From an uncultured Flavihumibacter sp. (GTDB lineage Bacteria > Bacteroidota > Bacteroidia > Chitinophagales > Chitinophagaceae), in assembly GCA_946482545.1 (NCBI GenBank), contig CAMLRX010000050.1, positions 1-32,755 on the forward strand: DNA of 32,755 nt, given 5' to 3'. Shown piece after piece: positions 1 to 32,755 of the stretch. The number at the start of each line of letters is the position of its first letter. Within the stretch, counting starts at the first letter, position 1. Under the pieces are notes generated by a model, which saw only the letters and a program-made list of their open reading frames with translations, ran no database searches and had not been told where the DNA came from. The translations under genes were made by a program, and so were the position numbers.

Positions 1-685
1 CCATACTCTGGAAACCGATCCCCAGACAGGCGATCAGGAAACGCCAGTTGCTGAACACGGCTTTGTAACGTTGCTTCCAATCCGATCCCTGCTGTTCTTG
101 TTTTGCTACGATATCAGGAAACCCCATGTCCGAAGGTTTACCCCTTGCGATCAGGTAAAAGAGCACCAACACCACGAGCAGAAAAAGCACCGGGATTCTG
201 AAAAGCCATTGCCATTGCTGTTGTTGCTGCACGAGGAGGATGGAAAGAAAATAAGTGACCACGGAAGAACTTCCTGCCGCCATCGTGTAAAATCCAAACG
301 CCATCCCATGCTCGTTTTTCCCCCACCAATTGGAGATGAGTTTACTTCCCGGTGCCCAGGCCATCGACTGGAAATATCCATTCAGCGTCCACAACACCAG
401 GATCACCTCAAAGGAGGATGAGAAACTGATAGCGAAGTTGGTGGCCACAGAAAGCATTCCTCCTATCGGGATCATGAAACGGGGAGAATATTTATCCGCC
501 AGGTTCCCGTTGATCAACTGGCCCAGCGCATAACCTAACAACATGGAAAAACTGATCCATCCGATCCGTTCATACGATACATGCAGTTCTTCTGCCATAG
601 CTTTCGCCGCCCAGCCGAAATTGTGGCGACCAGTATAAAAAAACAGGTAGCAACACATGGTGATCAGCAGCATACGCCACTGCAT
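1..685 (-). CDS. MFS transporter, GlpT/organophosphate:Pi antiporter-like (3' end outside window)
   Basis: The minus strand is open from the ATG at 685 to the left edge, about 228 codons, and the C-terminal half lies outside. The reading holds several hydrophobic helices and the segments YTGRHNFGWAAKAMAEEL near the N-terminus and WAPGSKLISNWWGKNEHGMAFG further on. These resemble the GlpT/UhpT branch of the major facilitator superfamily (inner-membrane antiporters of phosphorylated compounds). A homopolymer of seven A (637-643) looks at first like a frameshift, but the frame is intact. A TTG at 721 is an in-frame alternative start that nearly abuts the upstream dehydrogenase stop (724). The gene is probably co-transcribed with that dehydrogenase. 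The substrate is not determinable here; organophosphate or phosphonate is an inference from family and context. Confidence 0.85.
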   Translation of the reverse strand, partial: MQWRMLLITMCCYLFFYTGRHNFGWAAKAMAEELHVSYERIGWISFSMLLGYALGQLINGNLADKYSPRFMIPIGGMLSVATNFAISFSSSFEVILVLWTLNGYFQSMAWAPGSKLISNWWGKNEHGMAFGFYTMAAGSSSVVTYFLSILLVQQQQQWQWLFRIPVLFLLVVLVLFYLIARGKPSDMGFPDIVAKQEQQGSDWKQRYKAVFSNWRFLIACLGIGFQSM

Positions 686-723
686 CTTTCGGAAGTTTCC
701 AGGAGCCTGTATTTTTTCCAAGA

Positions 724-1842
724 TTATAATTTTATGCCCACGCGGAGCGGTTTGTGTTGCAGCGCATATTCAAATGCCTCTTGTGTTTGCTCCAATGGAA
801 ACTCTTTCTCCACTACGTTTCCAAATGGATACTTCTTCCAGTTCCGTTTCATGAAGTCCACGGCATATTTAAAATCTTCATAATTGTAATTGTGTAGTCC
901 TTTGATGGTGAGCAGGTTCCTGATCAGTTTTTCCGCGTCCACCTGGAGCTTTCTGTTGTTGAAAACGGCTCCCACCCAAACGGCCCTTCCGCCGATGGCG
1001 AGGCAATCAAGTCCGAACTCCATGGCATCGGGCGATCCGCTCATATCGAATACCACGTCTATTCCTTTCCGGGGAAATTTACCCGTCATTTTTTCCACGA
1101 GGTACTGGTTATTCCCGTTGAGGTTCATGGTTTCATCGGCACCGAAGCCCAGCGCTTCTTCCAGTCTTTTATCGGCGATGTCAGCGGCTCCGATCCATTC
1201 CGCGCCCGCATCGCGGCACATGGCGGCGCAGGCAATTCCAAGCAGGCCCATACCTGTAATGAGTACGTTCTTGTCTTTCAGGTCTCCGGCCAGCCGCAAC
1301 GATCCCGCAACGGTGGCGATGGCGCAATTGAGTGTGGCCGCAATAGGCAGCGGCATGTCCTGCGGAATTTTTAGTATTGCTGTATTGGGTTTCAGGATAC
1401 AGTATTCCGCCAGCCCACCGTGAAACACTTCGTGGCCTTCTGCTTTTGCATGTCCGTATTTAAAAAGATCATCTCCTTTCTGGGGAATCCCTTCCAATGC
1501 ATTAGGCGATTGGGGGTTGCTGGAGAAGACCGACCAGGTTACCAGGTCGCCGGCATTCAGGTTCTTTCCTTTGTGGTCGAACCCGGTATGGGTAGGATGT
1601 ATTTCGATGACCTCACCAATAATCTCGTGCCCCAATACTGTGGGGCAAGCTTCTTTTCTTACCCCGCAAAAAGTATGGAGATCGCTGCCACAAATGGTGG
1701 TATAAAGGTTTCTCACCAATACTTCCCCGGGCTGTAGCGGCCTTATGGAGGAATGGTTCATTTCAAAGGGCAAACCCGGTCCGTTGAATACCACCCATCT
1801 GCCGTTCTTAACGCTTCTTTCTGCTGCCGATTCTATTTGCAT
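724..1842 (-). CDS. MDR-family alcohol dehydrogenase, resembling the phosphonate-associated clade
   Basis: 372 aa medium-chain dehydrogenase/reductase. The N-terminal GroES-like domain (about 30-160) carries likely catalytic zinc ligands C51 (TICGSDLHT), H72/E73 (GHE) and C173 (LNCAIATVAG). The Rossmann nucleotide fold has GMGLLG at 197-202. From memory, the IPQKGDDLFKYGH and GGLAEYC segments resemble the clade called HpnZ (phosphonate-associated alcohol dehydrogenase). That clade normally has four structural-zinc cysteines (C-x2-C-x2-C-x7-C); here the aligned positions read N109, S112, A115 and G123, so the structural zinc site appears lost. The ATG at 1842 is preceded by boxes that probably bind the divergent regulator. 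A GlpT-like MFS gene follows immediately. The MDR family is certain; the substrate is unknown and a phosphonate link is inference. Confidence 0.92.
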   Translation of the reverse strand: MQIESAAERSVKNGRWVVFNGPGLPFEMNHSSIRPLQPGEVLVRNLYTTICGSDLHTFCGVRKEACPTVLGHEIIGEVIEIHPTHTGFDHKGKNLNAGDLVTWSVFSSNPQSPNALEGIPQKGDDLFKYGHAKAEGHEVFHGGLAEYCILKPNTAILKIPQDMPLPIAATLNCAIATVAGSLRLAGDLKDKNVLITGMGLLGIACAAMCRDAGAEWIGAADIADKRLEEALGFGADETMNLNGNNQYLVEKMTGKFPRKGIDVVFDMSGSPDAMEFGLDCLAIGGRAVWVGAVFNNRKLQVDAEKLIRNLLTIKGLHNYNYEDFKYAVDFMKRNWKKYPFGNVVEKEFPLEQTQEAFEYALQHKPLRVGIKL

Positions 1843-1856
1843 TTCCGGAAATATAA

Positions 1857-1871
1857 TTTCTTTTCACGAAA
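1857..1871. promoter_or_regulatory. Putative operator box 1 (TTTC-N7-GAAA)
   Basis: TTTCTTTTCACGAAA. It shares 12-14 of 15 positions with boxes at 1877-1891 and 1955-1969, and has TTTC/GAAA inverted ends. It overlaps the predicted -7 element of the dehydrogenase promoter. It is probably bound by the adjacent XRE-cupin regulator (inference). A separate perfect palindrome, ATTTCCGGAAAT, lies at 1841-1852 over the dehydrogenase start codon. Confidence 0.5.
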
Positions 1872-1899
1872 GTAATTTTCTTTTAAGGAAAGAAGCCAA
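1867..1899 (-). promoter_or_regulatory. Candidate promoter of the dehydrogenase gene
   Basis: Read on the minus strand, TTGG (1899-1896) is followed after 21 bp by TACTTTCG (1874-1867). This is one mismatch from the Bacteroidota -7 consensus TAnnTTTG with an acceptable -33/-7 spacing, and lies about 25 bp upstream of the ATG. Two of the three 15 bp boxes overlap it. Prediction only. Confidence 0.4.
1877..1891. promoter_or_regulatory. Putative operator box 2 (TTTC-N7-GAAA)
   Basis: TTTCTTTTAAGGAAA. It starts exactly 20 bp after box 1, about two helical turns, so two proteins could sit on the same DNA face. It lies between the predicted -33 and -7 elements of the dehydrogenase promoter. Confidence 0.5.
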
Positions 1900-1954
1900 T
1901 CGGCGCATTACCTAATTGTTAAGATGAGAATGGGAAGCCAGGAGCGGGAATGAA

Positions 1955-1969
1955 TTTCTTTTCAGGAAA
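1955..1969. promoter_or_regulatory. Putative operator box 3 (TTTC-N7-GAAA)
   Basis: TTTCTTTTCAGGAAA. It lies 27 bp upstream of the regulator start codon. A weak -7-like element, TAATTTTA (1982-1989), follows, so the box would cover the -33 region of the regulator promoter and could mediate autoregulation (inference). Confidence 0.5.
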
Positions 1970-1996
1970 TAAAACTAACCGTAATTTTAGCCCATT

Positions 1997-2602
1997 ATGC
2001 AGAACGAATCCATTGAAAAAGAACAGCTCGCGTATTTTAAGATCGGTGGTATCATCCGGAAGTACAGGAAAGAAAAGGACCTGAAACTGCTGGATCTTTC
2101 CGCCCTAACCGGCATCGGTTCTGCCATGCTCTCCAAGATCGAGAACGGACGGATGATCCCCACCATTCCCACCCTGTTCACCATCATTCAGAAGCTGGGG
2201 GTTTCTCCCGAGGTCTTTTTCTCCCAACTCAATACTGATAACAAGTTTCCGGGCTATTATTTTCTTCCCAAGGAACATTTCACGCCTTATGAAAAAGAGG
2301 AAGGTGCAAAAGGATTCGCTTATTTTTCCATCCTGGAACACAATATGGAGGGCGGCGCTTTCCAGGTATCGTTGCTGCAATTGAAACCCGGCAGCCATCG
2401 CGCGCAGGTAACCACTGCCGCGTTCGAATTCATCTACCTCCTGAACGGAAAGGTTCAGTATGAACTGGAAGATAAAACCTTCGAGCTATCGGAAGGTGAT
2501 GCGTTGTTCTTCGATGGCAACATCGCGCACGTACCGGTGAACAAGTCGAAGCAAACCGTTTCACTGCTTGTGTTCTACTTTTTTACGGATGCAAAATCCT
2601 GA
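1997..2602 (+). CDS. XRE-family transcriptional regulator with C-terminal cupin domain
   Basis: 201 aa. Residues 17-71 form an XRE-type helix-turn-helix, with LSALTGIGSAMLSKIENGR as the recognition region. Residues 128-196 form a small double-stranded beta-barrel cupin (LLQLKPGSHRAQ, FEFIYLLNGKVQYEL, EGDALFFDGNIAHVP). This architecture is common in regulators of small-molecule catabolic genes, the cupin sensing a ligand. The gene is divergent from the dehydrogenase-MFS pair across 154 bp holding three matching boxes, so it probably controls that pair and itself. Its 3' end overlaps the convergent phoD-like gene by 28 bp. The effector is unknown. Confidence 0.93.
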   Translation: MQNESIEKEQLAYFKIGGIIRKYRKEKDLKLLDLSALTGIGSAMLSKIENGRMIPTIPTLFTIIQKLGVSPEVFFSQLNTDNKFPGYYFLPKEHFTPYEKEEGAKGFAYFSILEHNMEGGAFQVSLLQLKPGSHRAQVTTAAFEFIYLLNGKVQYELEDKTFELSEGDALFFDGNIAHVPVNKSKQTVSLLVFYFFTDAKS

Positions 2603-4119
2603 TCCTTCTGCTTCAAACTAAAATCCTTCTGATCGATCCGGAATGAAGCGGCCTGGTATTCTTCCGCGTCTTTTTCAAGGATGGTTGAAACGAAATAATA
2701 ATCTATCTCCATTTGTGAAGGCGTGATGGTGGCAATGTAATAACCGTGTTTGCTTATATCCGCGAATACAAGATGCGGATTAACGGATGGCTCCCGCAAC
2801 ATTGCTTCGCGCTTTTTCACTTCATCAGCGGCGGCCCGGTCCATATTCCTGGAAGTGATACTCGGCGTAAGGAATTCCCATGCCAATGGCGTTTCCGTGG
2901 CAGGTGTCTGGTATTGAAAAGAGGGATCGGGGTGTAGTGCCAGTACGAACGACTGGTGGTGATCGCCTGTTAGAAAAACAGTATTGCGTTTTTTACCTGC
3001 ATCCAGCAATTCCACCACTGCATTGCGTTCCATCGGATAACCCAGCCACCAGTCGTTGTATTTGGGTGCTGTGAAGCCCTCTTTCACTTTGTAGCCGGTA
3101 AACATCACCTGGCTGGCGATAAATTGCCATGTGGTATTGTTGTTCGTCATTTCTTTCAGCAACCAGTTCAGTTGTTCTTTCCCGAGCAAACTTCTGTTAA
3201 CATCAAAGAAGTCTGGTGCATCTGTTGGTTTTTGAATGGTTCTTCCAGTAAGGCGCTGATCCATGAGCAAAAGACTGATGTCTTTTCCTATTGTAATATT
3301 ACGGGCCAGTTCTATTGGGGAAGAGGCTCTCACTGGCATCCATTCAAAATAGGCTTTCATAGCGGCGGCTTTTCTATCGCTCCATACCGCTTCTCCGGGC
3401 TGGTTGTTTTTCGCGCCATCTACATAGGCATCGTTGGCCAGTTCATGATCGTCCCATACTGCGATCATTGGCTTCAGTTGGTGGAGACGTTGAAGGTCGG
3501 CATCGGTGCGGTAGTGCGCGTAGCGTTGACGGTAGTCGGAAAGTGTAAGTATTTCATGTAGAGGCATATTGGTTCTGCCCGATGCAGGGTTCCCGTATTC
3601 GCCGCTCTTGTATTCGTAAATATAATCGCCGAGGTGCAATACCAGGTCCACGGTTTCTTTCTCCGCGAGGAAGCGGAAAGCATTAAAATAACCATCCTCC
3701 CAGTTGTTACAGGCTACCACCGCAAGCTCAAAAGCTTCGCCGTCCAACGATGCGGGAAGGGTGCGGGTGGTGCCAACCGGAGAATACACTTTGTTGTAGC
3801 GGAATCGGTAATAATACTGCGTTCCAGGTTTAAGTGCATCCACATCAATTTTAACGGTGAAATCCTGCGCAGCAGAAACCGTGCGTGTTCCTTTTTGCAC
3901 GCCTTTCGTAAAGGTATTGTTCTCCGCTATCTCCCATTCAACGCGTGCATCGTAAATACGGGCGTAAGAGATACGTGTCCATAAAATGATGTTGTTTTGA
4001 AGTGGGTCTCCGGAAGCGATGCCGTGTAAGAAATGGTTGTTCGCGTTCATCCATTCGGGGAGCAGGGAACCTACAGAAAGAAAACTGATGGCGCGGAGAA
4101 AATGTTTGCGTGAAACCAT
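2575..4119 (-). CDS. phoD: PhoD-like alkaline phosphatase/phosphodiesterase
   Basis: 514 aa. PhoD hallmarks are visible in order: HGIASGDP (32-39), a fibronectin-like N-terminal domain, the conserved Cys137 (VVACNNW), metal-binding GDYIYEY (164-170), WDDHELAND (222-230) and TGDHHQS (384-390). Family members hydrolyse phosphate mono- or diesters outside the cytoplasm using Fe/Ca centres. The N-terminus (SRKHFLRAISFLSVGSLL) is Tat-like but has Arg-Lys instead of the twin arginine, so Tat export is plausible rather than certain. The gene lies 84 bp downstream of the TonB receptor gene, with a hairpin between them that may lower readthrough. Its stop codon is inside the 3' end of the XRE-cupin gene. 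A role in scavenging phosphate from esters together with the receptor is inferred. Confidence 0.92.
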   Translation of the reverse strand: MVSRKHFLRAISFLSVGSLLPEWMNANNHFLHGIASGDPLQNNIILWTRISYARIYDARVEWEIAENNTFTKGVQKGTRTVSAAQDFTVKIDVDALKPGTQYYYRFRYNKVYSPVGTTRTLPASLDGEAFELAVVACNNWEDGYFNAFRFLAEKETVDLVLHLGDYIYEYKSGEYGNPASGRTNMPLHEILTLSDYRQRYAHYRTDADLQRLHQLKPMIAVWDDHELANDAYVDGAKNNQPGEAVWSDRKAAAMKAYFEWMPVRASSPIELARNITIGKDISLLLMDQRLTGRTIQKPTDAPDFFDVNRSLLGKEQLNWLLKEMTNNNTTWQFIASQVMFTGYKVKEGFTAPKYNDWWLGYPMERNAVVELLDAGKKRNTVFLTGDHHQSFVLALHPDPSFQYQTPATETPLAWEFLTPSITSRNMDRAAADEVKKREAMLREPSVNPHLVFADISKHGYYIATITPSQMEIDYYFVSTILEKDAEEYQAASFRIDQKDFSLKQKDQDFASVKK

Positions 4120-4153
4120 ATATTGCGATGTAAAATATTTGAAGAAAGAAAAG

Positions 4154-4180
4154 AGGTTGCGCCTTTTTAGAACGCAACCT
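4154..4180 (-). terminator. Hairpin between the TonB receptor and phoD genes
   Basis: Perfect 8 bp stem AGGTTGCG/CGCAACCT with an 11 nt loop. On the minus strand it is followed by CTTTTCTTTCTTC. It lies 23 bp after the receptor stop and may act as a leaky terminator or attenuator that separates receptor and phoD expression. Confidence 0.5.
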
Positions 4181-4203
4181 GGGATAGGGTGAAGCGGGTA
4201 TGA

Positions 4204-7029
4204 TTAAAGTTTCCAGCCGATACCGATCCTTCCGCGGGAAGAGTAATATTCTACTTGTTCGGGCCTTCCTTTTGTGCCGTGGTAATAGCGGAGCGGTTGG
4301 TTGGTGAGGTTATTGGCTTCGAGGAAGAGAGTAATATTCCGGGGGAAATTGTAGTTAACAGAGAAATCGAGTTGGAAATCCTGGTCCTGGTAACGATCCG
4401 CCATTTTGTTGTCCCTGATCTCTACCAGGAAAGCCTGTCTGTAATTACCGGCGAGTCGCAGGGAGAGTCCATTCCGTTCATATTTCAATGCTGCGTTGAA
4501 GATATTGGGCGATTGGTTGAGCAATCCGGATTTTTCTCCGTCTCTTGCTTCCAGCGAAGTTTCCGATTTGGTATAGGTGTAATTCAGGTTCAGTCCCAGT
4601 CCACCCAATACACCGGGGAGTTGCGTGAATTTCTTACTGAAGATGAGCTCCAGTCCATACAGAGATGCGGTCTCCGAGTTCACGGGTTTCGACACCTGAT
4701 ATTGGGCGGAAGTGCCATCAATGGTTCTTTCTTCCTGGCTTCCGCTCACGATCACCACATCTTTCAGGTCTTTGTAGAAAAGTCCTCCGGAGATATAACT
4801 GGTGTTGTTCATGTAATAACTTCCGATCACATCATAGTTCCAGGAGAAGGTAGGCCTCAGTTCGGCATTGCCTTGTGTGATGGTCAGTGAAGAAGGGTTC
4901 ACACTTTCGTAGGCGCTGAGTTCGTTGAAGGCGGCCCTGGCGAAAGTTCTGGTGATGGCTGCCCGCAAATCAAAAGCTTTGGAAGGTTTCAGCATATAGT
5001 GCAGCATGGGAAGTACTGCGGGGTAACTTTTGCCGCCTTCCACCGGTGTGATCTCTTTGGAGACTGTATTATAGCGGAAACTGGAGGTGGTTACATCTGT
5101 TTGTTCGAACCTTAAACCTGCCACCAATGTAGAACGTCCGCTGATCTTATATTCACCCATTCCATAAGCGGCCAGTACTTTTTCCTTGGCTTCGTAATTG
5201 GCGGTAGCCATGGTGGAATTGGTTTTATCCTGCATGGTATAGGTGATATTGCTCATCAATGCAGGGGAATTGGTGGGATCGATGAACGACTGCAAAGTTG
5301 GATAAGGAAAAGCGAGCTGGTTGTAAGGGTTATTCAACTCCGGAAAGTAGTTACCGGCGCGGGGAAATCCTTCTTTTTCATACGCGCTGAGGTACACTTT
5401 CGGCGCACTGGTTTTATACAACCAGGTGGCTGTTCTGCGGTCGTAACTGCTGCTCTTATCGCGGTATTTTGCACCGAATTTCAAAGTAAGGTTTTGCCGG
5501 GCCGCATACTGAAAATTGATGGCGCCCACCTTATCGGATTCTTTGATATTCCGGATGCTGATCAGGTAGCGATCCAAATGAAAATTATCGGGATTGAACG
5601 GAGTGCTTTCATCGAAGTGTGGCTGAATATTTCCGGGTGCATCGCCCACATATTCCGCATTGGGTTCATCTCCTTTCAGGAACTTGTAGTTTTTGCCGTT
5701 CACGGACACCAGGTTATCGAATTTACCGGTCTGCAACCAGTTGCCGTAGTAATAACCGCGGCGGTCTTTGTCAACTGTGGAAGGACCATCGTACCCTGCC
5801 CAGGATTCAAACAGGGAGAATTTTGCATCCATGTTCAGTTGTTTGCCCAGCTTCACGTTTACACCAGCTTCGCCGCCATAGTTCTTGAAAAGGTAGTCTA
5901 CCGCGTTCCAGCGGAGTTGCTGGTTCAGGGTTGTTTTTTCGAAGAAAAACATGGTTTTGCGGTTGCGTTCGTTGTCGAGCAGACTGGTATAAAACCCACG
6001 TGCAAACAGTTGGATGTTATCGGTCAGTTTAAAATCCACGGCTGCATTGTAGCCTTTAGTAGTTCTTTTGCCCACATAACTTCTCACGTCAAGCGTGTTC
6101 ACGTTGTGCAATTCGTTGCCGTAAATCACTTCATAACTATCGGTATCGTATGGCCGCTTATTGATCGTACCCAGCAACATAAAACCGAGTTTGTTTTTCA
6201 GAATGCGGTCGCCATACATCAATGTTCCGTTGAAACCCGTTTCTTTATCACGATGGTGGTAAGGCATGGCCGCGGTTACACTGAACAACCTTTTTTCGGG
6301 CGAGGTACGTGTAACAAAGTTCACGGTACCACCAATGGCATCCCCTTCGTATTCGGGTGTGATGGCCTTCAGCACTTGTATATACTGAATGAATTCTGAT
6401 GGAAGAATATCGAGCGGCACGGTCCTGTTTCCCAACAGATCGCCAGAGGTTTTGGCGGCGGGAATACGGTCGCCGTTCACGGTGGTGGAACTCCATTGCG
6501 AAGGTGTTCCGCGCACGGTGATGTACCTTCCTTCGCCCTGGTCTCTTTCAATACTGATGCCGGGCATCCGCTGAACGGCTTCGGCCGCATTGCGGTCGGG
6601 CAGTTTGCCGATACCATCGGCGCTTACTACTTCCATAATGGCCAAAGCGTTCTTCCGCATGGAAAGCGCGCTCATTTCACCCCTGGCATAGGTGCTGCGC
6701 ACCAGCACTTCTTTCATGGAAGGTTCCGGTTGCAACACAATGGTGCCGACATCGGTGGTTTTACCTGCTTCAATCATTACATCAATAGTGGCTTTGATGT
6801 AACCTACATAGCTGATCTCTACTTTGTGGCTGCCAACAGGAAGGTTGATGCTGAAAGCGCCCTGTAAATTGGTGGCAACACCTGCTGTTTTCAGCGCGGG
6901 AATGGAAATGGAGACCGAAGGCAGAGGGCCTTGCCGGTCATATACTTTAGCGGATAAGGTGCCCGTTTGCGCATGGGCGGAGGCCCAGCCAAACAGTATA
7001 AAAAGAAGGATAAATGAAAGCTGCCGCAT
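4204..7029 (-). CDS. TonB-dependent outer-membrane receptor with carboxypeptidase-regulatory-like N-terminal domain
   Basis: 941 aa from the ATG at 7029; a TTG at 7038 is less likely. Residues 1-20 form a signal peptide ending AHA-Q. Residues 23-105 are a CarboxypepD_reg-like beta-sandwich typical of Bacteroidota receptors. A plug domain follows (AEAVQRMPGISIERDQGEG, DAIGGTVNFVTR). The rest is a long barrel ending in RGRIGIGWKL, with a C-terminal aromatic/hydrophobic signature. It imports a ligand across the outer membrane using TonB-ExbBD energy. No SusD-like partner is present, so it is not a standard glycan SusCD pair. The downstream PhoD-like gene suggests a phosphate-ester or related substrate; this is inference from context. 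Confidence 0.95.
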   Translation of the reverse strand: MRQLSFILLFILFGWASAHAQTGTLSAKVYDRQGPLPSVSISIPALKTAGVATNLQGAFSINLPVGSHKVEISYVGYIKATIDVMIEAGKTTDVGTIVLQPEPSMKEVLVRSTYARGEMSALSMRKNALAIMEVVSADGIGKLPDRNAAEAVQRMPGISIERDQGEGRYITVRGTPSQWSSTTVNGDRIPAAKTSGDLLGNRTVPLDILPSEFIQYIQVLKAITPEYEGDAIGGTVNFVTRTSPEKRLFSVTAAMPYHHRDKETGFNGTLMYGDRILKNKLGFMLLGTINKRPYDTDSYEVIYGNELHNVNTLDVRSYVGKRTTKGYNAAVDFKLTDNIQLFARGFYTSLLDNERNRKTMFFFEKTTLNQQLRWNAVDYLFKNYGGEAGVNVKLGKQLNMDAKFSLFESWAGYDGPSTVDKDRRGYYYGNWLQTGKFDNLVSVNGKNYKFLKGDEPNAEYVGDAPGNIQPHFDESTPFNPDNFHLDRYLISIRNIKESDKVGAINFQYAARQNLTLKFGAKYRDKSSSYDRRTATWLYKTSAPKVYLSAYEKEGFPRAGNYFPELNNPYNQLAFPYPTLQSFIDPTNSPALMSNITYTMQDKTNSTMATANYEAKEKVLAAYGMGEYKISGRSTLVAGLRFEQTDVTTSSFRYNTVSKEITPVEGGKSYPAVLPMLHYMLKPSKAFDLRAAITRTFARAAFNELSAYESVNPSSLTITQGNAELRPTFSWNYDVIGSYYMNNTSYISGGLFYKDLKDVVIVSGSQEERTIDGTSAQYQVSKPVNSETASLYGLELIFSKKFTQLPGVLGGLGLNLNYTYTKSETSLEARDGEKSGLLNQSPNIFNAALKYERNGLSLRLAGNYRQAFLVEIRDNKMADRYQDQDFQLDFSVNYNFPRNITLFLEANNLTNQPLRYYHGTKGRPEQVEYYSSRGRIGIGWKL

Positions 7030-7071
7030 GTGGTACAATTTTCCTATTGAGAAATTTTATTTACTGTGGAT

Positions 7072-7079
7072 CAAAAGTA
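7072..7079 (-). promoter_or_regulatory. -7 promoter element of the TonB receptor gene
   Basis: On the minus strand the octamer TACTTTTG matches the Bacteroidota -7 consensus TAnnTTTG and lies 42 bp upstream of the ATG at 7029. No convincing -33 TTTG was found at the usual distance, so the call rests on one element. Confidence 0.4.
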
Positions 7080-7221
7080 GATTTCTCTTTTAATCTCAGT
7101 GTATGCGGGAGGTTAAGGAATTATGAATGTTTCCTGGGAGGAAATATTTTATCGTGTGGGGAAGGTGTTTGCTGGGGCACGCAATTGCTTCGTGCCTCAC
7201 AAGCGCAAAGGAACACTGCTT

Positions 7222-7254
7222 CCTGCTTCGTACCTCGCAGCCTCGCAGACGCAA
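7222..7254. repeat. 33 bp dispersed repeat, copy A
   Basis: It begins CCTGCTTCGTACCTCGCAG and ends CGCAGACGCAA. It matches copy B (8888-8920) at 32 of 33 positions. The terminal GACGCAA word also appears in the terminal inverted repeats of the GxxExxY cassette. Both copies flank the ABC permease gene in the same orientation. Confidence 0.7.
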
Positions 7255-7349
7255 AGCGTTGTTTGGGTACAATGAGTGTAATCGAAAGTAAATTTTCGTG
7301 CGGCCCTTAACTAAAAGAATGCTGCGTCATTGATGAAGCTGTGCTCCTT

Positions 7350-7380
7350 CTTGTGTGCTTTCAGAAATAGAGCACACAAG
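7350..7380 (-). terminator. Hairpin downstream of the ABC permease gene
   Basis: Perfect 10 bp stem CTTGTGTGCT/AGCACACAAG with an 11 nt loop, about 110 bp after the permease stop codon. No T-tract follows on the minus strand, so it is either a non-canonical terminator or another structural element. Confidence 0.4.
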
Positions 7381-7490
7381 GGGCGCATCATTTTGTTAAA
7401 GATGAATCGGATGGCCGTAGTAAGTATTCCTTTTGCGTACTGAAATAAAAAGCAGGGGCTGAAAAAGCATTTATATACTAACAGAGAAGC

Positions 7491-8765
7491 TTACTCGTAG
7501 CGTAGCGCCTCTATCGGGTTCAATCTTCCCGCCTTCATCGCAGGATACAACCCTGCCACCAGTCCAACAACAGAGCAGATCAGCACGCCGTAAAACACCC
7601 ACATCCAGGGCACCACGAACCCGGTACCCAATACCATGGAAAACAGGTTACCTACCAGTATTCCCAGTATGATACCGAATGCCGCGCCCAGCAGGCTGAT
7701 AATGATCGCTTCCAGCAGGAACTGCTTCCGCACCGTGCTCTGGTTCCCGCCGATAGCCTTGATAAGCCCCACTTCTTTTGTTCTTTCAGAAACCGATACC
7801 AGCATGATGTTCATCAACCCGATGGCTGCGCCAATCAGTGTTATCAATCCAATTACAGTAGCTGCCAGCGTGAGCATGCTCGTACTCTGAATGGCCATTT
7901 GCGCGAAGCTGTCGCTTTTATCGAGGTAGAAATTATCGCCTTCCGTGGTAGCGAGTTTGCGTATGGGACGCAATACAGCCTGGGCCTCGCCCATGGCTTC
8001 GTCTACCAAACTAACCTCCGGCACTTTAACACCGATCAGATAGGAACGGCCGGAGCTGAAGAAGCGGCGGATATTGTTGTAAGAAGTGATTACAATATTG
8101 TCGCGGCTGAAACCGAAAGTAGATCCTTTGGCATCCAGCACGCCAATGATGCGGTAAGGTATATTGTTCACCCGCACCGTTTTTTCAATTGCGGAACCGG
8201 CATTTTTACCGAAGAGCTTGGTCACTACATCCATACCCACCACACAAACATTACGCCCGCTTTCCACGTCCAGTTCGTTGAGACCGCGCCCGGTACTCAC
8301 GGTATATCCATTCAGTTCGAGGTAGTTCTCGTCTCCGCCATACAATCTTACTGTGGGATTCGTTTTTTTGCTGTTCGCGCTCACAATGGCATCATTTCCT
8401 CCCGAGATGGAGATGCCCACTGCTGCGGGGAACTGGTATCTTTTTTTGAATTCAACGGCCTGATCGTGGGTGATGATTTTCCCTTCGTTCGACTTCTTAA
8501 TTTTCTTCGCGCCCTTTTCAGATTTGGTAACTTCCCTACTATTCCCCCCCATATTCCTGTTCACTTCACGGAACCGCACGGTAAAACCGTTCGCGCCCAT
8601 GGCGGAAAAGCTTTCCGTAAACTTCTGTTCCATCGCCGTGATGGCTGTGATGATCCCCACCAGCGCCATGATCCCGAATGCGATGATGGCCACTGTGATG
8701 CCCGTCCGCAGGCGATTGCCCCGGATGGTTCTGTAAGCAAGTGAAAAGATGTCCCTGAATTGCAT
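7491..8765 (-). CDS. ABC transporter permease, MacB/FtsX type
   Basis: 424 aa. An N-terminal TM helix (about 21-44) is followed by a large periplasmic MacB-like core domain (about 45-300). Three C-terminal TM helices form the FtsX domain, with [15 protein letters not shown] as the typical coupling segment before the third helix. Such permeases pair with a LolD/MacB-type ATPase for lipoprotein release, efflux or mechanotransmission rather than import. No ATPase or membrane-fusion gene is adjacent, so the partner is encoded elsewhere. The gene is flanked by two copies of a 33 bp repeat and by hairpin-rich DNA. The function cannot be narrowed further. Confidence 0.93.
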
Positions 8766-8783
8766 GAACGTGTGTTTCTGTTT

Positions 8784-8813
8784 TAAAGATAGGACAAAAA
8801 ACGAGAGGGCAAA
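8784..8813 (-). promoter_or_regulatory. Candidate promoter of the ABC permease gene
   Basis: On the minus strand TTTG (8813-8810) is followed after 18 bp by TATCTTTA (8791-8784), one mismatch from TAnnTTTG, and lies close upstream of the ATG at 8765. It implies a very short leader. Confidence 0.45.
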
Positions 8814-8887
8814 CCGGTGGAGGGAAGAGCGGTTGAGGAGCGGGATGCGGGGAGGATGTTTCTCGCAACGGTGCCTGCTTCCTGCTG

Positions 8888-8920
8888 CCTGCTTCGTTCC
8901 TCGCAGCCTCGCAGACGCAA
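8888..8920. repeat. 33 bp dispersed repeat, copy B
   Basis: Same word as copy A at 7222-7254 with a single mismatch (GTTCC for GTACC). It is embedded in a segment bounded by two CGCAACGG words (8864-8871 and 8915-8922). Confidence 0.7.
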
Positions 8921-8976
8921 CGGTGAAGGAGGGAATGTCTATAGGTTGAAGCGATGGAGGTTAACGGGTTAAACAG

Positions 8977-9025
8977 CCCGGTGGCACCGCTATAGCGGTG
9001 GCACCGGGGACCGTGTTTTCACGGT
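8977..9025. repeat. Compound palindromic repeat with two hairpins
   Basis: CACCGCTATAGCGGTG (8985-9000) is a perfect 16 bp palindrome flanked by direct copies of GGTGGCACCG (8980-8989 and 8997-9006). ACCGTG-TTTT-CACGGT (9010-9025) forms a second hairpin. The arrangement resembles dispersed palindromic (REP-like) repeats rather than a gene-specific site. Confidence 0.6.
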
Positions 9026-9044
9026 GTTAGCCGGTATTCAAGAA

Positions 9045-9087
9045 AATGTCTCGCAAACGTTGCGCCGTAGCGTCGTTGCGAGACATT
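9045..9087 (-). terminator. Strong hairpin after nuoN, candidate nuo operon terminator
   Basis: Perfect 12 bp arms AATGTCTCGCAA/TTGCGAGACATT separated by 19 nt. On the minus strand it begins 30 bp after the nuoN stop and its right arm continues as ACATTTTCTTG, giving a short T-tract. It could equally be one unit of a dispersed palindromic repeat serving as terminator. Confidence 0.5.
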
Positions 9088-9117
9088 AATAAATTCAAAA
9101 AAGAAAATACTTCTCTC

Positions 9118-10497
9118 CTAGAAATAAAGATAATTCAGCAGCAACTGCGGCCATACGCCTATCAGCACAATAATACCCGCAACCACTATCAGCAGGGCTT
9201 TGAAGCCACCGGAAACAGGGGCTACCTCTGCCTCTCCGTCTCTGAAGTACATGGCCTGGATCACCCTGAAATAGTAGTATACTGAAATGGCGGCGCATAC
9301 AATAGCTACGATCACCAGCCAGAAATAGGTTCCGGATTTAATGGCTGCGGTAAGCATATAGTATTTCGCGAAGAAGCCCGCCGTTAAAGGAATACCTGCC
9401 AGTGAAAGCAGAAATATAGTGATCACGGCTGCCAGCAGCGGATTGCTTTTCGCCAGTCCGTTAAACCCTTCAAAAGTATAATCCTTCATACGGATGAGCA
9501 CAGCGAAAATACCGATGGTAGCCAGGCTGTATGCCGCAGCATACAGGATGATGCCTTCCTTCGCGAAATCATTCAGGGTAAAGATGGCGAACATCATAAA
9601 ACCGGCTTGTGCGATACTCGAATAAGCCAGCATTCTTTTTACACTCTGTTGGAAAACCGCCGTAACGTTTCCAATGATCAGCGTGGCTGCGGTAACAATC
9701 GCCACCAGCAGTTGCCATTCTTCTTTGGCGGCACCGAAAGAGCGTTCAAACAGGCGCACAAAACCTATGAATGCTGCCGCCTTCACGATTGTAGCCATGA
9801 AGGAGGTGAATACCGTTGGTGAGCCGTCGTACACGTCCGGGGTCCAGAAGTGGAAAGGCGCGGCGGAGACTTTGAATGCCATGGAGATGAGCAGCAGTAT
9901 CAGGCCGGAAGCCATGAGCGGCGTCAGTTTACCAGCACCTACTGCGATGGTATCGATAAAGAAAGTTCCTTTCGCCCCGTAGATCAGGGCGATCCCCATC
10001 AGCATAATGCCCGTGGAGAAAGCGCCCATCAGGAAATATTTCAGGGAAGCCTCATTGCTTTTCAGGTTCTTTTTATCGCTTCCAGCCAACACATACAATG
10101 GAATGGAAATGATTTCAATGCCCAGGAACAACATCAGCAGTGATCCGAAGGAGGAAACGATACCCACGCCGGCGAGTATAAAGAAGATCAGCGCGAAATA
10201 ATCGGCGGCATTGCTTTTGTTGCCCACTTTGGTGATGTCGTTGCCGGAAAGCAACACATACACCAGTGTAGATGCGAAAGCGATGGTGTTGAAGAACAGG
10301 CCGAACCTGCCAAAATCCAGCATGCCATGCGTATCAATCTTAAAGAAAGCGCTGTGGTAAGTTTCCCAAACGTTGGCTCCGAGCAAAACCAGCAGACCGG
10401 CGATGGCAAGCGAGCGGATGGCAGATGACTGTTTCAGGAACAAGCCCCCGAACATCATGATCACACCCCAGATAGCAGAAATAATAATTGCGTTCAT
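9118..10497 (-). CDS. nuoN: NADH-quinone oxidoreductase subunit N
   Basis: 459 aa antiporter-like membrane subunit of complex I, about 13-14 TM helices. Family features include the conserved helix region KVSAAPFHFWTPDVYDGSP with its Lys and aromatic residues, and FQQSVKRMLAYSSIAQAGF (the lysine of the proton channel helix). It is the last gene of the operon, 16 bp after nuoM, with a strong hairpin just downstream. Confidence 0.98.
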   Translation of the reverse strand: MNAIIISAIWGVIMMFGGLFLKQSSAIRSLAIAGLLVLLGANVWETYHSAFFKIDTHGMLDFGRFGLFFNTIAFASTLVYVLLSGNDITKVGNKSNAADYFALIFFILAGVGIVSSFGSLLMLFLGIEIISIPLYVLAGSDKKNLKSNEASLKYFLMGAFSTGIMLMGIALIYGAKGTFFIDTIAVGAGKLTPLMASGLILLLISMAFKVSAAPFHFWTPDVYDGSPTVFTSFMATIVKAAAFIGFVRLFERSFGAAKEEWQLLVAIVTAATLIIGNVTAVFQQSVKRMLAYSSIAQAGFMMFAIFTLNDFAKEGIILYAAAYSLATIGIFAVLIRMKDYTFEGFNGLAKSNPLLAAVITIFLLSLAGIPLTAGFFAKYYMLTAAIKSGTYFWLVIVAIVCAAISVYYYFRVIQAMYFRDGEAEVAPVSGGFKALLIVVAGIIVLIGVWPQLLLNYLYF

Positions 10498-10513
10498 AAT
10501 CTATTTTCGCTGA

Positions 10514-11977
10514 CTACAAATTGATTTTGATTCGTTCCATGATATTGGTCACTGTATCCTGACTCAGATCGAACAACGGTTGCGGATAAACGCCAAAGTA
10601 CAGGATCACAATTACCAGGATACCCAGCGCGAGTTTCTCGTTCCCGCCCAATGTATACCCGGTGGCAGTAAGCGTATTGGTGTTACCGTAAAATACTTTC
10701 TGCACCATATTCAAAGTATAGATCGCAGCGAGGATTATGCTCAATCCCGCCACTACCGTGAATACCACATTATATTGGGTGATGGTGGAAGAGAATATGC
10801 CGTTGAACATCAGGAACTCACCCACGAACGCGTTGGTAAGGGGCAGCGCGATGTTCGCGAACGCCAGCACCACCAGGAAGATGGCCAATACCGGAGAACT
10901 TTGTGCGAGCCCGCCGAGTTCACTCATTTTACGGGTACCATATTGTCTTTCGATCAGTTCCACCACGATCCAGAGCCCGATGATGTTGATGCCGTGGTTG
11001 AACATCTGGAGGATGGCACCTTTCATGCCGGCTTCGGTATATGCGAAGATGGCCACGCACATCAGCCCGATGTGGGCGATGGAAGAATAAGCCACCAGTC
11101 GTTTGATGTCATCCTGTTTAATGGCGATCAGCGAAGCGTAGATCATCCCGATCACGGCCATTGAAGTAGCGGTGTCACCCCACATATACGTACCGTAAGG
11201 CAATACGGGCAGCAACCAGCGGATCAGCGCGAAAACGCCCATCTTCACCATTACGCCGCTCAGTACCATGGTAACCGCCGTGGGCGATTGCTCGTAGGTA
11301 TCTGGCTGCCAGGTATGGAAGGGGAATATCGGCATTTTGATGGCGAAGGCCACGAAGAACAGCCAGAACAACCAGCTTTGTTCTTTTACCGATAATTTAA
11401 GGTCATAGAAAGCATTGATGGCGAAAGTCTGATCCGGTGTCTGGAAATACAGGTAGATCAACCCGATCAGCATCAGCAGGGAACCCGCGAATGTGTACAC
11501 GAAGAACTTGAAAGTGGCCTGAATGCGTTTCTCCCCACCCCATTTGGAGCAGAGGAAGTAAGCGGGTATCAGCGCGATTTCCCAGCCAAAGTAGAACAGG
11601 AGCGCGTCCATTGCCATGAACACCAGTAAAAGTCCGGCCTGCGACAGCAGCATCAATCCGAAGAACTGGTTCGCATCCTTATACTTACTTTTCCAGGTGG
11701 AAACAAAGATCAGCGGGAAAGCGATGGCGGTCAGCAAAGCAAGAAGTTTTCCCATTCCATCCAGCACAAGGGTGAAACGGCTTCCAAGCATGGGCAACCA
11801 GGCGCAATCTGAAGACAGGTACTGGTATTTGTTGAACACGGTGATCCCCAACAGCGTCACCACCAGCGTGGCGATGGAGGAAAACAATGCCCATGATCGC
11901 GCGCCGTTCTCATTCTTGATGAAGAAGGCCGTCAACCCAGTGATCAAAGGAATTAAAAGAAGTAGAACCGGTATCAT
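10514..11977 (-). CDS. nuoM: NADH-quinone oxidoreductase subunit M
   Basis: 487 aa antiporter-like proton-pumping subunit. Diagnostic segments are WEIALIPAYFLCSKWGGE (conserved Glu of TM5), KMPIFPFHTWQPDTYEQSP and KQDDIKRLVAYSSIAHIG. It begins after an 81 bp spacer from nuoL that carries the AT-rich palindromic repeat; the other nuo junctions without a repeat are much tighter. Confidence 0.98.
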   Translation of the reverse strand: MIPVLLLLIPLITGLTAFFIKNENGARSWALFSSIATLVVTLLGITVFNKYQYLSSDCAWLPMLGSRFTLVLDGMGKLLALLTAIAFPLIFVSTWKSKYKDANQFFGLMLLSQAGLLLVFMAMDALLFYFGWEIALIPAYFLCSKWGGEKRIQATFKFFVYTFAGSLLMLIGLIYLYFQTPDQTFAINAFYDLKLSVKEQSWLFWLFFVAFAIKMPIFPFHTWQPDTYEQSPTAVTMVLSGVMVKMGVFALIRWLLPVLPYGTYMWGDTATSMAVIGMIYASLIAIKQDDIKRLVAYSSIAHIGLMCVAIFAYTEAGMKGAILQMFNHGINIIGLWIVVELIERQYGTRKMSELGGLAQSSPVLAIFLVVLAFANIALPLTNAFVGEFLMFNGIFSSTITQYNVVFTVVAGLSIILAAIYTLNMVQKVFYGNTNTLTATGYTLGGNEKLALGILVIVILYFGVYPQPLFDLSQDTVTNIMERIKINL

Positions 11978-11989
11978 TTGGTTGTGTTC

Positions 11990-12056
11990 AATTTTGGATT
12001 CTGAATGCTGGATTGTGAATTTGATCTTTCATTCAAAATTCAACATCCAAAATTTA
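11990..12056. repeat. AT-rich palindromic spacer repeat, nuoL/nuoM
   Basis: The left arm starting AATTTTGGATTCTGAATG is roughly complementary to the right arm TTCAAAATTCAACATCCAAA, giving a long imperfect hairpin. It fills almost the entire spacer between the two genes. The same words recur in the nuoK/L, nuoI/J and nuoC/D spacers. Confidence 0.7.
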
Positions 12057-12058
12057 TA

Positions 12059-13960
12059 TTATTTCTTTAAAAACAGTTGTATTGCAAAAAACACCAGGAT
12101 GCTCAATACCATCAGCAGGATATAACCTCCTACCTGGCCACTCTGCACCAGGCGCAACTGGCGGCCGCCATACTGAACGGCTTTGCCCACGCCATTCACG
12201 ATGCCATCCACAATGTATCTTTCAAAAATATTGTTCAGGAATTTAGCCAGCGCCATCAAAGGTTTCACGATGATGGTGTTGTACAGTTCATCCACATACC
12301 ATTTGTTCTCGAGCAGTTTGCCCACGCCGGTTTCTTCTTTTTCAGTTTTCTGGTATTTAGAGAATTTGCTGATAGCGAAGAAGATGATCAGCGCGATCAA
12401 TGCGGTACTGATGCCCATCATCACGATCTCTGTGGTATGATCGATGTGTGCGTGTTCACCCACAATCTTATTGGATCCGGCGAAGATAGGTTCCAGGAAA
12501 TGCTCCAGGTGGTGCGCGCCATGCGCGAATACTTCCGGAATACCAATGAAACCTGCTGTTACGGAAAGAACGGCGAGGATTACCAAAGGAATGGTCATGG
12601 CGGCAGGACTTTCATGCAGGTGGTGTTCCTGCTCGTGCGTACCACGGAACTTGCCGAGGAAGGTCATCGCGTAAAGACGGAACATATAGAATGCGGTCAT
12701 CAAAGCACCGGCCATTCCTATATAGTACAACACAGGATTGTGCGCGAATGCACCCATCAGTATATCATCTTTCGAGAAGAAGCCGGAGAACGGAGGTATA
12801 CCCGCTATCGCCAGACAAGCCAGTAAGAAAGTAATATGTGTGATCGGAAGTTTCTTTTTCAGTCCGCCCATATTGCGGATATCCTGTTCGTGGTGCATGG
12901 CGTGAATTACGGAACCCGCGCCCAGGAACAACAGCGCCTTAAAGAAAGCGTGTGTCATGACGTGGAAAACAGCTCCGGTATAAGCGCCTACGCCGAGACC
13001 GAGGAACATATAACCCAACTGGCTCACGGTAGAATAGGCGAGCACTTTTTTGATATCGTTCTGCTTCAATGCGATCGTGGCCGCGAAGATGGCCGTAGCC
13101 AGACCAATGATGGCGATCACGTGTTGTGTAACGGGCGCCATGGTATAAAGCACATTGCTTCTTGCGATCATATAGATACCTGCGGTTACCATCGTTGCCG
13201 CGTGGATCAATGCAGAAACCGGCGTTGGACCCGCCATCGCGTCGGGTAACCAGGTGTACAAAGGTATTTGCGCACTTTTACCCGTAGCGCCAACGAAAAG
13301 CAGCAGGGTAATGATGGTAATATCCGTAGCGGAAAGCAATTTCAGTTTCTCAGGGTCGAAAACTTCACCGTAGGTAAGTGTTCCCAATTTAAACAACAAC
13401 CAGAACACAGCCAGCAGGAACCCTAGATCACCAATACGGTTCATGATGAATGCCTTCTTCGCCGCGTTGTTGTAGTCGTTGTTTTTGAACCAGAACCCGA
13501 TGAGCAGGTAAGAACAGAGTCCAACCCCTTCCCAACCAATGAACATGATCAGGAAGTTCCCGCCCATCACCAGCAACAGCATGGAGAACACGAACAGGTT
13601 CAGGTAGGCGAAATACCGCGCGAAATGTTCACTCTTTTCCTCGTGCATGTATGCCGTGGAATACAGGTGAATCAGGAACCCAACCCCGGTGATCACCAGC
13701 AGGAAGATCGAAGAAAGCTGATCTACCTGGAAGGAAAACGGTATTTTAAACTGTTCGATGTTGATGAACTGGAACAGGGTGGCCACGGTGTTATGCCCCG
13801 ATTTCACTTCGAAGAAAAGCACGAGGCTCACAATGAACGATGCGAGGATGGACCCGCTTCCAATGATACCCACGGCGGATTTCGACAACTGGTTGCGCAG
13901 CAATCCGTTGAGCAGGAACCCAACCAGGGGGAAAAGCGGTACTAAGTAAACTAGGTTCAT
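12059..13960 (-). CDS. nuoL: NADH-quinone oxidoreductase subunit L
   Basis: 633 aa, the largest antiporter-like subunit. Features are GWEGVGLCSYLLIGFWF (conserved Glu), KSAQIPLYTWLPDAMAGPTP, the HAATMVTAGIYM helix, KQNDIKKVLAYSTVSQLGYM, and a C-terminal extension ending in a TM segment (ILLMVLSILVFFAIQLF). This fits the lateral amphipathic helix plus TM anchor that braces the proton-pumping arm. Length is normal for the family. Confidence 0.98.
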   Translation of the reverse strand: MNLVYLVPLFPLVGFLLNGLLRNQLSKSAVGIIGSGSILASFIVSLVLFFEVKSGHNTVATLFQFINIEQFKIPFSFQVDQLSSIFLLVITGVGFLIHLYSTAYMHEEKSEHFARYFAYLNLFVFSMLLLVMGGNFLIMFIGWEGVGLCSYLLIGFWFKNNDYNNAAKKAFIMNRIGDLGFLLAVFWLLFKLGTLTYGEVFDPEKLKLLSATDITIITLLLFVGATGKSAQIPLYTWLPDAMAGPTPVSALIHAATMVTAGIYMIARSNVLYTMAPVTQHVIAIIGLATAIFAATIALKQNDIKKVLAYSTVSQLGYMFLGLGVGAYTGAVFHVMTHAFFKALLFLGAGSVIHAMHHEQDIRNMGGLKKKLPITHITFLLACLAIAGIPPFSGFFSKDDILMGAFAHNPVLYYIGMAGALMTAFYMFRLYAMTFLGKFRGTHEQEHHLHESPAAMTIPLVILAVLSVTAGFIGIPEVFAHGAHHLEHFLEPIFAGSNKIVGEHAHIDHTTEIVMMGISTALIALIIFFAISKFSKYQKTEKEETGVGKLLENKWYVDELYNTIIVKPLMALAKFLNNIFERYIVDGIVNGVGKAVQYGGRQLRLVQSGQVGGYILLMVLSILVFFAIQLFLKK

Positions 13961-13969
13961 AATATTTCA

Positions 13970-14017
13970 GCAAGTCAAAAATTCAAAATAAAAGGATTCT
14001 GAATTTTGGATTTTGAA
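13970..14017. repeat. AT-rich palindromic spacer repeat, nuoK/nuoL
   Basis: It contains TCAAAAATTCAAAATAAAA and then TTCTGAATTTTGGATTTTGA, the same vocabulary as the other nuo spacer repeats. It spans nearly the whole 57 bp gap. Confidence 0.55.
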
Positions 14018-14374
14018 TTAGTTTTTCAGTCGGTTCAAAAAGTTCACATCCACGGAGTGCGTATTCCTGAACATCATAACGATGATGGCGAGTCCTACGG
14101 CCACTTCAGCGGCGGCCACCACCATGATGAAGAATACGAACAACTGGCCTTCAATTCCCGCATTCGCGGCATTCACCACGTTCGCCGCGGCATCTCCCCC
14201 TTTCAGCGCCAGTTGGTGGTGCATTTTGGAGAAGGCGATCAGCAACAGGTTCACGGCATTCAGCATCAGTTCCACACACATAAAAATGATGATCGCGTTG
14301 CGACGCGTAAGCACACCAATCACACCTATGCAGAACAGGGCGACGGCTACGAATATGTAATAATTGATCGGCAT
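14018..14374 (-). CDS. nuoK: NADH-quinone oxidoreductase subunit K
   Basis: 118 aa from ATG 14374 ([17 protein letters not shown]), the usual start of the family and 16 bp after nuoJ. An upstream in-frame start at 14419 would run into nuoJ and is less likely. Three TM helices. The two conserved acidic residues of the proton channel are visible in [15 protein letters not shown] and [14 protein letters not shown]. Confidence 0.97.
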
Positions 14375-14390
14375 AATTCGGTTGTTGGGT

Positions 14391-14891
14391 TTAATCTTTT
14401 TTACCAATGACAACTGCACCCACCATAGCGCTCAGGAAAAGGATGCTGCTTATTTCAAAAGGAACCACATAATCAGTGAAAAGGGTTTTGCCCAGTTGCT
14501 GGATCAGCCCGATGTTCCCGCCATTCAACTGGGTGATGTTCTTCTGTACTTCAGATTCGCGGAGCGCCGCCACCAGGATCAGCATCAGGCTCGATCCGGC
14601 AATGCCTCCCGCTAGCTTCAGCCATTTGTTCTTCTGCGGCTCTGTATCGGCGTTCAGGTTCATCAACATGATCACGAACAGGAAAAGCACCATGATGGCG
14701 CCGGCGTAAACAATCAGGTTCACGATGGCCAGGAACTGCGCGTTCAGCAAAATGTAATGCCCGGAAATAGCGAAGAAGGTAATGATAAGCAACAGTACAC
14801 TGTGTACCGGGTTCTTACTGAGTACCACGCCGATGGCGCTCCCCAAAGCAAGTACCGTTAGAAACCAGAATAGAATTTGTGTGATGCTCAT
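14391..14891 (-). CDS. nuoJ: NADH-quinone oxidoreductase subunit J
   Basis: 166 aa, five TM helices. The conserved [18 protein letters not shown] helix with the pi-bulge region of TM3 is clear. It is separated from nuoI by an atypically long 184 bp spacer with palindromic repeats, and followed at 16 bp by nuoK. Confidence 0.97.
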
Positions 14892-14894
14892 TGG

Positions 14895-15072
14895 GTTTTA
14901 AGTTTTGGATTTTGAATGTTGGATTTTGAATTGAATGATGTTCTCATTCAACATCTTTGTCCGCCAACAGCAAAATCCTATATTCCTTTTTTAAATTTTC
15001 TTTTTAAATAAACAAATCCGCTACACCGCTCAACCGCCCCATCCAAAATTCAACATTCAACATTCAAAATTC
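14895..15072. repeat. AT-rich palindromic spacer repeats, nuoI/nuoJ
   Basis: The left cluster (14900-14935; AGTTTTGGATTTTGAATG then TTGGATTTTGAATTGAA) and the right cluster (15040-15072; CATCCAAAATTCAACATTC and CATTCAAAATTC) are inverted relative to each other. They bracket about 100 bp of AT-rich DNA with no gene. Confidence 0.65.
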
Positions 15073-15075
15073 TTC

Positions 15076-15603
15076 CTATTCCCCTTTCGCTTTCGCATAT
15101 CCTTCCGGATCAGTTTTAGGATTCGGGATCAGCAGTTCTTCTTTGCCATACACGAACCCTTTCCGCTGGTAATTTGCCGGAGCGAAGGTTTCGGAAAGAT
15201 AGATCGCGTCTTTCGGACAGGCTTCTTCACACAAGCCACAGAAGATGCAGCGCAGCATATTGATCTCGTACTTCGCCGCGTACTTTTCTTCCCGGTACAG
15301 GCTCTCCTCCCCCTTCTGCCTTTCCGCCGCTTCCATGGTGATGGCTTCGGCCGGACAGGCTACGGCGCACAATCCACAGGCGGTGCATTTCTCACGACCT
15401 TCCTCATCACGGTTCAGCACGTGCAGGCCACGGAACACGGGGCTGAACGGGCGCTTCTCCTCCGGATAGCTGATGGTGGGCTTCTTTTTAAAGAAGTGCT
15501 TCAGCGTTACCGCCATGCCTTTGAGGATGGAAGGCATATAGATCTTCTCCGAAAATGTCATCGGGCGACGATCTACAGACTGGGATCTATTGGTCAGTTG
15601 CAT
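15076..15603 (-). CDS. nuoI: NADH-quinone oxidoreductase subunit I
   Basis: 175 aa peripheral-arm subunit with two [4Fe-4S] ferredoxin motifs: CTACGLCAVACP (C73, C76, C79, C83) and CIFCGLCEEACP (C119, C122, C125, C129). These correspond to clusters N6a and N6b, which pass electrons from NuoG towards NuoB. It starts 18 bp after nuoH. Confidence 0.98.
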   Translation of the reverse strand: MQLTNRSQSVDRRPMTFSEKIYMPSILKGMAVTLKHFFKKKPTISYPEEKRPFSPVFRGLHVLNRDEEGREKCTACGLCAVACPAEAITMEAAERQKGEESLYREEKYAAKYEINMLRCIFCGLCEEACPKDAIYLSETFAPANYQRKGFVYGKEELLIPNPKTDPEGYAKAKGE

Positions 15604-15621
15604 AATTTCAGTTTTAAAGTG

Positions 15622-16695
15622 CTATTTCTTCAGCCACAATACTACGGCTCCGGTAATAATCATATTCACGAGCGCCAAAGGTATCAATCCTTTCCAGCCC
15701 AGGTTCATCAGTTGATCGTAACGGAACCGGGGAATTGTCCAGCGCACCCACATGAAGAAGAAAATGAACATGCAGGTTTTCACCAGTAAACTCAGTACCT
15801 GGAGCAATGCGAGCCAGTTCCCGCCGATCGATTCACCCAGCGCGATGTCTTTCACGAACGGGATATCGTATCCGCCCCAGAACAGGGTCGCCATGATCAC
15901 ACTGCTGATGAACATGTTGATGTATTCTGCGAACAGGTAGAAACCTAGTTTCATGGAAGAATATTCCTGGTGGTAACCGAAGTTCAGTTCACTTTCCGCT
16001 TCGGGAAGGTCGAATGGTGTACGGTTACATTCCGCGAATGCGCAAACCAGGAAGATGAAGAAGCCAAGTGGTTGATACAGCACATTGTACCAGGTATCGA
16101 TCTGCTGGCCCACGATCGTTTTCATGCTGAGTGATCCTGTGAGCATCAGCAGGGCGATCAGGGAAAGGCCCATGGGCAGTTCGTAGGAGATTACCTGCGA
16201 AGCGCCACGGAGCGCGGCCATCAGGGAGAATTTGTTGTTGGAGGCCCAGCCACCGATCATGATGCCATATACACCCATACTCACCACACCGAACACGAAC
16301 AGTATCCCGATGTTGATATCTGCTACCTGCAAAGGAATGGTGCGTTCCACGCCGTTGAACGTAAAACTAAGGTCGCTGCCCCAGGGAATCACGGCGCTGG
16401 TCATCATCGCGGTGAGCATTGCCAGTCCGGGTCCGATAATGAACAGGAACCTGTTAGACGTATTGGGTACGATCTCTTCCTTCATAAAAAGTTTAAGTCC
16501 GTCGGCGAGCGGCTGCAATATCCCGAAAGGACCCGCGCGGTTGGGACCGAGACGATCCTGGATAAAACCGGCCACTTTCCTTTCAGCATAGGTTTCGTAC
16601 ATAGCGATCACCAGGCTCACCCCGATGATCACGGAGATAAGCGCTGCTTTTTCGATGATGAAAGCCCAATCGATGGCCAATAACGTAAGGTGCAT
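15622..16695 (-). CDS. nuoH: NADH-quinone oxidoreductase subunit H
   Basis: 357 aa, about eight TM helices, forming much of the quinone chamber. Conserved segments are AERKVAGFIQDRLGPNRAGP (loop 1), CAFAECNRTPFDLPEAESEL (the acidic E-channel loop) and GFHQE-like GYHQEYSSMKLG. It lies 36 bp after nuoG. Confidence 0.98.
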   Translation of the reverse strand: MHLTLLAIDWAFIIEKAALISVIIGVSLVIAMYETYAERKVAGFIQDRLGPNRAGPFGILQPLADGLKLFMKEEIVPNTSNRFLFIIGPGLAMLTAMMTSAVIPWGSDLSFTFNGVERTIPLQVADINIGILFVFGVVSMGVYGIMIGGWASNNKFSLMAALRGASQVISYELPMGLSLIALLMLTGSLSMKTIVGQQIDTWYNVLYQPLGFFIFLVCAFAECNRTPFDLPEAESELNFGYHQEYSSMKLGFYLFAEYINMFISSVIMATLFWGGYDIPFVKDIALGESIGGNWLALLQVLSLLVKTCMFIFFFMWVRWTIPRFRYDQLMNLGWKGLIPLALVNMIITGAVVLWLKK

Positions 16696-16731
16696 TCTAT
16701 TGAATTGTTTCTGTTCTAATTTGAATTCTGC

Positions 16732-17832
16732 TTACTGCTTTTTGAATACGCCGGAACTGGCTGGTCCGGGTAATTCAGAGAGTTTCACTTCCGGTTTGTT
16801 CACTTCGCTCACACTGTGGATGTCCATCAGCAGCCTCGGTTCTTTGCCCATCACTTTCGGGATCGTTTCCTCCGGTTTTTTCATACCCACATAGTGGTTG
16901 GCGCTGATCACGGAGTGGCGGTCTATCTGGCGTGGTCCTTCGATGGTCCAGTCGGAAGTATGTTTTTTCTCGAAGCGGCATTCGTTGCAGATCCATCCTG
17001 GTTTTCCGTCGGCGGTATCTTCTACTTCACCCCACTGGTCTTTGCGGGCGGTTACGCGGAACACTTCGTCGCCACGGTACCAGAGGGTTGTTTGTCCGCA
17101 ACACTTCTCACAATCACGGTGCGCGTTTACCGGTTTCAGGAACCAAACGCGGTTCTTGAAACGGAAGGTTTTATCGGTCAGTGCGCCTACGGGGCAAACA
17201 TCAATCACGTTTCCGCTGAAATCGTTGGTGATGGCTTTGCCGAGCAGGGTAGATATTTCAGACTTTTCCCCTCTTTCCAGCACACCATGGATCCTGGCAT
17301 CGGTCAGTTGCTCCGCGGTGAATACGCAACGGTAGCAAAGGATGCAGCGGGTCATGTGCAATTGGATATTCGGGCCGATGTCTTCTTTTTCGAAGGTTCT
17401 TCTATCGAATTCGTAGCGGGTACTTTCTGCGCCGTGCTCATAGCTGAGGTCCTGGAGGTGACATTCACCAGCCTGGTCGCAGATGGGGCAATCCAGGGGG
17501 TGGTTGAGGAGCAGGAATTCCACCACGCCTTTGCGGGCATCGATCACGCGTTCGCTGGTGATGCTTTTCACGATCATGCCATCCATCACGGTGGTGCGGC
17601 AACTGGCTACCAGTTTGGGCATGGGGCGTGGGTCGGCAGTGGAGCCAGCGGCTACTTCCACCAGGCAGGTACGGCATTTCCCGCCGCTTCCCTTCAGTTT
17701 GCTGTAGTAGCACATGGCGGGCGGGGTAACATCGCCTCCGATCTGGCGCGCGGCCTGGAGGATCGTGGTTCCGGGGGGAACTTCGATGGTGATGTTGTCT
17801 ACCGTTACTTTAAATAGTTGTTGTTCACTCAT
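16732..17832 (-). CDS. nuoG: NADH-quinone oxidoreductase subunit G, short form
   Basis: 366 aa. The N-terminal domain has a [2Fe-2S] site (C41, C53, C56, C78; cluster N1b). The His-Cys site HPLDCPICDQAGEC (H111, C115, C118, C124; cluster N5) follows. The N4-type motif is CILCYRC plus CPVGAL (C163, C166, C169, C213). Residues 241-285 (CEKCCG and WICNEC) look like the opening of the molybdopterin-oxidoreductase domain, after which the protein stops. Canonical NuoG is 700-900 aa, so the large catalytic-like domain is absent; short NuoG forms are known in Bacteroidota. The electron path N1b-N5-N4 is retained. The start codon lies 10 bp from the inverted repeat of the inserted GxxExxY cassette. 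Confidence 0.96.
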   Translation of the reverse strand: MSEQQLFKVTVDNITIEVPPGTTILQAARQIGGDVTPPAMCYYSKLKGSGGKCRTCLVEVAAGSTADPRPMPKLVASCRTTVMDGMIVKSITSERVIDARKGVVEFLLLNHPLDCPICDQAGECHLQDLSYEHGAESTRYEFDRRTFEKEDIGPNIQLHMTRCILCYRCVFTAEQLTDARIHGVLERGEKSEISTLLGKAITNDFSGNVIDVCPVGALTDKTFRFKNRVWFLKPVNAHRDCEKCCGQTTLWYRGDEVFRVTARKDQWGEVEDTADGKPGWICNECRFEKKHTSDWTIEGPRQIDRHSVISANHYVGMKKPEETIPKVMGKEPRLLMDIHSVSEVNKPEVKLSELPGPASSGVFKKQ

Positions 17833-17842
17833 CCTCGTATGT

Positions 17843-17882
17843 TTTTTTCACGCAAAGACGCAAGGGAGCAGAGACGCAAGGA
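17843..17882 (+). repeat. Left terminal inverted repeat of the GxxExxY cassette
   Basis: 40 bp, outer end TTTTTTCACGCAAAG. It contains direct repeats AGACGCAAGG at 17856-17865 and 17872-17881. It is 10 bp from the nuoG start codon, so the nuoG leader is partly cassette-derived. Confidence 0.85.
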
Positions 17883-17930
17883 TGCGATAGCGTTACTGAT
17901 TGTTAATATTTTTCGATCTGCTGCTTTCAT

Positions 17931-18308
17931 TTAAAGCCCGTTTGCTATTCTGTGAAATCCATCTTTTAAAAGATCAACGTTAAAATTGATCAGTAATCCC
18001 AGTTTTATATCCGTCAACTTCAAATAGGTAATAATCTGTTTGAAGTGAATCTTTTCCAATTGTTCCACTGATTTAACTTCTACTATCACACATTCTTCTA
18101 TCACCAAATCTGCACGAAAACCACGCTTCATTTCCAACCCCTCATGCACAACTTTCACAATCTTCTGCCTTTCCACCTCCCAACCCCGTTTCGTCAATTC
18201 ATAACTGAGCAATTCTTCATATACACTCTCAAACAAACCCGGCCCGAATTTCCTATGCAAACCCAAAGAAGCCTCAAACACACCTCTTGCAATCTCATTC
18301 TCTATCAT
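17931..18308 (-). CDS. GxxExxY family protein (PD-(D/E)XK nuclease-like)
   Basis: 125 aa from ATG 18308 (MIENEIARGVFEASLGLH), the usual start of this family. A GTG at 18344, right at the inverted repeat, would add 12 residues. The family signature is G24-LFE27-SVY30. The catalytic-like pattern D67 (FRADLVIEE) and E77-V-K79 (VEVKS) fits a PD-(D/E)XK nuclease core. The C-terminus LGLLINFNVDLLKDGFHRI-x-NGL is characteristic. The biochemical role of the family is not established; paralogs are often numerous in one genome. The gene has the same orientation as nuo, so it is probably transcribed with the operon. Confidence 0.92.
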   Translation of the reverse strand: MIENEIARGVFEASLGLHRKFGPGLFESVYEELLSYELTKRGWEVERQKIVKVVHEGLEMKRGFRADLVIEECVIVEVKSVEQLEKIHFKQIITYLKLTDIKLGLLINFNVDLLKDGFHRIANGL

Positions 18309-18344
18309 CTCCAAGTATTTTACGCCTGCAAAATACTCAACCAC

Positions 18345-18384
18345 TCCTTGCGTCTCCGCTCCCTTGCGTCTTTGCGTGAAAAAA
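18345..18384 (-). repeat. Right terminal inverted repeat of the GxxExxY cassette
   Basis: 40 bp, complementary to 17843-17882 with one mismatch (CGGAG for CAGAG in the middle). It ends 24 bp from the nuoF stop codon. Confidence 0.85.
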
Positions 18385-18408
18385 CACCACCCTACCCCGT
18401 GAAATCAC

Positions 18409-19764
18409 CTACGCCTCCGCCGGCACATAAATAGGATCCGCATAATGCCTCAACCCATAATTCCCCTTCACCGCCTCATCCGGATGCAGTACATGCCACT
18501 CAAACTCATCCCTGAAATGCCTGATGGCAGCCGCTACGGGCCAGGCCGCAGCATCTCCCAGCGGGCAGATGGTATTGCCTTCGATCCTGCGCTGGATATC
18601 CCACAGCAGGTCGATATCACTCATTTTACCTTTTCCTTTCTCGATGTTCTTCAGGATCTTGTACATCCAGCCCGTACCTTCCCGGCAGGGAGAGCACTGA
18701 CCGCAACTCTCGTGGTTGTAGAAATGCGCCAGGGTCATGGTGTGTTTTACCACGCACTGGTCTTCATCCAGCACGATGAAACCGCCGGAACCCATCATGG
18801 AGCCGGTGGCGAAACCACCATCACTCAAACTTTCATAGTTCATGTAGCGGGTTTCTCCTTTTGCTGTTTTCAGCAACAGGTTAGCGGGCAGGATGGGCAC
18901 GGAAGAACCACCAGGAATACACGCTTTCAGCTTTTTGCCGTTGCGGATACCGCCGCAATATTCATCGGAATAAATAAATTCTTCTACTGAAATGGTCATG
19001 TCGATTTCGTACACACCACCTTTATTGATGTTGCCGCAGGCGGAGATCAGTTTGGTACCGGTGGAACGGCCCACACCAATTTTAGCATATTCCTCCGCTC
19101 CAATGTTCATGATAGGTACGATGGCGGCGAGTGTTTCCACATTGTTCACCACGGTGGGACAATCATACAATCCTTTTACGGCGGGGAATGGCGGCTTGAT
19201 GCGGGGGTTACCACGCTTGCCTTCGAGGGATTCGATCAACGCGGTTTCTTCTCCGCAGATGTAAGCGCCGGCACCACGTTGCACGTAGATTTCCAGATCG
19301 AAACCGGTACCTAAAATGTTCTTTCCGAGCCAGCCGTTCTGCTTCGCTTCGGCGATGGCCTGCTCCAGAATATCAGGAATCCAGGCATATTCGCCACGGA
19401 TATAAATGTAAGTGCTGTTGGAACCAAGTGCGTAGGAAGAAACGATGAGTCCTTCGATCAGCAGGTGGGGCAGGAACTCCATGAGGTAGCGGTCCTTGAA
19501 GGTACCGGGCTCACTTTCGTCGGCATTGCACACCAGGTAGCGGGGCACACCTTCGGGTTTGGCCAGGAAGCTCCATTTCATACCGGTGGGGAACCCGGCG
19601 CCGCCCCTTCCGCGGAGACCGCTTTTCTTCACTTCTTCCACAATATCGTTGGGCGCCATTTTCAGCGCCTTCTCCACAGAACGGTACCCACCATTTTTAC
19701 GGTATACATCGTAATAACGGATGCCTTCAATATGTGCGTTCTCTAGTAACAGTTTAACTCCCAT
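18409..19764 (-). CDS. nuoF: NADH-quinone oxidoreductase subunit F
   Basis: 451 aa, NADH-oxidising subunit of the peripheral arm. The glycine-rich NADH loop GRGGAGFPTGMKW (52-64) and the FMN-binding region (CNADESEPGTFKDR, GAGAYICGEETALIESLEG) are clear. The [4Fe-4S] N3 motif CGQCSPCREG with a downstream CPLGD cysteine completes it. The length is normal. The stop codon is 24 bp from the right inverted repeat of the inserted cassette. Confidence 0.98.
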   Translation of the reverse strand: MGVKLLLENAHIEGIRYYDVYRKNGGYRSVEKALKMAPNDIVEEVKKSGLRGRGGAGFPTGMKWSFLAKPEGVPRYLVCNADESEPGTFKDRYLMEFLPHLLIEGLIVSSYALGSNSTYIYIRGEYAWIPDILEQAIAEAKQNGWLGKNILGTGFDLEIYVQRGAGAYICGEETALIESLEGKRGNPRIKPPFPAVKGLYDCPTVVNNVETLAAIVPIMNIGAEEYAKIGVGRSTGTKLISACGNINKGGVYEIDMTISVEEFIYSDEYCGGIRNGKKLKACIPGGSSVPILPANLLLKTAKGETRYMNYESLSDGGFATGSMMGSGGFIVLDEDQCVVKHTMTLAHFYNHESCGQCSPCREGTGWMYKILKNIEKGKGKMSDIDLLWDIQRRIEGNTICPLGDAAAWPVAAAIRHFRDEFEWHVLHPDEAVKGNYGLRHYADPIYVPAEA

Positions 19765-19784
19765 GCTGCGGTAGTTTTATACTT

Positions 19785-20270
19785 TTAAGCCTTCTGCCTG
19801 CATTCTTCAATAATCTGATCCACCCTTTCCCTGGTAAGATGCTCGCGGTAATGTTTGCCCAGTTGCATCATAGGGGCATACCCGCAAGCACCGAGACATT
19901 CCGCCGGTTTCAGGGTGAAAAGACCGTCTGCCGTGGTTTCTCCCGGACCAATACCTAGTTTCTCCCTGATATAAGCAATGATATCATCGCTGCCACTGAT
20001 CATACAGGGACCGGTGATACATACTTCCAATACGTTTTTCCCTACGGGTTTCAGGTTGAACATCGTGTAAAAGGTAGCCACCTCGTACACTTCAATCGGC
20101 GTGATGCCCAGCAACTCCGCTACGTAATCCATTACAGGCGCATCCAGCCAGCCGCCGGCTTCCTCCTGTGCAAGATGCAACAGCGGTATCAACGCGCTCT
20201 TCTGCTTTCCCTCCGGATACCGGTTGATGATCTCCTGAACCTTTTCCAACTTTTCGGGTGAAAATTTCAT
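19785..20270 (-). CDS. nuoE: NADH-quinone oxidoreductase subunit E
   Basis: 161 aa thioredoxin-like [2Fe-2S] subunit. The ligands are C84 and C89 (CITGPC) and C125 and C129 (CLGAC), cluster N1a. It starts 35 bp after nuoD and is followed at 20 bp by nuoF, with which it forms the NADH dehydrogenase module. Confidence 0.98.
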   Translation of the reverse strand: MKFSPEKLEKVQEIINRYPEGKQKSALIPLLHLAQEEAGGWLDAPVMDYVAELLGITPIEVYEVATFYTMFNLKPVGKNVLEVCITGPCMISGSDDIIAYIREKLGIGPGETTADGLFTLKPAECLGACGYAPMMQLGKHYREHLTRERVDQIIEECRQKA

Positions 20271-20305
20271 CCGTTGTATTTTAAATCTGTTATTGCTCTT
20301 CTAAG

Positions 20306-21529
20306 TTATGCGTCCAGTTCTCCGGCGATCAGGTTCAGACTACTCATTGTCATTACCGCGTCGGCCAGTTGTCCACCCTTAATCAGTTCGGGATAGGCCT
20401 GGTAGTAAATGAAGCAGGGCCTTCTGAAATGCAGTCTGAATGGCGCTCTTCCACCGTCGCTAATGAGGTAGAACCCGAGTTCTCCGTTTCCGCCTTCCAC
20501 AGAATGGTACACTTCCCCTTTCGGCATATCGATCTCTCCCATGATGATTTTGAAGTGCCAGATCAGCGCTTCCATCTTGGTGTACACATCTTTTTTCTGG
20601 GGCAGGTAATATTCGGGCACATCGGCGTGGTACACTTCGGCTTCCGCACCTTTGAACTCCTGCACTTTCTGGTAAGCCTGTTTGATGATCTCCAGGCTCT
20701 GCCACATTTCCTGGCTGCGTACGAGCCAGCGGTCGTAGTTGTCGCCAGTGCTACCTACGGGAATTTTGAAATTAAAATCTTCGTAGGAAGAATAAGGTTT
20801 GGCCACACGTACATCGTAATCTACGCCTGCGGCACGTAGGTTGGGACCTGTAAAACCATAATTGAGCGCACGTTCAGCGCTGATGGCACCAGTCCCCATC
20901 AGCCTTTCCATAAAGATCCTGTTGCGGAGGAAGAGTCCTTCGAACTCCTTCAATACAACGGGATATTCTTTCAGGAATTTTTCAATCTTTTCGAAGGCTG
21001 CATTAGTGAAGTTTCTTTCAAAACCACCGATGCGGCCAATATTTGTAGTGAGGCGGGAACCACACACTTCTTCATAAATTTCATATACCAGTTCACGGTA
21101 TTGCATCACATAAAGGAACCCTGTGAATGCACCAGAGTCCACGCCCACAATAGAGTTGCAGATCAGGTGGTCGGTAATGCGGGAGAGTTCCATCAGGATC
21201 ACGCGAAGGTAATCCACGCGCTTGGGGGTTTTTACGCCCAGCAATTTCTCGCAGGTGGTGTGCCAGCCCATGTTGTTGATGGGGGCGGAACAATAGTTCA
21301 GGCGATCGGTAAGCGGGGTGATCTGGTACAGGGGGCGTCGCTCGGCGATTTTCTCGAAAGCACGGTGGATGTACCCGATGGTTTGCTCGGTGGAAACCAC
21401 CCTTTCACCATCCAGTTCAAGGATATTCTGCATTACCCCGTGCGTGGCCGGGTGCGTTGGCCCCAGGTTCAGCGTGGTGGTCTGCTTTTCGATCGAGCCT
21501 TCCGGCAGTTTTATATGTTGTTCAGACAT
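20306..21529 (-). CDS. nuoD: NADH-quinone oxidoreductase subunit D
   Basis: 407 aa from ATG 21529 (MSEQHIKLPEGS). An in-frame start at 21580 would translate the AT-rich spacer repeat and is rejected. It is the 49 kDa-type subunit related to the [NiFe] hydrogenase large subunit and lines the quinone site with NuoB: LGPTHPATHGV carries the conserved quinone-site His, with IGYIHRAFEKIAE and GTGAISAERALNYGFTGPNLR further on. It is separate from nuoC, not fused. Confidence 0.98.
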   Translation of the reverse strand: MSEQHIKLPEGSIEKQTTTLNLGPTHPATHGVMQNILELDGERVVSTEQTIGYIHRAFEKIAERRPLYQITPLTDRLNYCSAPINNMGWHTTCEKLLGVKTPKRVDYLRVILMELSRITDHLICNSIVGVDSGAFTGFLYVMQYRELVYEIYEEVCGSRLTTNIGRIGGFERNFTNAAFEKIEKFLKEYPVVLKEFEGLFLRNRIFMERLMGTGAISAERALNYGFTGPNLRAAGVDYDVRVAKPYSSYEDFNFKIPVGSTGDNYDRWLVRSQEMWQSLEIIKQAYQKVQEFKGAEAEVYHADVPEYYLPQKKDVYTKMEALIWHFKIIMGEIDMPKGEVYHSVEGGNGELGFYLISDGGRAPFRLHFRRPCFIYYQAYPELIKGGQLADAVMTMSSLNLIAGELDA

Positions 21530-21539
21530 TGTATAGTGA

Positions 21540-21594
21540 ATTTTGAATTTTGGATGTTGAATTTGGGTTGAAAGCAACATTCAAAATTTAACCT
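21540..21594. repeat. AT-rich palindromic spacer repeat, nuoC/nuoD
   Basis: AATTTTGGATGTTG (21546-21559) pairs with CAACATTCAAAATT (21575-21588), one G-T wobble in 14, loop 15 nt. This is the cleanest hairpin of the four nuo spacer repeats. Confidence 0.7.
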
Positions 21595-21600
21595 CTGAAA

Positions 21601-22116
21601 TTACCTGATCTCTCCCCTTCCGAACATTTCATCGTCCTTATCTATCCTTGACTGGTCTTCCAGCGGGAACTCTTTCCGCATCGGGAAATAATCCATTTCA
21701 TCCACGTTCAGGATACGAATCAGGTTAGGATGACCAATAAAGTTGATCCCATAGAAATCGTAGGTCTCGCGCTCCATCCAATTAGCGGTGGAAAACAATG
21801 CCGTTGCACTGTAAACATCGGGCAGCGCCACGGCTGTGAACACCTTGAAACGAAGGCGCACATTGGCTTCCAGGTTGTGCAGGTGGTACACTACTGCGAG
21901 TTCCCGTCCTTCATTGTCAGGATAGTGCACCCCACAGAGATCAGTCATGAACCTGAACTTCAGCGTTTCATCATCGTAAAGAAACTGGAGTACTTTCAGG
22001 TTCAGTTCTTTCGGCGACTCAAAACTGAGCATACCGAAGGATTCTTCGAAGCCTGTTACCTGTTCTCCGAACTTCTCAACAAGTTTTTCCCGGATGTATT
22101 CGTTTGTGATTTCCAT
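21601..22116 (-). CDS. nuoC: NADH-quinone oxidoreductase subunit C
   Basis: 171 aa from ATG 22116 (MEITNEYIREKLVEKFG), 10 bp after nuoB; a TTG at 22134 would overlap nuoB and is less likely. It is the 30 kDa-type subunit with FRFMTDLCGVHYPDN and the C-terminal signature WMERETYDFYGINFIGHPNL followed by RILNVDEM, packing on NuoD. Confidence 0.97.
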   Translation of the reverse strand: MEITNEYIREKLVEKFGEQVTGFEESFGMLSFESPKELNLKVLQFLYDDETLKFRFMTDLCGVHYPDNEGRELAVVYHLHNLEANVRLRFKVFTAVALPDVYSATALFSTANWMERETYDFYGINFIGHPNLIRILNVDEMDYFPMRKEFPLEDQSRIDKDDEMFGRGEIR

Positions 22117-22126
22117 TACTAAAGCG

Positions 22127-22699
22127 TTATTCAATTCCGTAACTGTTCATCAATGCCTTGTACCGGTCGCTGTTTCTTCTCCTCAGACTCTCATTCCCTA
22201 CCAGGTCCTGGATTTTCATAAAACCATCCAGTATCGCTTCGGGACGCGGAGGGCAACCGGGCACATATACATCCACAGGAACTACCTGGTCGATGCCCTG
22301 CAACACGGAGTAGGTATCAAATATTCCTCCTGAAGAGGCGCATGCGCCAACGGCGATTACCCAACGGGGTTCAGCCATTTGCAGGTAAACCTGTTTCACC
22401 ACGGGACCCATCTTTTTGGCGATGGTACCCATCACCATTAAGAGGTCACACTGACGTGGGGAGAACCCTACCCTCTCCGCTCCGAAACGTGCGAGGTCGT
22501 AGTGCGAGGCCATCGTGGCCATGAACTCGATACCGCAGCAGGAGGTCGCGAAAGGTAGTGGCCAGATGGAATTTTTCCGGGCCATGCCCACCACTTTATC
22601 CAGGTTGGTCGCAAAGAATCCTTCGCCCATAAGGCCTTCAGGACCTTCCTTCACCAACTTTACATCACCATTGATATTAAATCGAACCGGACGTGCCAT
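22127..22699 (-). CDS. nuoB: NADH-quinone oxidoreductase subunit B
   Basis: 190 aa from ATG 22699 (MARPVRFNINGD); a TTG at 22705 adds two residues only. It carries the terminal [4Fe-4S] cluster N2: tandem cysteines C54-C55 (ATSCCGIEF), C120 (VGACASSGG) and C149 (VPGCPPRPE). It transfers electrons to quinone at the NuoB-NuoD interface. Confidence 0.98.
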   Translation of the reverse strand: MARPVRFNINGDVKLVKEGPEGLMGEGFFATNLDKVVGMARKNSIWPLPFATSCCGIEFMATMASHYDLARFGAERVGFSPRQCDLLMVMGTIAKKMGPVVKQVYLQMAEPRWVIAVGACASSGGIFDTYSVLQGIDQVVPVDVYVPGCPPRPEAILDGFMKIQDLVGNESLRRRNSDRYKALMNSYGIE

Positions 22700-22762
22700 A
22701 ATCAATACATTTTATCTACCTGGTAAAAACCCCTGAAATGCAATTGTGTTCAGCCTTTTCTG

Positions 22763-23176
22763 TTAATCCTCCCACTGAAGGGCGCCTTTCTTCACGATAT
22801 AGAAGAACCCGGCCAGGAAGAATCCTACGAACATCAGCACGGCAGCGAAGCCATGCCAACCCAACTCCCTGAAATTCACAGCGTAAGGATAAAAGAAAAT
22901 CACTTCCACATCGAACAGTACAAAAAGGATCGCTACCAGGAAATATTTGATGGCCATAGGCTGTCTTGCGTTGCCCTGGCTCTCGATGCCACTCTCGAAG
23001 TTGCTGAGTTTGTCGGATGTTTTGCGTTTTGGACCTAAAAGATGGGTGGCTCCAAGCGTAATTGCCACAAAAAGAATAGCAAAAAGGAATTGGATACCGA
23101 TTGGAAAATAGTTCACTGCATTGTTAACATCCGCTGCAGCCCCTACGGTTTGGGCCTGCAAAAATATTGGGTCCAT
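22763..23176 (-). CDS. nuoA: NADH-quinone oxidoreductase subunit A
   Basis: 137 aa from ATG 23176 (MDPIFLQAQTV); an ATG at 23230 would add 18 residues, but a good -7 promoter element lies between the two. Three TM helices and the conserved loop GPKRKTSDKLSNFESGIES, with FLVAILFVLFDVEVIFFYP containing the acidic residues near the quinone cavity. First gene of the operon. Confidence 0.96.
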   Translation of the reverse strand: MDPIFLQAQTVGAAADVNNAVNYFPIGIQFLFAILFVAITLGATHLLGPKRKTSDKLSNFESGIESQGNARQPMAIKYFLVAILFVLFDVEVIFFYPYAVNFRELGWHGFAAVLMFVGFFLAGFFYIVKKGALQWED

Positions 23177-23199
23177 GGTACTTTGAATTGCTCCAACGG

Positions 23200-23207
23200 C
23201 AAAAATA
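23200..23207 (-). promoter_or_regulatory. -7 element of the nuo operon
   Basis: On the minus strand TATTTTTG matches TAnnTTTG exactly and lies 23 bp upstream of ATG 23176. No clear -33 partner was found. If used, it supports the shorter NuoA. Confidence 0.4.
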
Positions 23208-23411
23208 GTATACGAATCATTAAAAACCATGTGAATAAGAAAATAATAAGCCGGTAAACAGATTGTGGAAGAAAAGTTTCCTGGGCGATCAGGACAGATT
23301 AAACATATTCACTTTTTATTAATACAAAATCAGCAGAACGACAAATGAATGAACATCAAAAACTTATTCATGACCTGCTCCGGCCCTGATATTAGAAAAG
23401 GATTAGGACCT

Positions 23412-23446
23412 AAAAAAGAAAAGGGCGCATCATTAAGATGCACCCC
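23412..23446 (-). terminator. Intrinsic terminator of the TPR operon
   Basis: On the minus strand GGGTGCATC-TTAAT-GATGCGCCC forms a 9 bp stem with one mismatch. It is followed directly by TTTTCTTTTTTAG and lies 25 bp after the TPR gene stop. Confidence 0.85.
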
Positions 23447-23470
23447 TCTGTAAATTATTAGGATGACTGC

Positions 23471-25111
23471 CTATTTCCCCGTGGCAGGTTTCGTTTGCGT
23501 TTTTGGCGCTGAAAGTTGCTTTTGAAGCACCTCTTTCAATCGTTTTGCGTCAGCATTATTGGGATCCACGCCCAGGATTTTATCGAAATATCCGATTGCG
23601 GCTTCTTTATCTTTCAACACGTTTGCATTGTAAGCAGCCATATAACCATAGGCTGTAATCAGTGTGTTCTTGTTGTTGGCCACATCTTTTTCGGCCACCT
23701 CAATAAATTTCGTGAAATGGGGAAGTGGCTTTCCGTTTTCGCCTGTGGTGTCCTGGATCAGTTCTATCCTGCCGAGCCAGTAGTGACCGTAAGTTTCGTC
23801 AGGATACTGTGTAGCATAAGAACCGAACATTACACGGGCAGAATCGTATTCCTGAGCTTTCACGAAAGCATAACCTGTGTAGAAGAGGTCTTGTTTTGTC
23901 GGGTTTCTGTTAAAGCGGTAGGCTTTGCCTTTCCATGCGGCGGCTTCTTTCAGCATGCCTTTTTTATCCAGCAGGGTAGCCAGTTTATCGGCGGTTTCCT
24001 GTTTGGTAGCGAAGCTGGTATCCATTTCAACAGCTTTGTCCAGGCTGGCCATTGCTTCCGTAATACGATCCGGGAACTTCAGCAGGAGGTTACCTTGCAG
24101 TTCATAGTCGCCGGGCAACACCATATCAGCAGGCGCCACTTTCAGGAACTCCTGGATTTTCGCCAGCGCCTGCACTGAATCGCCCAGGGCTTCATAGCTG
24201 TAAGCGATCAGACGGTGGTATTTCGGATTGGCGGCAGCACCTTGTGCGGCCAGTGTGGATTTAGCCTTGTCTATAGCTTCCTGGTATTTACGGGCCGCGA
24301 AGAATACGGAGGTACGCTCATATTCCAGTTCAGGAGTCTGATCTGTATTGGCCGCATACTTATCAAGGTATTCGATGGCCTTGTTTACATCCCTGTTGTA
24401 ATAGTCGAAGTAAAGTTCACGGTATCCGGGCGCGAAAGCCGGATCAACCTGAACGGATTCTTCAAATGCGGGGAGGTATATTTCCCTGTTTTTTTGGCTC
24501 TGGTAAACTTTCCCTGTGTAATATTTGGAAGCGGCATATTTGGGATCGGTAGTAAACGCTCTGGAATACGCGGTTACAGCTCCGCCTCCATCCGCGATCT
24601 TACGGTAGGCATTTCCCATATTGATGAACACCTCAGGATCTTTGAACCCTTTAATAGTAGTGGCGAGGTTCAGCTTTTCAATGGCGTAGGCCGCATCTCC
24701 AGCGGGCGCCTCTGCATTGGCTTTACCAACCGCGCTGAGTACATCAATGTTTTTGCTTTTGGTGGCATTGATCGCCAGGTCGAAACGCTGACGGGCATCC
24801 GCCGCTTTGTTCTCCAGCAATTCAATGTGCCCCATTCCCACCAGCAGAAGTGGTGCGTTGCCGTTTGCTTCAAGTCCTTTACGGTACACTTCTTTGGCAC
24901 CGTTTACATCTTTCAGTTCGATCAGCGTCTGCCCCAGCCAATAGGCTGCTTCCTGGTTCCCAGGTTTATCGGCCAGCGCTTTTTCGAAAGCATCTTTTGC
25001 ACTTCTGAAGCGCTCGTAGTAAAAAAACTTTTTTCCCTGCTCCACGGTTTGCGCCAATAATGCATGGCTTGCCAGCAGCGCCATTACCAGAAAACTTGCT
25101 CTCGCTCTCAT
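23471..25111 (-). CDS. Exported tetratricopeptide repeat protein
   Basis: 546 aa. A signal peptide (MRARASFLVMALLASHALLAQ) precedes repeated TPR-like helical hairpins over most of the length: YYERFRSAKDAFEKALADKP, AYWLGQTLIELKDVNGAKEV, and more repeats around residues 165-240, 290-340 and 470-525. The C-terminus is Lys/Thr/Pro-rich. TPR scaffolds mediate protein-protein contacts, here in the periplasm or at the envelope. It is the last gene of a three-gene operon behind a PstS-like lipoprotein, with its own terminator. No enzymatic domain seen. Confidence 0.9.
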   Translation of the reverse strand: MRARASFLVMALLASHALLAQTVEQGKKFFYYERFRSAKDAFEKALADKPGNQEAAYWLGQTLIELKDVNGAKEVYRKGLEANGNAPLLLVGMGHIELLENKAADARQRFDLAINATKSKNIDVLSAVGKANAEAPAGDAAYAIEKLNLATTIKGFKDPEVFINMGNAYRKIADGGGAVTAYSRAFTTDPKYAASKYYTGKVYQSQKNREIYLPAFEESVQVDPAFAPGYRELYFDYYNRDVNKAIEYLDKYAANTDQTPELEYERTSVFFAARKYQEAIDKAKSTLAAQGAAANPKYHRLIAYSYEALGDSVQALAKIQEFLKVAPADMVLPGDYELQGNLLLKFPDRITEAMASLDKAVEMDTSFATKQETADKLATLLDKKGMLKEAAAWKGKAYRFNRNPTKQDLFYTGYAFVKAQEYDSARVMFGSYATQYPDETYGHYWLGRIELIQDTTGENGKPLPHFTKFIEVAEKDVANNKNTLITAYGYMAAYNANVLKDKEAAIGYFDKILGVDPNNADAKRLKEVLQKQLSAPKTQTKPATGK

Positions 25112-25194
25112 TGCTTGTTTAATGTTTTAGTGAGTGTGTGATGGTTGAAATGGTGACTTGATTTGATGCGGTCGTAAATTAATTGATTTGCGAA

Positions 25195-26118
25195 TTATTC
25201 TGAAACATTTGCCTTCCGGATGGTAAAATTCATCTTACCGGGCCATAAATATGCCCTTCTGAAAACAAGCTGTCCACGTTCATAGGCAAGAAAATTGGCG
25301 AATCCACGACCCAGTCCTACATAATTCTCTTTTACTATATAATACAAACCCCGTACCATAGGGTAACGCCGGGTGGCGATATTGGCCTGGTAGGGCTTTA
25401 CATAACCGTCGTCCAGCCTGCTTTGTATAGAGGCGACTTTTACTTTTTCAAGGAAACTCACCTGCTGGGCATCTTCTTTGTTGCCGATCCAGCTCACCCC
25501 GATAAAGCCCATAGCATTGGGCGTCTTAGACACATAATCGATCACTTCTTCACTTGTTTTGGCAGCGGTTACTTTATCTGTAAGTTTTTCACCTTTCAGG
25601 ATAGAGTCCATCGCATAACGAACATTACTTGTGGCCGAGAGTCCGTCAAATACCATCTGGTAGGGCAAGGCCGAAGTCCCTTTCAGCATATCCCTGATTT
25701 CTTCCATGGTAAACACGGAGTCTTTCGCCGCATTGTTCATGATCACAGCCAGTGCGTCGAAAGCCACCCGATCCCATACCGGCTTTATTTTGAGGGTGTC
25801 CTGGTAATATGCTTCTTCTTTTGCGCTCAGTCCGCGGGTAACAATCACCATCCGGATGCTGTCCACAAGCATATCCTTCATACAATCGGCCTCGCTTTTA
25901 TAATGCGCAATGATCTTTGCATTGGGATTGGAGGACTCATACACCCTTATCTGTGAGTCAATGATGGGTTTAAACGACTCATCCACGCTGATGTGTATGG
26001 TGCCGTTGTGAGGATCGTCACCTGTAAAATCAGCTTTCTTCTGCGGCGTGCCGCAGGCCGCGAGCAACAGGAGGAATGCTACCGCCTGCACGCTTAACAT
26101 ATAGTTTCTGCCTTTCAT
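25195..26118 (-). CDS. PstS-like substrate-binding lipoprotein
   Basis: 307 aa from ATG 26118 (MKGRNYMLSVQAV), 5 bp after the upstream stop; an ATG at 26142 would overlap that gene. A lipobox LLAAC places the acylated Cys at about residue 22. The body is a periplasmic-binding-protein fold of the phosphate-binding type: ISVDESFKPIIDSQIRVYE, VTRGLSAKEE, VAFDALAVIMN, FTMEEIRDMLKG, SKTPNAMGFIGVSWI. No Pst permease or ATPase gene is adjacent, so it may be a sensor or accessory protein rather than an importer subunit. Phosphate binding itself is inferred from the family. Confidence 0.88.
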   Translation of the reverse strand: MKGRNYMLSVQAVAFLLLLAACGTPQKKADFTGDDPHNGTIHISVDESFKPIIDSQIRVYESSNPNAKIIAHYKSEADCMKDMLVDSIRMVIVTRGLSAKEEAYYQDTLKIKPVWDRVAFDALAVIMNNAAKDSVFTMEEIRDMLKGTSALPYQMVFDGLSATSNVRYAMDSILKGEKLTDKVTAAKTSEEVIDYVSKTPNAMGFIGVSWIGNKEDAQQVSFLEKVKVASIQSRLDDGYVKPYQANIATRRYPMVRGLYYIVKENYVGLGRGFANFLAYERGQLVFRRAYLWPGKMNFTIRKANVSE

Positions 26119-26122
26119 CGTA

Positions 26123-26374
26123 TTATTCTTCAGTACCAGCATTGTCTTCTTTATAAGATTTTATCCCCCTGAAAATGCGCCATATTCCATACAAAAGGAT
26201 GAGCACAGCGAAGGGTACGACTGTTCCTTCTGGAAGAAATGACAGGTCCAGCCCCAGCTTCTCCCTAAAGAACATTGCCAATGCGCATACAATAATCACC
26301 ACCCCCATAACCGTTTCCCGTATCGTACCGAGTGACGGCCCTGTTCTTCTGCTTCGATGGTCAAATTCATTCAT
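26123..26374 (-). CDS. Small two-TM membrane protein of unknown function
   Basis: 83 aa from ATG 26374 (MNEFDHRSRRTG); a GTG at 26413 would add 13 residues. Two predicted TM helices (ETVMGVVIIVCALAMFF and VVPFAVLILLYGIWRIF) flank a short loop, with a charged C-terminal tail. Family not recognised. It is the first gene of the PstS-like/TPR operon, five bases from the next start, so it probably works at the same membrane site. Confidence 0.75.
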   Translation of the reverse strand: MNEFDHRSRRTGPSLGTIRETVMGVVIIVCALAMFFREKLGLDLSFLPEGTVVPFAVLILLYGIWRIFRGIKSYKEDNAGTEE

Positions 26375-26545
26375 TGCTACCTTTCTTTTTTTACTTATCC
26401 CCGTAAACTGCACATTTCATATCCTGGTTTACAAAGAGGGCAAGTTAGGAAATTTCATGCTGAAACCTGAACAGTGAAATCACCTACCAGACAAGTTAGA
26501 GCCTGAAAAAAAGATTTTCCATAAGTCGGGTCCTGAATTAACACC

Positions 26546-26576
26546 TTTATAGTATGCCCTCCCTGCCCTACTTTTG
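26546..26576 (+). promoter_or_regulatory. Candidate promoter of the phosphatase-hisS transcript
   Basis: TTTA (26546-26549), 19 bp spacer, TACTTTTG (26569-26576), an exact TAnnTTTG match with the expected -33/-7 spacing. It lies 60 bp upstream of the ATG at 26637. Confidence 0.55.
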
Positions 26577-26636
26577 CAAGATGAACCGGGCCGGAAGTAG
26601 GTTGCGTAAGCAGAAATTTATGAAAATAAGGGAAGC

Positions 26637-27092
26637 ATGAGAATTTTAATGGTTTGTTTGGGTAACATCTGCCGGAGTCCGCTGGCAGAAGGCGTACTGG
26701 CGCAAAAAGTGCAGGAAAGGAGCCTGAACTGGGAGATAGACAGCGCAGGAACCAATGGTTACCATACAGGAGAAGCACCACACCGGCTTTCCCAGAAAGT
26801 AGCCCGGCTGAATGGGATCGATATCAGCGCCCAGCGTTCCAGGATGTTCACAAAGGATGACCTGCAAAGTTTCGATCTGATCTATGCGATGGCCACCGAT
26901 GTGATCTTTTCCATGAAACGTATTGCCGGGAAGCATTTTGATGAAACGAAGGTGAAATTGTTACTGGACGAACTACATCCCGGGGAAAACATGGATGTTC
27001 CGGACCCCTGGTACGGCGAAGAATCCGGTTACCACGAAGTATATAAAATGATTGACGAAGCCTGCAACGCAATTGTTGAAAGGCATACATAA
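26637..27092 (+). CDS. Low-molecular-weight protein-tyrosine phosphatase
   Basis: 151 aa cytoplasmic phosphatase. The P-loop CLGNICRS (C7 nucleophile, R13) lies at the N-terminus. The general-acid motif DPWYG (D123) is near the C-terminus. All catalytic residues are present. Family members dephosphorylate tyrosine, or in some bacteria phosphoarginine. The gene lies 31 bp upstream of hisS and may be cotranscribed with it. The target cannot be told from sequence. Confidence 0.95.
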   Translation: MRILMVCLGNICRSPLAEGVLAQKVQERSLNWEIDSAGTNGYHTGEAPHRLSQKVARLNGIDISAQRSRMFTKDDLQSFDLIYAMATDVIFSMKRIAGKHFDETKVKLLLDELHPGENMDVPDPWYGEESGYHEVYKMIDEACNAIVERHT

Positions 27093-27123
27093 TAATGCCG
27101 GCTTACGCCGGGCAACCACGAAC

Positions 27124-28500
27124 ATGAAACCATCGATACCACAAGGCACCAGAGATTTTGGACCGGAAACCGTCAGAAAAAGACAATACATCTTTCAGAC
27201 CATCAGGTCCGTGTTTGAACAATACGGCTTTCAACCCCTCGAAACCCCCTCCATGGAAAACCTGGATACCCTGATGGGCAAATACGGCGAGGAAGGCGAC
27301 AAACTGATTTTTAAAATACTCAACAACGGGCTCGACAACCCTACGAAAGCAGCCCAGACACAGGAAGGGTTTTCCAAAATACTGGAGGGCAAAAGCACCA
27401 AAGTAATCACGGAACGCGCCCTCCGTTACGACCTCACCATTCCGTTCGCAAGGTATGTAGCCATGAACCACGCCCAGTTGGTAATGCCCTTCAAACGTTA
27501 CCAGATACAACCCGTATGGCGCGCCGACAGACCGCAGAAAGGAAGGTACCGTGAATTCTACCAGTGTGATGCCGATGTGGTGGGCAGTAGGTCCTTATTG
27601 AACGAAGTCGAGCTTACTCTTATCTACGCTACCGTATTCGAGCGCTTAGGTATCCCCGTTGATATCCGCATCAACAACAGGAAGATCCTTGCAGCATTGG
27701 CAGCGGCCTGCGGCGGCTCGGAACAACTTACCGATATTACCGTTGCCATCGACAAACTCGATAAGGTAGGACTGGAAAAAGTGCAGGAAGAACTGTTCAC
27801 CCGCGGACTTACGCAACAGCAGGTGGCTACCATCAGCGCCTACCTGGCCATTGATGGCAGCAATGCTGAAAAGATCAACGCATTGAAAACCTTATTGGGG
27901 AACGAGGCCCTGGCCCTTGAAGGCATCAGTGAACTGGAGTACATTCTTTCTAATATTTCCCCGCTGCTGGCTAGTGAAGAAAAAGCCGGCGTTACCATTG
28001 ATTTTACATTGGCACGCGGTCTGAATTACTACACTGGTACCATTTACGAAGTAAAAGCCAATGGGGTACAAATGGGCAGCATTGGTGGCGGTGGCCGTTA
28101 CGATGACCTGACCGGGCTATTTGGTGTACCAAATATTCCTGGTGTAGGTATTTCTTTCGGTGTTGACCGGATTTATGATGTAATGGAGGAGTTGGCGCTT
28201 TTCCCGGATTCTGTATTGGTTTCAACGGAAGTGCTCTTCTTCAACCTGGGCGATGCGGAAGTGGCCGTGGCGCTGCAACTGAGCCAACAACTCCGGCAGT
28301 CCGGCATTCGTTGTGAAATCTACCACGAACAGGCCAAGTTCAACAAGCAGTTTGGTTACGCGGAGAAAAAACAGATTCCTTACGTTGCCATCCTGGGCGA
28401 AAAAGAACGCAGCGAACAAACCGTCAACGTTAAAAATATGTTTTCGGGAGAACAGCAAACTGTCTCCTGGAGCGCTTTACAGGAATACTTCAAAAAATAA
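27124..28500 (+). CDS. hisS: Histidyl-tRNA synthetase
   Basis: 458 aa from ATG 27124 (MKPSIPQGTRDFGPE). An in-frame ATG at 27052 would overlap the phosphatase gene and lies outside the family's conserved start. It is a class II synthetase. Motif 1 region is RYDLTIPFARYVAMN; motif 2 lies at about residues 127-152 (WRADRPQKGRYREFYQCD); the histidine-specific loop is LARGLNYYTGTIYEV; motif 3 is GVGISFGVDRIYDV. An anticodon-binding domain forms the C-terminal 90 residues. It charges tRNA-His and is essential. Confidence 0.98.
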   Translation: MKPSIPQGTRDFGPETVRKRQYIFQTIRSVFEQYGFQPLETPSMENLDTLMGKYGEEGDKLIFKILNNGLDNPTKAAQTQEGFSKILEGKSTKVITERALRYDLTIPFARYVAMNHAQLVMPFKRYQIQPVWRADRPQKGRYREFYQCDADVVGSRSLLNEVELTLIYATVFERLGIPVDIRINNRKILAALAAACGGSEQLTDITVAIDKLDKVGLEKVQEELFTRGLTQQQVATISAYLAIDGSNAEKINALKTLLGNEALALEGISELEYILSNISPLLASEEKAGVTIDFTLARGLNYYTGTIYEVKANGVQMGSIGGGGRYDDLTGLFGVPNIPGVGISFGVDRIYDVMEELALFPDSVLVSTEVLFFNLGDAEVAVALQLSQQLRQSGIRCEIYHEQAKFNKQFGYAEKKQIPYVAILGEKERSEQTVNVKNMFSGEQQTVSWSALQEYFKK

Positions 28501-28529
28501 GTCGGGGCAAATTAAAAATATTTTGAATT

Positions 28530-28567
28530 ACTAATTTTTTTAGTATTTTTATACTAATCATTTTAGT
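28530..28567. promoter_or_regulatory. Tandem pair of 15 bp inverted repeats upstream of the 2H gene
   Basis: ACTAA-N5-TTAGT occurs twice, at 28530-28544 and 28553-28567, 23 bp apart. The middle half-sites also form a perfect 7 bp hairpin TTAGTAT-TTTT-ATACTAA (28540-28557). It ends 16 bp before the ATG at 28584, an operator-like position; it could alternatively contribute to a transcription stop after hisS. Confidence 0.45.
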
Positions 28568-28583
28568 AGTTAAAAATAGTTTT

Positions 28584-29189
28584 ATGGCCACCATTTATAT
28601 TCCTTACTCCATGCCGGGCCTGAACGAATACCTTCTGGTAATTGCTCCGCCTGAGCACGTACGCAACCGCATCCAGCAGATCAGGGAAGATTTCCGGTTG
28701 CTGACCGGGTATGAAACTCCGGTACGGCGTCCCCATATCACCTTACTGAAATTCCACCAGCGGGAAATGGGAGAACACCGTTTGCTGAACAAACTGAATA
28801 GTATAGCCCGGGCGCAGGCGCCTGTTAAAATGGAACTTTCGGGGTTCGGTAGTTTTCCAACCCATTCCATTTTTATCAGAGCCGATGGCGGGCACCGATA
28901 TACCGAACTGGTGAAGTCGTTCCGGGCGGCACAATCCCTGATGAAAGCCGATCCTGAGAAGGAACCTCATTTCATGATGACGCCATTCATCAATATTGCA
29001 CGGAAACTGCTGCCCCACCAATACGAAAAAGGGTGGAACGTTTACCAGCACAAGCATTTTACGTCCAGGTTTATGGCAGACAATCTGCTTCTTTTGAAGA
29101 AGCGCGATGGAGAAAGGGCTTACCAGATTGTTCAGGCGCTTAAGCTGGAACATGCGCCATTGGAAGTGAAGCAGGCGGTGTTGTTTTAG
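28584..29189 (+). CDS. 2H phosphoesterase-like (2'-5' RNA ligase family) protein
   Basis: 201 aa. The first catalytic HxT is intact (RPHITLLKF, H51/T53). The second HxT expected before IARKL reads F135-I-N137 (TPFINIARKL), so it lacks the histidine. Length and the C-terminal KHFTSRFMADNLLLLKKRDG segment otherwise fit a Bacteroidota clade of the family. Family enzymes cut or ligate 2'-5' or cyclic phosphate bonds in RNA or nucleotides; with one motif gone, activity may be lost or changed. It stands alone, with a palindrome pair upstream suggesting its own control. Confidence 0.85.
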   Translation: MATIYIPYSMPGLNEYLLVIAPPEHVRNRIQQIREDFRLLTGYETPVRRPHITLLKFHQREMGEHRLLNKLNSIARAQAPVKMELSGFGSFPTHSIFIRADGGHRYTELVKSFRAAQSLMKADPEKEPHFMMTPFINIARKLLPHQYEKGWNVYQHKHFTSRFMADNLLLLKKRDGERAYQIVQALKLEHAPLEVKQAVLF

Positions 29190-29465
29190 AAACGATTTCC
29201 CACGCGCTATGTGCGGGACGGACATGGTCTAGCTAGGGCCGTGGCAGAAAAGAAGTTCATGGCCAGCTATGATGTGCAGATGAATATATTGCTGGTATTG
29301 CGTAATGTATCTTTTGCGCGGGCGCTTCTTTGGAAGTGAGCACAACATGGCCATATAATCCGCTTCGAATGGAAACGCAATCCCATTACTTGTTCCCACA
29401 CAATTTCAGGCAATGATACTCATTGAATGGTGTCTTTAAAAAAGAGAGAAGGTATATCATAATAG

Positions 29466-29497
29466 AGAGGGTGTATCATAATTACGATACACCCTCT
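29466..29497. terminator. Strong hairpin between convergent genes
   Basis: Perfect 12 bp arms AGAGGGTGTATC/GATACACCCTCT with an 8 nt loop. The plus strand continues TGTTATTCG and the minus strand CTATTATG, so neither T-tract is strong. It lies 276 bp past the 2H gene stop and about 400 bp past the RND gene stop; a bidirectional terminator is plausible. Confidence 0.5.
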
Positions 29498-29656
29498 TGT
29501 TATTCGTGTCCCTGATAGAGACAATTTTCATTTATGCTATTCTCAGAGGCTTCATTTAATTTCTAAGACAGCCTGATTTTGTTATTCGGCTCCTTAACAG
29601 AGACAATTTTTTATGCGATTCGAAGAGCTTTGTTTTACTTTTGAGATGCCTTTATT
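29497..29656. repeat. 82 bp imperfect tandem repeat
   Basis: TTGTTATTCG recurs at 29497 and 29579, and AGAGACAATTTT at 29517 and 29599, both exactly 82 bp apart. The remainder aligns with small indels (TTTATGC-ATTC, GAG-CTT, GCCT). No open frame runs through both units. Confidence 0.6.
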
Positions 29657-29895
29657 TCAATTACGGCACCCACTTAAGATTGAAGAATCCGATTTCTTTT
29701 CGCTGCATTCATCTTAAATCTTCTTTTTCTGTTACTTGATGCAATTAAGACCTCTTCTTCATCGACAGGCATCAGCATCGAATAACTCAGTTCTGGCAAA
29801 AAACTATTTTCCTACCATGTAAGTTACACTTCAGCAACAATAGGCGGAAGCTTTTGACAACAAGGGTTTCATCCACTTCCGCCTACCATTCCCGA

Positions 29896-32755
29896 CTATA
29901 TCGTTCCGGCTTCAGGCAAATCTCCTTTTGTTTCACGCAAAGCCTTCAACTTCTTCTTACCGTAACTTATCTTGGTAATCAGCACAAACAGTACCGGCAC
30001 CACGAATATCGCGAGCGTGGTAGCGGCGATCATTCCTCCGAACACCGTCCAACCAATGGTTTTACGTGATTCTGCAGCGGCGCCGTTGGCAAAAGCCAGT
30101 GGCAGAACTCCCAGAATAAACGCAAGGGAGGTCATAACAATAGGGCGTAAACGAAGTTCAACCGCCTGGAGCGTAGCTTTCACCACCTCCATTCCACTAT
30201 CGACCCTTTCTTTTGCGAATTCAACAATCAGGATGGCGTTTTTCGCCGCTAGCCCGATCAGCGTAATCAACCCAATCTGCGCATAAATATTGTTGCTGAG
30301 GTTGGGCAACAGGGTGAGTGTGATGATAGAACCCAGTGCGCCGATGGGCACCGCAAATAATACAGAGAATGGAACCGACCAACTTTCGTACAATGCCGCC
30401 AGGAAAAGAAATACGAAAACAATAGAGATGGCAAAGATGATCGCCTGCTGGTTGCCCGCTGCGATCTCTTCCCGGCTCATTCCGGAGAACTCGTACCCAT
30501 ATCCTGCCGGAAGCGCTTCTGCTGCAACTTCTTTAAGTGCCTGGATTGCCTGCCCGCTGCTGAATCCAGGTTTCGGAGAACCGTTTATTTCGATGGCTCG
30601 GTACACATTATAATGCGACACCACAGCCGGGGCCTCTATTACTCTGGTAGTGATAAGCGAACCCAGCGGCACCATACTTCCCTGGCTGTTCCGTACATAA
30701 AACTTCTCTACGCCGGCCAGCGAACTTCTGTAAGTACTATCCGCCTGTAACATTACCCGGAAATTCCGGCCATACAGGTTAAAGTCGTTTACATAAGAGC
30801 TTCCCAAGTATGTAGACAAAGTTCCGTACACATCAGAAACGGCAACACCCAGTTTTTTGGCCTGTTCCTTATCCACTTCCACTTTATAACTGGGGGTGCG
30901 GGCGTTAAAGAAAGTATACGCCATCGCAATCTCCGGACGCTGGTTCAGTTTGGCCAGGAAGCCCTGTGCCACTTTCTCAAACTGTTGGATACTTTCTGTA
31001 CTGCTGATCTGCTGCAATTCGAACGTAAATCCTGCAGTAGCGCCTAAACCCGGAATTGCCGGAGGAGCAATTACCAACACACGCGCCTCTTTGATGTCGC
31101 TGGTTGCGGCCCTGATCTTATTCATCACATCCTGGGCGTGCATACCGGCACCTTTCCTTTCCTCCCAGGGCTTGAGATTAATAAACACAGTTCCCGCATT
31201 GGATTTATTGGAGAAACTGATGATATTCAATCCTGCCAAACCACCTGCGACTCTTACTTCCGGAATCTTCTCAACCCGTGCGATAATGTCTTTCAGCATT
31301 GCCACACTCCTAGTAGTGGAAGTAGCTTCGGGCATTTCATAGGTAACCAAAATACGTCCTTCATCTTCCGTAGGAATGAAGCCCGAAGGTTTGTTTTTGA
31401 AAAGGAAGAATAACCCAACAAACAACACCACCATCATGATTAACACATACGGCGTTGCTCTGATCCATTTTCCCACACCTCTGGTGTAGCTTCTGGTCAA
31501 ACCGCCAAACCGCCTATTGAACCAGGCAAAAAATTTATCAAGCAGGTTCTTTTTATCCCCTTCCTGTTTGGATGGCTTCAGCATGAGAATACAGAGCGCT
31601 GGCGTAAGCGATAATGCCACAAAAGCGGAGATGATCACAGACACCGCAATAGTGATCGCAAACTGCTGGTAAAGCCGCCCTACGATTCCTGGGATAAAGC
31701 CCACCGGAACGAATACCGCGGCCAGGATCAAGGCAATCGCGATTACCGGACCTGAAATTTCTTTCATTGCCTTTCTCGTAGCATCACGTGGGGAAAGCTT
31801 CTCGTGGTCTATGTTGTGCTGCACGGCTTCCACCACCACGATCGCGTCATCCACCACAATACCGATGGCCAATACAAACGCAAAGAGCGTAAGCGTATTG
31901 ATCGTAAACCCGAGGGGACCAAATAAAATGAAGGTTCCAATCAGGGAAACCGGAATCGCCAATACGGGAATGAGTGTGGCCCTCCAGCTTTGAAGGAACA
32001 GGAATACCACCACCACTACGAGTACCAACGCCTCCAGTAAGGTATGCATCACCTCATTGATGGATGCCTTTACAACGGAAACAGTTTCCAGCGGAATCAG
32101 GTAATCAATATCCCGGGGGAAAGTCTTCTTCATTTCCGTGAGCGCCTTCATGATTCCTTCATAGGTGTCCAGCGCATTTGCGCCTGGCGCCTGGTAAATA
32201 AGCAGGAAAGCTGCAGGCTTGCCGTTTGCGAAAGAATTAATGCTGTAATCGAACCTTCCCAGTTCAACCCTCGCCACATCACGGAGGTACACAATACTTC
32301 CATCGGCAGGGCGGGTACGCACAATAATATTTTCAAACTCCTCTTTTGTACTGATGCGGCTGTTTGTTAATACACTGTATTCAAACGCCTGGGTGCCTGG
32401 CTGGGGATTTCCCCCTACGGTACCACCGGCCACCTGGAGGTTCTGCTCCTGCAACGCAGCGTTCACTTCTGCCGGTGTCATGCCCAATGCGGCCATTTTC
32501 TCCGGATTCAGCCATATCCTCATCCCAAAATCATCAGCACGCGACAACACATCACCCACACCTTTCACCCGCTGAATGGCATCTTTCACATACAGGTTCA
32601 CATAGTTTCCGATAAAGTTCGCGTCTCTTGTACCATTGGGAGAATAAAACGCAAGGGCCACCATGATACTGGGATTTCTCTTGCGCACCGTAAGTCCCAA
32701 CCGCTTCACCGCATCCGGTAAAGTAGGTTCAGCCACGCTTACCCTGTTCTGCACA
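29896..32755 (-). CDS. RND multidrug efflux pump, inner-membrane subunit (5' end outside window)
   Basis: 952 aa visible; about 100 N-terminal residues of a typical 1050 aa HAE-1/AcrB-type transporter lie beyond the right edge, and the M at 32754 is internal. Proton-relay residues are intact: the Asp pair in GIVVDDAIVVVEAV (TM4) and the Lys in GLAAKNAILIVEFAKERVDSG (TM10). Porter-domain landmarks such as DDFGMRIWLNPEKMAALGMT and FNLYGRNFRVMLQAD are present. It expels hydrophobic drugs or metabolites through a tripartite system; the membrane-fusion protein would lie upstream, outside the window, and no outer-membrane channel gene follows within it. Confidence 0.97.
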   Translation of the reverse strand, partial: VQNRVSVAEPTLPDAVKRLGLTVRKRNPSIMVALAFYSPNGTRDANFIGNYVNLYVKDAIQRVKGVGDVLSRADDFGMRIWLNPEKMAALGMTPAEVNAALQEQNLQVAGGTVGGNPQPGTQAFEYSVLTNSRISTKEEFENIIVRTRPADGSIVYLRDVARVELGRFDYSINSFANGKPAAFLLIYQAPGANALDTYEGIMKALTEMKKTFPRDIDYLIPLETVSVVKASINEVMHTLLEALVLVVVVVFLFLQSWRATLIPVLAIPVSLIGTFILFGPLGFTINTLTLFAFVLAIGIVVDDAIVVVEAVQHNIDHEKLSPRDATRKAMKEISGPVIAIALILAAVFVPVGFIPGIVGRLYQQFAITIAVSVIISAFVALSLTPALCILMLKPSKQEGDKKNLLDKFFAWFNRRFGGLTRSYTRGVGKWIRATPYVLIMMVVLFVGLFFLFKNKPSGFIPTEDEGRILVTYEMPEATSTTRSVAMLKDIIARVEKIPEVRVAGGLAGLNIISFSNKSNAGTVFINLKPWEERKGAGMHAQDVMNKIRAATSDIKEARVLVIAPPAIPGLGATAGFTFELQQISSTESIQQFEKVAQGFLAKLNQRPEIAMAYTFFNARTPSYKVEVDKEQAKKLGVAVSDVYGTLSTYLGSSYVNDFNLYGRNFRVMLQADSTYRSSLAGVEKFYVRNSQGSMVPLGSLITTRVIEAPAVVSHYNVYRAIEINGSPKPGFSSGQAIQALKEVAAEALPAGYGYEFSGMSREEIAAGNQQAIIFAISIVFVFLFLAALYESWSVPFSVLFAVPIGALGSIITLTLLPNLSNNIYAQIGLITLIGLAAKNAILIVEFAKERVDSGMEVVKATLQAVELRLRPIVMTSLAFILGVLPLAFANGAAAESRKTIGWTVFGGMIAATTLAIFVVPVLFVLITKISYGKKKLKALRETKGDLPEAGTI

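Follow-up and report, generated by a model that had tools for sequence, protein, structure and literature searches.

Inverted repeats around a predicted PD-(D/E)XK nuclease gene between nuoF and nuoG: a candidate gene-bearing member of a hairpin-repeat population

A small gene that stands alone between two nearly perfect inverted repeats, inside the operon for complex I, raises the question of how old such an arrangement is and what links the gene to its repeats. The window, that is, the whole stretch of 32,755 nucleotides analysed here, carries the following features at this junction; the flanking ORFs are named nuoG and nuoF after their proteins.

16732 to 17832, minus strand: nuoG, the downstream flank (ORF list; orthologous junctions)
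17843 to 17882, no strand: inverted-repeat arm on the nuoG side, of a family also found at other places in the nearest genome, G001
17931 to 18344, minus strand: GxxExxY (PDDEXK_3) ORF read from GTG, 137 aa (ORF list and profile scores)
18309 to 18344, minus strand: leader from arm to ATG (bases shared in G001 copies)
18345 to 18384, no strand: inverted-repeat arm on the nuoF side
18409 to 19764, minus strand: nuoF, the upstream flank (ORF list; orthologous junctions)

The two arms, each 40 nt long, are complementary at 39 of 40 positions with 462 nt between them, and 10 bp separate the nuoG ATG from the left arm at its outer end, in agreement with the preliminary description of 40-bp inverted repeats with one mismatch enclosing only a GxxExxY gene. 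Each arm consists of four imperfect units of about 8 nt, which in the nuoG-side arm read CGCAAAGA CGCAAGGGA GCAGAGA CGCAAGGA, with a T run at the outer end. nuoF, the GxxExxY gene and nuoG share one reading direction. Alignment with homologues starting M-I-E-N-E-I places the probable start of the GxxExxY protein at an inner ATG at 18308, which is residue 13 of the ORF listed from the GTG at 18344, lies 36 bp from the right arm and gives 125 aa. Since no second gene lies between the arms, there is no transposase there, as had been stated before. The protein exceeds both curated cut-offs of its family (TIGR04256, 131 bits against 35; PF13366, 126 bits against 22), and the motif residues together with the D and E-x-K are invariant: G36, E39, Y42, D79, E89 and K91, numbered from the GTG, are unchanged in 45 aligned homologues, which bears out the PD-(D/E)XK-like pattern reported earlier as E27, D67, E77 and K79 (here E39, D79, E89 and K91). 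PDDEXK_3 was the sole family in a Pfam scan with E-values up to 0.001, the top fold matches were PD-(D/E)XK nucleases, and the predicted fold of the protein is of this type. A role in anti-phage defence was considered and rejected, PADLOC giving just one weak match (E 9e-4).

The near-identity of the arms had been taken to suggest a recent or maintained event, and a conventional transposon bounded by terminal inverted repeats, still mobile and recently inserted between nuoF and nuoG, would agree with arms that are 39/40 alike. G001, however, has the identical insertion in a region 97% alike over 1501 bp, and its nuoFG arms equal those of the window, single mismatch included, so that this state of the element is older than the split between the two. 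Of 80 named loci, the best of 172 relatives ranked by likeness to the window protein, 36 have the GxxExxY gene directly between nuoF and nuoG and in one orientation; by this choice nuoFG orthologues are over-represented and the loci are partly interrelated. Two further loci of the 80 have one nuo neighbour visible and a contig end on the other side. The same placement recurs in 9 of 30 loci of relatives (G001 counted) and in 13 of 79 Chitinophaga genomes, several gene-less junctions retain a decayed gene end and one arm, and many other species have a short spacer only. GxxExxY distances are correlated with those of NuoFG (Mantel r 0.44, p 1e-4; 36 rows, window included), and on a protein tree that is poorly resolved, with few columns and stars on 10 of its 74 inner branches, the positions of the nuoFG genes can be explained by 9 changes of place, where shuffled labels require 25.7. 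The window protein groups there, with weak support, with L060 and L061 and apart from the other nuoFG genes, so that one or a few re-entries at nuoF-nuoG are possible; in favour of a transposon, some genes that group with the nuoFG clade on this poorly resolved tree are located elsewhere (e.g. L107/L120, L098/L101), and gene-bearing units may thus move over long times. In G092 the arms of the nuoFG gene have the reversed orientation.

The empty site for which the preliminary description had proposed to compare the junction did not appear: among 79 Chitinophaga nuoFG junctions neither a clean empty site nor a target-site duplication was recognised, and remnants, short spacers or hairpins were found instead. 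The same two signs were sought and not found at four hairpin sites of G060, at a second gene locus compared in 24 genomes (one representative each; G141, G081 and G069, 3 of 24, aligned on a single side) and at the site of one G107 unit across 20 genomes. We conclude that the nuoF-nuoG GxxExxY gene is old, of largely vertical descent and repeatedly lost. The shared junction, the NuoFG-like distances and the remnants largely refute a recent insertion or an active TIR transposon at nuoF-nuoG, which we consider very improbable. What stands of the mobile cassette proposed earlier is the recurring unit of gene and arms and a repeat that has spread without the gene; active jumping is not supported, the gene at nuoF-nuoG being largely vertically inherited and repeatedly lost.

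Arms were then scored around GxxExxY genes at large (+1 per match, -2 per mismatch, 300-bp flanks), a scale on which the window arms reach 37. A score of at least 14 was found at 40 of 78 GxxExxY loci (the 80 minus two with short flanks) against 6 of 466 other ORFs, from mechanical ORF models, and 0 of 320 random intervals at the same loci; 38 of the 78 score below 14 and 24 below 12. Twenty additional loci in ten genomes, some of them recorded as Planctomycetota, Ignavibacteria and Marinimicrobia, gave 8 of 20 at 14 or more and 14 of 20 at 12 or more, and controls round all 30 loci of that set, ten of which proved by their arms to belong to the 80 as well, gave 2 of 60 at 12 and none higher. 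GxxExxY genes are thus strongly associated with arms, and the suggestion that similar repeats bound such genes elsewhere holds also outside Bacteroidota. Armed loci occur on plasmids too (3 of 7: Sphingomonas fabD-fabG, Bernardetia and Bacteroides finegoldii; the other four score 11 or less). Judged by eye, the arm types vary (GCAAAG, CACAGAG, TGATT), most with a period of about 8 nt, and in L281, a Fusobacteria plasmid, a GxxExxY gene lies between AGATTTAATCCGTGTACC copies that appear to be direct, not inverted. Outside nuoFG a shared direction with the neighbours is not enriched over control triples (26 of 33 compared with 244 of 318). A Niabella genome has up to 11 GxxExxY matches, fragments counted.

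Four of the five top-scoring control ORFs, located in L088 and L083, bear AATTTTC-type arrays. Three of the four were examined (L088:427-1026, L088:8515-9084 and L083:452-970) and are nuoC- and nuoJ-like by sequence; inverted AATTTTCAAATTTTCAAATT-type arrays flank these other nuo genes, and a different hairpin family thus occupies further junctions of the nuo operon. Another control ORF with strong arms, L095:1870-2553, encodes a small protein with an HVHFL motif, which is typical of REP-associated transposases, and has a AAGGAAGTCAAGTCTT palindrome on either side; it looked RAYT-like by this motif, but Pfam and PDB gave no confirmation and it is not counted as a RAYT here.

Two other dispersed Chitinophaga families, AATTACGA and GATTTACG, are unlike any arms observed at GxxExxY genes. 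As partners we chose, by guess, four-helix-bundle genes of TIGR02436, two of which were tested and are Pfam 23S_rRNA_IVP. There are 20 such genes, in 6 of 12 genomes, and with flanks of 350 bp, 15 of 20 score 14 or more and 18 of 20 score 12 or more, 58 control intervals reaching at most 11. L269 has AATTACGA arms, and L263 and L264 have GATTT-type arms. The four-helix-bundle genes therefore have the same layout as the GxxExxY loci, with different arms. Against this pairing, G087 has both repeat types and no TIGR02436 match, so that a keeper gene for them may be missing. Inverted AATTACGA- and GATTTACG-type arrays are frequent in the 200-kb stretches of G087 (L220-L229) and G099 (L210-L219).

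The arm family is not confined to the gene. In G001 it occupies at least 50 places, which form 40 clusters, both nuoFG arms counted, a lower bound since 40 of 97 candidates were scored; 10 of the 40 clusters, the nuoFG element among them, hold two places, and the genome has one GxxExxY gene. In G001 there are 135 occurrences of a core of 12 bases and 2 of the reversed pattern. Copies face each other in 8 of 17 distinct G001 loci examined, and in 6 of 17 dispersed copies the first bases of the leader (GTGGTTGAG) recur beside the gene-side arm, reading GCGGTTGAG in two of the six and GTGGTTGAA in one. A solitary TTTCTCGCAACG-type array at 8859-8940, whose partner was not seen in the window, resembles the second arm type of G001 loci. 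The arm family lies in intergenic sites throughout the genome, where copies frequently form inverted pairs with no gene between them and frequently surround terminator-like hairpins. The preliminary description had counted a repeat found mainly without GxxExxY genes against its proposal, and this weighs half against it, with one gene to at least 50 places in G001; such a gene-less majority agrees with hairpins that are served in trans and does not reduce the arrangement to a non-feature.

We then compared the number of repeats with the presence of the gene. Among 79 Chitinophaga genomes, 21 have a full GxxExxY gene, one each (a further one is a fragment), and GCAAAGNNGCAAAG has a median of 53 hits with the gene (n=21), 3 without it (n=58) and 156 in the 13 with a nuoFG gene (gene against hit number, Mann-Whitney p 1.4e-6, raw). 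With a correction by the nuoF-nuoG tree, the nuoFG gene gave at most 6 independent pairs, on average 4.1 agreeing against 0.4 disagreeing, with a median p of 0.125 when the threshold was set at 50 hits, which did best among the three tried, and any GxxExxY gene gave 10 pairs with a median p of 0.25-0.5, so that within Chitinophaga the link is not significant. At family level, 9 of 22 genera with the gene had at least 9 TTTCWCGCAAMG hits against 1 of 14 without it (36 genera; p 0.03, MWU p 0.008, with no tree correction). Against the link, five genomes with a gene have 5 or fewer GCAAAG-pattern hits; of these G107, G141 and G091 have the gene at the second site, G074 has a gene without clear arms and G092 has the nuoFG gene with reversed arms. 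Short search patterns miss other arm types. G108, G126 and G127, where the gene is absent, have 21-50 hits and recognisable gene remnants at nuoFG. In 200-kb stretches from nuoFG we found 11 arrays in G060, 10 in G061, 4 in G099 (nuoFG arms counted) and none in G087, the closest to G060 of the three compared; at one of four G060 array sites the G087 hairpin has GATTT-type arms, and at the other three G087 keeps a short hairpin. As a rule, the number of repeats is higher with the gene and lower where the gene has decayed, G004, with 64 hits and no gene, being the clear counter-example.

Alternatively, the arms may act at the RNA level, where they would be kept as a long stem in the operon mRNA and so set the inserted gene apart, while the spread of the repeat would owe nothing to the nuclease. 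Intervening sequences of rRNA, which are cut by RNase III, provide the model. The predicted RNA fold of the element with 10 flanking bases per side is very stable (-176 kcal/mol, z -7.3 against shuffles), the arms remain complementary while diverging between species, and the dispersed copies surround terminator-like hairpins; no Rfam family matched within 17700-18500. In the parts of PMC4990558 that describe them, the intervening sequences share the layout of our element. A stem of this kind, however, leaves unexplained the gene-less inverted pairs (8 of 17 G001 loci and the 11 G107 units described below) and the scarcity of the repeat after gene loss, and we hold it to be unlikely.

A second orthologous GxxExxY site of Chitinophaga, with arms unlike those at nuoFG, allowed us to examine how specific the arms are. 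In G107 this gene has TTGTCTGACTCAGGATTAAACTGATTACGCTGATT on either side, and the arm region has 51 matches in the genome, both strands and its own locus counted. The 11 units fetched from the best of these are all inverted pairs, palindromes of about 190-380 bp with unrelated flanks and mostly similar ends. Units of G097 and of G088, which has lost the gene but kept a remnant, have other arm variants. In 18 units chosen from the best matches (19 minus one without an anchor) arms differ at 1.56 of 44 positions within a unit and at 5.02 between units, a difference reached in 0 of 20,000 permutations; for G107 alone the values are 2.0 and 3.0 (14 of 20,000), and in the four G097 units the likeness of arms within a unit is not significant. 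At nuoFG the own-arm scores of 37 elements sum to 610, where permutations reach at most 487, but the own arm is strictly best in just 10 of 37. Arms are specific to gene copy and genome.

One orthologous 3'-end site was compared by eye across 20 Chitinophaga species. Second-locus arms stand there in G107, G091 and G097, all three gene-bearing, whereas G060, G099 and G061 have arms of the GATTT type and the rest have other arms, short hairpins or nothing clear; G144 and G141 have a plain hairpin there although the second-site gene is present. At the second-site terminator, L388, L373, L376 and L378 carry large and quite different palindromes, of TTATTTG and AAAGCAAAAAGC types, so that hairpin families seem to have a hot spot there. 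In L241, L243, L245 and L246 the downstream-side arm seems, by eye, to lie within the start of the next gene, coding part of its signal peptide.

The repeats might instead be moved by another enzyme or by template switching in replication, with the GxxExxY genes as passengers caught between hairpins. Template switching is a mutational mechanism that leaves mirrored arms, so arms alike within a unit are its expected trace, and several genomes are rich in copies while the gene is absent: G004 (64 hits, gene absent by profile), G127 (50 hits) and G088 (34 matches of the second family, less alike). G087, moreover, has other 8-nt arm families despite its absent TIGR02436 gene. Passengers, however, would not account for arms being far commoner round GxxExxY and four-helix-bundle genes than round other ORFs or intervals, nor for arms specific to the gene copy, and we regard this explanation as quite improbable.

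The best reading of the window locus is therefore that of a gene-bearing member of a hairpin-repeat population, in a system like REPIN/RAYT but with an unrelated PD-(D/E)XK nuclease that would copy and keep the arm hairpins; to this we give a probability of roughly 0.6. The nuclease, as putative maker or keeper of the hairpins, may recognise its own arms, folded as hairpin or cruciform, and may cut at these or at other hairpins, whereupon repair would copy the arm-bearing hairpin to new sites and keep both arms alike. The gene itself would seldom move, and the hairpin population would depend on it. With somewhat less than even confidence we propose, more widely, that GxxExxY is the founder of a class of PD-(D/E)XK hairpin keepers, of an origin independent of RAYT, that copy and correct palindromes at terminators genome-wide, with the IVS/S23 four-helix-bundle proteins as a parallel second class and the rRNA intervening sequences as one special landing place. 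That arms change with the host's putative keeper at one orthologous 3'-end site agrees with this wider proposal, although G144 and G141 differ. Both kinds of protein are frequent annotations with no assigned function and, if keepers, would gain a role; this would also account for a large part of the intergenic repeats of 8-nt period that we observed in Bacteroidota. Among the papers listed by a PMC full-text search, none by title or abstract treats a link between GxxExxY genes and repeats.

Several known systems can be compared with this one. From Cas4/RecB-like and Hjc nucleases the window protein differs in that no PDB chain matched it by sequence at E < 0.05 and no CRISPR genes were noticed beside its gene in the window's ORF list. 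A homing endonuclease element was rejected, the repeat lying at at least 50 G001 places and the genes at nuoFG and elsewhere rather than at a single site. MITEs and internally deleted transposons are similar in that short gene-less copies share their ends with the gene-bearing copy, as do the 6 of 17 G001 copies with leader-like bases, but here there is no transposase and no target-site duplication was seen. The intervening sequences of 23S rRNA with an S23p ORF (PF05635, TIGR02436) likewise have a small ORF between inverted repeats; those of Coxiella, as described in PMC4990558, carry 7-nt repeats, inverted ends and a four-helix-bundle ORF, and RNase III removes them from the transcript. The window element is not one of them, its protein being PDDEXK_3 rather than S23p/IVP and its location nuoF-nuoG rather than rRNA; our wider proposal, if true, would offer an origin for these sequences. 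RAYT genes, as far as the relevant sections of PMC8049555 and PMC3116915 describe them, are single-copy and vertically inherited and keep dispersed inverted doublets that are commoner with the gene. The likeness to the present system, judged from the same sections, lies in a few-copy, vertical nuclease-type gene beside its own repeat, in intergenic, non-autonomous inverted doublets that share the gene's flanking repeat, and in an own repeat family for each gene. The differences are that the window protein is PDDEXK_3 and not the Y1 (HUH) transposase that defines a RAYT, and that the arms are built of units with a period of about 8 nt, over about 30-70 bp, and are not REP hairpins. If our reading is true, PD-(D/E)XK nucleases would be a second enzyme class able to maintain REP-like elements.
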